This document shows positions 1-64,000 of a DNA stretch of 64,000 bases, one piece after another. The stretch spans positions 434,001-498,000 of the forward strand of contig JAOADG010000008.1 of assembly GCA_026417415.1 (NCBI GenBank), read 5' to 3'. The translations under genes were made by a program, and so were the position numbers. The notes beneath the pieces are model-generated. The model worked only from the letters and a program-made list of their open reading frames with translations. It was not told the origin of the DNA and did not search any database. The stretch is from a bacterium (lineage in GTDB: Bacteria; Electryoneota; JAOADG01). The first letter of the stretch is position 1; each line of letters starts with the position of its first letter.

Positions 1-807
1 GACTTTTATTGGAATGCTAACTTCACCACCGACAGGTGTAATTTTTTGTTCTTCTAATACCCGTAACAATTTGACTTGCAATAGGGGCGATGCTTCAGCA
101 ATTTCATCTAAGAATAGAGTTCCACCACTTGCGCGTTCAAAGTAACCGGTATGATGAGCTTTTGCATCCGTAAATGCGCCTTTACGATGCCCAAATAATT
201 CGCTTTCTAATAATGTATCGGGAATAGCACCACAAGAAAGTGCTAAAAATGGTCCGTCAGAGACAGGACTATATTGATGAATAGCACGTGCTAATCGTTC
301 TTTTCCGCTCCCCGATTCACCCTGAATAACCACAGTAGCACGACTTCTTTGAAGGGAACGTACGGTTTGAAAGAGTTCTTTCATCACTGGTGTGTGACCA
401 ATCATTCCACAAAATTGATAATGTGAATTCTCTTCTGGCTCTATGGTTTCAATTGGCCTAAAAGTAACAATTCCACCAATGACTTCTCCTGTTTCTGACC
501 GTAAAATTGAGGTATTGATCATTAATTGAATAGGAGTCCCGTCCATCTTTCGTAGTTCTACTCGATGATCATACTGATTCTTCCCGGATTGTAATGAAAT
601 TGCAAGAGGACAATGATTGGCACAAGCACTTGTTTGAAACAATTGTTGGCAAATTCTACCAAGTACATCATTTTCGTTGACTTTTAAAAGTTGTTTAGCA
701 ACTTTATTGATGTATTGAATTCGCCAATCGTTATTAACTACGAAAGCACCAAATGGAATTGAATCTAAAATAGATTCATATTCTTGAATGGATAGAGTTT
801 GTTTCAT
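1..807 (-). CDS. Sigma-54-dependent transcriptional activator with PAS domain (partial)
   Basis: Cut by the left edge of the window; 269 codons are present. Residues about 1-120 form a PAS sensor domain with a cluster of cysteines (CQQLFQTSACANHCPL), a pattern I know from many anaerobe sigma-54 regulators. An AAA+ domain begins near residue 135 with Walker A GESGSGKE, the sigma-54 contact loop GAFTDA (consensus GAFTGA) and Walker B GTLFLDEIAE. Proteins of this family remodel the closed RNA polymerase-sigma54 complex. The missing C-terminus should hold the rest of the ATPase and a Fis-type DNA-binding helix. The ATG at 807-805 follows an AGG with 5 nt spacing. It diverges from an ArsR-like gene across about 70 bp. 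Its target genes cannot be told from the sequence. Confidence 0.93.
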   Translation of the reverse strand, partial: MKQTLSIQEYESILDSIPFGAFVVNNDWRIQYINKVAKQLLKVNENDVLGRICQQLFQTSACANHCPLAISLQSGKNQYDHRVELRKMDGTPIQLMINTSILRSETGEVIGGIVTFRPIETIEPEENSHYQFCGMIGHTPVMKELFQTVRSLQRSRATVVIQGESGSGKERLARAIHQYSPVSDGPFLALSCGAIPDTLLESELFGHRKGAFTDAKAHHTGYFERASGGTLFLDEIAEASPLLQVKLLRVLEEQKITPVGGEVSIPIKV

Positions 808-835
808 TCGAACCTAAAAAATTGTTTCGTATTGA

Positions 836-855
836 AAGAATGTATATATTTTCTT
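836..855. promoter_or_regulatory. 20-bp palindrome in divergent promoter, candidate operator
   Basis: AAGAA-TG-TATATA-TT-TTCTT is a 20-bp inverted repeat with two mismatched pairs. It lies between the divergent sigma-54 activator and the ArsR-like gene. ArsR-family dimers usually bind AT-rich imperfect palindromes in their own promoters, so autoregulation is the natural guess. The placement also favours the downstream ATG at 876 as the start of the ArsR-like gene. No binding evidence is available. Confidence 0.4.
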
Positions 856-875
856 GTTTACATTCAAATAAAAAT

Positions 876-1298
876 ATGCTTGAAGAAATCGTAAGATTAT
901 TAAAAGGTTTATCTGATCAAGGACGTTTACGAACTTTGGTATTGATTGCCAATAATGGCGAATTAAATGTCCAACAAGTTGCTCTTGCTTTGCAATTACC
1001 TTTTTCCACAGCATCAAGGTACTTAAGAACATTAGAAATATATGGATGGTTAACCAGTAGGCGAGAAAGTAGATGGATTTATTACAGATGTAGAAACTTC
1101 AATTCTGGAATTTCTACCTTGAAAGATCATCTATTCGATCTACTCAATGAAGAAGAATTGTTGATGGAAGATACTCAAAGATTATTCAATCAGTTGGCTA
1201 AAAAAGAAACCATCTATCCTTTGGGAAAAAAGAATCAAACGAAAACAAAACGTGAAAAAGAGATACTGCCTCCGTTACCCCCTTTTTCTTTAAAATGA
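876..1298 (+). CDS. ArsR-family winged-helix transcriptional regulator
   Basis: 140 residues from ATG 876; in-frame ATGs at 822 and 840 would put the start upstream of or inside the palindrome at 836-855, so 876 is preferred. The first 75 residues fit the ArsR winged helix: LLKGLSDQGRLRTL opening helix, a recognition helix with PFSTASRYLRTLE, and a wing with SRRESRWIYYRC. The metal-binding ELCVC motif of ArsR/SmtB sensors is replaced by ELNVQQ, so metal sensing through that site is unlikely. The lysine-rich tail after residue 110 is not conserved. It converges on the DUF302 gene with no gap. It probably regulates itself and perhaps the divergent sigma-54 activator. Confidence 0.85.
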   Translation: MLEEIVRLLKGLSDQGRLRTLVLIANNGELNVQQVALALQLPFSTASRYLRTLEIYGWLTSRRESRWIYYRCRNFNSGISTLKDHLFDLLNEEELLMEDTQRLFNQLAKKETIYPLGKKNQTKTKREKEILPPLPPFSLK

Positions 1299-1688
1299 TT
1301 ATTTCAATTTTTTGAGTGCACTTTCAATGAATTCGCGGGCATATTGTCCATGTTCCACAAGTTCTTTTGAACCTGTTTGAGCTATCACAGTTTCAGGGTT
1401 TAGTGCCCAAATTGTCACGATACCTTCAGGTTCTTCTTTTAAGCAAACGGAACAAGGTAAAAATACCCCTAATGCAGGTTGATTTTCTAACGCTTGATGT
1501 GCTAATCTGGGATTGCAAGCACCCAAAATTACATACGGTGAAGTTTCTACACCGATTTTATTTCGTAGTGTTTCACGAACGTCAATGCGCGTTAATACTC
1601 CAAAACCATTATCCATTAACGCTGCAGTGACTTTTGGCTCAACCTCTGAAAGTGTACCTTCTACTTGAAAAGTCAATGCAAAATCCAT
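1299..1688 (-). CDS. DUF302 domain protein
   Basis: 129 residues. The body matches the DUF302 fold: GFGVLTRIDVRETLRNKIG, then YVILGACNPRLAHQAL, then LPCSVCL. The function of the family is not established; members are small soluble proteins often found with redox or metal-stress genes. Cys residues in the GAC and LPCSVC stretches could be redox-active or bind a ligand. The ATG at 1688 has the SD AAGGAAG six bases upstream; a TTG six bases earlier is in frame but too close to it. It lies 11 bp downstream of the M16 peptidase pair on the same strand and may be the last gene of that operon. Confidence 0.85.
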   Translation of the reverse strand: MDFALTFQVEGTLSEVEPKVTAALMDNGFGVLTRIDVRETLRNKIGVETSPYVILGACNPRLAHQALENQPALGVFLPCSVCLKEEPEGIVTIWALNPETVIAQTGSKELVEHGQYAREFIESALKKLK

Positions 1689-1699
1689 CGTCAACTTCC

Positions 1700-3151
1700 T
1701 TAGTATTCTACGTTGATTATCTTGGTATTGGTTTTTCCTAAAAATAAAAGTTGTTTATGAACTTCAGATTTTTTTCCAACACATACAAGAATAAACTTGT
1801 CTGGATTCAACAATTCACCTGCAACACGCATGACATCCCCTTTAGTGACTTTAGCTATTTTTGAACGATATTCTGGAATTGTTTTAGGGGATAGTTTGTA
1901 GATTTCTAAATCAAGGATATGCGAAGCAATATCGTTGGGTGTTTCAAATTGTAAAGGATAATTTCCAGTCAAATACATTTTTGCTTGCATTAATTCATCA
2001 TCAGTAGGACCCGAACGAATAAATTCTTTGACAATTTCTATAATTCCTTCTACCATCTCTTTAGTTTTCTCGTTTCTTGTGAACGTCCCTATAGAAACAG
2101 GTCCAGCAAAAGTTTCTGCAACAAATCGTCCACCGATGCCATAGGTTAAACCACGATCAGACCGTAAAATCTTCATCAACTTTGAATCGAAATCGCCACC
2201 CATCAAAATGGTTTCTAAAACTTCTACAATGTGATAATCAGGATGGTTGCGTTTAATCCCATGATGACCTATCCGAATGTTAGTTTGCACAGCATCTTCT
2301 TTGTTTACAAAAAAGATTCGCAACTCGTTACTTTCTGTAGGCGTTGGATCATCTGGTTTGGGAAGTAAAGGACCACTTCGCCAAGTTCCGAAATATTGAT
2401 TCAATTTTTGAAGCATTTGACTGGTATCAAAATCTCCAACTACGGCTAATAAACTACTGTTCGGTAATGCGAGTTTTGACCAATGCTCAACAAGATCATT
2501 TCGTTGAATAGAAGAAACCGAAATGCTATCACCTTCAAGTGGGAATCCATAACGGTGGTTTCCATACAATTGTCGGTAGAACACTTCACGTGCAATCTGT
2601 TCTGGTTCATCCCGTTTAGCACGGAAACTGGCGTACTTTTGAAACTTTAAACGTTGAATTTCATTTTCTGGAAAAGTTGGATGGATAACCATTGCACTCA
2701 ATAAGGATAGCATTAAATCGCTATGTTTGGAAAGTCCGAATGCACTTACATAAAGTTCATTAAAATCCGTACCAGCCCCTAAAACTGCACCCACACTATC
2801 AATCATTTCAGAAAAACGAATAGAGTTGATCTCTTGTTGATTGAGCTTTACACCTTTACGAAGTAATTCTGCTGCAAACTGCGTAATACCTTCTTTTCCT
2901 TTTGGATCTTGAAAAGCGCCATTTAAAACAATTAAACGAAATGCTATCGTAGGAATTTTATTCTGCTGAATTAAAAAAACTTTTAAACCATTTTTTAAAG
3001 TATGCGTTGTATAGGGCGGCAAAACAACAGGCGTAGTTTTCAAAACTTCTGTTGGAGTGTAGGGTGGAACAACATCGTGATCATTGCCTATACTGAAAAG
3101 CGGAAAGAAAAAGATAGAAAGAAACAAAGTAGTAACAATAAAAAATCTCAT
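1700..3151 (-). CDS. M16-family peptidase-like protein, zinc site absent (partner subunit)
   Basis: 483 residues with an N-terminal signal peptide (hydrophobic residues about 4-20), so periplasmic. The M16 fold is recognisable (THTLKNGLKVFLIQ start, SDRGLTYGIGGRF in the second half), but the zinc motif HxxEH reads QFAAE. Two-subunit M16 enzymes, such as mitochondrial processing peptidase and bacterial zinc-less partners, pair such a subunit with an active one, and the gene just upstream encodes it. In the alternative reading from 3163 the ATG overlaps the upstream gene; the ATG at 3151 has GGAG six bases upstream and starts one base after the upstream stop, so it is chosen. The two proteins probably form a heterodimer degrading small peptides in the periplasm. 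Confidence 0.9.
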   Translation of the reverse strand: MRFFIVTTLFLSIFFFPLFSIGNDHDVVPPYTPTEVLKTTPVVLPPYTTHTLKNGLKVFLIQQNKIPTIAFRLIVLNGAFQDPKGKEGITQFAAELLRKGVKLNQQEINSIRFSEMIDSVGAVLGAGTDFNELYVSAFGLSKHSDLMLSLLSAMVIHPTFPENEIQRLKFQKYASFRAKRDEPEQIAREVFYRQLYGNHRYGFPLEGDSISVSSIQRNDLVEHWSKLALPNSSLLAVVGDFDTSQMLQKLNQYFGTWRSGPLLPKPDDPTPTESNELRIFFVNKEDAVQTNIRIGHHGIKRNHPDYHIVEVLETILMGGDFDSKLMKILRSDRGLTYGIGGRFVAETFAGPVSIGTFTRNEKTKEMVEGIIEIVKEFIRSGPTDDELMQAKMYLTGNYPLQFETPNDIASHILDLEIYKLSPKTIPEYRSKIAKVTKGDVMRVAGELLNPDKFILVCVGKKSEVHKQLLFLGKTNTKIINVEY

Positions 3152-3152
3152 A

Positions 3153-4520
3153 TTAATCTCCATAAGTATTGGAAGTATGGTTGTTCGGGATGACCATCAA
3201 AACAGTTCGTTTATCGGGATGTAAATACTCGTTTGCTACACGTTGGATATCTTGTGCAGTGACTTTTTCGTAGGCCTCAATCTGTTCTAAAATTTTACGA
3301 TAGTTGCCATATTTCGCTTCAGCAGTGCCAAGCAAAAACGCGCGACTCATTGTAGAGTTCAAACCGCGGATAAGATTGTTTTCATAGCGGTTGCGAGCTT
3401 TCACCAATTCACTTTCACTGGGTAAACTGGAACGTATTTTTTCTATTTCGTCCCATAAGATAGATTCTGCGCGTTGAAGATCAGAATTCGGTTTTAACCC
3501 TACATAGAAAGTAAACATTCCGGGTCCCAATTTAGTATCTGCATCACCACCTGCAAATCTTGCAATTTGTTCTTGGTGAACCAGACGTTGATACAATCTG
3601 CTGGATTGACCGCTTGATAGAATCATGGATAGGATTTCTAAAGCTGCAATATCTGGATGAGTCATCTCGGGTATCTGAAATGCTGCAAATAAATAAGGAA
3701 CTTCAGTTTGTCGTTTATATATGATGCGTTTTTCGCCAGTTTGCGGAACTTCTACCATTAAAGGTGGGGGAGGGGTAGGTTGTGATGGAATTTTACCCCA
3801 ATATTTTTCAAATTTTGCGATAGCCTCTTCCGCTTTGAAATCGCCAACCAGAACCGCGATAATGTTGTTGGGAGAATAATGCAACCGATAGTATTCTTGC
3901 ACATCTTGTAAAGAATAATTCAAAATGTCGTGCATCCAGCCAATCACTGGCCAAGAGTAAGAAGAGGTACGATAAAAATTACTTGTTAACTGTTCAATTG
4001 CTGAACCAAAAACATCATTATCTACACGCATCCTGCGTTCTTCAGAAACTACATTTTTTTCTTCTTTTAGCACCTCATCATTTAAAATTAAATTGGCAAA
4101 TCGTTCAGCTTCCAAATGAATCACTAACTCCAATTGATCACTCGCAATGGTTTCAAAGTAAACAGTAACATCTTCTGTGGTAAATGCATTTAATTCACCA
4201 CCGTATCGTTTTACCAATTTTGAGTGTTCTTCTGGGCCATATTTTTTTGAACCCCTAAACATCATATGTTCAAAAAGGTGAGAAATTCCTGTAATTCCAG
4301 GGTGTTCGTTGCGACTACCCGTTTTTACCCAAAGTTGAAGAGTAATTACAGGCGCTGAATGATCTTCCAACATGATTAAGTTCAATCCATTTGAAAAGCG
4401 ATGAGTGATCACATCATTAACCATTTTTTCAATAGGGGCATATTGAGCAGAAGGTGCAGCATACAGTAAAGACGCAAATGATATGAATAAATACGCAGTA
4501 AACACAATAAAATATCTCAT
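3153..4520 (-). CDS. M16-family zinc metallopeptidase, active subunit
   Basis: 455 residues. A signal peptide (hydrophobic residues 3-20, ending near LLYA) is followed by an intact zinc site HLFEH at residues 81-85. The downstream glutamate lies in the EEKNVVSEERRM helix near residue 160. The C-terminal half carries the usual second M16 domain. It is the catalytic partner of the zinc-less gene that starts one base after its stop codon, so the pair is co-translated. Homologues are often called YmxG or insulinase-like; the substrate cannot be read from the sequence. Its promoter faces metH across 95 bp holding two palindromes. Confidence 0.93.
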   Translation of the reverse strand: MRYFIVFTAYLFISFASLLYAAPSAQYAPIEKMVNDVITHRFSNGLNLIMLEDHSAPVITLQLWVKTGSRNEHPGITGISHLFEHMMFRGSKKYGPEEHSKLVKRYGGELNAFTTEDVTVYFETIASDQLELVIHLEAERFANLILNDEVLKEEKNVVSEERRMRVDNDVFGSAIEQLTSNFYRTSSYSWPVIGWMHDILNYSLQDVQEYYRLHYSPNNIIAVLVGDFKAEEAIAKFEKYWGKIPSQPTPPPPLMVEVPQTGEKRIIYKRQTEVPYLFAAFQIPEMTHPDIAALEILSMILSSGQSSRLYQRLVHQEQIARFAGGDADTKLGPGMFTFYVGLKPNSDLQRAESILWDEIEKIRSSLPSESELVKARNRYENNLIRGLNSTMSRAFLLGTAEAKYGNYRKILEQIEAYEKVTAQDIQRVANEYLHPDKRTVLMVIPNNHTSNTYGD

Positions 4521-4546
4521 CAGTTACCTCGAGTTTTCCAACCTAT

Positions 4547-4580
4547 ATTATACGTATAATCGTTTTCAATCTAAAACGAT
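4547..4580. promoter_or_regulatory. Two adjoining palindromes in divergent M16/metH promoter region
   Basis: ATTATACGTATAAT at 4547-4560 is a perfect 14-bp palindrome. It overlaps by two bases a second inverted repeat, ATCGTTTT-caatct-AAAACGAT, at 4559-4580, which has perfect 8-bp arms. Both lie between the M16 operon start (4520) and metH (4616). They may be operators or promoter elements serving either direction. I know no regulator consensus that matches. Confidence 0.4.
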
Positions 4581-4615
4581 GTTACATTAAGAAATCATTC
4601 AAAAAAGGAATTGAC

Positions 4616-7600
4616 TTGGAAAAACTTGAAAGAATAAAAGAACTGAGCACTCTTCTAAAAAGAAAAGTTCTTGTCTTAGATGGTGCTACGGGAACTGCTT
4701 TAGAAGAACAAAAGCCAACGGTTGAAGAGTTTGGTGGTGAACGATACGAAGGATGCAATGAAGCATTGAATCTTTTTGCACCATATCGAATAGAACAACT
4801 TCACCACAGTTACATTCGTGCAGGAGCAGACATTATCGAAACCAATTCGTTTAATGGAAATGTTTTTGTTCTTTCAGAGTACGGATTGGAAAAAGAAATT
4901 ATTGAAATCAACCGATGTGCAGCTGAGATTGCTGTAAGGTCCGTAAATAAATATGCATCACAAAGAAATGTTTTTGTGGCAGGTGCGATGGGTCCTACCA
5001 ATCGGGCGATCTCTGTGACTGGAAATGTGACTTTTGATGAATTGGTTAATTCCTATTTTTTACAAGCACAAGGCTTACTGCTAGGAGGTGTAGATTACCT
5101 TCTTTTGGAAACACAGCAAGATACTGTAAATCTAAAAGCTGCTTGGATTGGTGTGTCTAAAGCAAAGCAATTGTTAAAAATGCTATCTATTCCAGTTGCA
5201 ATTTCCGTGACGATAGAACAGAATGGAACTATGTTGGCAGGACAAACCATTGATGCACTGTATTACACCATTTATCCCTACAATCCTTTTTACATTGGAC
5301 TTAACTGTGCTACGGGTCCAGAGAAAATGACGGATCACCTAAGGACCTTAGCTTTAATTTCAAACCACCCCATTGCATGTGTACCCAATGCTGGATTACC
5401 GGATGAAAATGGAAAGTATCAAGAGACCCCACAACAGTTTCAAGACGTTTTTCAGAGATTTTTAACAGAAGGATTTCTGAATTGTATAGGTGGTTGCTGC
5501 GGAACTACTGAACACCATATTCGCGTACTTAGAAAATTAGCTGATGAGTATGAACCAAAAAAAGTTTTTTATCCTGTGAGTAAATCTGTTCTTACTGGTG
5601 CTGAGACCTTACTCATCGATCAAGCAGTCAGGCCCATTTTAGTCGGTGAAAGAACCAATGTGATTGGTTCTAAAAGATTCAAAAACTTAATCTCTGAAAA
5701 CCGTTATGATGAAGCAGCAGAGATTGCTAAAGAGCAGGTGGAGAAAGGTGCGCACATCATTGATCTGTGTACAGCAGATCCTGATCGTGACGAACTTCAG
5801 GATTTTCTAAAAGTTCTCGAACCTATTCTCAGAAAAGTACGTGTTCCTATAATGATTGATACCACGGATCCTATTGTTGTGGAAAATGCTTTGAAAAGAA
5901 TAGGAGGAAGACCTGTAATCAATTCAATCAATTTTGAAGAAGGAGAAAAAAGATTAGAACAAATCGCTCCTTTGGCTAAAACCTATTCAGCAGCAATTGT
6001 ATTTGGGTTGATTGATGAGAATAAACAAATGGGTATGGCTGTAACTCTTGAAAGAAAATTAGAAATTGCTGAACGTGCATTTCGTACACTTACTGAGAAA
6101 TGGAATTTTTCACCCACCGATATTGTGTTTGATCCTTTGGTTTTTCCGTGTGGAACAGGTGATCCCAACTATAAAGGTTCAGCAAAAGCAACGATAGATG
6201 CGGTTCGTCTATTAAAACAAATGTACCCCGACTGTTTGACTTTACTTGGTATTTCCAATGTGAGTTTTGGGTTACCTGTATTGGGAAGAGAGATCCTTAA
6301 TTCGGTTTTTTTATACGAAAATGTACAATCAGGATTAGATTTAGCAATCGTTAATACTGCTGGTTTACAAAGATACGCTACCATTCCAAAAAATGAAATT
6401 GAATTGTGTTTAGATGTAATTTATGAAAGAAGTGAGACGGCTATAACCAATTTTGTGAACTACTATCGTGGAAAGGTAAAAGAAAAAGTACAGGATGATT
6501 GGTCAAAGCTTTCAAATGAAGAAAAAATCGCGAAATGTATTCTGGAAGGAATAAAGCGAGGTCTATTGGATTATATCAATGAAGAGTTAGAACGTCATCA
6601 TCCATTGGATATCATCAATGGACCTTTAATGAATGGAATGAAAGAAGTAGGAAAGTTATTTGCAGAAAATAAACTCATAGTGGCAGAGGTACTCGAATCG
6701 GCAGCAGCCATGAAGTATGCAGTGGATTATCTTCAAACCTTTTTGGAAAAAGGGAAAGAACATCATAAACGCGGAAAAATGGTTTTAGCTACTGTCAAAG
6801 GAGATGTACACGATATTGGTAAAAATTTAGTAGATATGATTTTTTCAAATAATGGTTATGAAGTGATTAATTTAGGAATTAAAGTATTACCTGATACACT
6901 AATTGAAGCAATCAATACTTATAAGCCTGATTTTATTGGATTATCAGGATTATTGGTAAGAAGTGCACAACAAATGGTGTCAACTGCAAAAGATTTTCGA
7001 AATGCGGGTATTGATATTCCTCTTTTGGTAGGCGGTGCTGCTTTAACAAAAAAATTCACTTTAACGAAAATAGCAACAGAATATAAAGGACCAACTTTCT
7101 ATGCAGCAACTGCTATGGAAGGTTTACAAATTGCAAATCGGTTGATGGACCCTCAGGAACGAGTAATTCTGGAAAATGAGTGGCGTGAAATACAACAGAA
7201 ATTGCTTACAGTACCAGAAGAAGATATCCAGTTTCAGCAAATGCCCGTAAGGCAAAAATGGGTAGAAACAGAAATTCCTCAACCCCCTGATCTTGATCCT
7301 CATGTCCTTACAAACATACCGCTTGATGAAGTTGTACCATTAATTAATCCGATGATGTTGTACGGAAAACATTTAGGACTGAAAAATTCATCAACTCGTT
7401 TGAATAATCCAAAGGACAAACAAGCTTGGGAATTACAATTGCAGGTGGAAAAAGTTTTACGACATTCTATACTTTTGGGTGTCATTCAACCACGTGTAGT
7501 TTATCAATTTTTTCAAGCTTATTCTGAAAACGAAACCATCCATATTTTATCTTCAAATGATATGAATCAAATGGTATCAATAACATTTCCACGTGAGAAA

Positions 7601-8068
7601 AATGAACCTTTTCGTTGTGCTGCAGATTGGATTATGCCGAAAAAAGAGAATCATTACGACAACTTAGCAATCTTTGTAACCAATGCAGGTTTACAAGTAC
7701 CCAAGTATGCAAAGGAATGGATGGATAAAGGTGAACTGCTCAATAGTCATATATTATCTGCTATTGCGATTGAGATCGCAGAAGCAACAGCAGAATGGAT
7801 ACACAAAAAAATTCGTCATTGGTGGGGATACCACGATAAAGAAAAAATGACCTTTCAGGATTACTTGAAATGTAATTATCGCGGTATTCGCTTATCCTTT
7901 GGTTACCCCGCCTGTCCGCGTTTAGAAGATCAACAGATCATATTTCAATTGTTACAACCAGAAAAAAGTATCGGAGTAAAATTGACAGAAGAATATATGA
8001 TGGAACCTGAAGCATCAGTCAGTGCGATCGTTTTTCACCATCCGAATGCTGAATACTTTTCAGTTTAA
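4616..8068 (+). CDS. metH: Cobalamin-dependent methionine synthase
   Basis: 1150 residues, all four MetH modules in order. Residues 1-310 form the homocysteine-binding barrel with zinc cysteines in GLNCATGP (about 231) and GGCCGTT (294-295). Residues about 340-600 are the methyltetrahydrofolate (pterin) domain, VGERTNVIGSKRF. Residues about 630-860 are the cobalamin module, with the base-off motif GDVHDIGKN whose His is near 732. Residues about 900-1150 are the SAM reactivation domain with RLSFGYPACP. It transfers methyl from methyl-THF to homocysteine. The start is TTG with an upstream AAGGA; no ATG lies near the conserved N-terminus. No B12 or SAM riboswitch is visible in the short leader. 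Monocistronic. Confidence 0.97.
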   Translation: MEKLERIKELSTLLKRKVLVLDGATGTALEEQKPTVEEFGGERYEGCNEALNLFAPYRIEQLHHSYIRAGADIIETNSFNGNVFVLSEYGLEKEIIEINRCAAEIAVRSVNKYASQRNVFVAGAMGPTNRAISVTGNVTFDELVNSYFLQAQGLLLGGVDYLLLETQQDTVNLKAAWIGVSKAKQLLKMLSIPVAISVTIEQNGTMLAGQTIDALYYTIYPYNPFYIGLNCATGPEKMTDHLRTLALISNHPIACVPNAGLPDENGKYQETPQQFQDVFQRFLTEGFLNCIGGCCGTTEHHIRVLRKLADEYEPKKVFYPVSKSVLTGAETLLIDQAVRPILVGERTNVIGSKRFKNLISENRYDEAAEIAKEQVEKGAHIIDLCTADPDRDELQDFLKVLEPILRKVRVPIMIDTTDPIVVENALKRIGGRPVINSINFEEGEKRLEQIAPLAKTYSAAIVFGLIDENKQMGMAVTLERKLEIAERAFRTLTEKWNFSPTDIVFDPLVFPCGTGDPNYKGSAKATIDAVRLLKQMYPDCLTLLGISNVSFGLPVLGREILNSVFLYENVQSGLDLAIVNTAGLQRYATIPKNEIELCLDVIYERSETAITNFVNYYRGKVKEKVQDDWSKLSNEEKIAKCILEGIKRGLLDYINEELERHHPLDIINGPLMNGMKEVGKLFAENKLIVAEVLESAAAMKYAVDYLQTFLEKGKEHHKRGKMVLATVKGDVHDIGKNLVDMIFSNNGYEVINLGIKVLPDTLIEAINTYKPDFIGLSGLLVRSAQQMVSTAKDFRNAGIDIPLLVGGAALTKKFTLTKIATEYKGPTFYAATAMEGLQIANRLMDPQERVILENEWREIQQKLLTVPEEDIQFQQMPVRQKWVETEIPQPPDLDPHVLTNIPLDEVVPLINPMMLYGKHLGLKNSSTRLNNPKDKQAWELQLQVEKVLRHSILLGVIQPRVVYQFFQAYSENETIHILSSNDMNQMVSITFPREKNEPFRCAADWIMPKKENHYDNLAIFVTNAGLQVPKYAKEWMDKGELLNSHILSAIAIEIAEATAEWIHKKIRHWWGYHDKEKMTFQDYLKCNYRGIRLSFGYPACPRLEDQQIIFQLLQPEKSIGVKLTEEYMMEPEASVSAIVFHHPNAEYFSV

Positions 8069-8140
8069 AACGGGCGAAATATAATAAATTCTTTTTTTTA
8101 AATCAATACTATTTTGATGCATTTGATTTTTTTCAAAAAG

Positions 8141-8158
8141 TTGCGTATCATTTCACAA
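8141..8158. promoter_or_regulatory. Rex-like operator, distal site
   Basis: TTGCGTATCATTTCACAA matches the Rex redox-repressor consensus TTGTGAANNNNTTCACAA at 12 of 14 defined positions, with one perfect half (CACAA). It lies about 130 bp upstream of the hydrogenase operon. Its right end also begins a 12-base sequence (CACAAGAAGTGT, 8154-8165) that recurs inverted at 8245-8256. Rex senses the NADH/NAD+ ratio and commonly controls fermentation and hydrogenase genes. No rex gene is in the window. Confidence 0.5.
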
Positions 8159-8251
8159 GAAGTGTAAAGTATAGAATAGCCCAAAGTCCTTGTAATTTCC
8201 AATAAACTTACTACTTTGAAAAAGAAAATAACCTCACAATAACAACACTTC

Positions 8252-8269
8252 TTGTGCTATAATTCACGA
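8252..8269. promoter_or_regulatory. Rex-like operator overlapping -10 box of hydrogenase promoter
   Basis: TTGTGCTATAATTCACGA matches 11 of 14 defined Rex positions with a perfect left half TTGTG. It encloses a perfect TATAAT (8258-8263) suited to be the -10 element, about 26 bp before the ATG of hydB. No good -35 is visible at the right distance (8235-8240 reads CACAAT). A repressor here would block polymerase directly. Confidence 0.5.
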
Positions 8270-8289
8270 ATTATTTAGAGGATTTAGCA

Positions 8290-9333
8290 ATGTTATTTAG
8301 AATAATTAAAAAAGAAGATTTCAAAACGTTTGTAAATCTTATGTTACAAACAACTGAAGTGATTGCGCCTAAGTTCATTAAGAACAATGCCAAGGGAAAG
8401 CCCATACATCAATTTTTACCAATATCAAACTATGATGAAATGGTATTGGATTATGAAAAATGTGAATTCTCTGCAAAGACCTACTTTTTACCCTATAAAA
8501 ATACTTTAAGTACTTTTCATATGAAGGATCACGATTGGACGCAGGAAATTCAGTATCGCATTCAACCTCGGGCTATTTTTGGTTTACATCCTTGTGATAT
8601 AAATGCTTTAGTCCGATTAGACAAAGTGTTTGCAAGAGATTTTTATCCCAACCCTTACTACATATCTAGACGAAAGAACACCTTTATTGTGGGGATTGAT
8701 CACTTGCCTTGCGATGATGGTTTCTGCCACGCAATTAACGCCAATCATATTACTCATGGATTTGATCTGTTTCTAACCGATTTAGGGGATCGCTATTTTG
8801 TGAAAATCAACTCTGACCGTGCATTTATGGCAATAAGTGAAGTTCCTATTCAAGAAATCACTGACGAAGATACAAAAGATTATTTAGCAGTTCGAAAACA
8901 AATTTCACAATCCTACAAAGTTTCAGTAAAAACAGACGATTTACCCAATTTGTTAGACATTGAATTTGAATCCAAGGTATGGAAAAAATGGGGAGATAAG
9001 TGTCTAAATTGCGGGACCTGTGCGATGGTTTGTCCTACTTGCTATTGTTATGGAGTCACCGAGCGTGTTTCAATGGATCACTCAACTGGTAAAAAAATTG
9101 CCTATCTCTACTCTTGCAATCTCCTCGATTTTGCGATGGTGGCAGGTGGACACAACTTTCGTCCGAACCAAGAAACGCGCCTCAAGTATCGTTATTACCA
9201 TCAACATCGTGGGTTTGTAGAATCCTATGGTGAACCTATGTGTGTCGGTTGCAATCGTTGCGGAAGATCTTGTCTTGCAGGAATTGATCCAGTGAACGTT
9301 ATCCGCGACTTGCATGAGGAGGAAAAATTATGA
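8290..9333 (+). CDS. hydB: Group 3b [NiFe] hydrogenase beta subunit, double 4Fe-4S protein
   Basis: 347 residues, cytoplasmic. The C-terminal third holds two ferredoxin-type clusters: [14 protein letters not shown] from residue 238 and [11 protein letters not shown] from residue 318. The N-terminal 230 residues match the HydB/anaerobic sulfite reductase A family ([12 protein letters not shown]). It would carry electrons between the flavin subunit and the small subunit's clusters. The gene order beta-gamma-delta-alpha is that of Pyrococcus furiosus soluble hydrogenase I. The SD TAGAGGA precedes the ATG. Its stop overlaps the next start (ATGA). Confidence 0.93.
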
Positions 9334-10235
9334 GATTGTTTACACCTTACGACGTCACTAAAGAAAGCGATATGCTAATGCCTTTGGAATTTACCAGAGC
9401 AAATCGCTTGATGCACGTTGATAAAACTTACAAAGCAGAAATTACAAATATTATTCGTTTAACCGAGATGGAAAAACTGTTCCATATCCGAATTATCAAT
9501 GAAGAAGAACGTGCTCGCTTTTCGTTTCTACCAGGGCAGTTTGTAATGCTTGAATTACCCGGTTACGGAGAAGTACCCATTTCAATTTCCGGTTCACCTT
9601 CCAATCGTGGATACATTGAACTGTGTATCCGTAAAGCAGGAATTGTAACTTCAATCTTACATAAAGCTCGCAGAGGGGCAAAAGTCGGTATCCGTGGTCC
9701 CTTTGGAAATAGTTTTCCTATGGAGAAAATGAAAGGAAACAATATTCTTTTAATTGCAGGTGGATTGGGAATGGCGCCTTTACGTGCACCATTGTTTTAC
9801 GTCACGGAAAATCGTTCCGAATATCAAGACGTCCACATTCTTTATGGTACCAGAACACCAGACCAATTGCTGTTTACTTATCAATATGATGAGTGGAAAC
9901 GAATTGATGATATCAATCTCCAAATCATAGTTGAAAAACCAGACATCACTTGGTCTGGAAAAGTAGGAATGATCACCAAATTATTGGACGAATTACCAAT
10001 CAAACCATTAGAAACCTATGCAATTGTTTGTGGTCCTCCAGTTATGTTTAAGTTTGTGTGCAACCGTTTGCGTCAATTTGGAATTCCCATGCATCGTATG
10101 TTTGTATCACTGGAAAGACGAATGCATTGCGGTATGGGAAAATGTTGTCGCTGCAACATCGGTTCTACTTTCATTTGTGTGGATGGACCTGTGTTCGATT
10201 ACTGGTCAGTTCTCAATTTAAAAGAAGCTATCTAA
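9330..10235 (+). CDS. hydG: Group 3b hydrogenase gamma subunit, FAD/NAD(P)-binding oxidoreductase
   Basis: 301 residues of the ferredoxin-NADP reductase fold. An FAD-binding barrel spans residues about 30-125, with the flavin loop [11 protein letters not shown] nucleotide-binding domain follows with [13 protein letters not shown]-terminal Cys-rich segment (CGMGKCCRC then ICVDGPVF) binds a 2Fe-2S cluster. It exchanges electrons with NAD(P)H; NAD versus NADP preference cannot be told reliably. It overlaps hydB by four bases, with a strong GAGGAGG SD inside the end of hydB. Related proteins are HydG and the sulfide dehydrogenase/dihydroorotate dehydrogenase electron-transfer subunits. Confidence 0.93.
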
Positions 10236-10247
10236 GGAGGGATTACA

Positions 10248-11009
10248 ATGAAATACCTATTTATGGAATCCAAGCGTCCGAAGGTAGCTGTATTTGATTT
10301 TACGGATTGTGAAGGTTGTGAACTACAATTTGCAAATAAAGAAGAAACTTTGGTGGATTTTCTAAAAGCCATTGATATTGTCAATTTTCGTGAAGTTATG
10401 TCTGAAAAAAGCGATGAATACGACATTGCTTTTATAGAAGGATCGATTTCCAGAGCAGATGAAATTGAGCGACTTTTGACCATACGTCAGAAAGCCAAAT
10501 TTCTTATTGCTTTGGGTTCTTGTGCCTGCTTTGGTGGTGTTAACCGAATGAAAAATAAATTTCCAATGTCCGATGTTAATAAAGAGGTCTATGGTGAAAC
10601 CCCTAAAGAAACATTACCTGTAAGATCTATCAAAGAACTTGTCCATGTTGATTTTGAAATACCGGGTTGTCCAGTTAGTAAAGCAGAAGTAGAAAGAATT
10701 GTTCAACACATTATTTGGGAAGTGCCCTATCAATTTCCTGTGTATCCGGTATGTTTTGAATGCAAACAACGATTTACCATTTGTCGTTTTGAACTGGGTG
10801 AGTTGTGTTTGGGACCCGTATCTGCAGGTGGATGCGATGCACCATGCCCTGCAGGGGGAACACCTTGTTGGGGGTGTAGAGGAATTTGTGCTGCACCAAA
10901 TTTTCAAGAATTTTTCAATCTTGCAAAAGAACGTGGATTTTCAAAAGAAGAAGTAATTGAACGAATGGACTTTTTTGGAGGATTTCGTTCTGTTACAGGG
11001 AGTAAGTAA
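10248..11009 (+). CDS. hydD: Group 3b [NiFe] hydrogenase small (delta) subunit
   Basis: 253 residues of the NADH:ubiquinone oxidoreductase 20-kDa/hydrogenase small-subunit fold. Proximal 4Fe-4S ligands are visible as DCEGCEL (Cys 21 and 24), GSCACFGG and PGCPVSK. The C-terminal quarter is unusually rich in cysteine (CFECKQR, CLGPVSAGGCDAPCPAGGTPCWGC), supplying medial and distal clusters as in archaeal soluble hydrogenases. There is no Tat signal, so it is cytoplasmic. The SD AAGGAGGG lies seven bases before the ATG. It forms the heterodimer core with the large subunit encoded just downstream. Confidence 0.94.
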   Translation: MKYLFMESKRPKVAVFDFTDCEGCELQFANKEETLVDFLKAIDIVNFREVMSEKSDEYDIAFIEGSISRADEIERLLTIRQKAKFLIALGSCACFGGVNRMKNKFPMSDVNKEVYGETPKETLPVRSIKELVHVDFEIPGCPVSKAEVERIVQHIIWEVPYQFPVYPVCFECKQRFTICRFELGELCLGPVSAGGCDAPCPAGGTPCWGCRGICAAPNFQEFFNLAKERGFSKEEVIERMDFFGGFRSVTGSK

Positions 11010-11010
11010 A

Positions 11011-12288
11011 ATGAAAATCAATTTGAATGTGGATGTTCATCATTTAACACGTGTAGAAGGTCACGGTAATATCATTGTGAAAGTTGAAAAAGGCGAAATT
11101 AAACAAGCCAGCTGGGAAGTTGTTGAAACCCCAAGATATTTTGAAGCCATTTTAAGAGGGCAAAGATACGACGCTGCTGGAATTCTAACAGCAAGAATAT
11201 GTGGAATCTGTTCAATAGGACATTGCCTTGCAAGCATTCGTGCAACAGAACATGCATTTGGAATAGAAATTCCAGAAATTGCTAAAAAGTTAAGAATGTT
11301 AGCAAAACATGGCGAAACTTTACAATCCCATTTTTTGCACCTTTTCTTTTTGGCTGCTCCAGATTTTATTAACCTAAAAAGTGTCATTCCGTTGTTAGAA
11401 AAGAACCCACAGGTAGTTGCAATTGCTGCCCGTTTGAAAGGATTGGCAAACAATTTATGCGATTTAGTAGCAGGACGAACGACTCATCCTGTCTCTCTAC
11501 ATGTAGGAGGAGTGTCAAACTTTCCAGATAAACGGAAATTATCATTGTTCAAAGAACAGTTAAAACAATCTATTCCAGATTTACATGCTACTGTTGATTT
11601 GTTTCGTACATTTGAAATTCCTGATTTCGTGCGTGAGACCGAATTCGTTTCACTTAAAGGAGTGGACGAATATCCATTTATTGGTGGCAATTTAATTTCA
11701 AGTGATGGTATTGAAATGAAAGAGCATGAGTATAGGAAGATGACCAATGAATTTGTTGTTGAACACAGTACTTCCAAATGGTGTAGGTTAAGTCGTGAAT
11801 CTTTTGCTGTAGGGGCTTTGGCAAGGTTGAACAACAATTATACATTATTACACCCAGAAGCAAAGAAAGTGGCAGAAACATTTGGATTAAAACCGGTTCA
11901 TCATAATCCCTTTATGAACAATGTTGCCCAATTGGTTGAAGTTGTTCATTGTACCTACGATTCTATTCGTCTGATTAATGAGATCTTAGAATATCCTGAA
12001 AACACTCCTACGATGGTTAAATTTGAACCAAAAGAAGGTGTGGGTGTTGGAGCGGTTGAAGTACCTCGAGGGATTTTATACCATGAATATGAGTACAATC
12101 AAAAGGGAAGAATAGTGAAAGCCAATTGTATTATCCCAACAACTCAAAATAACGCCAACATTCATTATGATATCTATGATTTGGTGAGGAAAAACGTACA
12201 AAAAGGTATGACTGATGAAAAATTGGAATTGTTATGTTCTATGCTCGTGCGTGCCTATGATCCTTGCATTTCTTGTTCTGTACATTAA
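11011..12288 (+). CDS. hydA: Group 3b [NiFe] hydrogenase large (alpha) subunit, no C-terminal extension
   Basis: 425 residues. Nickel-binding motif L1 is RICGICSIGH (Cys 64 and 67) and L2 is DPCISCSVH at 417-425. The stop codon follows the L2 histidine directly. Most large subunits carry a C-terminal peptide beyond this His that an endopeptidase removes after nickel insertion; here nothing is left to cleave. A reading from 10957 would overlap hydD by 53 bp; ATG 11011 follows AGGGAG one base after hydD and fits family starts. Activity predicted: reversible H2 oxidation/evolution with NAD(P)H, possibly also sulfur reduction. Hyp maturation genes are not in the window. Last gene of the operon, followed by a terminator. 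Confidence 0.95.
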   Translation: MKINLNVDVHHLTRVEGHGNIIVKVEKGEIKQASWEVVETPRYFEAILRGQRYDAAGILTARICGICSIGHCLASIRATEHAFGIEIPEIAKKLRMLAKHGETLQSHFLHLFFLAAPDFINLKSVIPLLEKNPQVVAIAARLKGLANNLCDLVAGRTTHPVSLHVGGVSNFPDKRKLSLFKEQLKQSIPDLHATVDLFRTFEIPDFVRETEFVSLKGVDEYPFIGGNLISSDGIEMKEHEYRKMTNEFVVEHSTSKWCRLSRESFAVGALARLNNNYTLLHPEAKKVAETFGLKPVHHNPFMNNVAQLVEVVHCTYDSIRLINEILEYPENTPTMVKFEPKEGVGVGAVEVPRGILYHEYEYNQKGRIVKANCIIPTTQNNANIHYDIYDLVRKNVQKGMTDEKLELLCSMLVRAYDPCISCSVH

Positions 12289-12316
12289 TTTTTTAATGAA
12301 TTGAATAAAAATTTAC

Positions 12317-12340
12317 ACGGGGCGATGAGCCCCGTTTTTT
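12317..12340 (+). terminator. Rho-independent terminator of hydBGDA
   Basis: ACGGGGC-gatga-GCCCCGT forms a 7-bp GC-rich stem with a 5-base loop, followed by TTTTT, 28 bp after the hydA stop. Confidence 0.92.
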
Positions 12341-12376
12341 ATTAAATTAAAAAACGATAACTTGTGGGATACCATT

Positions 12377-12859
12377 ATGCCTATTGAAAAACTTTCTGAG
12401 TATAAATATAGAGGGGCAAGAGCGTTGGTCATTCTACATGAAAGAGAATTGTATTCTCTTTATGAGATATGGAAAAAAGCAAAGTTCTTGAACATTGCTC
12501 CCCCAATTACCGATGATCCTGATTATGAAAGCATAGATACTCTGTTGTTGCATATTTTCCGATCAGCACGGGGATATTTACAATGGATAGCAGAAAAATT
12601 ATCTTGGAATGAACCTACTCTTCCGCCGATACCAAAAGAAAATGAATTGGATGAAATGGCTTTGGAATTTTTAAAACATTTAAACGAAACCTATCAAGAC
12701 ATTTTATCAGAGTTAACAGAAGACGATTCAGAAAAGGTTTTTAAATCAAAATGGGGGATTGAGTATAGCATTGAAGCAATGTTAGAGCACGCAGTTGTGC
12801 ATCCGATGCGACATCGTTTTCAAATTGAGGAATGGATTGAATCCAAAAGCCAACAATAA
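12377..12859 (+). CDS. DinB-like four-helix protein
   Basis: 160 residues from ATG 12377; a TTG at 12362 would add five residues, and neither has a clear SD. The protein is helical with the pattern of the DinB/YfiT family: a His in LLLHIFRSARGY (about residue 45) and a pair in HAVVHPMRHRFQ near the C-terminus, which in the family bind a metal. Family members are metal-dependent thiol transferases or of unknown role. First gene of a long co-directional run; its end overlaps rsgA by 23 bp. Substrate unknown. Confidence 0.75.
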   Translation: MPIEKLSEYKYRGARALVILHERELYSLYEIWKKAKFLNIAPPITDDPDYESIDTLLLHIFRSARGYLQWIAEKLSWNEPTLPPIPKENELDEMALEFLKHLNETYQDILSELTEDDSEKVFKSKWGIEYSIEAMLEHAVVHPMRHRFQIEEWIESKSQQ

Positions 12860-13805
12860 TCTGTTTCAAGCAACAGTACAGTCACGTGCTGGAAATAAAG
12901 TTATCGTTGAGGCCTCTAAAAAAAAATACATTGGTATCCCCTTAAAAAAGCTCAAGTTCTTTAGAAAAACGTTAAGTGGACTTGTCACGGGTGATAATGT
13001 ATTGTTCCAATTGGTCAATTGTTATGAACATCCGAACCAAGAAGGGATTTGTGGTGAAGGTAAAATTGTAGAGATTTTACCCAGAAAAAATTGTTTTTTA
13101 AGAGCAAATGTAATTGAAGGTGGACCGCCACAAGAAATCGCTTCAAATTTAGATAGAATCCTTATTTTATCCAGTGTATTACCAAGATTAACCCCATTTG
13201 GCCTTATTGATCGTATTCTTGTAGCAGCTGAATTCTGTCAACCAATAGAAATTTTTTTAGTTTGGAACAAAGCAGATCTTTTACAAAACAGAGCAGATTT
13301 TTATCAAATTCCTGAAATTCAAGTTTACCAGAAAATCCTTTACAATGTGTTTTTGATTAGTGTGAAAAAGAAAGAAATTGAACCATTCAACGAAATATTA
13401 AAGTATGGAAGAAGTTTATTGATAGGGGCTTCTGGAGTAGGAAAAACCTCTTTAATCAATTGTCTAATACCAAATTTAAATTTAACGACCTTACCTGTTT
13501 CTTTATTAACAGGAAAAGGTCAGCATGCAACCACATTAGCAAGAGAATTTGAGTATGGAGTAAATGGAAAAATTGTGGATACACCCGGAGTAAAAATGTT
13601 TCCATTAAAAGGGATCATAGAAGACGCTACACCTTACTTTATTGAATTTCAGAGGTACTTGGGTGCTTGCAAATTCCGTGATTGCCAACATCAAAATGAT
13701 CTCGGTTGTGCAATAAAAAAAGCTGTTGAACAAGGGGAAATAGCAGCATTTAGGTATAAACATTATTTAGAAATACAAAATCAGATCAAAGTTGAACGAT
13801 ATTAA
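12837..13805 (+). CDS. rsgA: Ribosome small-subunit biogenesis GTPase RsgA
   Basis: 322 residues from TTG 12837, which has GAGG seven bases upstream; a longer frame from 12795 only adds residues that shadow the DinB-like gene. An N-terminal OB domain (about 1-70) is followed by the circularly permuted GTPase order that defines RsgA: G4 NKADLL, then G1 GASGVGKTSL, then G3 DTPG. A zinc finger follows, CKFRDCQHQNDLGC. RsgA binds 30S subunits and hydrolyses GTP during late maturation. It overlaps DinB upstream and tilS downstream (14 bp), so translational coupling is likely. Confidence 0.95.
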   Translation: MNPKANNNLFQATVQSRAGNKVIVEASKKKYIGIPLKKLKFFRKTLSGLVTGDNVLFQLVNCYEHPNQEGICGEGKIVEILPRKNCFLRANVIEGGPPQEIASNLDRILILSSVLPRLTPFGLIDRILVAAEFCQPIEIFLVWNKADLLQNRADFYQIPEIQVYQKILYNVFLISVKKKEIEPFNEILKYGRSLLIGASGVGKTSLINCLIPNLNLTTLPVSLLTGKGQHATTLAREFEYGVNGKIVDTPGVKMFPLKGIIEDATPYFIEFQRYLGACKFRDCQHQNDLGCAIKKAVEQGEIAAFRYKHYLEIQNQIKVERY

Positions 13806-14781
13806 CCCAAAAGATCTTTTTATTGATATCCCGAATCTACCTTTATTGGCTATCTCTGGTGGTGCAGATAGTATGGCATTGCTCATTTTGTTCCAAGAAT
13901 CTGAAAAACAATTCGGGATAGCACATGTCACTTATGGAGAAGGAAAATGGCGTGAAGATGCATACAATCTAATCCATCAGTTTGCTACTCAATTTCATTT
14001 TCCTTTCCATCATTTTCAAACAGATGTTGTACCTAAAAAAGGAATCGGTTTTGAAGCCAGTGCAAGATTGATACGCTATGAGTTTTTTTCAAAAACTATT
14101 GATACATATCATTATTCAGCACTTATCACTGCACATACACTTGATGACCTAGCAGAAACAGTTGAAATTGCCATCCGAAGAAAACAAGGAGAACATGCAA
14201 TCGCAGGAATTCCAAAGATAGGAGAACTTCTTGTTCGTAATCAAAGTGTTCCTATTTATCGTCCTTTCTTAGATATTACTCGTGAGCAATTAAAGGAGTT
14301 TCTGATTACCCATCAAATTCCTTGGATAGAAGATCCCACAAATGCTGATCCTTCTTATTGTTTAAGAAATCAAATTCGCTCTGAATGGTCAAAATTTACA
14401 CGAGAAGAGTATTCCAAACAATTAAAGAAAATGAAAATACTTTCAGAAGAAGCCAATCAATTGATTTTGAATGCACGAAATAGAATCTTTGCTGAACAAC
14501 AGAAATTCATTGAAGAATCGGATCATCAAAAGGAAATTGTTCAAACCATTTGGTTAAAAAATTTGACCAATATTGAATTGATTGAATATTTACATTGTCT
14601 TTTTCGTAAATGGGGCTATCATTTCGGAATGATTTCAGGGGGTCAGCGTCTGCAATTTGAAAAATCGTTAAAGGATTGTCGCTGGGGAGCACAAGGAAAA
14701 TTTGGTCATTGGGTGAATTACCGTATAACTTCTAAACACACTGTTTTTCAGAAAACTATTGAAAACCATAGGTTTCAATAG
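13792..14781 (+). CDS. tilS: tRNA(Ile)-lysidine synthase
   Basis: 329 residues from TTG 13792, overlapping rsgA by 14 bp. PP-loop SGGADSM near residue 23, then [14 protein letters not shown] and [18 protein letters not shown], all TilS signatures. The enzyme uses ATP to attach lysine to C34 of the AUA-reading tRNA-Ile so that it reads AUA. The C-terminal domain is short compared with E. coli TilS, as is common outside proteobacteria. tilS next to ftsH is a widespread gene order. Confidence 0.94.
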
Positions 14782-14822
14782 CATTTATTCGTATTATATT
14801 AGCAAAATATGGAATTCAAAAC

Positions 14823-16856
14823 ATGAGTGATAATTCATCTCGCGAACCAAAATCGCCGAGAAGACCAAATCCAAAACCAAGAGGGGACAATAAGTTTGAA
14901 TGGTCCAAAGCTACAAAAACGATCTTGTTGCTTACGACCTTTCTTATTATGACCGCTTTGTTCTATTCTTCTTTTGAAAAGAAGAGTGAAGAAGGTATTA
15001 CAATCCCTTATCCTGAGTTTAACAAATTGGTTATGGCTGGTGAGGTCAAAAAAGGGGTGATCATTGATAGAATATTTACTGGTGAATTGACACAAGAATC
15101 ATCTGCGAGGATTAGTAAAATTCCGAAAGGTAAATTCAAAACCATTTTACCATTTCAAGAAGTACCTGTAGAAGTAACGGCGATTTGGGATGAAAAAGGA
15201 ATAGAATACGAATTCAAAGAAAAATCTAACAGTTGGCTTTATTTGGTTTTGATTAACACGTTACCGTGGATAATTTTGATTGCGATTTGGATATTTCTGA
15301 TTCGTAGGATGCAAGGGGGTGGAAGTAGTGCACGGAATGCATTCAATTTTGGGAAATCTCGTGCAAAGTTGATTATTGAAAACAAAAACAAAGTAACATT
15401 CCGTGATGTTGCTGGAGCAGATGAAGCAAAAGAAGAGCTTAGGGAAATTATTGAATTTCTTAAAGATCCTAAAAAATTTTCGCGTTTAGGTGGTAGAGTT
15501 CCAAAAGGGGTGTTGATGCTAGGACCACCAGGAACAGGAAAAACTTTACTCGCAAGAGCAGTTGCAGGTGAAGCAGATGTACCATTTTTCTCGATGAGTG
15601 GTGCTGATTTTGTGGAAATGTTTGTAGGTGTTGGTGCTTCAAGGGTTCGTGACCTATTTGAACAAGGAAAGAAACATGCGCCCTGTATTATCTTTATAGA
15701 TGAAATTGATGCAGTCGGTCGTCACCGAGGCGCTGGTCTAGGTGGAGGTCATGATGAAAGAGAACAGACCTTGAATCAACTTTTGGTTGAGATGGACGGT
15801 TTTGAATCTAATGATGGGGTCATATTGATGGCGGCGACCAATCGTCCGGATGTGTTAGATCCAGCGTTACTTCGTCCAGGTCGTTTTGATCGCCAGGTAG
15901 TCGTTGATAGACCTGATGTGCGGGGACGTGAAGGTATTCTTAATGTTCATACCAAAAAAGTACCATTAGCAGAAGATGTGGATTTAGAGGTACTAGCGAA
16001 AGGGACACCAGGTTTAGCTGGTGCAGAATTAGCAAACTTGGTGAATGAAGCTGCACTTAATGCTGCAAGACGTGGTGCAGATAAAGTGACGATGGCTGAT
16101 TTTGAAGAAGCAAAAGATAAAGTGATGATGGGAAAAGAAAGAAGAAGTTTATTGATTAGTGATAAAGAAAAACGTTTGACAGCGTATCATGAAGCAGGTC
16201 ATGTGTTGGTATCTTATTTTACTCCGAACAGTGATCCCGTCCACAAAGTAACAATCATCCCACGTGGACGTGCACTTGGGATCACCCATTATTTACCAGT
16301 TGATGAAAAGCATAACTATTCTAAATCTTATATTGAAGGTTTATTGGTTCATTTAATGGGTGGTCGTGCTGCTGAAAAAATTGTTTTTCAAGATGTGACA
16401 ACAGGTGCTGGAAATGATATTGTTCGTGCTACCGAGTTTGCAAGAAAAATGGTTTGTGATTGGGGTATGTCAGAAGTATTAGGACCATTGGCTTATGGAA
16501 ATAATGAACAAGAAATTTTTATCGGAAGAGATATGGGGAGGGTACGAAATTATAGTGAAGAAACTGCCGTGAAAATTGATGAAGAAGTTCGACGAATTGT
16601 TCAAAATGCAGCAGATAAAGCAGAAAGCATTATCCAAGAACACATTGATAAACTGCATGCATTAGCGAAAGCATTAATTGAACGTGAGATATTAGATGCA
16701 GAAGAAATACAAATGGTCATGTCAGGGAAACCGTTACCGCCTATTCGTAAGCTCGCGGTGACCGATCAGAATTCTTTATCTATAGAAGAAATTCAAAAGA
16801 TAAAAGATAAAGTAGCCAATAAAGAACCCAATTGGGTGGAGAAACCAGCGATATGA
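14823..16856 (+). CDS. ftsH: ATP-dependent zinc metalloprotease FtsH
   Basis: 677 residues. A basic cytoplasmic start is followed by two membrane segments (about 31-47 and 138-160) flanking a periplasmic domain. The AAA+ module has Walker A GPPGTGKT near 234-241, Walker [12 protein letters not shown] and the SRH region. The protease zinc site HEAGH is near residue 456. It degrades membrane proteins and short-lived regulators at the inner membrane. It overlaps the next gene by four bases (ATGA). Confidence 0.97.
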
Positions 16857-17584
16857 ACTTGGATAATGAACAATTACCCAATGAAGATCTTCTTCGTGAA
16901 CAAATACGAAAAAAATTAGAAGAACAAAGCCAAAAAATTCAGGAGGAATTGGAACGGTTACGTTCTAAAGATGAAAAAACTGTTGAAGCAGAAAGATATA
17001 GAAAGTTATTAGAAGAAGAGCGAGCGAGGTATTATCAATCCAAAGGATATGTCAAAGTTGTTGCTGAAGATGGTACTGTAGAGTGGATTCCAAAAGAACG
17101 TGCTAAGGCATTAGAAGATAGAATTGGCGAAGAAATTGATGATTTAGAAGCCGGACAAAAACGTGTATTGTGGTTTGTTGTGGGTGTGGTAATGTTGATG
17201 ATTTTATTGGCACTAATTCTTTTCTTTTTATTTTGGCCAAGACCGGGAGCAATTCGTGTAGTAACCAACGTACCTAAAGCAAGTATAATTTTAAATAATG
17301 ATACCACTATTTTTGTTACAGATACTGTAATTACTGATTTAGAAGCAGGAAAGCATATACTCAGCGTGTATAAAAAAGGTTACAAGATTGTTGGTGAACC
17401 TTACCGAGCCATTGATTTGAAAAGTGGTAGTGAGATTCTAATTGCTTTTGAATTAGAACCTGCTCCTGAACCGGTTAAGATCATTGAAACAAAGACCCCC
17501 ACAGTTGTTGAAGAAGATACTTTTTTAACACGTATTCGGCAAAAGGCTGCAGAGATAGAAGCAAAATTAAATCAACCACAATGA
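16853..17584 (+). CDS. Membrane-anchored coiled-coil protein with PEGA domain
   Basis: 243 residues from ATG 16853, which overlaps the ftsH stop; an in-frame TTG 21 bp upstream is less likely. Residues about 10-75 are a charged coiled coil; one membrane segment follows (about 112-134, [20 protein letters not shown]). Then a PEGA-type beta domain begins at [18 protein letters not shown] and extends to FELEP. With the N-terminus inside, the PEGA domain would be in the periplasm, where PEGA domains are thought to bind cell-wall or surface components. Translational coupling to ftsH suggests a partner or adaptor, but this is inference. The C-terminus is a second short helix. Confidence 0.75.
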
Positions 17585-17593
17585 TACTTTTCT

Positions 17594-18154
17594 ATGAGCA
17601 AAATACAAAAAGATGAGATCGTCATTGCAATTAAAAATTTACTTAAAGCTTTGCGAATTGATGAGTTACAAGAGTTTGCAAGTACACCTGAATTAGTAAG
17701 TGAATTTTATAGTGGCTTTTTAGCCTTTTTACATGAACCTCCATTAGATTTGCCGCTTTATCCAGTCACAAATGCTCATTTAGAAAATATTGTTTTAAGA
17801 AAAATTCCTTTCTATTCTTTGTGTTCACATCATTTATTACCATTTTTCGGTACGGTATCAATTGTATATCGACCCGATAAGGATTGTGTATTGGGTTTCT
17901 CAGGAATCGTTCGTATCGTTCGATATTTTTCACAAAGGCCTACCATACAAGAAGTGTTAGCCAATAAAATTGCGGATGATATCCTTCATCGCATTGGGAA
18001 TAATACGTTAATCTATATTGAAATTAATGCTCGTCAGCTGTGCGTTGAAATGAGGGGTGTCCGAGTAGGGGGGATGGATATCTTTTGTTCTACTTCAAGA
18101 AATGCTAGTTCTGATTGGATTCAATTGGCTAAAGCGACTTTAGCAACTGTATAG
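17594..18154 (+). CDS. GTP cyclohydrolase I-like (T-fold) protein, divergent active site
   Basis: 186 residues. Family features are clear: YSLCSHHLLPFFG, then GFSGIVRIVRYFSQRPTIQE, then ARQLCVEMRGV. Zinc ligands equivalent to E. coli Cys110, His113 and Cys181 are kept. However, the usual CEHH is CSHH, the GLSK lysine (K136) is Gly, the catalytic His179 is Gln, and the conserved S-x-T-x-T segment near the C-terminus is missing. It may still be the folate-pathway FolE, given folP two genes downstream, or a T-fold paralogue with another pterin-like substrate. It starts ten bases after the PEGA gene and ends one base before the TPR gene. Confidence 0.75.
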   Translation: MSKIQKDEIVIAIKNLLKALRIDELQEFASTPELVSEFYSGFLAFLHEPPLDLPLYPVTNAHLENIVLRKIPFYSLCSHHLLPFFGTVSIVYRPDKDCVLGFSGIVRIVRYFSQRPTIQEVLANKIADDILHRIGNNTLIYIEINARQLCVEMRGVRVGGMDIFCSTSRNASSDWIQLAKATLATV

Positions 18155-18155
18155 A

Positions 18156-19715
18156 ATGGCTGAATTTTGGTACTATTTCATTGGATCAATACCAGGCGGA
18201 TGGGTACCGATTTTTTCCATTTTACTCATCTTCATTATTGCTATTGTTTACACCAAAATACGGGATCCAAACTATCCAAAAGATGCTATTCAAAAGTATC
18301 TCTTGTATACTTTTATCGGATGGGTTTTACTTTTTGGGATTTTGCGAGTTACTTTTCCGCCTCCACCATATCCTATTCGGATAGCAGTTTACCCTCTGGA
18401 AAATTCTGATAACCAAACAGAACTTTCCTATCAGTTATCACGTGAATTGGAAGAAGCATTTGCAACAACCAATTATAGATTTTCAATTGGTGGATTTAGA
18501 AGATTAAGTTGGCAACCGAAACCATCAAAAATCGTTCCTGATTCAATTCTTGAATTACCAAAGTTACTTCAATTACACTGGGTCGTTTGTGGAGAATGGT
18601 ACTCAATCGATTCGATAAAAAATCATCTTCAATTAAAAATAACTTTGAACAAAGTAAACACGAATATTTATTACCAATTTGAACAAGAAGGTAATCCGAA
18701 AGAAGTAATTCGGAATAGTGCTAATCAAATTGCGTTTTTAACTAAAAAACAGATTCAAGAAACAAACTTTTCTATGCTTACTCCAGAATGGAGATATGCA
18801 TGTGCAAATACTTTTCAAAAGAATCTGGATACGAGTTATACAGAAAAATTATTTAGAAAAGCAATCGCTTCTGATTCAATGAATTTGACAGGATTCGCTT
18901 GGTGGGTGGATTATTTATGTAAAACCAATCAGTACCTAAAGTATCAAGAATATCTTAAACAAAAACTTCCAATATTATTGAAAAATGCAGAAACATATCC
19001 ACTTTTTTTAATTTCACTTGGTAATTTTTATCGCCTAATGGGTGAATCTGAAAAAGCCATTTCTGCCTTTTTACTGGCTAACCATTATGCGCCAACCAAT
19101 CCAGAACCCCATTATTATTTGGCATTACTTAATCGTGAAGAAATTAAAACCAGATTCCAAAAAACGGCGTTTGATCATCTAAAAAGAGCAATAGAATTGG
19201 ATAAAGGATTTGAAATTGCAAGATTAAAACTACTTAGTATGTTACAACCTACGGGAATCACTCGGGATATTGAAAATTACATTTTACCGGGTTTAGAAAT
19301 TGCACCTTATTCAACGGATCTACTATTGAAATTATCTTATTTCCAATTGGAACGCTTTCCACCTAATCAAGTTATTCAAACTTTAGATCGATTGATTCGG
19401 ATTGATAGTACATACGGAGATGCTTATTACAATCGTGGCATCGCTAATTTAAGAGAGAAAGACACTATTAATGCTAAACTGGATTTTTATTCTACTATAC
19501 AAAAAAAGGGTTCAGTTGAGGCCTATTATTATTTAGGGTTAATTCATGAGTATAATCAACAATGGGATTCTGCTATTTATTATTTTAATCAACGATTACG
19601 ATTTGCCAAACAAGCCAAGGATCAGATCGCAACCTTACGTGCAAGAGATAAATTGCTTCTATTATTGAGACAACACCGCTCAACAAAATTAGATGTTCCC
19701 TTAGTAGTACCATAA
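18156..19715 (+). CDS. Membrane-anchored TPR protein
   Basis: 519 residues. Two membrane segments near the N-terminus (about 15-35 and 48-66) are followed by a domain with RIAVYPLENSDN that resembles the nucleotide-free FlgO/TolB-like N-terminal fold of TPR sensor proteins. From about residue 260 it is a run of TPR helices (for example ISAFLLANHYAPTNPEPHYYLALL and YYYLGLIHEYNQQWDSAIYYFNQRL). It is probably a periplasmic scaffold. No specific function can be assigned. It lies between folE-like and folP with almost no gaps, so it is in the same transcript. Confidence 0.7.
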   Translation: MAEFWYYFIGSIPGGWVPIFSILLIFIIAIVYTKIRDPNYPKDAIQKYLLYTFIGWVLLFGILRVTFPPPPYPIRIAVYPLENSDNQTELSYQLSRELEEAFATTNYRFSIGGFRRLSWQPKPSKIVPDSILELPKLLQLHWVVCGEWYSIDSIKNHLQLKITLNKVNTNIYYQFEQEGNPKEVIRNSANQIAFLTKKQIQETNFSMLTPEWRYACANTFQKNLDTSYTEKLFRKAIASDSMNLTGFAWWVDYLCKTNQYLKYQEYLKQKLPILLKNAETYPLFLISLGNFYRLMGESEKAISAFLLANHYAPTNPEPHYYLALLNREEIKTRFQKTAFDHLKRAIELDKGFEIARLKLLSMLQPTGITRDIENYILPGLEIAPYSTDLLLKLSYFQLERFPPNQVIQTLDRLIRIDSTYGDAYYNRGIANLREKDTINAKLDFYSTIQKKGSVEAYYYLGLIHEYNQQWDSAIYYFNQRLRFAKQAKDQIATLRARDKLLLLLRQHRSTKLDVPLVVP

Positions 19716-19718
19716 ATT

Positions 19719-20519
19719 ATGAGCAAGCCAAAAGTAATGGGCATTTTAAACGTAACACCGGATAGTTTTTCAGACGGTGGCAGATATTATTCTTTAGAAC
19801 TGGCTTGTAAACATGCTGAAAAAATGTTAAAAGAAGGAGCTGACTGGATTGATATTGGTGGTGAATCGACCAGGCCTGGTGCAGAAGAGATTTCTTTACA
19901 AGAAGAACAAAGAAGAATTCTACCTGTCATTCAAGAGTTAATCCATAGATTTCCCAGTATTCAAATATCCGTAGATACAAAAAATTCGGATACAGCCAAA
20001 AAAGCGATTCAACTTGGTGCAAAGATGGTAAATGATGTAACTGCGGGTAGATATGATGAAACAATGTTTCAAGTGATTGCAGAATCAAATGTTTATTACG
20101 TAATGATGCATAGCCGTGGTGATTCCAAGACGATGATGAATTTTACTCATTACAACAACCTTATCCATGATATTTATACAGAATTGATGAGTAGGGTAAA
20201 AAAGGCGATAAGTGCAGGAGTCCATCAAAATCAAATCATAGTAGATCCGGGAATTGGATTTGCAAAAACCTCACAACAAAATTTAATTATTCTTAAGAAC
20301 TTAAATGAGTTGAAAAAATGGAATTATCCTATTTTGATTGGGGCTTCTAGAAAAAGTTTTATTGGTGCTATAGACCAATCATCCCCTCAAGATAGATTAG
20401 GTGGTTCTATAGCTGTAGCAAGTATTTGTGCTTACTTTAGAGTTGATTATATTCGTGTACATGATGTCAAAGAGACAGTACAAGCAATACAAGTTGTGCA
20501 TTCCATTTTTTCATCTTAA
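19719..20519 (+). CDS. folP: Dihydropteroate synthase
   Basis: 266 residues, a TIM barrel. Signature motifs are MGILNVTPDSFSDGG at residues 8-22, GGESTRPGA, VDTKNSDTAKKA, VNDVTAG, DPGIGFAKT and GASRKSFIG. It condenses 4-aminobenzoate with 6-hydroxymethyl-dihydropterin diphosphate to give dihydropteroate. All the substrate-binding motifs are intact. It lies three bases after the TPR gene. Confidence 0.96.
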   Translation: MSKPKVMGILNVTPDSFSDGGRYYSLELACKHAEKMLKEGADWIDIGGESTRPGAEEISLQEEQRRILPVIQELIHRFPSIQISVDTKNSDTAKKAIQLGAKMVNDVTAGRYDETMFQVIAESNVYYVMMHSRGDSKTMMNFTHYNNLIHDIYTELMSRVKKAISAGVHQNQIIVDPGIGFAKTSQQNLIILKNLNELKKWNYPILIGASRKSFIGAIDQSSPQDRLGGSIAVASICAYFRVDYIRVHDVKETVQAIQVVHSIFSS

Positions 20520-20557
20520 AAAATTAAGTAGTAGCAATATGAAGAGGGTGGTACGGT

Positions 20558-21019
20558 TTGTCTGATATCGGTCACAATTTTCATTCTATTATCATCCGCG
20601 ATGCTGTGGTGCAAGATATTGAAACAATTCTTGCGATTGAACGTGATTCTTATGTAGATCCTTGGGGTGAAGAATCATTTCGCTATTTAATGTTTCAAAA
20701 AAATGGGATTGCTATCGTTGCAGCGCAACAATTTCCTATAGGATATGCATTTGGTAGGGTAACCTTAGATGAAGGTGAACTATTAAACCTTGCAGTTTCT
20801 AAACCCTATAGAAAAAGAAATTTAGGTAGAGCCATTCTGAATGAATTTCTAAATCGTTGTTGGAAATTAGGTGCGAATAAAGTTTATTTAGAAGTACGTG
20901 TGAAAAATACTGCTGCTATTCAACTATATAGATCAGCAGGATTCATTATTGAAGGTCGCAGAAATAAGTATTATCAAGATGGTGAAGACGCATTTATTAT
21001 GAAATTAATTAAACAATAG
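20558..21019 (+). CDS. rimI: Ribosomal-protein-alanine N-acetyltransferase
   Basis: 153 residues of the GNAT fold. The acetyl-CoA loop reads VSKPYRKRNLGRAILNEFL, and the RimI-type end reads EVRVKNTAAIQLYRSAGF with YYQDGEDAFIMKL. RimI acetylates the N-terminal alanine of protein S18. The start is TTG 20558 after GAGGGTGG; no ATG is available before the conserved core. Sequence alone cannot exclude a related GNAT with another target. Confidence 0.88.
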   Translation: MSDIGHNFHSIIIRDAVVQDIETILAIERDSYVDPWGEESFRYLMFQKNGIAIVAAQQFPIGYAFGRVTLDEGELLNLAVSKPYRKRNLGRAILNEFLNRCWKLGANKVYLEVRVKNTAAIQLYRSAGFIIEGRRNKYYQDGEDAFIMKLIKQ

Positions 21020-21031
21020 AAGGAAATAATT

Positions 21032-21874
21032 ATGGCTTGGTTTAAAAGAGAAGAAAAAGGAATTTCAGAAGAAACACAAAAACGTGATACTCCAGATGGA
21101 CTTTGGATAAAATGCGAGGGTTGTAATGAAATCCTTTTTAAAAAATCTACAGTAGAAAACAATTATGTTTGTCCTAAATGCGATTACCATTTTCGTCCAC
21201 CTGCAACATTGTATTTTCAATTACTCTCACCTGATGCAGAACCTGAAGAATTGGATTTTCGTGTTAGACCAATGGATCCATTAGGTTTTGTGGATACAAA
21301 AAAGTACTCTGAAAGAATTGAATCTTTGAAGAAAAAACTAAACTTGGATGATACCCTGCGAGTAGCCAAAGGAAAATTGGATAAGTATAACATAATGATT
21401 GGTGCAATGGATTTTGAGTACATGGGTGGGTCCTTAGGAAGCGTAACAGGTGAAATTTTTGCTCGTGCTTGTCAGATTTGCCTCGAAGAGAATAGGCCTT
21501 TGATTACAATTGCTTGTAGTGGTGGTGCGAGAATGCAAGAAGGTGCATTATCCTTGATGCAATTAGCAAAAATGAGTGCTTGGTTAACGAAGTTGGCAGA
21601 TGCAAAAATTCCATTTATAAGCATTTTAACAAATCCTACTACGGGGGGAACCAGTGCTAGTTTTGCGATGTTAGGTGATGTCATTCTTGCTGAACCAGGA
21701 GCAGTGATTGGATTTGCAGGTGCTCGAGTGATTAAGCAAACCATTGGACAGGATTTACCCCCAGGATTTCAAAGAAGTGAATTTCTTTTAGAGCATGGGT
21801 TTGTGGATCGTGTTGTTCATAGAAAAGATTTAGCTACAGTAACGAAAAGAGTTCTTAGAGGATTGATTGGTTAA
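21032..21874 (+). CDS. accD: Acetyl-CoA carboxylase carboxyltransferase subunit beta
   Basis: 280 residues. An N-terminal zinc ribbon (CEGC near residue 28, then CPKC near 49) precedes a crotonase-like carboxyltransferase domain with ACSGGARMQEG and TNPTTGGTSASFAMLGD. With AccA (not in the window) it moves carboxyl from biotin to acetyl-CoA, the first step of fatty acid synthesis. Good SD AAGGAAA. Last gene of the long operon, followed by a bidirectional terminator. Confidence 0.97.
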   Translation: MAWFKREEKGISEETQKRDTPDGLWIKCEGCNEILFKKSTVENNYVCPKCDYHFRPPATLYFQLLSPDAEPEELDFRVRPMDPLGFVDTKKYSERIESLKKKLNLDDTLRVAKGKLDKYNIMIGAMDFEYMGGSLGSVTGEIFARACQICLEENRPLITIACSGGARMQEGALSLMQLAKMSAWLTKLADAKIPFISILTNPTTGGTSASFAMLGDVILAEPGAVIGFAGARVIKQTIGQDLPPGFQRSEFLLEHGFVDRVVHRKDLATVTKRVLRGLIG

Positions 21875-21920
21875 TAAAAGCATTCTTTAGATATTCTTTA
21901 GGGAATTTTGGAAATAAAAA

Positions 21921-21943
21921 ACGGGTATCATAATACCCGTTTT
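21921..21943. terminator. Bidirectional terminator between accD and tRNA-Lys
   Basis: ACGGGTA-tcataa-TACCCGT is a perfect 7-bp stem. It has TTT on the plus-strand side, ending the accD transcript. On the minus strand it is followed by TTTTTTATTT and lies just past the 3' end of the tRNA gene. Confidence 0.9.
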
Positions 21944-21946
21944 CTG

Positions 21947-22020
21947 TGAGGGAGCCGGGATTCGAACCCGGGACCCACGGCTTAAAAGGCCGGTGCTCTA
22001 CCTGGCTGAGCTACTCCCCC
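21947..22020 (-). tRNA. tRNA-Lys (anticodon TTT)
   Basis: 74 nt cloverleaf. Acceptor GGGGGAG pairs with CTCCCTC (one G-U), D-stem GCTC/GAGC, anticodon loop CTTTTAA giving TTT, T-arm CCGGG-TTCGAAT-CCCGG, discriminator A. The anticodon stem CCGGC/GCCGT has a C-U mismatch at 27-43. The 3' CCA is not encoded. Confidence 0.95.
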
Positions 22021-22096
22021 TTTAGAAAATGCTTATCAATTTTTCAGCCAAGCAATATATTGAAAACTTCTATCAATTTGCAACTTTGTTTGATTC

Positions 22097-22125
22097 TTGA
22101 CATTTTCCTATTTCCTTCGTATATT
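22097..22125 (+). promoter_or_regulatory. Consensus sigma-70 promoter
   Basis: TTGACA at 22097-22102, a 17-bp spacer, then TATATT at 22120-22125. This is the best housekeeping promoter match noticed in the window. It points to the lipoprotein gene at 22264, giving a leader of about 130 nt. Confidence 0.7.
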
Positions 22126-22131
22126 ATTGTG

Positions 22132-22263
22132 CCAAGTGATGAGAGCCAAACGCGCTACTTTGGAGCTTGGTCGGAAATGTTCCCCGTTGTGGACAAATTA
22201 AAAATATCGTCAAATCTATCCACGGAAGATTGATGTAGGTTCTTAAAAGGAAAGGAATAAACT
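22132..22263 (+). other. Long 5' leader with GC-richer, foldable segment
   Basis: Between the promoter and the lipoprotein gene, about 22132-22195 is richer in G and C than the surrounding intergenic DNA. It contains short complementary arms (CCAAG...CTTGG, CCAAA...TTTGG, GGAA-atg-TTCC). It could be a structured leader or an embedded small RNA. I recognise no riboswitch family. The last 15 bases hold the SD AAGGAAAGGAATAA for the downstream gene. Confidence 0.3.
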
Positions 22264-22815
22264 ATGAAAGTTCTATTCGGTATTTTAGTATTTGCGTTAG
22301 CACTTTTAATTGGATGTGCTACTCCTGAACAGAAAGCCCAAAAGCTCTTTGACCAAGGCAAGTATCAAGAAGTGTTGGATAAATATGGAACGCTTCCAAT
22401 TGCAGCTGAAGCCAAGGCAAAGATCGCTGAAGGTCTTTTCAATGAAGGAAAGTATGAAGAAGTTATTGCGAATTATGGTGATACCCAATGGGCAGCACAA
22501 GCAAAGAATAAAATTGCAGACAAATTGCTCAGTGAAGGTAAACTTGATGAAGTGATTGCGAAGTATCCAGATTCACCAGCTGCTAAGCAAGCCAAGGAAA
22601 ACAAAGCCAAGACAGAATACGAAGCACTACTGAAAGAAAAAGATAAGAAGAAAAAAGAAGCTGGAATGTTAGAGATTATGAACAAGTATCCTGGTACCCA
22701 AACTGCTGAAATGATTAAAGCAGAAATGGAAAAGAAGAATCAACCAAAAGCTCCAGCAAAGCAAGCCGCCCCCAAAGCTGCGAAACCAGCTGGTAAGAAA
22801 ATGGAAAAGAAATAA
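22264..22815 (+). CDS. TPR-like repeat lipoprotein
   Basis: 183 residues. A lipoprotein signal ends in LIGC with Cys 18 as the lipidation site. Degenerate helical repeats of about 30 residues follow, each built on a 'G-K-Y-x-E-V-I/L-x-K/N-Y' core, so TPR or BamD-like. The tail from about 155 is a low-complexity Lys/Ala/Pro stretch. The strong promoter and twin terminators suggest an abundant protein on its own transcript. The Lys/Ala-rich tail could contact peptidoglycan or another polyanion, which is inference. No specific function recognised. Confidence 0.75.
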   Translation: MKVLFGILVFALALLIGCATPEQKAQKLFDQGKYQEVLDKYGTLPIAAEAKAKIAEGLFNEGKYEEVIANYGDTQWAAQAKNKIADKLLSEGKLDEVIAKYPDSPAAKQAKENKAKTEYEALLKEKDKKKKEAGMLEIMNKYPGTQTAEMIKAEMEKKNQPKAPAKQAAPKAAKPAGKKMEKK

Positions 22816-22837
22816 AACCATAATGGTTTTTCAACAA

Positions 22838-22871
22838 CCAACCCCTCCTTATGGAGGGGTTGGCTGTTTTT
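22838..22871 (+). terminator. Rho-independent terminator after the repeat lipoprotein
   Basis: CCAACCCCTCC-ttat-GGAGGGGTTGG is a perfect 11-bp stem followed by CTGTTTTT. A smaller hairpin, AAAACCA-taa-TGGTTTT, lies directly after the stop codon (22815-22831). Confidence 0.93.
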
Positions 22872-22957
22872 GAACTGTTATTAATTCAATTTGATAATTC
22901 CATTTTAAGATAGAATTCGTATTATACTTAATAATACAGTTCATTTTGAGGATGACA

Positions 22958-24424
22958 ATGGTAGATTTTGATAGTAAGTTTAACGTTGACAAGCAAAATG
23001 TACCACAAGAAGTAAAAAAGAATAAAAATTTTGTAAGAAAAAATAAATACTACGATAATCCGAAAAATTTTTCAACCACCTACTTTGGTAAACTTATTAC
23101 TGGCTTAGATGGTGCAAATGCTTATCAGTACTCAAGGACGGGTGCTTTTGGAGTTGTGATAAAAACCGATTCGTCCGATCCCCCAAGTGATCTTTTGGTT
23201 GCTTTTCCCAGCCCTTATTACTTAGAAACAAGTTGGGTCAATAGAAAACGTTTTCGTTTTGCAACCAAAGAAGAAATTGAAAAAATCATTCATGCATCTT
23301 CAGAAAATCCATCCAATTTTAAAACTGGCGATTTAGTTGAAACGACAGATGGTTGGGAAGTAGATACTCGTAGAGGTACTTATTATATCCCAACGGGAAT
23401 TATCGGTGTTATTGATCATGAAGATGATCCCATTAACCCAAGAGTTGAGGTTGAGTTTGGAAAGAAAGTAATTTACACGAAACAATATGTAATTTTACCT
23501 GATGGTAGAAAAATTTCTAATTTTCAATTGGTCAATGCTGCGACCAGTCGTAGAATGGTCTCTGTAATCTTACAAGATTATAATTTACGTGTAGATTTAC
23601 CAGAAGATATTCTAATTCATAGATTACCTAATCCTGAAGCGTTAAAAAAAGTTGTAGCAAGTCCAAAAATCAAAGAAAAATTACTGGAAGGGACAAAATT
23701 ATTAGACCCAGAGTTTCGTAAAGAATTAGAAGAAGAATGGAATCTGAAAAGTTTTTCTTATGGTCGTGGTTTTATTGCTTTAATATACGGAAAGCCGGGA
23801 ACGGGCAAAACGACCCTGGTTCGTGCCTTAGCAGATCAAATCGGAAGACCCATTTTTCGAATTGAAGGTAGTGATTTAGGTACAGATCCAGAAGAGTTTA
23901 CTTCTTTGCTTGATCGTGCAATGCGCAGAGCACTGCGATTAAATGCAATCCTACTAATAGAAGAAGCAGATCAAATTTTACAGCGTAGAACTCTAAATAT
24001 GTACCCTTCAGTGCTTGCTAAAATAAGTGAAGTTTTACAAAAGATAGAAAATTTTGAGGGTGTACTATTATTAACTTCTAATCGAGCATTTACGTTGGAT
24101 GATGCTGCACGTTCTAGGTTGAATCTAATCTATGAAATGCCTCCATTGACTGCTGATTTAAGAGAATCAATATTATTGACTTCTTTACCAAAAGAGTTAC
24201 CAATTGAAGGGGTATTGCCGATTGCACAAATTGCTGCTTTAGATTTAGATGGACGTGCGATTAAAATGGCCATTCTAAATGCTGCAAGGCGTGCGAAAGC
24301 AAATGGGAAAAGTAAATTACCCGCTCAGTATATTTATGAAGAGGCAAAGTTGTTGCTTGAAGGATTAGAAGGGTTGCGAGATAGTGTACGAGAAGCAAAT
24401 TTTTTCTTAGAAGAAGAAGAATAA
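22958..24424 (+). CDS. Orphan AAA+ ATPase with uncharacterised N-terminal domain
   Basis: 488 residues from ATG 22958, with GAGG six bases upstream. The C-terminal half is a single AAA+ module: Walker A GKPGTGKTT near residue 280, Walker B AILLIEEADQIL, sensor 1 LLLTSNRAFTLDDAARSR, and a small helical domain to the end. The N-terminal 240 residues match no domain I recognise. They contain an aromatic segment (PYYLETSWVNRKRFRF) and a beta-barrel-like stretch starting FKTGDLVE. There is no membrane segment and no protease motif, so it is not FtsH or Lon. It is flanked by a terminator upstream and a convergent symporter gene, so it appears monocistronic and partnerless. Confidence 0.8.
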   Translation: MVDFDSKFNVDKQNVPQEVKKNKNFVRKNKYYDNPKNFSTTYFGKLITGLDGANAYQYSRTGAFGVVIKTDSSDPPSDLLVAFPSPYYLETSWVNRKRFRFATKEEIEKIIHASSENPSNFKTGDLVETTDGWEVDTRRGTYYIPTGIIGVIDHEDDPINPRVEVEFGKKVIYTKQYVILPDGRKISNFQLVNAATSRRMVSVILQDYNLRVDLPEDILIHRLPNPEALKKVVASPKIKEKLLEGTKLLDPEFRKELEEEWNLKSFSYGRGFIALIYGKPGTGKTTLVRALADQIGRPIFRIEGSDLGTDPEEFTSLLDRAMRRALRLNAILLIEEADQILQRRTLNMYPSVLAKISEVLQKIENFEGVLLLTSNRAFTLDDAARSRLNLIYEMPPLTADLRESILLTSLPKELPIEGVLPIAQIAALDLDGRAIKMAILNAARRAKANGKSKLPAQYIYEEAKLLLEGLEGLRDSVREANFFLEEEE

Positions 24425-24428
24425 AGGT

Positions 24429-25850
24429 TTACGATAGTACCATTTTTTTCTCCACTCGATCTGCAAACCAAAACAGCAGTGCTACTATAATTGCTGGATA
24501 AATTGGTTCTATATTGAAAAAATAATCACCGTGAAACCATGGCAATCGTTTGGAAAATGTCCAAATAAAAGCAACTAAACTTGTTGTAATCATTGCCCAA
24601 AATGCCCAGAAATTGGATAGTTTGAATTGATTACTCCAACTAGTTAGAAGCGGTAACAGCAATGCTGGTCCAAAAATGGACCCAAATTCTAACCATATCT
24701 GAACAATGCTTTCATTCGTTGATGCGATAATTGCTGATACAATTACAGTAATGAGTAAACCGATTTGAGTGTATTTGGTGGAATACGATTCATTTTCAAT
24801 GAAATGATCCGAAAGGTTTTCACGTCGCCATCTCCATAAAACATCCCGACCTATGGTTACAGATGCTACGAAAGTGTATGAATTGATGGTTGACATAATG
24901 GTAGCGAACATACTAACCCAAAAAAAACCACGCAAAATAGGTGGGAGAACTGTACTTGCTAGTGCTCCGTAACTTTGGGCAGGATGCTCAAGTTGTGGGA
25001 AAAGAGCTCTTGAATAAAGTCCACTAACCGTAGTTAAAAAATCAAAAGTGAACCAGAATACGACAGATAAGATCATTCCAGTTTTTGCGACTTTGGGTGA
25101 TTTAGCAGAAAAGCAGCGTTGATAAAAAGTAGGTTCAACCAAGGTGCTAGAGGCAATGAAATACCATACTAAAATGGAAGTGAACCATTGTCCACCAGTA
25201 GGAGTTAAGAGTTCTTGAGGAATTTTGGATTGAATGAATGAGAAACCACCTAACGTAAAATAACTAAATGAAACTAAAACAATAAATCCACAATACATAC
25301 AACAGAACAAAAACAGATCTGCGTAAATGACTGAACGTAAACCACCATTCAATATGTAAATCGTTGAGACAACCAAACCTAAAAGTAAAGCACACCAAAA
25401 TGGGATTGGGAAAATCATTTGGATGAGTAGTGTTATCATCAATAAGTAAGCACCGGGTGCTGCAGTAACAAATTGAAAGATACCACCTAAAATCGCAGTG
25501 CGTTTATCGTATGATTTTTCTAATTGATCTGGGATGCTAAGAAGACGTGATTCATTTACTTTCTTTGAAAGAAAAAAAGCAAAAATAAGCGCGTAAAGAT
25601 AGTAGGGAACACCAAATACAAACCAATTGGATAATCCATATTGATAAGAATATTCGGCTACACCTAAAATACCCCCGTAAAAAGAGGATACAGTAGAGGC
25701 GACAAATGCTGGTAAAGTGATGGTACGAGATGCGACAAAAAAATCTAAATTTCCTTTTCGCCAGCTTTTCCTCGCGAGCAAACCGATTCCAATCGAAATT
25801 AGGAAAAAAACAGAAATGATCATGAAATCAGAAAAGTTTAGTTTTAACAT
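24429..25850 (-). CDS. Sodium:solute symporter family transporter
   Basis: 473 residues with about 12-13 hydrophobic segments. The pattern fits the SSS family (FWVSMFATIMSTINSYTFVASVTIGRDVLWR in the TM8 region and GGLRSVIYADLFLF in the TM5-6 region). It moves a solute into the cell with sodium; the substrate cannot be predicted. ATG 25850 has GGAAG five bases upstream; the in-frame TTG 12 bp earlier overlaps that SD. It converges with the AAA gene (4 bp gap) and diverges from the secreted carboxypeptidase. Confidence 0.88.
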   Translation of the reverse strand: MLKLNFSDFMIISVFFLISIGIGLLARKSWRKGNLDFFVASRTITLPAFVASTVSSFYGGILGVAEYSYQYGLSNWFVFGVPYYLYALIFAFFLSKKVNESRLLSIPDQLEKSYDKRTAILGGIFQFVTAAPGAYLLMITLLIQMIFPIPFWCALLLGLVVSTIYILNGGLRSVIYADLFLFCCMYCGFIVLVSFSYFTLGGFSFIQSKIPQELLTPTGGQWFTSILVWYFIASSTLVEPTFYQRCFSAKSPKVAKTGMILSVVFWFTFDFLTTVSGLYSRALFPQLEHPAQSYGALASTVLPPILRGFFWVSMFATIMSTINSYTFVASVTIGRDVLWRWRRENLSDHFIENESYSTKYTQIGLLITVIVSAIIASTNESIVQIWLEFGSIFGPALLLPLLTSWSNQFKLSNFWAFWAMITTSLVAFIWTFSKRLPWFHGDYFFNIEPIYPAIIVALLFWFADRVEKKMVLS

Positions 25851-25896
25851 TTCAACTTCCAAAACAACCTTGGGAATTGTAGGTATTAAAAAACAT

Positions 25897-25922
25897 TTGT
25901 ACTATAGAATTGTACTATAGAA
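25897..25922. repeat. 13-bp perfect tandem direct repeat in divergent promoter
   Basis: TTGTACTATAGAA occurs twice head to tail with no spacer. It lies between the divergent symporter and M14 carboxypeptidase genes, 23 bp before the latter's start. It may be a duplicated promoter element or tandem binding sites. Confidence 0.6.
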
Positions 25923-25944
25923 TATAAATTTAGACGAGGCAACT

Positions 25945-28257
25945 GTGGTAAAAAAATCGTTTTCTAACATCAGTACAATCACTTGTATTTCCTTGACCTT
26001 CCTTTCTATTTCATTTTCTGTAAAAGCAAGTGAGGTAGAAGCAAGAGAGGTTTATTCATTAATTCAAGTTCAAAATGATAGAAAGAATGTTTTACGAACC
26101 TTGCTGGTTGAGGGCTTTGACCTCGTACGTTCTGATCATCTACAGTATTACCAAGTGGTTGCAAATCAAAGTGATTTACAACGATTACAAGAGTTGGGTT
26201 TCAATTATATCGTTCAGATTCATGATATGTCAGCATTTTATGAACAACGATTGCAAAATGAAAGTTTGGATTTAGTGGGAGGTTATCCTACCTATGCAGA
26301 AACGAATGACTCTTTATGGCTTTATAGGTCACTTCGTCCAGACATCGTATCCATCCCAGATACTATCGGATTTTCTATTCAAAATAGACCTATTTTAATG
26401 ATTAAAATCAGTGACAATCCAAATGTAGATGAAAATGAACCGGAAGTATTCTACAATTCAATGATCCACTCAAGAGAAATGATTACCCATACCTTGTTGA
26501 TGTATTTTATCCGCTATTTAATTAACAATTACAATTCTGATGCACGAGTTCAAAACATTGTGAACAACCGTGAATTGTATTTTGTTCTTACGGTAAATCC
26601 AGACGGTATGGTTTACAATGAGACCTCGAATCCAAATGGTGGAGGAATGTGGAGAAAAAATAGGAGAGTGAATCCGAACAATTCTCGAGGTGTTGACTTA
26701 AACCGAAATTTCGGCTTTATGTGGGGTTATGATAACTTTGGATCCAGTCCAGTAGGAAACAGTGAAACCTATCGCGGTACTGGACCTTTTAGTGAACCTG
26801 AAACACAAGCGATTCGGGATTTTATGAATGGTAGACAATTTCGTATCACACTCAATTATCATAGTTATTCAAACTTCTATGTTTATCCAATTAGTTACCG
26901 GCGGATTTATGCACCAGATCATTTGCTATTGCACAATCTGGCTCTTAGAATGAATGTTGTGAATAATTATCAAGTGGGACAACCCTGGTGGCTGTTGTAT
27001 CCTGTGAATGGAGATGCACCAGATTGGCAGTACAATGTTTCTCCTGATTCATTAAAAAACTTTGCATATGTGGTTGAAGTGGGAACACAAGAAGATGGAT
27101 TTTGGCCGCCTTTATCACGAGTACCTATTTTATGTCAAGAAAATTTAGAAGCAAATTTAAGAGCAGCTGAATTAGCTGCTGAACCGAGAATTGTTTTACC
27201 TCCTTCAAAACCAATCTTACTTTCACCTGATACAATACAGATGGATTTACCAATCGAATGGATGGTCCCAAATTCCACAATCAATATCCCCGTTTCTTAT
27301 GATTTTAGAGCTACCGACTATTTCCCTATTGGAGTGGAAACTTTTGATAATAATTTAAACAATATCGGATGGTTACCAATGGATGTGACGATTACGACTA
27401 CTCAATTTCACTCAGGTTATCGCTCTTTTCAATTTTTAAACCAAAACAATGCACGTTCTATGTTAGTATCTGCTCATCCATATCAAGTCCAACATGGTGA
27501 TACATTAAAATATTGGCTAAAGTATGATATTGAATCAGATTACGATTACTTTTTTGCACAAATTTCAACAGATGGAGGTACTACTTGGATGTCTTTACGT
27601 GGTGATCGCACCGATACTACTAATCCTAATGGATTAAATTGGGATCATGGAATTACGGGAACTTCTAATAATGTGTGGGTCCGATGTAAACATCCTTTAC
27701 AAAATTTTGTTGGCAATGATGTGTACTTTCGTTTTGTTTATATCTTAGATGGTGGAACGGTGGAGGATGGAGTATGGATTGATGATATAGAGCCATCAAT
27801 TTTAACAAGTAATCCTTGGACATTGAATTTTACAAACATTACACAATCTTCTCTACAATTGAATCAGAGTGGTGAATGGTATGTACAAGTACGAGCGACT
27901 GATGCAGAAAATGACAAATCCTTATGGTCTAATTTGAGAAAATTTGTTCTTGTTGCAAATAATGCGAAAAATGAAACACAAAGAATACCCTTTCAATTTG
28001 CAATCACAAAAATTTATCCGAATCCTTTTAACCATTCAATATCTATTCACTACACAATTCCATTCAATACTAATGTGATCATTCAACTGTATGCTTTAGA
28101 TGGAAGACAAATTGCAACTCTTTCACAAAAGTTCCATCCTACAGGAACATACAATATCAATTGGAAAGCACCGAACGAACTCTCTTCCGGAATGTATTGG
28201 TTAGTTCTTTCCAATGAACAACATCGTATCATGAAAAAAGTTCTTTTCATCAAGTAA
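25945..28257 (+). CDS. Secreted M14 zinc carboxypeptidase with T9SS sorting domain
   Basis: 770 residues. A signal peptide is followed by an M14 catalytic domain (about 100-415): zinc ligands HSRE (His 175, Glu 178) and His in LNYHSYSN (about 306), with the catalytic Glu in VVEVGTQED (about 379). A beta-rich middle region follows, then a type-A sorting domain from about 690 (KIYPNPFNHS... MKKVLFIK). It would cleave C-terminal residues from peptides outside the cell. The start is GTG with GAGG upstream. Ten bases after its stop begins an ABC exporter gene. Confidence 0.93.
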   Translation: MVKKSFSNISTITCISLTFLSISFSVKASEVEAREVYSLIQVQNDRKNVLRTLLVEGFDLVRSDHLQYYQVVANQSDLQRLQELGFNYIVQIHDMSAFYEQRLQNESLDLVGGYPTYAETNDSLWLYRSLRPDIVSIPDTIGFSIQNRPILMIKISDNPNVDENEPEVFYNSMIHSREMITHTLLMYFIRYLINNYNSDARVQNIVNNRELYFVLTVNPDGMVYNETSNPNGGGMWRKNRRVNPNNSRGVDLNRNFGFMWGYDNFGSSPVGNSETYRGTGPFSEPETQAIRDFMNGRQFRITLNYHSYSNFYVYPISYRRIYAPDHLLLHNLALRMNVVNNYQVGQPWWLLYPVNGDAPDWQYNVSPDSLKNFAYVVEVGTQEDGFWPPLSRVPILCQENLEANLRAAELAAEPRIVLPPSKPILLSPDTIQMDLPIEWMVPNSTINIPVSYDFRATDYFPIGVETFDNNLNNIGWLPMDVTITTTQFHSGYRSFQFLNQNNARSMLVSAHPYQVQHGDTLKYWLKYDIESDYDYFFAQISTDGGTTWMSLRGDRTDTTNPNGLNWDHGITGTSNNVWVRCKHPLQNFVGNDVYFRFVYILDGGTVEDGVWIDDIEPSILTSNPWTLNFTNITQSSLQLNQSGEWYVQVRATDAENDKSLWSNLRKFVLVANNAKNETQRIPFQFAITKIYPNPFNHSISIHYTIPFNTNVIIQLYALDGRQIATLSQKFHPTGTYNINWKAPNELSSGMYWLVLSNEQHRIMKKVLFIK

Positions 28258-28267
28258 AGGTGGAATT

Positions 28268-30085
28268 TTGAGTAAATCGCAAAACCCTTTTATCCGATTG
28301 CTGTTTGTAGGAAAAGAGTACTGGAAATTGTTTCCAGTTGCAGCGATTTGTGCTTTCATCTATGTAGCGTGTTATAGTGCTGTAATGTGGTTAGGTGCAG
28401 GTTTTTTGAAATTGATTTTCACTCCTAATTCAGAAACATTACCAGTTCCCAATGGAATCAATGAAACACTTAAATACTATACTTGGAAGATCATCGGTGA
28501 AGGTACACCCTTTGACAAATTGCTTAAAATTAGCATCATTCTGTTAATTCTTTACTTTTTTGCTGCATTTTTCAAATTTCTCCAAAATCGTACTCTGTTG
28601 TTGGTTGAACAAAAGTTAGCATTCAAAGTCCGTTCCTTGTTGTTTGAAAAATACTTATCACAATCTATCGGTTTTTTTCATAAAAGAAAAGCTGGTGAGT
28701 TAATGACTACCTTGTTAAATGATGCACAATCCTTAAATCACCACTTGACAAAAGTATTTGCTATTTTTCTCCGTGAACCTGCAAGCATACTCGTTTCCAT
28801 CGTGCTTCTTGCTTCAATTTCGCTCCAAATGTTGATCATTACACTGCTAATTATACCTTTAGCAGGTATTTTAATTAATGCCATAGGAAAGAGTTTGAAG
28901 AGAAAATCTACAAGAGTTCTACAAGCATTAGATCAATTTACAGTTTTTTTAAACGAGAGATTTTCAGGAATTCATTTAATCAAAACCAGTGGTACAGAAC
29001 AAAGAGAAATACAATTATTTCATCAAGAAAATCAACATCTATTTACTCAAACGTTTCGGCAAAGACAACTTGACTTAATGGTAGTACCATCTACTGAAGT
29101 ATTAGGGATGGTCATTATCGTGACCATTTTATTAGTTGGTGGTTACAAAGTATTGTTCACTGGTATCATCACGGCTGAAGATTTTTTAAGATTTATTTTA
29201 TTGTTATTTGCCATGTTGGCTCCTGCTCGTGCTTTAGCGGATGGGTGGTCCTCATTGAACATTACGTCAGCAGCTGGAAAACGTATTTTTGATATGTTAG
29301 ATACTGATGAATCACTATGGATTAGTCCTAATCCAAAACCATTACCACCGCAAATAGCAGAAATTGAATTCCACAATGTTAGTTTTAGATACCAAGATAA
29401 CTTACCTTTTACATTAAAAAATATCAATTTAAGAATTCTACCCCAAGAAATGATTGCATTAGTTGGTCTTTCAGGCGCGGGGAAATCTACGCTGTTTCAT
29501 CTGTTATTGAGATTGTACGATCCAACTGAAGGAAAAATCACATACAATACAATTGATATTAGAGAATATGATCCGATAAACTATCGGAAAATATTTGGTA
29601 TTGTATCACAAGATACAATTTTGTTTCACGATACTGTTGCAAATAATATCGCTTATGGTTTAGATGAACAATCTTCAGAAAAAATTGTTTATGCAGCAAA
29701 ACTTGCTTATGCCGATCCTTTTATACAAGAATTAGATAATGGGTATCATACAATAGTAGGAGATAGAGGGGTACGATTATCTGGTGGTCAAAAACAGAGA
29801 ATAAGTTTAGCACGTGCATTCATTCGTGAGCCAAAGATATTGTTGTTAGATGAAGCAACTTCTAACTTAGATAGTGATAGCGAAAAATTAATACAAACTG
29901 CATTAGAAAAAATGAAAAATCAAATTACTATTTTAATCATTGCTCACCGTTTAGCAACCATTAGAAACGCCGATCGTATTATTCTTCTTGATGCGGGCGA
30001 GATTTTAGATATTGGTACTTATCAAGAACTAATGCATCGCAGTGAATTGTTTCAACGTTTAAGTAGACAACAATTTTTAGTTTAA
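28268..30085 (+). CDS. ABC exporter, MsbA/multidrug type (fused TMD-NBD)
   Basis: 605 residues. Six membrane segments lie within the first 330, followed by an ATPase domain with Walker A GLSGAGKST, signature LSGGQKQRIS, Walker B ILLLDEATS and the H-loop IIAHRLATI. This half-transporter works as a homodimer. MsbA-type lipid A flipping is plausible for a Gram-negative cell, but the substrate cannot be read. The start is TTG with AAAGGTGGA upstream, ten bases after the carboxypeptidase gene. Confidence 0.92.
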   Translation: MSKSQNPFIRLLFVGKEYWKLFPVAAICAFIYVACYSAVMWLGAGFLKLIFTPNSETLPVPNGINETLKYYTWKIIGEGTPFDKLLKISIILLILYFFAAFFKFLQNRTLLLVEQKLAFKVRSLLFEKYLSQSIGFFHKRKAGELMTTLLNDAQSLNHHLTKVFAIFLREPASILVSIVLLASISLQMLIITLLIIPLAGILINAIGKSLKRKSTRVLQALDQFTVFLNERFSGIHLIKTSGTEQREIQLFHQENQHLFTQTFRQRQLDLMVVPSTEVLGMVIIVTILLVGGYKVLFTGIITAEDFLRFILLLFAMLAPARALADGWSSLNITSAAGKRIFDMLDTDESLWISPNPKPLPPQIAEIEFHNVSFRYQDNLPFTLKNINLRILPQEMIALVGLSGAGKSTLFHLLLRLYDPTEGKITYNTIDIREYDPINYRKIFGIVSQDTILFHDTVANNIAYGLDEQSSEKIVYAAKLAYADPFIQELDNGYHTIVGDRGVRLSGGQKQRISLARAFIREPKILLLDEATSNLDSDSEKLIQTALEKMKNQITILIIAHRLATIRNADRIILLDAGEILDIGTYQELMHRSELFQRLSRQQFLV

Positions 30086-30112
30086 CTTCATTCGGTACAT
30101 TTATTTTCATTT

Positions 30113-32002
30113 ATGATAACATTTGATCAATTAGAATATGCAAAAAATGTTGCAATTTCTGCTGCTCTTGAAGCAGGGAATCTTCTAAGAAGTGAGTTTC
30201 ATCGAATAGATGGCCCTAGAAGCGAAAATTCACGATCAGCTATTATTGATAGAATAGCTGAAAGTATTATTCAAGAAAAATTAAGTTTTCATTTTCCTCA
30301 ATGGGAATATCAAGGTGAAGAATTAAAACAAGAAGTCCATGCAATTGGAATTCCTTACTGGACGGTAGATCCAAACGATGGAACAGCAGAATTTTTAAAA
30401 GGTCAAAGAGGTTTTTCAGTTTCTATCGCATTGATAGACGAATATGGTGAACCTGTACTTGGAGTTGTTTATTCTCCTTGTGCACCTGATGATGATGGCG
30501 ATTTAATTGTTTATTATCGGGGTGGAAAAGTAACGAGGAATCATCAAACAATACGCAGAGTACCAATTTCAACAAATAGAGAAAATCATATTCTAATTGC
30601 ATCATTAGGTGCTGACAAAAAACCGTCTTGCAATTTAGAATTAATTCAACCGTCGCGTTTTCGATGTTTACCGAGTATTGCTTATCGGCTTGCACTGGTA
30701 GCGGTCAATGAAGCGGATATTGCTATTTCTATCAATAGTCCAAATACATGGGATATTGCAGCAGGACATGCGATACTACTCGGTGTGGGCTACGAGATTA
30801 CCAATGAATATTGTCAGAAAATTCGTTATACTCCACAAGGGACATTATCCAGTCGTGGAAAATTTCTATTAGGTGGCAATCCTTCCTTGATTTTTAATTA
30901 TGCAAAAAAAGAGTGGCAAAAAATTCCTTTAGCAAAATCAGAAGCATCTAACGATCCCATTTATCCAGTTCGTACACTTGTAGGAAGTTCCTGTTCGAAT
31001 TCAAAAGTGTTGACCCGTGCACAAGGGTGTTTTTTAGGAGCAATCATTGCTGATTCGATTGAGTTAGAAAATCATTTGCGAGCGCTTGGTTCAATCATTA
31101 ATGAAAAATTCAGTACTAATTTTCAAGAGCAAATTCCGCTTGCCGGACAAGGTTCAACTGCAACAGAATTAGCAATTTTACTATCACGTGCATTGATTAA
31201 AGAAAACTCAATCAATCTAAAAATCATTGCCCAATATATCCAATGGTGGCTTACTACCTATACGAATACTTTATTTCAAGCATTACAATCTGCAAATCTG
31301 AAAACAAATATTTCCCCTCAATTCAATACATTCAATTTACAAGATAGTACAAGTTTATTTTCAGTTTTGCATAATATCGCTCAAATTAAATGGATATACC
31401 CAATGGCAATGTTTGGTCTCTTGAATCAACATCAGACAAACGATTTCAATATTCCAATAGAGAAAATAATCGCTTCTTATCCTATCAATGCATGTTTACT
31501 TAGTCTTTACAAAGCGATACTCCATACCTTACGAACTGTAATTTTGACAGGAGATAGAGAACGTGCATTTTCAGTAGCGTTACAGCATATCCTTTTGACA
31601 AAGGATGAACCATTGATTCAGCTGGTGAGAAACGCACAAAAAAGAATCTTTTTGCAATCTGCTGATATGGATGAAACTCTAGTATCTTTTCAAAATGCAC
31701 TGTACCATTTACTTCACACTACTTCGTTTGAAGATTTTCTTAATCATCGTAGTGATATGTTACAAAAGAGCTCGAGTTCAGCGATATTAAGTGGGGCTAT
31801 AGTTGGTGCTATTGTCGGCTATAGAAATATTCCAAAATTTTGGAGTAAAATGATTTTAAGTGCTCATCCTACTAAGAACTTTTCGCATATTCAAATTCCG
31901 AGACCATCAGTATTATGGAGTGTAGATGCACTACAAATCGCTGAAAGATTATTGACCATTAAACAAAATAATTTAACGAAGGGCAAGCACTTTACGTACT
32001 GA
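30113..32002 (+). CDS. Fusion of inositol monophosphatase-family domain and ADP-ribosylglycohydrolase-like domain
   Basis: 629 residues. Residues 1-270 form an IMPase/bisphosphate-nucleotidase domain with intact metal sites: YQGEE, then DPNDGT at 86-91, and WDIAAG at 213. Residues about 302-629 resemble an ADP-ribosylglycohydrolase fold: RAQGCFLGAIIADSI at the start, and FQNALYHLLHTTSFEDFL with a SGAIVGAIVGYRNIPKFW ending. The ARH metal motifs are eroded: the TDDT-type acidic cluster appears as GSTAT, and the GGDSDTT motif as QKSSSSA. So the first domain looks active and the second looks like a pseudoenzyme or binding domain. It follows the ABC exporter by 27 bp. Its last 30 bp overlap a convergent decayed gene. 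Confidence 0.8.
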   Translation: MITFDQLEYAKNVAISAALEAGNLLRSEFHRIDGPRSENSRSAIIDRIAESIIQEKLSFHFPQWEYQGEELKQEVHAIGIPYWTVDPNDGTAEFLKGQRGFSVSIALIDEYGEPVLGVVYSPCAPDDDGDLIVYYRGGKVTRNHQTIRRVPISTNRENHILIASLGADKKPSCNLELIQPSRFRCLPSIAYRLALVAVNEADIAISINSPNTWDIAAGHAILLGVGYEITNEYCQKIRYTPQGTLSSRGKFLLGGNPSLIFNYAKKEWQKIPLAKSEASNDPIYPVRTLVGSSCSNSKVLTRAQGCFLGAIIADSIELENHLRALGSIINEKFSTNFQEQIPLAGQGSTATELAILLSRALIKENSINLKIIAQYIQWWLTTYTNTLFQALQSANLKTNISPQFNTFNLQDSTSLFSVLHNIAQIKWIYPMAMFGLLNQHQTNDFNIPIEKIIASYPINACLLSLYKAILHTLRTVILTGDRERAFSVALQHILLTKDEPLIQLVRNAQKRIFLQSADMDETLVSFQNALYHLLHTTSFEDFLNHRSDMLQKSSSSAILSGAIVGAIVGYRNIPKFWSKMILSAHPTKNFSHIQIPRPSVLWSVDALQIAERLLTIKQNNLTKGKHFTY

Positions 32003-32750
32003 ATGGATCTTATCCATCTTTAATAGAATGAAATAAACTCCACTGCTTAGTAGTTCTTCCTGGTATTGTAAAATGTGTTTCGTATTAATCCAACCACGAT
32101 AAATCATTTCTATTTCATTCCCTTCTACATCGTACAAAGAAAGTTCAACTTTCATTGGTTTTGGAGTTTGAATTGGAATTGTCATTGTATGATTAAATGG
32201 ATTTGGATATGTTAGAATGGAAATGTTCGGAAGTGTATTTTCTGAAAAATGTATTTCATTTGAATTGGACACTTCAAAGATAAATATACGGACCGTATTT
32301 GGTTGTGAATGGTATTGATAATAGGGTTGTCCAATAACAAGATCCTTTCTATTTTGTCCTGTTATGTTTCCACCACCAGAAATTGAGAAACCGAATCGAG
32401 TATTATGTATTAATTCAGGTGGCGAAATCGTATAAAGTAAATTTCTATAAATGGAAAACAAATTAACTTTTCCAACAAACAATGTATCGCGAATTGTTTC
32501 TTAATAACACTTATTCCAACTTCTACTATACCATCTAAATTGAAAACAGATACATTTGAAAAGAAAATTCAAACTAACCATCTATCGTAGGGTTTGGTTG
32601 TTGGAAAGAGCGAACTGTACTACCATTAGATACCTTTTTAACTAGAATGAGGATTTCATACCTTTTATCATTGGGCAATTTCTTAGTAACTTAAATTGAA
32701 AGTTATCATTCAGTTTGAAGAGATTGAATCAACTATAAGATATCAACCAA
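31973..32750 (-). pseudogene. Decayed secreted FG-GAP-type T9SS cargo gene
   Basis: The best-preserved part (31973-32500) encodes an FG-GAP-like repeat (RFGFSISGGGNITG, RKDLVIGQPYY) and a T9SS sorting domain (TYPNPFNHT ... RKVLALR). Upstream, recognisable pieces lie in shifting frames. ETIRDTLFVGK is preceded by a TAA; SNVSVFNLDGIVEVGISVIK lies in another frame behind a TGA; RYEILILVKKVSNGSTVRSF and a PNPTIDG piece end at a TAG; NDNFQFKLL is in a further frame. At least three stops and several frameshifts are needed to join them. The 5' end, including any signal peptide, is missing where murG begins. This accounts for the stretch otherwise empty of genes at 32483-32803. Confidence 0.82.
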
Positions 32751-32803
32751 TCATTGATCTACACTGTTGTACGTTGTAATATTTTTAGAAATTAAGAAAC
32801 GAA

Positions 32804-34897
32804 ATGAAATCTTATCATCGTATATTACTGACTGGTGGTGGCACAGGGGGACATGTACATCCAGCAATAGCAGTTGGTGAAGCGCTTTTACAAATTGATC
32901 CCAATACATCCATTTTATATGCAGGTTCTGGTTTACCAGAAAGAGACCTAATTCCACCAAGTATGAAATATGTAGAATTTAAATCAATAGGTCTTCCGAA
33001 AATTTATAGTTTACGTTTTGTAAGGTTTCTTTTGACTTTAGGGGTTGGTACTTTACATGCAATTATACATCTCTTGAAATTTAAACCTACTGCAGTATTC
33101 TCTACAGGTGGCTATGTAAGTGCACCCTCTATATTTGCTACTACGATTATCTCTAAATTGAAACTCTTGGGTAGATCTATTCCAATAATCGTTTTTGAAC
33201 CCAATGCAGAGCCCGGTCGTATGAATCAATTGATTCAAAGATTCGCAACCAGAATAAGTGTAACATCTGAAATAGCAAAAAATGTATTTCATTCTGAAAA
33301 TGTATTTGTAGATGGCTATCCAATACGATGGAACATAGAACACATCTCAAAAACAGAAGCTCGGAATAAATTGTCTATACCTGAAAATGCTATTGTTATT
33401 CTTGCATTTGGTGGCAGTATGGGAGCTCGTACTCTCAATCATGCACTATTAAAGGTTTGGAATGAACTCAGAAAAAATGAGAATGTTTATTTAATGCTGG
33501 CTGCTGGAAGAAAAAAATCAGACGACTTTGATCCAATACGAGAAGTGAATATTCAACGTCGAAAATTGGGTTTGGAAAATGACCATCGTCTGATTGTAGT
33601 CGAGAGTTTTGATGATATGTCTATCCCTTATTCTGCTGCAGATATTGTTGTTTCAAGGGCTGGCGCTGGAACGATTGCAGAAATCTGTCATTTTGGAAAA
33701 GCTGCAATACTCATCCCAAAATCTAATCTACCACTAGATCATCAAGCAGTCAATGCTTTTTCAATGCAATCCCAACAAAAAGCATTAGTTGTCTATGAAA
33801 AAATTGTTCTATGCAATAACAAAATAGAAACAATTGTACCTTGGCAAACGTTGTATCGTGAGTTGAACAAACTGATTGAACAACCATATCTTCGACATCG
33901 TTTGGGACAACAAGCAAAATCCAACGTATCTACCAATGCAAAAATTGAAATAGCTGAAAAATTACTTTTTTACAGTGCTGGTACTAAAGATCTTCATCAT
34001 AAAGATAGCACAAAACATACAATAGAAAAAAATCAACTTCCAATAGGATTAAACGCAATTGCATTGAGAAACCATTTTGAAAAAGAATTACTCAATCATT
34101 CTATTTCTTGGAAATGGACGTATTTGTATTCTGACCAAATATTACAAAAGGAATTTCCTAAAATTCCATCCATTGAAGTCATTCAATCAGTTCCTTTTTA
34201 TGATTATTATTGCTATCGTGGGAATGCAATGTTAGGTAATGAAAGTTGGGAAGTTCAAAATGAAGGAATTAAATTATCTGCACTTTGTTTAAATCATGAA
34301 GTATTACCAATTTTATTGAATTGGATTCGAGATCGCAGGCCGACCACTTGGTTAAAAAGAAAAATGGGAGGTGATTTTCAAACAGTTGGATTTCTTCGTC
34401 GGAATGCAACGGCAGCGATTCCAGCATTTCATGATTGGTCTGAAGAAGTTTTACTTACTTTAGTTTTCGCACTATCGGACCCCTATTGGGAGGTAAGAAC
34501 TGCTGCTGCAAGAACGTTAGCACGTTTACCCAAAGGAATCAATACAATGGATTACGACCGAATGGTAGATGCTATAGAGAAAACCCTTACTTATGAAAGA
34601 CATTATGAAGTGCTTGCTGCTACTTGGATTGCCTATGGGTATATTCTACAAAGAAAACCACTAAAAGAATTCTTAGATAGATACCTTGTTCATCCTAATG
34701 ATTTAGTTCGCACTTCACTAATGTTCGCAATTGAACTGCTCATTCAAAAAGGAGTACAATTTGAAGAAGAGGAATTGAATTTCATTTTGAATAAAATTCT
34801 TATGACTACATCTCAATTTACTCCAAGTTTTGGATTAAGAAGTGCGATTGCTAATTTTCAAAAAACAATTGCGGAGTCAAAGTGCTCTATTGGTTAA
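32804..34897 (+). CDS. murG: UDP-GlcNAc:lipid I N-acetylglucosaminyltransferase MurG with C-terminal helical (HEAT-like) extension
   Basis: 697 residues, about twice normal MurG length. Residues 1-390 are MurG: TGGGTGGHVHPA at the start, STGGYVSAP, FGGSMGA and SRAGAGTIAEI. It makes lipid II on the inner membrane. Residues about 400-697 are extra and mostly helical, with HEAT-repeat character (LLTLVFALSDPYWEVRTAAARTLARL; VLAATWIAYGYIL). The extension is in the same uninterrupted frame, and its end overlaps mraY by 16 bp with that gene's SD inside it, so it is not an assembly artefact of two adjacent genes. The extension may dock MurG to other envelope proteins; this is inference. Confidence 0.9.
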   Translation: MKSYHRILLTGGGTGGHVHPAIAVGEALLQIDPNTSILYAGSGLPERDLIPPSMKYVEFKSIGLPKIYSLRFVRFLLTLGVGTLHAIIHLLKFKPTAVFSTGGYVSAPSIFATTIISKLKLLGRSIPIIVFEPNAEPGRMNQLIQRFATRISVTSEIAKNVFHSENVFVDGYPIRWNIEHISKTEARNKLSIPENAIVILAFGGSMGARTLNHALLKVWNELRKNENVYLMLAAGRKKSDDFDPIREVNIQRRKLGLENDHRLIVVESFDDMSIPYSAADIVVSRAGAGTIAEICHFGKAAILIPKSNLPLDHQAVNAFSMQSQQKALVVYEKIVLCNNKIETIVPWQTLYRELNKLIEQPYLRHRLGQQAKSNVSTNAKIEIAEKLLFYSAGTKDLHHKDSTKHTIEKNQLPIGLNAIALRNHFEKELLNHSISWKWTYLYSDQILQKEFPKIPSIEVIQSVPFYDYYCYRGNAMLGNESWEVQNEGIKLSALCLNHEVLPILLNWIRDRRPTTWLKRKMGGDFQTVGFLRRNATAAIPAFHDWSEEVLLTLVFALSDPYWEVRTAAARTLARLPKGINTMDYDRMVDAIEKTLTYERHYEVLAATWIAYGYILQRKPLKEFLDRYLVHPNDLVRTSLMFAIELLIQKGVQFEEEELNFILNKILMTTSQFTPSFGLRSAIANFQKTIAESKCSIG

Positions 34898-36006
34898 GTA
34901 AGTATATATCTAATGCTTTTCCTACCTTTGATTTTTTCAGATTAGTCCAATATGTATCCTTTAGAACGATTGCAGCTTCATTAACTGCTTTATTCTTAGC
35001 ATTACATTTAGGCCCGAAAGTGATTCTGTTTTTACATAATAGAGGATGGCGAGATGTTCCTAAAGGTTTTGTAATTGGCGACAGTGAATCGAAAAAAGGA
35101 ACACCAACCATGGGTGGGTTGTTGTTTCTATTGGGAACGTTGGTTTCAGCCATCCTCTGGTGTGATTTATCAAATCGTTTCGTCCAAATTCTACTAATTG
35201 CTACTCTGTATTTTGCATGTTTAGGGTTTTGGGATGACTATGGTAAAGTTAAAATAGGAAAAGGTGAAGGGGGGCTTTCTGAAGTAAAGAAATTATTTTT
35301 ACAATTCGTCTTTGGAATAGGATTAGCACTCTTTATCGGTTATACAGATTATTCTCCTTATCCTGATGTTTTTCGTACAGAAATTTTTCTACCATTTGTA
35401 AAACCATCTATTTACAAAGGAATTGATATCAACATAGGCATTTTTTATATCGCTTATGTTACCATTTTTACGATTTTCATTTCTAATTCTGTGAATATCA
35501 GTGATGGTTTTGATGGTCTGGCAATTGTACCTGCAGTAATTACTACTGCTGTATTTGCAATTTTTGCCTATATCTACGGTACCATAAATTTAGCAACTGG
35601 ATTATTGTTTCGATACTTCCCGGGAACAACTGAAATCACTATTTTCTTAGCTGGTTTTATTGGCGCAGGAATAGGATTTTTATGGTTTAATTGTTATCCT
35701 GCGCAAATGTTTATGGGAGATACCGGTTCGTTAACCATAGGTGGAATGTTAGCAACTACGGCAGTATTATTAAAACAGGAAATGTTGTTTTTGTTCGCTG
35801 GTGCGTTTTTTGTAGCAGAAGGGTTGTCTTCACAAATCAGCGATAAGATTGGACAAAAATTTTTAGGGAAAAGGTTGTTTACCAGAGCACCTTTGCACTA
35901 CGCACTACAACATTCAGGACTATCTGAACCAAAAGTAGTTGTTCGTGCATGGATTCTGTCTTTCATAATAGGTCTTTTTGCACTTGCTACTGTGAAACTT
36001 CGTTGA
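34882..36006 (+). CDS. mraY: Phospho-N-acetylmuramoyl-pentapeptide transferase
   Basis: 374 residues with about ten membrane segments. MraY signatures are KKGTPTMGGLL, GFWDDYGK, NSVNISDGFDGLA and FMGDTGSLTIGG, with the catalytic aspartates present. It makes lipid I from UDP-MurNAc-pentapeptide and undecaprenyl phosphate. GTG start with GGAG five bases upstream, inside the end of murG. murG before mraY, without the rest of the dcw cluster, is not the usual order. Confidence 0.96.
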   Translation: MLYWLSKYISNAFPTFDFFRLVQYVSFRTIAASLTALFLALHLGPKVILFLHNRGWRDVPKGFVIGDSESKKGTPTMGGLLFLLGTLVSAILWCDLSNRFVQILLIATLYFACLGFWDDYGKVKIGKGEGGLSEVKKLFLQFVFGIGLALFIGYTDYSPYPDVFRTEIFLPFVKPSIYKGIDINIGIFYIAYVTIFTIFISNSVNISDGFDGLAIVPAVITTAVFAIFAYIYGTINLATGLLFRYFPGTTEITIFLAGFIGAGIGFLWFNCYPAQMFMGDTGSLTIGGMLATTAVLLKQEMLFLFAGAFFVAEGLSSQISDKIGQKFLGKRLFTRAPLHYALQHSGLSEPKVVVRAWILSFIIGLFALATVKLR

Positions 36007-36785
36007 TGGCTATTTCTATCCAAAATCTTGTAAAAGTTTATCCTAAAAAAAATGGAAATCCACCTGTTAGAGCATTAGATGGATTCTCCTGTCGTGTGAA
36101 AAAAGGCGAAATTTATGGCCTGCTAGGATTAAACGGATCAGGAAAATCAACAGTAATTAAAATTTGTACAACATTATTAAAACCTACCGGTGGTGAAATC
36201 AAAGTTTTAGGTTTATCGCCTACAACAGAAGGTAAGGAGTTACGGCCCAAGATTGGATTAGTAGCACAATCTGTATCTCTAAATGAATACGCATCTGTCC
36301 TTGAAAATTTTTTATTTTTTGGGAAAAGATATCCTAAAACAAAAGAATTTCTTGAAAAAGAAATACGTGATTTATCTGACATCTTTGAGTTGCACCCCTT
36401 TTTAAACAGAATGGTCAAAGATTTATCCGGTGGAATGAAAAGAAAAGTAGATGTAGCGACGTCATTACTGCATCGTCCAGAGTTGTTGTTTTTAGATGAA
36501 CCCACACTTGGTTTGGATGTTCCATTTCGAAGAACTATGTGGAAACATTTATTACAACTTGTGCGAGAAAGAGAAATGACCATCATGCTAACTACGCACT
36601 ATTTGGAGGAGGCGGACCAATTGTGCGATACAGTAGGGATCATCCATCATGGCAAACTGTTGATTGAAGGTAAATCAAATGATTTGAAGAAAAGTATAAT
36701 TCAAAAAACACCTAGTACTACTTTAGACGATGTATTTCTTTACTATACAGGATTATCAATTCAAGAAGAAACTGAACAGTTATGA
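36006..36785 (+). CDS. ABC-2 type transporter ATP-binding protein
   Basis: 259 residues from ATG 36006, which shares one base with the mraY stop. Walker A GLNGSGKST, signature LSGGMKRKV, Walker B LLFLDEPTLGLD, H-loop LTTHYLEEAD. The family is the DrrA/NodI-like exporters. The pair with the next gene suggests export of a lipid, polysaccharide or drug-like compound; substrate unknown. Coupling to murG-mraY hints at envelope biogenesis. Confidence 0.93.
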   Translation: MAISIQNLVKVYPKKNGNPPVRALDGFSCRVKKGEIYGLLGLNGSGKSTVIKICTTLLKPTGGEIKVLGLSPTTEGKELRPKIGLVAQSVSLNEYASVLENFLFFGKRYPKTKEFLEKEIRDLSDIFELHPFLNRMVKDLSGGMKRKVDVATSLLHRPELLFLDEPTLGLDVPFRRTMWKHLLQLVREREMTIMLTTHYLEEADQLCDTVGIIHHGKLLIEGKSNDLKKSIIQKTPSTTLDDVFLYYTGLSIQEETEQL

Positions 36786-37543
36786 ATTTATTTCGAAATC
36801 AGTTTATTGAAGATGTACTATCAATCGCTATCGATCGATTAAGGACGCAGATACGTGTTCCAGTTTGGGTTGCAATGGAATTTATAGAACCGATTATGTG
36901 GTTGATCATGTATAGTCAGTTATATACAAAAGAGATTACAACTTCGTTCCTTGGGAATAGATCTTATTTAGATTATTTCGTTCCCGGATTACTTTTAATG
37001 ACTTGTTTTTTTGCTGCTTCTTGGAGTGGGATGGGATTGTTGGATCGGTTACGTTCGGGTTTCATCAATCGTGTATTAGTAACCCCTATTTCACGTTGGG
37101 CAATAATATTGGGGTATGCTTTAGCATTGACCATTACTTTATGGATTCAAATGGTAATCGTTTTATTGACAGCGTTTCTGTTGGGTTGGAGACCTGAACT
37201 AACTTTTCATTTACTATTTTTTTTATTTATAGCAGTAACCATGGTAGGTATTGCGTTTAGTGCATTATCATTTGCTTTAACCTTTGTAGGACAGCGTGAA
37301 GAAGCAATAATCCCCGTATTAAATTTTCTAATACTCCCTTTAATTTTTTTATCAGGAATTTTTATTCCACTTTCCTATTCTCCTAAATGGATACAGATTG
37401 CAGCCAAATTTAACCCTTTAGCTTGGACCCACAAGTTTGCAACTCTTCCGTTACCTCAGGCATACGGATATTTATTCCCAATTGTCCTTTTTACTTTGTT
37501 TGCTTTATGGATCAGTAGAAGAACAGTAAAACCTTATCTTTAA
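36782..37543 (+). CDS. ABC-2 type transporter permease
   Basis: 253 residues with about six membrane segments and the ABC-2 pattern (WSGMGLLDRLRSGFINRVLVTPISRW; LIFLSGIFIPLSYSPKWIQ). The ATG overlaps the ATPase gene by four bases. It forms the membrane part of the DrrAB-like exporter. Confidence 0.92.
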   Translation: MNLFRNQFIEDVLSIAIDRLRTQIRVPVWVAMEFIEPIMWLIMYSQLYTKEITTSFLGNRSYLDYFVPGLLLMTCFFAASWSGMGLLDRLRSGFINRVLVTPISRWAIILGYALALTITLWIQMVIVLLTAFLLGWRPELTFHLLFFLFIAVTMVGIAFSALSFALTFVGQREEAIIPVLNFLILPLIFLSGIFIPLSYSPKWIQIAAKFNPLAWTHKFATLPLPQAYGYLFPIVLFTLFALWISRRTVKPYL

Positions 37544-37602
37544 TGATCTTTTTTCACTTCAATCTGACAAGAGTTTGGTTCCCCCGAAACCGAATCTGAT
37601 AG

Positions 37603-37716
37603 TCACGTTTTAACTCCCAATTTAGGTAGTACCCATTTCTGCAAGCCAAACCATACTAAAAAAATTGCAACGAACAACAAAATATCTGATAGCACTGATT
37701 TTCTCCAATTGATCAA
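37603..37716 (-). CDS. 37-residue single-pass membrane protein
   Basis: MINWRKSVLSDILL opens the protein, one membrane helix spans about residues 12-28 (ILLFVAIFLVWFGL), and the tail is LPKLGVKT. The start is TTG with AAAGGAG nine bases upstream. Short proteins with a similar 'LP-x-x-GV-x-T' ending seem familiar to me from other anaerobes, but I cannot name a family. It lies beyond the terminator of the barrel-like gene, so it would need its own promoter or read-through. No function assigned. Confidence 0.6.
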   Translation of the reverse strand: MINWRKSVLSDILLFVAIFLVWFGLQKWVLPKLGVKT

Positions 37717-37737
37717 CTTGTTTATCTCCTTTAGTTA

Positions 37738-37767
37738 CAAAAAACGGACTACTGAAAAGTAGTCCGT
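37738..37767 (-). terminator. Rho-independent terminator of the T9SS locus
   Basis: On the minus strand, ACGGACTACT-tttc-AGTAGTCCGT has a perfect 10-bp stem followed by TTTTT. It is 21 bp downstream of the barrel-like gene. Confidence 0.92.
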
Positions 37768-37787
37768 TTGTATATTAAAGACACTAC

Positions 37788-38930
37788 TTATTTATTAGAA
37801 CGAAGTTCATTTTCTAATCTTTTGAGTTCAGCTTCTGCTCTTTCTCTTTCTTGCTGAGCACGCATTAAATCAGAATTTAGGAATAGTAGATCAACCTCAC
37901 TATCTACGGTCCAATCAAATAAAGACAGTTTTGTCTGCCGAGATAATCTTTCCCGAATTGCAGCACCTGCCGTACTTCTTCTACCTTCTCCTGTTTTTGC
38001 AAAAGGATCAATTTTATAAAACGGAGTCGGTGGAATAAATTTAAACATACCGTTTAAACGCCAAGGTTCATAATTCTTTTCTTTCTTAGTATCGTACTTA
38101 TGTTTGGTTGAATTTTTGGCGTTGGTAATTAAAAATTCTGGTGAAACAAGAAAACTCAATCCTTCCATAATTCTGAATTCACCTAATACTGATAGATAAG
38201 CATAAGGTTCTCTTGAAAAAACATTTGGTTTTGGCATTCTAGCAAAGAACAATCCAGCCACCTGACCACCTAATGAAATAGTATTTCTCACTGGATAAGT
38301 ATAAGCCATTGAATAAGTAATGGATTGAGCAGATTTTGTTATTGAACTTACAACATCATTGTGATTTTTATACGTGATGGACACTCCGAAAAACTGACTT
38401 TCTTCTGGAGTTAATGGACGTGAATACCAAGATGTTGAGAAGGTCATGGATGGTTCCATCGCTGCGGAGTAATAAGTGTGATAAGGCAAATTATTAACTT
38501 TAGATGCAGGATAGCTCATTCCACCTGTAAAAGAATGAACTAACAACAATTGACCCCAAGTCGTATAAATGTTTCCAAACTTTAGTCGCATTTCCAGATT
38601 GAATGGTATGAGATCACTAATCCCAAGTTTACCATAAGGATCTGCCCATAAAGGATCTTGATAAAGAATTTGAGAAAGTCCTAATTCAATATTTCGCATA
38701 AAACCAAAATGTACACCAACTACACCAGACATGTTCCGTGTTTTAACGTTGGAAAAATTTTTAGTCCACACACGTCCATGTGAAGTTACCATCATTGAAC
38801 CTGCTGGTATGGTCATACCTGATTGTACCCAATTGGTTCCATATCCCCCCGCAAATTCTTCACCAGAGGAAGGAATCACCAAAGAAAACAGTAAAACAAA
38901 AGACACAAGTAAACTAATAACCAGTTGCAT
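37788..38930 (-). CDS. Predicted outer-membrane beta-barrel-like protein
   Basis: 380 residues from ATG 38930, with GGAGGAA six bases upstream; an upstream in-frame start at 38969 adds residues with no SD support. Signal peptide (hydrophobic residues 2-20, cleavage near SSGEE), then about 270 residues of alternating aromatic and glycine-rich strands typical of a barrel (VVGVHFGFMRNIELGLSQ). A charged coiled coil closes it (RERAEAELKRLENELRSNK). I do not recognise the family. Last gene of the porU-like locus, separated from the SLBB gene by 77 bp. Confidence 0.65.
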   Translation of the reverse strand: MQLVISLLVSFVLLFSLVIPSSGEEFAGGYGTNWVQSGMTIPAGSMMVTSHGRVWTKNFSNVKTRNMSGVVGVHFGFMRNIELGLSQILYQDPLWADPYGKLGISDLIPFNLEMRLKFGNIYTTWGQLLLVHSFTGGMSYPASKVNNLPYHTYYSAAMEPSMTFSTSWYSRPLTPEESQFFGVSITYKNHNDVVSSITKSAQSITYSMAYTYPVRNTISLGGQVAGLFFARMPKPNVFSREPYAYLSVLGEFRIMEGLSFLVSPEFLITNAKNSTKHKYDTKKEKNYEPWRLNGMFKFIPPTPFYKIDPFAKTGEGRRSTAGAAIRERLSRQTKLSLFDWTVDSEVDLLFLNSDLMRAQQERERAEAELKRLENELRSNK

Positions 38931-39007
38931 ACTTCCTCCGAAATTAATTAACTGTAACGAACATACCAAAATACTCCACAGTAGTCAAGTAAAGCAAGAA
39001 TTTCCGA

Positions 39008-39505
39008 TTATTTTCTAATGAAAAAGTAATAGTAAACATTTGCCACGATAGCCATCTGGGATAATACTGCAACAATTTGTGATGCTAACTCTCCGAGTGA
39101 ACCAGCAATGATAATAGTATCTCCCGGTTCCAATTTTGGAATTAAACGCTCGTCTCCTGTAGAAAGATATTTTTTAATATTTACAATGATCACTTCCGAT
39201 CCTGCAGAAGAACTACGAATAATACGTACGTTGTCTAATCTTGCTTTTGGAGCAGGTCCACCTGCTACAGAAACCAATGTGATTAAATCAGTGGTTGATG
39301 GGACTAAATATTGACCAGGTTTTAATACTAACCCCCAAATGTTCACTGCCATAAGTAATTCATTTTGCGAGCCAATGTAATATTGTGCGCCTCGCTCAGT
39401 TCCTGTGCCTAATAAGGTACCTGTTGCACCCATACTTTGACTATAAATTGAAGTTTGTATAGACAAAGTAATAAATAATAAAAATAGGATAAGTTTCGTG
39501 TTCAA
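39008..39505 (-). CDS. Short SLBB-domain protein, polysaccharide-export type
   Basis: 165 residues. Signal peptide, then one SLBB domain (LKPGQYLVPSTTDLITLVSVAGGP, followed by DNVRIIR) and EPGDTIIIAGS. A C-terminal hydrophobic segment ends in YYYFFIRK. SLBB domains occur in Wza-like outer-membrane polysaccharide export proteins, but the poly-export domain itself is absent. TTG start with AAGGGG upstream, ten bases after the lipoprotein gene. Position in the sortase locus suggests a link to surface attachment of cargo; this is inference. Confidence 0.8.
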   Translation of the reverse strand: MNTKLILFLLFITLSIQTSIYSQSMGATGTLLGTGTERGAQYYIGSQNELLMAVNIWGLVLKPGQYLVPSTTDLITLVSVAGGPAPKARLDNVRIIRSSSAGSEVIIVNIKKYLSTGDERLIPKLEPGDTIIIAGSLGELASQIVAVLSQMAIVANVYYYFFIRK

Positions 39506-39515
39506 GAATCACCCC

Positions 39516-40304
39516 TTAATTGTTGTTACCAATTGTAAAATCCTTTTCTGAAAAAGAACTTGCTTGAAATGCAATCCAATATTCTAAACGCACGCGGTAG
39601 TTGCCAGCACGTAATCTACCTTGGATTAAAAATGTCGTATCTGCCGATAAATCTTCATTAAAGCGTACATTTTGATCACTGTCATATCGTACTTGATACC
39701 ACATCCAAACAATTTCATTAGATTGCGAAAATACTTTAACTACAAAACGATCAGGTGCATTTTCTGAAGTAGAATATGGATTTTGCCATTGAAAATAAGG
39801 TATTCCAGAGGTTGTGTCGGAAACAGTTAAACCACTGGCTTTTTCTAATAGTGCAAAAGTAATTGTATCCGATGCAGCACTACGATTTCCTGCTTCATCT
39901 ATTGCATGCATCCAAATTTTAAAAGGACGAACATTTCCGCTAACTGGATCTGGTAGCAACCGTCCATCTTGAATGATGTAAAACAATTGATTTCGGTTAA
40001 AAGGATGACGACCAATAAATACTACCTGTTCAACTGTGTCAAATGGGATCATATAGATTTCCCATTCTCGGACATCCGTGTCAATGGGTGGTCTCCAGCG
40101 AAGTAGAAAAGAATTTGCACTACTCCCTAAATCAATCGGTCTTGACAGTGTATCTACGATTGTAGTGGGATGAACGACAGGAATAATTTGTGGTGGTGAA
40201 GGCGGAATAGCATCTATAGGTGTCGAATCTTCTCCACAACCGATGATATAAAGAAAACTGAATGCGAGTAGAAACAAACTGATAAAACGTAAATTAGATA
40301 CCAA
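39516..40304 (-). CDS. Lipoprotein with fibronectin type III-like domains
   Basis: 262 residues. The TTG at 40304 follows GGAG by six bases, inside the end of the porV-like gene (11 bp overlap); a GTG three bases earlier is also possible. The signal ends in the lipobox LYIIGC. The rest is beta-rich with two fibronectin-like segments (NSFLLRWRPPIDTDVREWEIY; IPYFQWQNPY). Probably periplasmic or surface-exposed. No specific family recognised. Confidence 0.72.
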   Translation of the reverse strand: MVSNLRFISLFLLAFSFLYIIGCGEDSTPIDAIPPSPPQIIPVVHPTTIVDTLSRPIDLGSSANSFLLRWRPPIDTDVREWEIYMIPFDTVEQVVFIGRHPFNRNQLFYIIQDGRLLPDPVSGNVRPFKIWMHAIDEAGNRSAASDTITFALLEKASGLTVSDTTSGIPYFQWQNPYSTSENAPDRFVVKVFSQSNEIVWMWYQVRYDSDQNVRFNEDLSADTTFLIQGRLRAGNYRVRLEYWIAFQASSFSEKDFTIGNNN

Positions 40305-41277
40305 CACTAACTCCAATCCAATGATTAGTTCCAAGTTCAGGCTTTTGATAAGTATAGTCAAGTTGCATTTTCCAATACTTTACTCCAACCCCGTAAACAA
40401 ATTCATTTTTACGTAAACCCATTCGAAAAGATACCGTTCTTAAATAAGTTAATTCTGCACCCCAATTTACATAATACTCATATTTCTTTTCGGTATTTAA
40501 CTCTACGATAAGATCACTATTGAGTGGACGTATAGGTTGTTCATAACCTAATCCATACCTCAACTTTAATGGAATTGCATCTTCTACACCACTCCCCCAA
40601 TTGATACCAGTTTTCGTAAAGTCATTTGCAACTACTGATAGGTTAATCTCTCCGAGATGTTTTTGTGCAAACAAATCATTTAGGGATAATCGTAAACCCA
40701 CAGCTCCATCAACACCTATACCATTAGCATTTTTATCAAATAACGCCATTCGTATTAATTTTACATTCAGTCCAATAGGTACTTCAATAGGCAGTGAAAA
40801 ATAACTCCATCCAAACTCAGCAGTAAAACGGTTCAATTTAGCAAAAGTAAAAAAGAGAGCATCTTCACGGTCTGTAGTTACACCAATAGGTAGACCATTA
40901 CGATCACGTATAACGCGTTGACGTTCATCAATTGAAAGTTTAGTGTAATCTGGCCAAATGGGTATATCATCTATTCCAACGCGTAACCAATGGATTCCAA
41001 CTGCTGCACCAGTAATTGGCATGGCTGCACCGGCTACGTGATAGCTTCCTAAACCTTCAAACAAAGGTACGTACATTGCATGAATTTCAATATTTTTTAT
41101 TCTAGATAGTAAGGAAGGATTCCAGTAAAATGATCCTGCTTGGTTGCCTGTAGCAACAGCACCACCCATAGCCAGCTGTCGTGGTCCAACACCCAATTCT
41201 AAAAATTCACCTGCATAGCGAGCTGCAAATGAAAAACAATGAAGGCAAAGAATAAGAAATACAATATATTTACTCAA
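40294..41277 (-). CDS. PorV/PorQ-family outer-membrane protein
   Basis: 327 residues. Signal peptide, then the family signature FLELGVGPRQLAMGGAVAT with FYWNPSLLS, followed by a barrel-like body. In Bacteroidetes PorV (LptO) carries T9SS cargo from the translocon to the PorU sortase. The gene follows the porU-like gene by six bases and probably encodes its shuttle partner. PorQ or another UPF0164 member cannot be excluded. TTG start with GAGG nine bases upstream. Confidence 0.82.
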   Translation of the reverse strand: MSKYIVFLILCLHCFSFAARYAGEFLELGVGPRQLAMGGAVATGNQAGSFYWNPSLLSRIKNIEIHAMYVPLFEGLGSYHVAGAAMPITGAAVGIHWLRVGIDDIPIWPDYTKLSIDERQRVIRDRNGLPIGVTTDREDALFFTFAKLNRFTAEFGWSYFSLPIEVPIGLNVKLIRMALFDKNANGIGVDGAVGLRLSLNDLFAQKHLGEINLSVVANDFTKTGINWGSGVEDAIPLKLRYGLGYEQPIRPLNSDLIVELNTEKKYEYYVNWGAELTYLRTVSFRMGLRKNEFVYGVGVKYWKMQLDYTYQKPELGTNHWIGVSVGI

Positions 41278-41283
41278 TGATGT

Positions 41284-44200
41284 TTACCTCAATTTGGCTA
41301 ATTTCCCTTTTTTCTCGATGACTTGATTGTTGCTTTTTGCGGTTAATCGGTAAAAATAAACCCCGTTAGCTACCACTTCACCATTTTCGTCTCGGCCATC
41401 CCAGGTGATTTCTCGATAATTAATCACTTGTGGATCAGTTTCACGCAATGTTCTTATTTTTTTACCAGATACCGTATAGATTTTGATTTCAACGGGTTCT
41501 GTAGTTTGATCGGTTAAACTGTAGAAAAATGTAGTAGTTTTTTGAAAAGGATTTGGAAAGTTTCCAAACCATTCTAATCGAAACTGATTAGCGACTAAAA
41601 AGTTTATGGAATCAGTTGCAGTATTACTTGCTAAATCTGTAACAATCAATTTAGCCCAATGACGACCTGTTGAAAATCTTTTAGTGACGACAATGGAAGA
41701 GTTCTGAGAAACTTGATTGGATATCGGTAGTAGTAGTTCGTTTGAAGGAAGAGTATCACCATCAACTACAACATACACACTACCTTGCTGACTAAGATCC
41801 AATCCACCATTATCATATACACTTGCAGACAAACGTGCACCACTACGAATATAGCCACCATCTGAGAAAATTTGTCCTTCTACAGTAAAATCAAATTTTG
41901 GTGCTGTTCTATCTTGATTATCCATTAAAGAAAACTGCTGATAAGGTGGTCCGTCATACAAGTGTATTCCTTGATTGTCCACAGTAGAATTTAGCATTTT
42001 CCAAAGATTGGTAAAATGTCGGGAATGAATTTTCGTACGATTGCCAAGAATAGTATCTGCTTGCATGTGTATAATTACGCGATTTAAATAGGCAGTAGTA
42101 TCAATTTGTAAAAATACAATCCCACCCCCATTGAAGACGTTGCTTGGATTTCTACCGAATATTGCAAATTTATTTAAAGTTTGTAATCGTGAATGCAAAG
42201 TATCACTGTAAGTTACAGACAATACTGTACTTGGTTTCTGTATTGAATTCGGAGGAATAGAAACGCTTACTCGTGATGTTGGGTTATAACTAAACCCTCG
42301 ATCTCCTTCAGTCGCAGTAATCCACCAATAGACGTTATTTGATGTTGCCAAATTGTAATTATCATTTTCACTCACTTCATTGACCACATTTTCATAATCA
42401 GCATAGTAAGAGAATTTGTATTGTCCCGGTGGATATTGAAATGGATAATAAACACTTTGTGCTGTATAGGGTGGAATAGAGGGTACAGATAGGAACTCTA
42501 CTGTAATGGTATCAGATATTTGTTTAATGATTGCTACTCGTAAAAGGGTAGGTGGAACTTGCAAGGGACTATTGTTGGTGACTGTGAATCGAACGAATAG
42601 CGAATCAGTTGCTCGCCAGTGTACTTGGTTAGGAACAACTAGATTAGGTCTTCCCGGATAAGCATAAAAATCATAATCTTGATTAGGTTGTCTTACATTC
42701 CCAAGTGAATCGATCCACCTCCAATTTGTTCTTAAACGCATAGAAGGTAAAAGAGCAGGTTGAAGGGAACTTTCATACCAGAATGGACCACGAATAAAGG
42801 AACGACTGAGTTGGATGGTATCAATAGATAAAATAGAATCGTCTAAGAAAAATTTTCTAATGATTCCTTGTAAAGTCCGTATCCCATCAGAATCTATAAG
42901 TTTTACATAAAACTTAAATGTCGTATCAGAAAGGAGGGGATTGGGATCAGTTGTTACACTATCAATAAAACCACTGCTTGCGGCGGATTGAATATAAAAC
43001 GATGTAGCACCACGCACTGCGGTTTGATGGTTACTTTGATAAAACCCACGTAAAGTTAAACCATTGGTAGAAATTCCACTAGGAACACGAATTCTAGTAG
43101 AAAATGAATTGGAAACAATCGGGCGAATCGAAACAATCGGTTCCCAAACAGGATTATCAATAGAAAAATGATTTTGATTATACCATATAAAACTAACATT
43201 TCCACTATTGAAAGGAAGTGACGCTTGAATATCTATTGAGTCGCCTACTTGAACAAACAATTGTGAACTATTTTGTTGAATATTTTCAAAAGCTTTGAAA
43301 CGAAATGCAGGATCACCTAACAATGATGTAGCATAAAACGTATTACCAACTGGGCCAAACATCGCACGATTGCCGTATCTACTGAGATAAATGGATTTAG
43401 TAAGAGTCATCAATTCACCATAAGAGATGTTCGGATATCTTCGGATTTGTTCAAACATAAATTGTTGAAACAAAATCATTTGTTCACGATAGCCTAAACC
43501 TGCTGTACCAAACACTCCGACTGCGCCTTTATTAGGATGAAGAACAAAGTCCTCACCCATAGAGCTGCGTTGTACATCACCATTAAACGCTACAATAAAG
43601 CAAGAGAAATTACAGATTAAAGGATACTTTCCTGCATTTCTCATATTTGCTATATCACGTGTGCGAAAGAGACCACCGTCAGACCAAATTTCACCTGCAC
43701 CATGGCCATTGTATATCACCAAAGCTGAACCTTTCTCGAACAAATTTTGGAGTAAAGAGGTACCACCATAATAGGGAAGAGAAGGATTCTCTACTTGCAT
43801 TTCCCAAAAGTCATAATATGGCGATAAACGATCACGATTAATACGGTTGTATATTGTATAAAGGTTTTGACCACCAGAACCTGTAACAAAAGTAATGTAA
43901 TTTTGCCAACGATCAGGTGTTGGGTTGTTTTCTAATTCAAGAACTTTGTTAAAATAAAAACCGGCTTCCTCTTGAGTTCTTGCCGGAACACGACTAATAT
44001 GAATATCTGGTAAATCATTTTCATCGTCTAAAATTGAATACCAAGTATCAGAACCTACTACACCAATTTGTGAAACTGGAACCATAGGATGTGGAATAAG
44101 TGCACCATTTTTTCTTGGACTCCGATGCTGACGTTGAAGCCCGTCACCAAGTAGTAAGATGTACCGTGGAGGAATTTGCCAATTTCTTACAGCATAACGT

Positions 44201-46332
44201 AGAAATTCTAGAACTCCTTTGGGATGAAACATACCTTGTGTGAATCTTCTCAAGATTGCTTCAATATTAACTTTAAGAACACCATTCATTTGTTGTGAAC
44301 GAAGCGCAAGAAGTTGTTCCAGTTGAGGAGTAGCAAGTAAATCGGTAGTTCCAATGACAAGGTATTCGGCACCACCATTGGGAGGGGACAAAATGGTATC
44401 TGGTGGTATTAACGCCATTTGGTCAGATAAAAAACTCTTCTTGCGACTACTTGTAACTGCATAATATTCAGTAGGTTGAGATGGGTTATCTTGAAAATGA
44501 ATTTTATATCGGATTTGGTTATCGCGCGATAGATAACGTTCGACCGTACCATTGATTACTTTTGCTGAACCCCATCGGTAAACATGGATATCAGGAGATG
44601 TAAAATTTTCTAAAACAAAATCAAAATACCGATGAATGATGTTTTGAGTTAAGGGAGTCCCGATTCGTATTTCATCATTATCGGCAATAGGGAAGCGAAG
44701 ATATTCAATTTGAAACCAATTCAGTGCGATACGATTGGTTGGTGTAGCACCTGGCGCATCTCCAGGGCAAAAAACAGACAGTACATTGATACCATGATGA
44801 AAATTTCGGTTAAACATTTGTGAGGATGCAGTGGATTCTCCAATTCGTGCGGTTTGTCCAATCCAATCAAATGCTCCTTGTGGGGTGCGACCAATGTCAA
44901 GTGAATAATCTGTTGCATTGTTTAAAATGACAAAGGCATGATGTCGTGTAAGACCGCCAGTTAGTCCATGTAATGCTACTTTCACTCTAACTGGGGTAAA
45001 CGATGAAGTATCGGGATAAGGTAAATAAAAATTATAGTCGCGTATTTCAAAATTATAAATACCAGCATCCCAAAAATAACGATCGGCAATGGGTCTCTCA
45101 ACTTCTGCTAAACCACCAAAAAAAGGACTTTGTTCATAATGAATTCTCAAAGGACCAGAAGACACAATCACTAAATTTGTATCCAAAGGATTAGTAATCC
45201 GTATTTCACCACTTACCTGAGGAATACGTTGACCATTTCGAGTATTCCATGTTAACAAATATGCCTTTTCTATTGTATAACTATTTCCGGATAAATCCGG
45301 TGCTTGGATTGTATCTTCTGGTAGTGGCGGTCTTCCAAAGAATTCAAATGCATCCCAAGGATCGAAACGTCCATCTTCATCACCTTCAAAAAGAATGGGA
45401 ATATATTCACCTTCTGAACGTAAAATTAGAGTTGAAGGTTGTATGTTTGAAATGGGAACACCTAAATTGATCAAATCTTGACCAGTAACACGGTAAACAC
45501 CAAATTCTTTTACATCGAAACGAACCGCGTAGCCATTATCATCAATGGTGTGAATTGCAGGGGTTGAAGATAATCCCGTGACAAGATGATGGGGAATCGT
45601 AGCGGACAAGGGGCCTACCAGTTGTTCCAACTCGATTCGTTCGGATGGAGATGCCATTCGACCACTGAGTGCGACGGATTGTGATTTACTATAAATTTCT
45701 ACTACGAGTTCTTTGATTTGCTGTATCTTGTTCTCTTGGACATTGTACCGAATGGGGTGAACTACTATACTAGCAATGGGTATTCCTCGGTACTTTCCGA
45801 TCAGATGGGTTTGAATAAATGGTGTAGGGATAAATCCAGTTGATGAAATTGGATTCGTTTCAATAATACTATCACCAAAAACACTAGGGATATAAGTTAA
45901 CCTTGGAACTTCAAGTTGTTCTGTTTCAATGGAAACTACGCGGTAATAAATATCATCGTGGTACCAAACAAACCTTTGGAGGTCAATCGGCAAAAGGTAT
46001 CCTTCTTCAATTCGTTCATTTTCTAATCCATTTATTCGTAGAAACGGAGAACCAGAAAAAGTGTCAATTTGCACAGATGGATAATGAAATTGCAAACGTA
46101 GAGAACGTTCACTTTGCTGTAAAATACGAACATTTGCTTTTTCTGAAATTGGTTTAGAAGTAGATGGTATTTGTGTAAGTTGTTGATTAACTGAAGAGGT
46201 TAAAATAATTTTTTGAGCAAAGTCAATTGTCTCAACCCTTTTGTTATTTGTGTTTGCAAGAGCAATAAGTCCTACAGAAATGGTGATGAAAACGAACCAA
46301 ACAATTAAACCCTTCTTACGGGAAGAAAACAC
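41284..46332 (-). CDS. porU: Type IX secretion sortase PorU-like, C25 peptidase
   Basis: 1682 residues, larger than Porphyromonas PorU (about 1150). An N-terminal membrane or signal segment is followed by a propeptide-like region (FGVYRVTGQDLINLGV), a C25 domain with the catalytic His in YNGHGAG (about 875) and Cys in FSCFIV (about 909), several beta domains, and a FlgD-like end with NFPNPFQKT. PorU cleaves the sorting domain from T9SS cargo and attaches the cargo to lipopolysaccharide. First gene of the locus; GTG start with GGGAGG six bases upstream. A C25 cargo protease is an alternative, but the PorV-like neighbour favours PorU. Confidence 0.82.
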   Translation of the reverse strand: MFSSRKKGLIVWFVFITISVGLIALANTNNKRVETIDFAQKIILTSSVNQQLTQIPSTSKPISEKANVRILQQSERSLRLQFHYPSVQIDTFSGSPFLRINGLENERIEEGYLLPIDLQRFVWYHDDIYYRVVSIETEQLEVPRLTYIPSVFGDSIIETNPISSTGFIPTPFIQTHLIGKYRGIPIASIVVHPIRYNVQENKIQQIKELVVEIYSKSQSVALSGRMASPSERIELEQLVGPLSATIPHHLVTGLSSTPAIHTIDDNGYAVRFDVKEFGVYRVTGQDLINLGVPISNIQPSTLILRSEGEYIPILFEGDEDGRFDPWDAFEFFGRPPLPEDTIQAPDLSGNSYTIEKAYLLTWNTRNGQRIPQVSGEIRITNPLDTNLVIVSSGPLRIHYEQSPFFGGLAEVERPIADRYFWDAGIYNFEIRDYNFYLPYPDTSSFTPVRVKVALHGLTGGLTRHHAFVILNNATDYSLDIGRTPQGAFDWIGQTARIGESTASSQMFNRNFHHGINVLSVFCPGDAPGATPTNRIALNWFQIEYLRFPIADNDEIRIGTPLTQNIIHRYFDFVLENFTSPDIHVYRWGSAKVINGTVERYLSRDNQIRYKIHFQDNPSQPTEYYAVTSSRKKSFLSDQMALIPPDTILSPPNGGAEYLVIGTTDLLATPQLEQLLALRSQQMNGVLKVNIEAILRRFTQGMFHPKGVLEFLRYAVRNWQIPPRYILLLGDGLQRQHRSPRKNGALIPHPMVPVSQIGVVGSDTWYSILDDENDLPDIHISRVPARTQEEAGFYFNKVLELENNPTPDRWQNYITFVTGSGGQNLYTIYNRINRDRLSPYYDFWEMQVENPSLPYYGGTSLLQNLFEKGSALVIYNGHGAGEIWSDGGLFRTRDIANMRNAGKYPLICNFSCFIVAFNGDVQRSSMGEDFVLHPNKGAVGVFGTAGLGYREQMILFQQFMFEQIRRYPNISYGELMTLTKSIYLSRYGNRAMFGPVGNTFYATSLLGDPAFRFKAFENIQQNSSQLFVQVGDSIDIQASLPFNSGNVSFIWYNQNHFSIDNPVWEPIVSIRPIVSNSFSTRIRVPSGISTNGLTLRGFYQSNHQTAVRGATSFYIQSAASSGFIDSVTTDPNPLLSDTTFKFYVKLIDSDGIRTLQGIIRKFFLDDSILSIDTIQLSRSFIRGPFWYESSLQPALLPSMRLRTNWRWIDSLGNVRQPNQDYDFYAYPGRPNLVVPNQVHWRATDSLFVRFTVTNNSPLQVPPTLLRVAIIKQISDTITVEFLSVPSIPPYTAQSVYYPFQYPPGQYKFSYYADYENVVNEVSENDNYNLATSNNVYWWITATEGDRGFSYNPTSRVSVSIPPNSIQKPSTVLSVTYSDTLHSRLQTLNKFAIFGRNPSNVFNGGGIVFLQIDTTAYLNRVIIHMQADTILGNRTKIHSRHFTNLWKMLNSTVDNQGIHLYDGPPYQQFSLMDNQDRTAPKFDFTVEGQIFSDGGYIRSGARLSASVYDNGGLDLSQQGSVYVVVDGDTLPSNELLLPISNQVSQNSSIVVTKRFSTGRHWAKLIVTDLASNTATDSINFLVANQFRLEWFGNFPNPFQKTTTFFYSLTDQTTEPVEIKIYTVSGKKIRTLRETDPQVINYREITWDGRDENGEVVANGVYFYRLTAKSNNQVIEKKGKLAKLR

Positions 46333-46488
46333 GTACTGCCTCCCAAACGTTATTTATAAAACACAATTCCCTTTGATAATGGAAATTGGAATAGAAAAAA
46401 TTGATAAGTAAATTCCGTGCAAAATACTTGTAAGATTACAATTTGTCAAGTTAACAGAATTTCTTTGCTACTTCAACATTCTATTGTG

Positions 46489-47475
46489 ATGGATAACACA
46501 TTCTTTACTCTTAGAAAGTTTCTTTCTTTCGCTTTTGCAATTTTCGCAAGTATCCTTGCATTATGGCTAACATTCTATGGAGTAGATTGGAATGAGTTAA
46601 TTTACAACATTGCGAAAATTCAGATTCCTACACTTATCTATCTCAGTTTACTGAATGGATTTTTTATAGTACTACGTGCTTTTCGATGGCAAATCCTTCT
46701 ACGAAGGATTAAGAATATTCCACTCTTTACAGTTTTACAAATTTCACAAGTTGGTGCATTTCTAAATAATGTTTTACCTCTAAGAATAGGGGAAGTAATT
46801 CGTGCAATTGTGCTAAAAAAAAGGTATCAATTGTCCGGAGCTGAAGTAATTGGAAACATCATCTTAGAAAGGATGCTTGATTTAATTGCCATCGTATTTT
46901 TAATCTACTTCGTTCTGATTACCAATACTATTCCGATTAAGTTCAATGCAACCATTCAGTATGCAATGAAAATTGTAGGATTCGGTATAGGCGGAATTTT
47001 AGTAATTGCGATGTTTATGAAAGTGAAATTGAAAAAAAATACAGAATTAGCCGTTGGTTGGAAAGGGCTTTTATTTAGGGTATCCAATGGTATTAATGGT
47101 TTGTATGATTGGAAAACTTCGTTACCTGCTTTTGGGTTTTCTTTAGCCATGTGGATAACCAGTGCAACCACGATACTACTTTTTTCACCACTTAGTCACG
47201 GAAGTATTAATCTGTTAAATGCATTGGTTGTTACCATTTTAATCGCTATAGGAGTTACTATACCTGCTGCTCCTGGTTTTGTAGGTACCTACCATTTGTT
47301 TTGCAAGATTGGATTGGTTGCATTCGGTGTAGATCCAGAATATGCTGTTGCAATTGCTGTAGTGACACATTTTATGAGTTTCTTTTGGAACAATGTGATT
47401 GGATTTATTTCAATGTTTTTATTAAAAATCAGTTGGCAGGATATCAACATTTTTCGAAAAGAGAGTGATCTATAA
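46489..47475 (+). CDS. Lysylphosphatidylglycerol synthase TM-region/UPF0104 family membrane protein
   Basis: 328 residues from ATG 46489; a GTG 72 bp upstream would add a poorly hydrophobic stretch. About eight membrane segments. Family motifs are VLRAFRWQILLRR and LNNVLPLRIGEVIRA, and APGFVGTYHLF near the end. Relatives are MprF flippase domains and archaeal AglD-type proteins, thought to move lipids or polyprenyl sugars. Substrate unknown. It diverges from the porU-like locus. Confidence 0.82.
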   Translation: MDNTFFTLRKFLSFAFAIFASILALWLTFYGVDWNELIYNIAKIQIPTLIYLSLLNGFFIVLRAFRWQILLRRIKNIPLFTVLQISQVGAFLNNVLPLRIGEVIRAIVLKKRYQLSGAEVIGNIILERMLDLIAIVFLIYFVLITNTIPIKFNATIQYAMKIVGFGIGGILVIAMFMKVKLKKNTELAVGWKGLLFRVSNGINGLYDWKTSLPAFGFSLAMWITSATTILLFSPLSHGSINLLNALVVTILIAIGVTIPAAPGFVGTYHLFCKIGLVAFGVDPEYAVAIAVVTHFMSFFWNNVIGFISMFLLKISWQDINIFRKESDL

Positions 47476-47487
47476 TCAAATTCCTGT

Positions 47488-49095
47488 TTAATTTTGTATT
47501 AAAGAATCTAATCGCATAATCACTGATCTGAGAATATGTCGTGTCCAAGTTGGGTTGTGTATTCCTAATGAGCCATCCTTGCTGAAAAACCAATACATCC
47601 ATCTACCTTGTCTAAATTCAAAACTTAAAGTGTCCCCTTCATTTTTTAAGAATTCAAGTTGGTGATTTAGGATAGATAAAGAATCTTGAAACGGTTGTTG
47701 TCGCTCAACAATAAACTCTGTTGTGGCTTGTGGATGGCAAGATTTACAAGTTAGATAATTTGGTCGAAATTGGTGGTTGGTGAATGCTATAGATCCATAA
47801 CTCCAAGGTGTTGAATATAAATGACAAACTGAACATTGATTAGACCATTCAGAATGTTCGGTATTGCTGGGTAAATTGAAAAACTCATGACCAAAAATTG
47901 CTTGTATATTGTTGGATAAAAGATCATTTTGTGGATGATAGGGAATTTGATAAGCAGTGGGTGTTCCATCAATATTGGATTGATGACATTGATTACAAAG
48001 CACATCTGGAGAATGACGTAAATCTTTCCATTGGTGAAGAGAATGATTATGAGGAGTATGACAAGTAGCACATCCTATACCATCAAAACGTGTGGAATCA
48101 GTTGGATACTCAAGATTCAAATTGTATTTAAGTTTTTTAATACTCTCCGTATAAATATGACATCCCACACATTGATTTCTTTCTACGATAGGTAATGTAT
48201 GGAGAATGTGTGAAACCGAAGCAGAACGCGCGTGCCCACTTCCTAACCATTCAGTATAAATTGATAAATGACTCTGTGAATGACAATTTCCACAAGATTG
48301 AATTGCTAATTTTGAATCAATAAAACCTTGATGAACTTGGTGGGTAATAAAAGATACTCCATAAAATTCGGATGGTCCATGGCAACTTTCGCATTGAACA
48401 TGGTCAAAACGTTCAATAGGTCGCTCATCATAACCACCATTTGAATAGTTTAATTCGTAACCTGTTGTATGACACGAATTGCAATGGGTCAGCCAATTCG
48501 AATTGAAAATTCGTCTATTCCCTGTAGTCGCATGTGCCGTTTGTTGCCACGATTGTACAAATATACTATGACAACGATTGCAGGAAGCATCTGTACCTAA
48601 ATAAGCGGGATGATGATCGATCGTGTATTGAGCAATTCGTACTATTTTTATTATGGAATCCGTTTGATTTCTGGTAGTAGCACGACAAACAATTTTCCAA
48701 TAGGAATCTATACAATCAGGTACAATCGTTTGTATTGTGTCTATTGAAATTTGTATTCGCCTATTCAGATTATAAAAAATGCTATCTGTAGGTCGTTTTA
48801 TGAAAAATTCGTATTCATAATACACTGTATCGGATACAATTGATTGTACGATTGTAGTAACGGTGATAGGTGTTCCTGCAGCAACTGTGGGTGAAGAAAA
48901 CCGAATATCAATAAGTTTAAATGAATGTATCGTATTTTTATCATCATGATTTATACAACCAATAAAATTGAGTAACATCAAGAATATGAACACAAAGAAA
49001 AATAAAAAACAAACAAAATGTATTATGAGGGAATTATGAAATCTGAAACGACTTTGTTCCGATTGAACGATGAACTTCAAGTGATAACGCGCCAT
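47488..49095 (-). CDS. Nine-heme cytochrome c lipoprotein
   Basis: 535 residues with nine CXXCH motifs (CNRCH, CNSCH, CESCH, CGNCH, CVGCH, CATCH, CNQCH, CSVCH, CKSCH) between about residues 175 and 480. The N-terminal hydrophobic helix ends in LNFIGC, a lipobox, so the protein is probably anchored to a membrane lipid. Before the first heme motif lies a beta domain (SSPTVAAGTPITVTTIV). It resembles cytochrome c554-like proteins. Electron donor and acceptor are unknown. The only plausible starts (ATG 49095, TTG 49080) lie inside the divergent thioesterase gene. Confidence 0.88.
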   Translation of the reverse strand: MARYHLKFIVQSEQSRFRFHNSLIIHFVCFLFFFVFIFLMLLNFIGCINHDDKNTIHSFKLIDIRFSSPTVAAGTPITVTTIVQSIVSDTVYYEYEFFIKRPTDSIFYNLNRRIQISIDTIQTIVPDCIDSYWKIVCRATTRNQTDSIIKIVRIAQYTIDHHPAYLGTDASCNRCHSIFVQSWQQTAHATTGNRRIFNSNWLTHCNSCHTTGYELNYSNGGYDERPIERFDHVQCESCHGPSEFYGVSFITHQVHQGFIDSKLAIQSCGNCHSQSHLSIYTEWLGSGHARSASVSHILHTLPIVERNQCVGCHIYTESIKKLKYNLNLEYPTDSTRFDGIGCATCHTPHNHSLHQWKDLRHSPDVLCNQCHQSNIDGTPTAYQIPYHPQNDLLSNNIQAIFGHEFFNLPSNTEHSEWSNQCSVCHLYSTPWSYGSIAFTNHQFRPNYLTCKSCHPQATTEFIVERQQPFQDSLSILNHQLEFLKNEGDTLSFEFRQGRWMYWFFSKDGSLGIHNPTWTRHILRSVIMRLDSLIQN

Positions 49096-49449
49096 ATTTG
49101 CCTGACAAAAGATATTGGGGTGGATGATAATCTTTTTGGTGGTGTGATGTTAAGTTGGATTGATGAAGCCGCTGTCATTTATGCGATGTTGGTTACAAAA
49201 TCGAATCGTTTGGTTACTCGTGTATTCAACAATGCAGAGTTCCAACAACCTGTAAAAGTTGGTGATGTGGTTGAGTTTTTAGCTAATGGATATAAAATCG
49301 GTAAAACTAGTATCACAGTTAGTTTGCGGGTGGTGATTTTGGATGTACAAAGTGAACAAAGATATGAAGCACATTCCGTAGATGTGACTTTGGTTCAAAT
49401 TGATCGAAATCGGAAACCATTAGAAATAAAAATTCATTCAAAACCATGA
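49036..49449 (+). CDS. Acyl-CoA thioesterase, hotdog fold
   Basis: 137 residues from ATG 49036, with GAGGG five bases upstream. The hotdog signature is DNLFGGVMLSWIDEAAVIYA, with the catalytic Asp in WIDEA, followed by VGDVVEF. It matches the YciA type. It hydrolyses acyl-CoA esters; chain preference is unknown. Its 5' end overlaps head to head with the cytochrome gene by 60 bp, and its 3' end is one base from the convergent glgC. Confidence 0.9.
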   Translation: MKSETTLFRLNDELQVITRHICLTKDIGVDDNLFGGVMLSWIDEAAVIYAMLVTKSNRLVTRVFNNAEFQQPVKVGDVVEFLANGYKIGKTSITVSLRVVILDVQSEQRYEAHSVDVTLVQIDRNRKPLEIKIHSKP

Positions 49450-49450
49450 C

Positions 49451-50671
49451 TTACAATGGATAAGTATGATTATTGGTGACAACCACAATGCCATTGTGGG
49501 AAACGAAATACTTTTTTCTATCTTCCTCTTCGTTATATCCAATTTCGGTATTTGGTGGGATTTCTACACCTTCTTCAATGATGGTTCTTCTAATGCGAGA
49601 ATATCTTCCCACATCAACCCCCTTTAGTAAAATAGAATTCGTCACTTCAGACCAGGAATGAATAAAACAATTGGGGGATAAAATACTTTTTTTAACACTA
49701 CCACCACTAATGATACAACCTGGTGAAATTAAAGAATCAACTGCACTTCCTCTTCTATCATCATCATCAAACACTGTCTTTGCTGGTGGTAACGAGCTGA
49801 TCGGTTCTGTGTAAATTGGCCAGCTTGTATCATAAAGGTTAAACAAGGGATCGACATCCACCAAATCCATATTTGCTGAAAAATACTGATCAATTGAACT
49901 TATATCACGCCAATACAGTATCTCTTTTTTATTCTCATCTTGAAATGGATAAGCAAATACTCGTAGCCCTTTTGAAAGCATTTGTGGAATGATATCACGA
50001 CAAAAATCATGGGTTGAAGATGAATCTTGATGATCTTCGTTGACTAAATTGATCAATTCATTGGTACGAAAGCAATAGATTTCTGTTGAAATCATGGTTT
50101 GTTTAGAATAGTCAATTGGAAAAAGATCATATGAAGTTTTATCGCATACACCAACTACACGAAGATTGTGATCAACTGTTAAATAGTGATATTCACCTTC
50201 AACGGAAAAAGGTAATGGGATGACCGTAACAGTTAGATCAGCACCATTTTGTTCATGGTAATCAATTAATTTCCGATAATCCATTTTGTAAATATGATCA
50301 CCTGAAAGAATTAAAACACGCTCAGGATTCTCTTGTTCAATTAAAAATAAATTTTGATAGATAGCATCTGCTGTACCAACGTACCAATGATCATCAAGCA
50401 AACCTTGTGGCGGAACCAATTCAACAAATAAACCACTGTTCATTAAAGTTGTTGGCCAAATTTTCCGAATATGTCGTTCTAATGGCAAAGAAGCATATTG
50501 GGTTAAAACATGTACATTTTGTAATCCACTATGAAGGCAATTAGAGATAGTAAAATCAATTATTGAATAAATTCCACCAAAAGGTACAGAAGGTTTTGCA
50601 CGGTTTCTTGTCAGAGGGAAAAGCCGTTCTCCTCTGCCACCTGCTAATAATAATGTACAAGTATCGATCAT
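49451..50671 (-). CDS. glgC: Glucose-1-phosphate adenylyltransferase
   Basis: 406 residues. N-terminal nucleotidyltransferase with LLAGGRGERLFPLTRNRAKPSVPF, DFTISNCLHSG and ILSGDHIYKMDY; C-terminal left-handed beta helix with PGCIISGGSVKKSILSP. It makes ADP-glucose from ATP and glucose-1-phosphate, the committed step of glycogen synthesis. The other glg genes are not in the window. ATG start. Confidence 0.96.
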   Translation of the reverse strand: MIDTCTLLLAGGRGERLFPLTRNRAKPSVPFGGIYSIIDFTISNCLHSGLQNVHVLTQYASLPLERHIRKIWPTTLMNSGLFVELVPPQGLLDDHWYVGTADAIYQNLFLIEQENPERVLILSGDHIYKMDYRKLIDYHEQNGADLTVTVIPLPFSVEGEYHYLTVDHNLRVVGVCDKTSYDLFPIDYSKQTMISTEIYCFRTNELINLVNEDHQDSSSTHDFCRDIIPQMLSKGLRVFAYPFQDENKKEILYWRDISSIDQYFSANMDLVDVDPLFNLYDTSWPIYTEPISSLPPAKTVFDDDDRRGSAVDSLISPGCIISGGSVKKSILSPNCFIHSWSEVTNSILLKGVDVGRYSRIRRTIIEEGVEIPPNTEIGYNEEEDRKKYFVSHNGIVVVTNNHTYPL

Positions 50672-50794
50672 AATGATGAGATGAATAGAGACAACAGTGG
50701 ACTATTTCATAATAAAGAAAATTTTATTTTTTTACAATCGTTTTACTGTTCCTTTATGCTTTTGTATTTTACTTCATCCATTAATGGAGGAAAA

Positions 50795-52291
50795 ATGAAA
50801 AAGGTTTTCATTGTTTTAGTTCTTAATGTTTTCACAGCGTCAGCTGTTTTCGCTTTAGTGGTTCAAAGTACTATTCCACAAAATGGTACTGCTAATGTTC
50901 CGTTGACCACTGTACTTTCAGCAACTTTTTCTACTCCAATTGACCCAAATGCGATGTTTCCAAATGGGTACCCTATAAATATAGAGATATTTCATCCAGA
51001 TTCGATCACGATAATATCCTCTTCGCTGTCTTCAAACAATCAATCAGCCTACATGAATGTACAACTTAGACCGAACAATGATTATGTCGCTATCATTTTA
51101 GGTGCAGTTACTCCGACTGGTGATTCATTGGATATTCCGTATGTATTGAATTTTTCTACTGCTCCTTCCATGGGGAATCTTCAAGTTTCAGGTACGGTTA
51201 CAATCAATAATTCTGGTGCATACCGTGCAATTGTGGGTTTATCAAGAAATCGTCCTTTTACAGAAGAAGACATGTACATTGCACAAGCTACAGTGGTTCA
51301 AAATCAACAAGGGAATTATTCCTTGCCTTATACTAGGCCTGGGATTTACTTTCCAGTCGCTGTCATTGATTTAGATGGTGATGGAGTCATCGATCTTGAA
51401 TCAGGAAATGATTACTTTGGGTTTTATGATAGCAACAATGATGAGATTCCTGATAGCATTCAAGTGTCTAATACCAATATATCCAATATCAACTTTACTC
51501 TTCGTTCAATTTACATGCCGATAACCGCAAGACAAAGATTACAGGTTGCGAATGCTATAGCACAAACAATGATGCCCAATCCTCAATTGTATTTCTTATA
51601 TGGATTTGAGGTAGATTCGATAGGTAGAGCAGATGCTTGGGCTTATTATTATCAATCTAATTCGGTTAATTACATCGCTGGAGTGTATGTAGCTTATCTC
51701 TTTACCAGTGCAGATACCACCTCCGAAAATCCTTTACCGCCGAATATGTTATCATTACCACAAAATTGGATTGATAGTGACCAAGCCATGTTGATAGCTG
51801 AACAGAATGGAGGTGCTTCCTATCGCGTTCAGTATCCAAATACGGAAATGTACATGTATGGTGGAAACTTTTATTGGTTGGATTCTGCTTGGCAAAACCG
51901 TTTCATTTGGTTAGTTGAATATTATGTACCCGAGATTGATTTATCACTTGAGATTTACATTGATATGCTAAACGGGCAATTGTTAAGAGTCACAAATACC
52001 AATGAGCCACTTCGTACCTCTTTACCCCAAAGCATTGAATTGTCACAAAATTATCCCAATCCATTCAATCCAGAAACAAACATTTCCTTTACATTACCGA
52101 AAGATCATTTCGTAACTTTACAAGTGTACAACATTCAAGGAGAATTGGTTACAACATTATTGAACCGTAGATTGAATGTAGGAACCCACACAGTCAAATG
52201 GAACGCAAGTGGATATCCAAGTGGTACTTATTTCTATCGTTTACAGGTGGGTAAGCAAGTGATGATGAGAAAAATGACTCTAATGAAATAA
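50795..52291 (+). CDS. Secreted Ig-like (Big_5) protein with T9SS sorting domain
   Basis: 498 residues from ATG 50795, with GGAGG five bases upstream; longer in-frame starts lack an SD. Signal peptide ending near AVFA. A Big_5-like domain follows (PQNGTANVPLTTVLSATFSTPID), then a region with a calcium-binding-like stretch (DLDGDGVIDLESGNDYFG). The sorting domain begins at NYPNPFNPET. No catalytic motif recognised; it may be a surface or matrix protein. Confidence 0.82.
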   Translation: MKKVFIVLVLNVFTASAVFALVVQSTIPQNGTANVPLTTVLSATFSTPIDPNAMFPNGYPINIEIFHPDSITIISSSLSSNNQSAYMNVQLRPNNDYVAIILGAVTPTGDSLDIPYVLNFSTAPSMGNLQVSGTVTINNSGAYRAIVGLSRNRPFTEEDMYIAQATVVQNQQGNYSLPYTRPGIYFPVAVIDLDGDGVIDLESGNDYFGFYDSNNDEIPDSIQVSNTNISNINFTLRSIYMPITARQRLQVANAIAQTMMPNPQLYFLYGFEVDSIGRADAWAYYYQSNSVNYIAGVYVAYLFTSADTTSENPLPPNMLSLPQNWIDSDQAMLIAEQNGGASYRVQYPNTEMYMYGGNFYWLDSAWQNRFIWLVEYYVPEIDLSLEIYIDMLNGQLLRVTNTNEPLRTSLPQSIELSQNYPNPFNPETNISFTLPKDHFVTLQVYNIQGELVTTLLNRRLNVGTHTVKWNASGYPSGTYFYRLQVGKQVMMRKMTLMK

Positions 52292-52302
52292 ACACGCAAA
52301 CG

Positions 52303-52327
52303 ACACGGGGTAATGAATACCCCGTGT
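52303..52327 (+). terminator. Hairpin after the Ig-like gene, probable terminator
   Basis: ACACGGGGTA-atgaa-TACCCCGTGT is a perfect 10-bp stem, 11 bp past the stop. The U-tract is poor (TACCTTAAAG), so termination may be weak. Confidence 0.6.
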
Positions 52328-52369
52328 TACCTTAAAGAATATTTGGTTGAGTTCTAACTTCTTAATCCT

Positions 52370-54313
52370 GTGTATTTATTGCAAGTTTCTCAGAAATTCA
52401 CTAAATCCATTCCCATATTTATTCCGTTTTTTCTAGCGTTAGTGCTTAGAATTGGGTATTCTATTGAATACATACAATCACCTTTTTTTCATTCTCCATC
52501 CATTGATGGGATCTACCATATTGAATGGGCAAAAAAGATTGTAGAAACTGGTGAATGGAATTTTGAATCAAACAAACCCTTTTTTCGAACCCCGTTCTAT
52601 CCAACGTTTTTAGCACTGTGTTTTTCTGCAGGTTTAACTAAAGAAGGTATAGTGATAGTACAGTCACTATTAGGTCTATTGTCTCTCTTTTTAGTATTTC
52701 GAATTGCGGATGCTTTGTTTCATCGCAAAATAGCAATTATTGCAGCCACGATATTTGCCCTTGGAACGCCATTTTTGTCTTACGAAATGGAATTTCAATT
52801 ACCTGCTCTCATGGTTCCAATAGGATTAACAGTTTTTTACAATTTTATTCTTTTTTACAAACAGAAATCTTTAAGAAACGGACTGTTAACTTCTTTTTTC
52901 ATAGGGCTATTTACAATAACTCAACCTAACGGTTTCATTCTAATTTTTCCGTTATTCTACTTGATTAAGAAATTTAAAGTATACTTTAAGTTGAAACAGA
53001 AACTACTACTTTCCACACTTTGGATTTTACCTGTACTTCCTGTAACGGTTTACAATTATTTACAATCTGGAGAATTTGTATTCTTATCAACGCAAGGAGG
53101 AGTGAACGCTTATCTTGGAAATAATCCCCAAGCTGATGGTGCCTACGCCATTCATCCTATGTTAGGTGAAGATTGGGAATGGGAAGAGGCAAAACGTTGG
53201 GTGGGTGAAAATCTTACTGACGCACAAGCTGATCAAATGTATTATCTAAAAGTGTTTGCATTCTGGTATCACAATCCTTTTGAAGCAATTCTTCTCTTTT
53301 TACGAAAAATACTTTACTGTATCCATTGGTACGATATAGGTAACAACAGAAATCTACAACTGTTTTGGAATGAATTCGTTGTTACAAAATATTTTTTTGC
53401 AAAATTCTACTTTGGAGTAATCCTTCCATTTGCTCTCTTTGGATTTTTTTTACTGTGGAAAAATAAAGAAGTACGTTTTTTGATTGGAATTGTTTCTTTA
53501 TTCATGTTTTCTTACGTGCCATTTTTTATAACTACTCGTTATCGTCTTCCTTTTCTTAGTGTGATGCCGATATTGGTTGCTTATACGATCAATACCCTAA
53601 TTGAAAAAAAAATAGAATTGACCAACCTAAAACAAATGGGTTTATTTCTCTTTTGCATAGCTCTTGTTTGGCATCCATTGGGCGCACCTAAAGCAGACGC
53701 AGCACAATTTTATTACTCAAAAGGGAATGCATACCAAAACTTGAAAGATCCTATTAATGCAATTCAATTCTATTACAAAGCCATTCAAATTAGTCCAAAT
53801 AAACCCATGTATTTGAACAACATGGGTACAGCATATTTACAATTGGACGAAATTGATTCTGCAAAATTCTGGATAGAAAAAGCATATCAATTAACTGTGG
53901 GAAAAAATAAAAACATTGTAAACAATTTGGGTGTGATTCAAGAACGTTTAGGATATTACTTTTCTGCAATGAATTCTTACCAAGCGGCAGATCAATTGAA
54001 GGATAAAAATGCTGCTATAAATTTAAAGAACTTATTTTATCGCGTAATTTATTCTCCTCCTTCAGAAAAAATTGAAATTAAACACTTAAAGGGATTTTCA
54101 GATTCACTAACTCGTTTCAATCCTAATCTAGCCGAAAGATTGTTACTGCAAGCAAAGCTTGCAATTTTGGATTCTGACTTGTTGCAATTCGAACATACAT
54201 TAAAAGAGTATCAAGAGTTAAGAAATGAAGATAAACTTTATTATTATGACTCAACCATGTTTCAACAAATTATAGATGAATTAATTAAAATTAAACAACC
54301 TGAAAATGAATAA
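52370..54313 (+). CDS. GT39-like membrane glycosyltransferase with C-terminal TPR region
   Basis: 647 residues. The first 450 contain about ten membrane segments and a GT-C fold: SIDGIYHIEWAKKIVETGEW with an acidic pair in the first loop, and FRTPFYPTFLALCF. The family moves sugars from polyprenyl phosphate donors. The last 190 residues are TPR-like (YYSKGNAYQNLKDPINAIQFYYKAI; MYLNNMGTAYLQLDEIDSAKFWI). Sugar and target are unknown. GTG 52370 or a TTG nine bases later could be the start. Confidence 0.78.
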   Translation: MYLLQVSQKFTKSIPIFIPFFLALVLRIGYSIEYIQSPFFHSPSIDGIYHIEWAKKIVETGEWNFESNKPFFRTPFYPTFLALCFSAGLTKEGIVIVQSLLGLLSLFLVFRIADALFHRKIAIIAATIFALGTPFLSYEMEFQLPALMVPIGLTVFYNFILFYKQKSLRNGLLTSFFIGLFTITQPNGFILIFPLFYLIKKFKVYFKLKQKLLLSTLWILPVLPVTVYNYLQSGEFVFLSTQGGVNAYLGNNPQADGAYAIHPMLGEDWEWEEAKRWVGENLTDAQADQMYYLKVFAFWYHNPFEAILLFLRKILYCIHWYDIGNNRNLQLFWNEFVVTKYFFAKFYFGVILPFALFGFFLLWKNKEVRFLIGIVSLFMFSYVPFFITTRYRLPFLSVMPILVAYTINTLIEKKIELTNLKQMGLFLFCIALVWHPLGAPKADAAQFYYSKGNAYQNLKDPINAIQFYYKAIQISPNKPMYLNNMGTAYLQLDEIDSAKFWIEKAYQLTVGKNKNIVNNLGVIQERLGYYFSAMNSYQAADQLKDKNAAINLKNLFYRVIYSPPSEKIEIKHLKGFSDSLTRFNPNLAERLLLQAKLAILDSDLLQFEHTLKEYQELRNEDKLYYYDSTMFQQIIDELIKIKQPENE

Positions 54314-54343
54314 ATTATTACACTATCATGGGTTTGACTTTAA

Positions 54344-55489
54344 TTATTTTTGAATTAATTGATTTAGAAGTTTATTCCAATCCAATGCACTTTTATCCCA
54401 AGTAAAGTTTTGATGAATAAGTTCTTTACCGCGTATCCCAAATTTTTTCATTGTATCCGGTTGATGTAAACATTCTACAATTGTTTTTACAATCTCTTCT
54501 GGGTGATTTGGATCAAACAATCTACCAGTTTCATTATCTTTTACAAACTCAGTATGGCCACCGACTTTTGATGCAGTCACAGGACAACCGCAAGCAAGGG
54601 CTTCTGCAGCGACTAGTCCGAATCCCTCAAAATGTTGTGGAACTTGTAAAGTTGGTAAAACCAGTAAATAAGCTTCTTGATAAAATTTAACTAATTCTGT
54701 TTGCGGTAATTGGCCATGAAATTTAACATAAGCATCAAGTCCTAAGGTTTGAACTAGTTTTTTTAATTCATTTTCAGATGGACCTGTGCCAATAATATCT
54801 ACCGAAAGATTTGGATAATGTCTCAAAATGGCAGGTAATGCTTGTATTAGTAAACGATGTCCTTTCGTTGGTTTCAACTGTCCTACAAGGAGTAATTTTC
54901 TTTTTTCATTTTGATAAACAACATCACGATTAACCATCTTAAACAAATTGATATTTACACCACAATAAATCACTTGAATTTTTTCTGGATTAATAGAAAG
55001 AGGTCCAAATAAAGAAGCTGTGAATTGGCTATTGGCAACTATTACACTGGCTTTTTGATACCCATAAAGACAATATCTTCTAAAAGTACGAGTCATTCCT
55101 TGATCTGGATAAATTCTGGACACTTCATTTCCATGTGCGATGATTGCATGAGGCAATTGAAAGAAATGATTTATAAATGCGCTAGCGCCAGCGTATGGAG
55201 CAACTGATAAATCAACAATAACATCATGTTTTTTAATGAGAAGTTCTTTGAATAGAATGGGAAAGATAGTGGTACGTCCAAATGCGTGGATTTTCGGTGA
55301 TAAGAAAAAATTGAATTCTAAATTACTTTGTTTCGTTATCCAACGTGGATATCTGGTTTTTGGACACAATACTCGAATCTGCCATCCTAAACTTGCTAAT
55401 CTTGTAAATACTTCATAAGCATAGATCGCCATTCCACCTTCATCTGGAGGCCAGTACTCTGTAATTAACAATAAACTTTTTTGTTTCAT
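54344..55489 (-). CDS. GT4-family glycosyltransferase
   Basis: 381 residues. GT-B fold: WPPDEGGMAIYAYEVFTRL at the start, LLVGQLKPTKGHRLLIQAL in the middle, FEGFGLVAAEALACGCPVTASKVGG in the donor-binding region, all typical of family 4. It transfers an unknown sugar, probably in envelope polysaccharide synthesis. Convergent with the GT39-like gene. Confidence 0.92.
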   Translation of the reverse strand: MKQKSLLLITEYWPPDEGGMAIYAYEVFTRLASLGWQIRVLCPKTRYPRWITKQSNLEFNFFLSPKIHAFGRTTIFPILFKELLIKKHDVIVDLSVAPYAGASAFINHFFQLPHAIIAHGNEVSRIYPDQGMTRTFRRYCLYGYQKASVIVANSQFTASLFGPLSINPEKIQVIYCGVNINLFKMVNRDVVYQNEKRKLLLVGQLKPTKGHRLLIQALPAILRHYPNLSVDIIGTGPSENELKKLVQTLGLDAYVKFHGQLPQTELVKFYQEAYLLVLPTLQVPQHFEGFGLVAAEALACGCPVTASKVGGHTEFVKDNETGRLFDPNHPEEIVKTIVECLHQPDTMKKFGIRGKELIHQNFTWDKSALDWNKLLNQLIQK

Positions 55490-55555
55490 ACTTTTCTTAA
55501 TTACGTATATAGATTCTAATGTAGTTTATCTTTTATTCAAATTAAAGGAGTAAAT

Positions 55556-56011
55556 ATGTTACAAGTAGGGGATATTGCACCTGATTTTTCTTTACCATCA
55601 ACAAGTGGTGAAATCGTGAAACTTAGTGATTATCGTGGTAAAACGGTTGTTTTATACTTTTATCCAAAGGATAATACGCCTGGTTGTACGAAACAAGCAT
55701 GTAACATTAGAGACCATTGGGAGGAATTTCGGAAAAGAGGATGGATCGTCTTAGGAATTAGTAGTGATACAATTCAAAGTCATAAAAAATTTACAGAAAA
55801 ATACAATTTACCCTTTTTGTTATTAAGTGATACAGATAAAACAGTGATGAAAATGTATGGTGCGTATGGAAAAAAGAAAATGATGGGCATTGAGTTTGAG
55901 GGGACATTAAGATATACTTACGTGATTGGGCCAGATGGAAAAATTTTGCACATTGATACAAAAGTAAAGGTATCCAATCATTCTGAAGATTTATTCAAAA
56001 ATGTTAAATAG
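55556..56011 (+). CDS. bcp: Thioredoxin-dependent peroxiredoxin of the BCP/PrxQ type
   Basis: 151 residues. [17 protein letters not shown] carries the peroxidatic Cys (TPGCT) and the resolving Cys five residues on, as in PrxQ. Reduces peroxides with thioredoxin. SD AAAGGAG five bases before the ATG. Its stop overlaps the ferredoxin start. Confidence 0.96.
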
Positions 56012-56321
56012 TCCTATGCCAAAAATAATTTTAGTTCAATTAAAAAAAGTAATAGAAGTGAATTTTTATGAATCTTTTTTTCAAATACTTCGTAAAAATG
56101 ATATTCCTATTGCAAGCTCATGTCAAGGCAGACAGATATGTGGTAGATGTTCAATAGAAATCATTCATGGTTCCGAATTTCTGAACTCTCCTGATGAAAA
56201 TGAAATGCAAGTTTCAAAAAAGTATGGTTGGCAACAACAAAATTGTGGCCATTTGAGAGCTGCTTGTTCTACTTATTTTGTAAAAAACGGTACAGTAGAA
56301 GTGAAGACAACGTATTGGTAA
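56001..56321 (+). CDS. 2Fe-2S ferredoxin
   Basis: 106 residues from ATG 56001, which overlaps the bcp stop by 11 bp; an ATG at 56016 is also possible. The cluster ligands are [10 protein letters not shown] (plant/adrenodoxin-type C-x5-C-x2-C) with a fourth Cys in LRAACS. The sequence before the cluster ([22 protein letters not shown]) fits the family. It may serve the peroxidase or another oxidoreductase; the partner is unknown. Confidence 0.88.
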
Positions 56322-56328
56322 TAAAGTA

Positions 56329-57006
56329 TTAATGATCTTGTATTTTGATTGAAAAGGGTGTGTAATCAGAATGGTAGTCAATCACATCTATTCCTTCAAG
56401 TTGTTTCAGATAATTGCAAACAATGTAGGTAATAGGGGTTATAAAAATCTCAACTCCAACCTTAAAAACATAATTGGATAAAACAATATTCAACAAAAGC
56501 GAAGAACTAATCGTTCCACCAAATGCGATAACACAAAAAAGAGTTGTATCAACAACTTGTCCTACAATCGTTGATCCGATGGTTCTCATCCAAAGATACT
56601 TTCCATGACTCCAACGTTTCATCAAAGATAACAATAAATCGTTAGACCATGATCCAAAAAGAAAAGCGATAATCGAAGCTAAGACAATCCGAGTTGTAGT
56701 AAGAAGAATGGTAGAATACGCTTGTTGATGTTGCCACTCTTCTGAAGCAGGTAATAGGCCTACTATTGCAAATAGTAATATTGCTAATAATTGAACTAAA
56801 ATGCCTATCCAGATCGTTCTACGAGCAAGTCTAAATCCAAAAACTTCTGTAAAAATATCACTGAAAATATAACTTAAAGGGAATAATAAAGTACCTCCAT
56901 CAAAAGTAAATGAACCGATTTGCACTATCTTAACGGAGGCGATATTTGAAATAAGCAAGATCGCCGAAAACAAAGCAGTTAAAAATGGTAGAGATTTACT
57001 TTGCAT
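56329..57006 (-). CDS. Queuosine precursor transporter (YhhQ family)
   Basis: 225 residues from the Met codon at 57006. A longer frame from 57075 would translate the terminator hairpin at 57037-57070, so it is rejected. About six membrane segments. The family core is NIASVKIVQIGSFTFDGGTLLFPLSYIFSDIFTEVFG, and the central FLFGSWSNDLLLSLMK with later VGQVVDTTLF is typical of the YhhQ/VUT family. It brings preQ0 or preQ1 into the cell for tRNA queuosine synthesis. Confidence 0.88.
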   Translation of the reverse strand: MQSKSLPFLTALFSAILLISNIASVKIVQIGSFTFDGGTLLFPLSYIFSDIFTEVFGFRLARRTIWIGILVQLLAILLFAIVGLLPASEEWQHQQAYSTILLTTTRIVLASIIAFLFGSWSNDLLLSLMKRWSHGKYLWMRTIGSTIVGQVVDTTLFCVIAFGGTISSSLLLNIVLSNYVFKVGVEIFITPITYIVCNYLKQLEGIDVIDYHSDYTPFSIKIQDH

Positions 57007-57036
57007 CAAGTTGACCAAGATAGAAATATTTTGAAA

Positions 57037-57070
57037 TGACCAAAAGGGACAAAGTTGCCCCTTTTGGTCA
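57037..57070 (-). terminator. Terminator of the C25-like gene
   Basis: TGACCAAAAGGG (57037-57048) and CCCTTTTGGTCA (57059-57070) form a perfect 12-bp stem with a 10-base loop. On the minus strand a T-rich run follows (TTTCAAAATATTT). It is 13 bp past the stop of the 1242-residue gene. Confidence 0.85.
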
Positions 57071-57083
57071 AACAATGATTAAC

Positions 57084-60000
57084 TTATTTCAAATAGACCA
57101 TTTTGTAATGTTTCATTTGATTTTTAGTTGACACAACCAGATAGTAAATCCCTGATGTGTGTTGAATCGGATTCCACTCAAGAACATAATTACCTTGACT
57201 GTAGAAACCATCAAGTAAAGTAGTTACCATTCTTCCTTGAGTGTCAAATACTTGAATTTTGATATTTTCATCTTGTAATAAATTCAGTCGGATGTTAGCT
57301 GTGTTATTAAAAGGATTGGGATAAGGACCTTTAAGTACAAATTGATTGGGTTGTAGATTCAAGTTTTCATTTCGTTCGTTACCGATTTCTAAAAAGTTAT
57401 CGGGTGGTACTGTAGTAAATCGAATTGCGCGATTTGAACGAAGTGTATCAGATCCTGGTGTTGGAGTTCTGGCATAAGTAATTTCAAGACCATCAAGATG
57501 ACTCCAATCCATAATCCCAACTGTTGTAAAATTGTTATTGACATCTACATCAGATGCAATTTGATATTGCATGGTAAATTCATTATCACCCGTAGGACCA
57601 AAACGGTTTCCGTGGAGAATTAGTTGAAAGCGTTGGGGGATAGGAGTCGTTTCAATGCCATATCTTGAATACATTCTTCCCCATTGAATAATAAAATCTT
57701 GAGTAGCTGGATTATAGTAGTACCATATTGAAACTCGTCCAGTATCAGCTGCTAATCCCTTCAAGTCGTCCCACATAACAGCAATCATTGCATTGGGTCC
57801 TTGCGCATTCGGCATAGGCCAATTGTAAAAATCAGTTTGCCAAGTATTCTGAAAGCTTACCCAACCATTAGAACAAATGGAAATTCCATCAGATTGATAA
57901 TTTGTGCCGTAATAACGAAATGTAAACGGTAATGGTAGATTAATGGTCTGATCATCATTGAGTCGAATGTGTGTACCCAATCCGCCCGAATCAGGATCCA
58001 GTTCTATCCAATTGTACGTTGGTGCTGCAGCATACTGAATATCTAAATTTTCATAGGCATAATATCCATAGCGATCAGGACCAGTGGGTTGATGAGTAGG
58101 CCTACTTCCAGCAGTCAAATTGAAATTGATTAGTGCATAATTGGGTGCTAATGAATGTGAAAGAATTATCCTCATTGGGATAACATGACCCACAATTTGA
58201 TTAGACGGGATGGTCACAGTAAACGTAAGATTGGTTATTTGGTGTTGTTCCACCTGATTAAAGTTTGCATTTCCGTTGATGATCACCGCACCGTTTGAAA
58301 AAGTATTAAGTTGTGCTGTTCCTTGTGGTATCCGTCCAACACCTTCGTTTTTTACATAAACCTCAATTGTAGCAGTATTCCCTGGTGTTAGAGAACCGTT
58401 CATCACTGAATAACCCGTAACGATAGGGAAAATCCAACCAATTGGTAAACAAAACTCTCGATTTCCTGATGGAAAAGCAAGCGACATTCTGATATCATTA
58501 AACGTGTGAGTAGAAGGAATGGCAGTAACTGTGTAACTTAAAGTTCCTGTTCCATTAGCACCAATAGTACCTGCGTTGGAACTGTTTTGTTGGATAGAGA
58601 TTCGATTAGGCATCAACGTTGAAAGAACAGCAGATGCATTCGCTGAAGAAGTAGAGACATTTTTAATAAAAACTTGTAAAGTAGCAGTTTCACCAAATTC
58701 TAAAAGTCCATTCCCTCCATCTACAATTCGAACAGAATCTACACGAAATGGTACATTATCATTTCCACTTGCGGTGGTATTGAAAAATTGTGGCCGATAA
58801 TTGCGTCCTCTCACAGCAATGCGAATCGAATCACCTACATTTGCTCGAAAGGTTAACGTTGCATATCCCTGATTATCCGTGACAGCGACACTATGTACAT
58901 TGTTCGGTGCGATCAAAGCTGCTACCAAATTAGATTGTGGAATTCCTGTAAGACCATCTATAGCACGTACAGTAACTTGTCCTGCATTGGCTAATATTGT
59001 AGTTGGAAATATTACATTTAAACTATCTGGTAGCAATTGCCAAAGAGTGATTGATGGATCACCAAGAATATTGTAGTAATGAAAATAAGCTTCCGATGAA
59101 GTTGGTTCTAATGGAAAACCTCGGTACACTTCTAATTTTGAACGAAGTGCGATCATTCCAAATTTTTCCAGTCCTTCTGTGAGCCATCCTTCCATAAAAC
59201 CGGCTAACATTGGGTTGTTGTATCGTGTGTTGGTGTGAAGGTGTGAAGCACCAAAAAATACCGGTCCACCCTTCATATCATTTACAGATCCAAGTTCAAC
59301 CCAAACTTCACCAAAACATCTTTGATTGGGTACAGGTGAAGATCCCGGTCCAAATGCTCCAGTTTGGCAAACGATAGAGACGAATGGACTCAATGAATTG
59401 GAGGTTACACTATTTAAATCATCTACACGTAATCTTGGGTAAAGTGGTCCTTGACTATCACCCCAGCCGCGATAAGTAATTAAAGAAAGACCTTGATTGA
59501 TTTGAGCAAGTATTTCCGAAGTACCTGGAAAAGTGGGTGGATAGTAGATTTCGGATACTGAATATCCTTTTGTACGAAGCATATCAGCTGCCCATCTGGA
59601 ATTTAGCGTAGGTGTTACAGGTGGTGTGCCTGAATCTGAATAATTTCCAGCAAAGCAAAGTGCACGGGTCATCTGTTGGTTAATCATGTTTCTCCCCGGA
59701 AAGTTTTGATAACGTAGATTTTTATTGATTACAACAGCCATCTGTGTCGCATTTCCGCCAGTAACACGTCCAATAATGATTTCTGGCCAAAAATCATTTC
59801 CAGAGAGCATGGTATAAGGATGATCAGAAGAAACAGTTTCAGTAAAAGGGGGAAGAGAAGTGAATGAATTTGTCGCAATGGAATAGGCACCGCGATCTGC
59901 ATCACCCACTAAAAGAACATATTCTAAAGGAATAGATAATGTATTGTATTGATTAAGTATCAAATTTCGAATTGACGTTGGTGTAGAATTGGAAGCGATT

Positions 60001-60812
60001 TGTTGAAGGATTACATGGTACCCTTCAAGTCGTTTAGAGTTGGCGAAAGTGTTTAATAAATTCGATAAAACAGGATCAGCATAAAGAACTAAGAAACTGC
60101 CGGGACGCCATAATTTGGAACGGCCTACTACAAAATCATCATAACCAAGAAACATTGTTCTATACAACCCCTCCCAAGATGCTAAAATCGGGGATGTAAT
60201 TGCAGGACCAGTGGGTTGTGCATCAATTTCAAATGAAAGTATCTGTGCAACTTGGATTTGATCGAATGAAATTTTTCGGATCGGATGAATGATTACTGGA
60301 AGAACCCCAAAGTCCCGAAAAACCCCAGGTTCACCCAATTCAATCCAATCCGATTGAAATTCTTGTGGAACAAAATTAAAAACCGAGTTGCTTGCTACAT
60401 TATTATCACTGATTTTACGTATTCTACCACCCAAGTCAGTTTCAGAATACTGTGTATATTGGACTTGGACATTTTGTACTTGAGCTTGAATGGGATAATG
60501 AAAAGGAATAAAACAAGTTAGTGAGGCAAGATCATCACTTCCAGTTGGAGGTAAACTTTCGTATCTACTGTTTAATCTAAGTGCGATTCCATCATCGTAA
60601 TGTTCAACAGTAAATCCATTCAATTGAAGTTCAATAGAGAGATGATTATCTGTACGTGATAGGACTTGGATGGATGGTTCGTGAATGTTAGTACCGGTTA
60701 CAGAACTTCCAACTGCAAAAACTTCTGTACGATTGGGTAAAGCATAACTTGTGATAGTGAAGATAACCATTAATCCAATTGTAAACAATTGTGAAAATAA
60801 TTGCTTATTCAT
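57084..60812 (-). CDS. Secreted C25 (gingipain)-family protein with Trp at the catalytic His position and T9SS sorting domain
   Basis: 1242 residues. Signal peptide, then an Ig-like propeptide region and a C25 domain (about 240-620). The usual GHG catalytic motif reads YRGWGDS (about 447), so His is replaced by Trp; a Cys remains in SIVCQTGAF (about 480). Three or more beta domains follow, then a beta-sandwich (NWIELDPDSGGLGTHI) and a sorting domain (PYPNPFNNT). I recall other T9SS organisms with a GWG-type C25 subfamily, so this may be a family of its own rather than decay. It diverges from the subtilisin gene. SD AAGGAG before the ATG. Confidence 0.85.
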   Translation of the reverse strand: MNKQLFSQLFTIGLMVIFTITSYALPNRTEVFAVGSSVTGTNIHEPSIQVLSRTDNHLSIELQLNGFTVEHYDDGIALRLNSRYESLPPTGSDDLASLTCFIPFHYPIQAQVQNVQVQYTQYSETDLGGRIRKISDNNVASNSVFNFVPQEFQSDWIELGEPGVFRDFGVLPVIIHPIRKISFDQIQVAQILSFEIDAQPTGPAITSPILASWEGLYRTMFLGYDDFVVGRSKLWRPGSFLVLYADPVLSNLLNTFANSKRLEGYHVILQQIASNSTPTSIRNLILNQYNTLSIPLEYVLLVGDADRGAYSIATNSFTSLPPFTETVSSDHPYTMLSGNDFWPEIIIGRVTGGNATQMAVVINKNLRYQNFPGRNMINQQMTRALCFAGNYSDSGTPPVTPTLNSRWAADMLRTKGYSVSEIYYPPTFPGTSEILAQINQGLSLITYRGWGDSQGPLYPRLRVDDLNSVTSNSLSPFVSIVCQTGAFGPGSSPVPNQRCFGEVWVELGSVNDMKGGPVFFGASHLHTNTRYNNPMLAGFMEGWLTEGLEKFGMIALRSKLEVYRGFPLEPTSSEAYFHYYNILGDPSITLWQLLPDSLNVIFPTTILANAGQVTVRAIDGLTGIPQSNLVAALIAPNNVHSVAVTDNQGYATLTFRANVGDSIRIAVRGRNYRPQFFNTTASGNDNVPFRVDSVRIVDGGNGLLEFGETATLQVFIKNVSTSSANASAVLSTLMPNRISIQQNSSNAGTIGANGTGTLSYTVTAIPSTHTFNDIRMSLAFPSGNREFCLPIGWIFPIVTGYSVMNGSLTPGNTATIEVYVKNEGVGRIPQGTAQLNTFSNGAVIINGNANFNQVEQHQITNLTFTVTIPSNQIVGHVIPMRIILSHSLAPNYALINFNLTAGSRPTHQPTGPDRYGYYAYENLDIQYAAAPTYNWIELDPDSGGLGTHIRLNDDQTINLPLPFTFRYYGTNYQSDGISICSNGWVSFQNTWQTDFYNWPMPNAQGPNAMIAVMWDDLKGLAADTGRVSIWYYYNPATQDFIIQWGRMYSRYGIETTPIPQRFQLILHGNRFGPTGDNEFTMQYQIASDVDVNNNFTTVGIMDWSHLDGLEITYARTPTPGSDTLRSNRAIRFTTVPPDNFLEIGNERNENLNLQPNQFVLKGPYPNPFNNTANIRLNLLQDENIKIQVFDTQGRMVTTLLDGFYSQGNYVLEWNPIQHTSGIYYLVVSTKNQMKHYKMVYLK

Positions 60813-61017
60813 TATTACTCCTTCGTAAACCGTGCAATGGTTTAACCTACTCTATTTCCGAAAAAGTTTAACATTTATTAGATGCATGCTCTACTCTTCA
60901 TAGACATTTGAAACAGAAAATAGTGAGTTTACGCACGAAAAAAAAATCATCTAATTTAGAGTGGCTTGCTATAGATTAAAAAATTGATTAAATAAGTTTT
61001 TGTGTTTTGGAGGAAAT

Positions 61018-63891
61018 ATGATTTTTATACGAATTATCTTATTTATAGGGGTCTTGTTATTTCCATTTCCTTTAATTTCCAATCAACTTATTTATCCGAT
61101 TACAAAAGGTGATAATTTTTCCTCTTTACTTAGTATTTACACACGTTCAATTGAAAACAATATAAATTCTTTTTCCACATTAATTAATGAAAATGAGATG
61201 AATGAAAGTACTGAAGTTAATGTTATACTTCATGGAAATATAAATAGAAAAGATTTAGAGGAATTGGGGGTAAAGATTGGTACATCTACGTCGAATTGGG
61301 TTACAGCAAGAGTGAATTATTTGCAATTACAACAGATAAAACAGATTCCGAATATAACCTGGATTGAGATGGGCGTAAAAAATGATCCTTTATGTGCTAT
61401 TGCAAATTCAGATTCAACAACTGCAGGTGGATGGAAATTAGGAAATGGTGCATCTTTGGTACACCAAGTATATGATGGCACCAACGTGCTTTTTGGTATC
61501 ATTGATACTGGAGTAGATTGGGCACATTTAGATTTTCGGAATGATGCGAATCCGACCCAATCCAGAATACTTTTCATCTGGGATATGGTAACACCACCAG
61601 GAAATGGAAGATTTTCTCCAATTGGTTTCAACTATGGTGTGGAATTTAATCAATCACATATTAACAATGAATTAGATGGTACACCTGAGGGTTATGTAGT
61701 ATCCATGTCCAATTCATCACATGGTACAACCGTTGCAGGAATTTCAGTAGGAGATGGTTCAGCATTCCCAAATAACGGTTTGGCAAAAGGAGTAGCACCT
61801 AAAGCAAATTTATTGGTTGTTCGTGTGAATCAAAGTACAACTGCAGAAATCATTGATGGTGTAAATTGGCTAATGCAAAAAGCCAATCAATTAGGAAGGC
61901 CGATAGTGGTTAATATCTCATTAGGTGGCCATTTTGGTGCTCATGATGGTTCCAGAACTGATGAACAATACATTTCTTCACAATCGGGACCAGGTAAAAT
62001 TTTTGTGATTGCAGCAGGTAATAGTGGGAATTCAAATATCCATGCACAAGGAACTGTCAATACCACTCAATCTACTACCTTTAATGTACCATCATCTACT
62101 ACTGCAGTTTTAATTGATGTGTGGTACAAAGGAGGAGATGCTTACATTTTCCAATTAACGAATCCTACAGGAACCACTCTATCGTTCAATCCAATGTCTG
62201 ACAATGTTGGAAATTATCCAAACAATGATTATGCAGAAGTTTACAATGGTACAGAAACAATTGCACCAATTACCAATGGGGATGGTAGAATTGTTCTATA
62301 CATTGCAGATGGAAACTCAAGTACAATTACCGGTGGTACTTGGACGATGACTTTACAAAGAGTACAGTTTTCCGGAAATGGAACTTGGGATGCTTGGGTC
62401 GCGGGTACAGCGGGGGGAAGTGTAGTTTTTACATCAAACCAAAATACTTTAAAAACACTAACTATGCCAGCAACTGCAACAAATGCAATTAGTGTAGCAA
62501 ATTATAGTGGAGGTGGTATTTACATAGATATAAACGGAGTTCAGCGGGGCACTTCAACTTTGGATGGGCGGCGGGTAGCTACTTCAAGCAGAGGTCCAAC
62601 ACGAACAGGTGGACAAAAACCAGAGATATCTGCAGTTGGAAATGTGGCAAGGACAACACGTGCATCTTCTTACAACCCTGGAAATTCACAATTACTACCC
62701 GGTGGCTTTCATTATGTTTCTGGATCAGGTACTTCTTTTGCAGCTCCTCACGTTGCTGGTGCTGTTGTATTGATGTTACAAAAGTGGAATTTGCTTAATC
62801 AAAACGATGTAAAAAGTAAGCTAATTAATTCTGCGACTTTAGATACACAAACAGGTCCTGTATGGAATGATTCGTGGGGATTTGGAAAATTGTACATTCC
62901 AAATGCATTGCAGACGATCACAAAAACAGTACAACCTAATGTTCCTATTACATTTGGTAACACATCCACCACTTTAACGTTTACAACTTTGCCGAGTGGA
63001 CAATGGAATGTAACTGTGGATAGGATTTCTCAGACACCACAAAACATTGGATCGCATTCTGCATTACCATTTTATTATTCAATCACTTCTTCATTACCAA
63101 ATTTTAACTTTTCTACTACAATTGAAATCCAATATACAAATCAAGAAGTAGGTTCATTAGATGAAAATGTTTTAACGATTTGTTATTTTGACGGTTTAAA
63201 TTGGATCCCACTCCCTAATCAAATGCGTTTTCCAAATGAAAATAAAGTACGTGCAACTACGGATCATTTTACCGATTTTGGTGTTTTAGATAGCGAAGAA
63301 GGAACCTTACCGGTTCAGTTAACTTCATTTCAAGCTGTCGGTGAAGTAGGAAGAATTCGCATCACTTGGAAAGCGGAATCTGAGATTGATTTGAATTATT
63401 GGATTCTTGAAAAAAGAGAAAGAGGTTACCAATCATTTACTATTCATAGCATTACTCCTGGTATAGGTCAAAACGTTCCGCATCTGTACAATGTCTTTGA
63501 TTATCAAGTAATTCCAGCAAAAGTGTATGAATACCGATTGACTGAAGTTACAGCGGATGGTGAACAAATTATCTATCCAAGTATCGTATCTGCAGCATCT
63601 CTTGAAAGGCAAGATCTTTCTATACCTTCAGTATTTGAAATTTCAAAGGTTTATCCAAATCCATTTAATCTGAATGCTACATTTCGAATTCGAGTCCCTT
63701 ATCAATCTGAATTAGAAGTGTACGTTGTGGATATTTTAGGAAACCGTGTAGCAAACATTTCTAAAGAGCATTTTCAGTCGGGCGAATATCAATTTGAATG
63801 GAATGCGAAACATCATAGTTCTGGGATTTACTTTTTAGTTGCAAAAATGAATGATCAACAAGTAACCAAGAAAATAGTGTTAATGAAATGA
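61018..63891 (+). CDS. Secreted subtilisin-family (S8) serine protease with T9SS sorting domain
   Basis: 957 residues from ATG 61018, with GGAGG five bases upstream. Signal peptide, then a propeptide-like region and the S8 catalytic domain: Asp in IIDTGVDWAHLDF (about 163), His in SSHGTTVAGIS (about 237), Ser in GSGTSFAAPHVAG (about 573). The gap between His and Ser is long because of an inserted beta domain. A fibronectin-like segment and sorting domain (VYPNPFNLN) end it. Probably degrades extracellular protein. It shares four bases with the next gene. Confidence 0.95.
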   Translation: MIFIRIILFIGVLLFPFPLISNQLIYPITKGDNFSSLLSIYTRSIENNINSFSTLINENEMNESTEVNVILHGNINRKDLEELGVKIGTSTSNWVTARVNYLQLQQIKQIPNITWIEMGVKNDPLCAIANSDSTTAGGWKLGNGASLVHQVYDGTNVLFGIIDTGVDWAHLDFRNDANPTQSRILFIWDMVTPPGNGRFSPIGFNYGVEFNQSHINNELDGTPEGYVVSMSNSSHGTTVAGISVGDGSAFPNNGLAKGVAPKANLLVVRVNQSTTAEIIDGVNWLMQKANQLGRPIVVNISLGGHFGAHDGSRTDEQYISSQSGPGKIFVIAAGNSGNSNIHAQGTVNTTQSTTFNVPSSTTAVLIDVWYKGGDAYIFQLTNPTGTTLSFNPMSDNVGNYPNNDYAEVYNGTETIAPITNGDGRIVLYIADGNSSTITGGTWTMTLQRVQFSGNGTWDAWVAGTAGGSVVFTSNQNTLKTLTMPATATNAISVANYSGGGIYIDINGVQRGTSTLDGRRVATSSRGPTRTGGQKPEISAVGNVARTTRASSYNPGNSQLLPGGFHYVSGSGTSFAAPHVAGAVVLMLQKWNLLNQNDVKSKLINSATLDTQTGPVWNDSWGFGKLYIPNALQTITKTVQPNVPITFGNTSTTLTFTTLPSGQWNVTVDRISQTPQNIGSHSALPFYYSITSSLPNFNFSTTIEIQYTNQEVGSLDENVLTICYFDGLNWIPLPNQMRFPNENKVRATTDHFTDFGVLDSEEGTLPVQLTSFQAVGEVGRIRITWKAESEIDLNYWILEKRERGYQSFTIHSITPGIGQNVPHLYNVFDYQVIPAKVYEYRLTEVTADGEQIIYPSIVSAASLERQDLSIPSVFEISKVYPNPFNLNATFRIRVPYQSELEVYVVDILGNRVANISKEHFQSGEYQFEWNAKHHSSGIYFLVAKMNDQQVTKKIVLMK

Positions 63892-64000
63892 AATGGATTA
63901 TTGACGGGAATAACGTATTAGGTGTTCATAAAGATAAAAATTGGATTCCGAGAATATCTCAAATACAGAATCTAATCAGTTCATCTAATGCTTTAGGTGA
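63888..64000 (+). CDS. NYN/YacP-like domain protein (partial)
   Basis: Cut by the right edge; 37 codons are present. The ATG overlaps the subtilisin stop (ATGA). It begins MKWIIDGNNVLGVHKDKNW. IIDGNN with a nearby Asp is the start of the NYN (YacP/DUF901) PIN-like nuclease fold, whose members cleave RNA in some bacteria. The rest of the gene is needed to judge. Confidence 0.65.
   Translation, partial: MKWIIDGNNVLGVHKDKNWIPRISQIQNLISSSNALG

Follow-up and report, generated by a model that had tools for sequence, protein, structure and literature searches.

The closest described systems are soluble hydrogenase I (SHI) of Pyrococcus furiosus, a group 3b [NiFe]-hydrogenase of the HydBGDA type, and the Thermococcus kodakarensis enzyme with the large subunit HyhL. 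The large subunit of SHI ends in a four-residue tail, VVRL, which is removed by the protease FrxA (PMC2865534), and the PDB holds both a 428-residue chain of precursor length and a mature chain of 424 residues. Recombinant SHI is inactive without a suitable protease, which has to be co-expressed when the enzyme is produced in E. coli (PMC2865534). In HyhL, according to the account of Kwon et al. (2018) given in PMC7294309, the tail occupies the place of the N-terminus, leaving the latter free to bind HypA.

Large subunits that naturally have no tail have been described for groups 2b, 2d, 4c, 4e and 4g (PMC7294309). The regulatory hydrogenase of Ralstonia eutropha, one of the H2 sensors of groups 2b/2d, relies on the standard Hyp proteins for its maturation (PMC7294309), and the large subunits of the Ech-type (4e), CODH-linked (4c) and group 4g enzymes are likewise tailless (PMC7294309). 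When the tail was deleted by engineering, R. eutropha SH and E. coli Hyd-2 were nickel-free (PMC7294309). MBHproc of R. eutropha, from which the tail was also deleted, is active and shows that the cofactor can be inserted and the enzyme can work without it (PMC7294309). Precedents of the natural and the engineered kind are thus available (PMC7294309, PMC7654741), and why most [NiFe]-hydrogenases carry a cleavable tail and some none is an open question (PMC7294309).

The window, i.e. the whole stretch of 64,000 nucleotides that was analysed, contains a hydB-hydG-hydD-hydA operon spanning positions 8290-12288, in which hydA is the final gene. Its features are as follows:

8290-9333, + strand: hydB, 4Fe-4S subunit
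9330-10235, + strand: hydG, FAD/NAD(P)-binding subunit
10248-11009, + strand: hydD, small subunit
11011-12288, + strand: hydA, tailless large subunit of a group 3b [NiFe]-hydrogenase, 425 aa (ATG at 11011, TAA at 12286-12288)
12259-12285, + strand: L2 motif DPCISCSVH, intact, residues 417-425 at the extreme C-terminus of HydA
12286-12288, + strand: TAA stop right behind the L2 histidine (TAA, TAG or TGA in other members of the clade described below)
12318-12340, + strand: terminator-like hairpin 3' of hydA, CGGGGC-GATGA-GCCCCG and a T run

A full-length metH gene (methionine synthase, 4616-8068) immediately precedes the operon and has the same orientation; no metH was seen next to the other tailless loci, so it is probably a chance neighbour.

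The beta-gamma-delta-alpha gene order, with Fe-S and FAD/NAD(P) subunits, is that of group 3b (HydBGDA / sulfhydrogenase), and all four genes are also found in 12 tailless relatives. The top NCBIfam matches of HydA, ShyA (3.4e-78) and HydA (4.1e-78), are P. furiosus sulfhydrogenase alpha subunits, at 263 bits each and under the narrow equivalog cut-offs. Its best relatives in the PDB are T. kodakarensis HyhL and P. furiosus SHI, with an alignment that runs to the last histidine. Sequence, operon and the four ligand cysteines together assign the predicted HydA to group 3b, and from this membership an NAD(P)(H)-linked hydrogenase is predicted.

As read from the window, the C-terminus of HydA is LVRAYDPCISCSVH, then a stop; the last residues of the 425-residue protein are RAYDPCISCSVH, and TAA follows immediately. 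The frame therefore ends directly after DPCISCSVH, as the earlier note had stated, and the VVRL tail which that note gives for P. furiosus is correct. SHI and HyhL have the same four-subunit architecture and an identical RAYDPCISCSVH terminus, with the difference that SHI continues into the tail cut by FrxA while HydA of the window has no tail. The L1 motif is also intact (RICGIC, residues 62-67). The hairpin at 12318-12340 is GC-rich and followed by a U run, which is typical of an intrinsic terminator, and its folding z-score is -4.4.

Comparison of 108 group 3b large subunits, 28 without and 80 with a tail, shows that the tailed sequences extend 4-26 residues past the histidine. The tailless ones fall, with two exceptions, into one clade of 26 members (55-100% identity), which is nested inside the tail-bearing group 3b sequences and is supported by an SH-aLRT value of 100, or by 100/100 (bootstrap/SH-aLRT) in a tree with 15 members. 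All 26 members stop at the same histidine. They belong to the small phylum of the window and to Desulfobacterota, and include another genome from the family of the window (73% identity) and two more genomes of the same phylum, all with the identical end residue, six named genomes from Desulfobacula, Desulforapulum and their relatives (65-67% identity), which share it, and further members retrieved by a search of the order that holds the Desulfobacula genome. On this phylogenetic evidence, taillessness is a stable, inherited trait of the clade. Only 4 of the 39 genomes of the window's phylum carry the tailless hydA; since their sequences nest among those of Desulfobacterota, the tree suggests horizontal transfer of the enzyme between the phyla.

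The two remaining tailless sequences, from genomes G485 (47% identity) and G457 (41%), each stand among tailed relatives and represent separate losses. A single loss, as derived from the 15-sequence tree, was abandoned when wider sampling brought in these two, and the phylogeny now points to at least three losses of the tail within group 3b. The nearest relative of the G485 sequence, in G642, has a tail of just four residues (CIFI) and no adjacent protease gene.

Of the 70 tailed loci with enough flank, 31 have a gene for a TIGR00072-type maturation protease shortly after hydA, all seven of the nearest tailed relatives among them; in the closest tailed relative the tail reads LLKVEFV. None of the 23 tailless loci for which 3 kb of flank or more is available has a protease gene at this position; Fisher's test gives p = 2e-5 for the difference and ignores phylogeny. 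The genome of the window encodes exactly one TIGR00072 protease (G000:C37:19005-19406, 65 bits); the gene before it encodes a group 3c (VhuA-like) large subunit whose tail is 26 residues long. An initial conclusion that the genome has no protease was dropped, because the PF01750 (HycI) search on which it was based proved to be a false negative; surveys that use PF01750 only may undercount such enzymes. Of the endopeptidases for which the earlier note proposed a search (HycI/FrxA-type), none is linked to the hydA operon and one is present in the genome, beside the tailed group 3c subunit.

In 15 tailless genomes, 24 proteases above the cut-off were counted versus 23 other, non-3b large subunits with tails (two of these tails, in G002:C68 and in the second large subunit of G006:C439, were deduced from near relatives). 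At least one protease is present in 14 of the 15 genomes, and in 14 of the 15 the number of proteases equals that of tailed large subunits. Twelve genomes whose sole strong large subunit is a tailed 3b enzyme served as a control, and every one of them has exactly one protease. These counts are indirect evidence, since hydrogenase proteases can serve more than one hydrogenase (PMC7654741). In one genome, G377, no protease candidate was found; it carries hypD, hypE and hypF, and both of its large subunits, the 3b enzyme and one of complex I-like type, lack a tail. As a protease-free tailless genome G377 is by itself no more than suggestive, given that its completeness is not established and that no protease was found in 2 of the 30 tailed control genomes either. 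Its complex I-like large subunit (G377:C20, 6373-7446; 358 aa) ends in SIDPCISCTER, and its gene precedes the tailless hydA by about 12.5 kb. In another genome (G189:C2:190000-204000) a second large subunit, possibly of the H2-sensor type, ends tailless in SFDPCLACAVH, consistent with the protease tally.

The genes hypA, hypB, hypC, hypD, hypE and hypF are all present in the genome of the window, at G000:C1. In G001, the tailless operon is followed immediately by a hypF-like gene and hypD, and hypB comes slightly later.

In the preferred reading, to which we assign a probability of roughly 0.8, this HydBGDA lineage has lost both the tail and the operonic protease for good, and HydA would mature without proteolysis under another form of quality control. 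That nothing is left to cleave and the protease is bypassed, as the earlier note proposed, is well supported by the comparative evidence, namely the conserved tailless state, the missing linked protease and protease numbers that match the other, tailed hydrogenases of the same genomes. The alternative that a normal tail exists but is concealed, by a mistake in sequencing or assembly or because the stop is read through, can be given a negligible probability, and no evidence in its favour was found. The earlier note had considered an error at the stop codon and relatives with a normal tail just past it; in fact the end is identical in 26 independent clade members, all of them tailless, which use TAA, TAG and TGA as stops and are followed by DNA that is unrelated from one member to another. 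The same observations rule out a hidden frameshift and recoding of the stop codon, and the terminator-like hairpin stands immediately behind hydA of the window.

Two other alternatives accept the loss of the tail. Tailless HydA might be nickel-free and inactive as a hydrogenase, with another role such as that of an NAD(P)-linked scaffold, a state for which the genetically tailless R. eutropha SH and E. coli Hyd-2, which assemble without nickel (PMC7294309), provide a model. However, the four NiFe-ligand cysteines of L1 and L2 and the terminal histidine are invariant across the full-length tailless sequences, and an omega of about 0.1 among close members indicates strong purifying selection, so that the tailless group 3b enzymes look functional; the hyp genes are also retained, in G001 right beside the operon. 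The scaffold is accordingly judged very improbable. Somewhat less so, though still unlikely, is a hydrogenase protease that continues to act as a non-cutting chaperone or nickel sensor. A maturation protease of Salmonella still binds a large subunit from which its peptide is missing, and a function other than cleavage has been proposed (PMC7654741); most of the tailless genomes that were checked could supply such a protein, and in the window's genome the candidate would be the protease encoded next to the group 3c hydrogenase. Yet none of the proteases is linked to a tailless locus, the tailed large subunits of other types account for their number, and G377 apparently has none.

Under the preferred reading of maturation without a cut, HypC, HypD, HypE and HypF would assemble the Fe(CN)2CO unit and deliver it to HydA, and HypA and HypB would put nickel into a subunit synthesised at its mature length. 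The active site would then close without a proteolytic gate. We infer that the enzyme is active and that it can be loaded with nickel without any protease. A different nickel-loading checkpoint, as the earlier note envisaged, is possible: quality control may reside in the cofactor-dependent folding of the C-terminal arm and in a small subunit that accepts only loaded HydA, on the model of what has been proposed for two R. eutropha enzymes, the regulatory hydrogenase and the tail-deleted MBHproc. The most economical checkpoint would be proofreading by the small subunit. Tailless HydA would also have to free its N-terminus for HypA by means other than the tail.

Clade-specific changes in HydA are few (T40, G217, G225, S255 and a two-residue insertion near 397), and these are candidates for compensation. 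The lack of nickel in the engineered SH and Hyd-2 indicates that taillessness can harm enzymes not adapted to it; this, and the small number of changes that could compensate, count against the preferred reading. V424 was rejected as a marker of the clade; it is nearly fixed there, but the P. furiosus enzyme, which has a tail, shares it. In the small subunit, the search for a signature that could explain proofreading singled out just two positions, 4 (L) and 149 (E for L/V), with no convincing reading. A more far-reaching version, in which proteolysis was lost at least three times in group 3b, the nickel check of the main lineage falls to a re-tuned fold of the N- and C-terminal parts together with the small subunit, and some hosts are free of hydrogenase proteases, is tentative, and taken as a whole we would sooner doubt it than adopt it.

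Natural taillessness as such is not unique to this lineage, which qualifies the context in which the bypass was first proposed: other groups are tailless and use the ordinary Hyp machinery (PMC7294309). The route predicted for HydA of the window resembles that of the R. eutropha regulatory hydrogenase, but the latter is an H2 sensor of another phylogenetic group, whereas the enzyme of the window is of the NAD(P)-linked type with HydB and HydG. The tailless enzymes of groups 4e, 4c and 4g are complex I-like and have operons unrelated to that of the window, and the second large subunit of G377 is of that general type. MBHproc, in turn, is artificial and lowered the enzyme yield, while the loss in the window's clade is natural and evolutionarily stable. 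A description of tailless group 3b enzymes was not found in the open-access literature, an absence that is not proof of novelty.

Tailed and tailless forms within one subgroup, about 50% identical and with the same operon and Hyp machinery, constitute with at least three losses a natural experiment, and the purpose of the cut can therefore be tested by swapping tails between close relatives. Since SHI requires a co-expressed protease in E. coli (PMC2865534), tailless group 3b enzymes might be simpler to make in other hosts.

In-frame TGA codons were observed in two other places. Group 3c-like large subunits of Desulfobacterota (L197, L198, L191 and L186) have normal tails and contain a TGA in L2 (DPU), which is probably read as selenocysteine. 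Two hypD genes (G377:C20:58369-59457 and G004:C53:19423-20499) also have one in-frame TGA each, and perhaps encode a selenocysteine-containing HypD.
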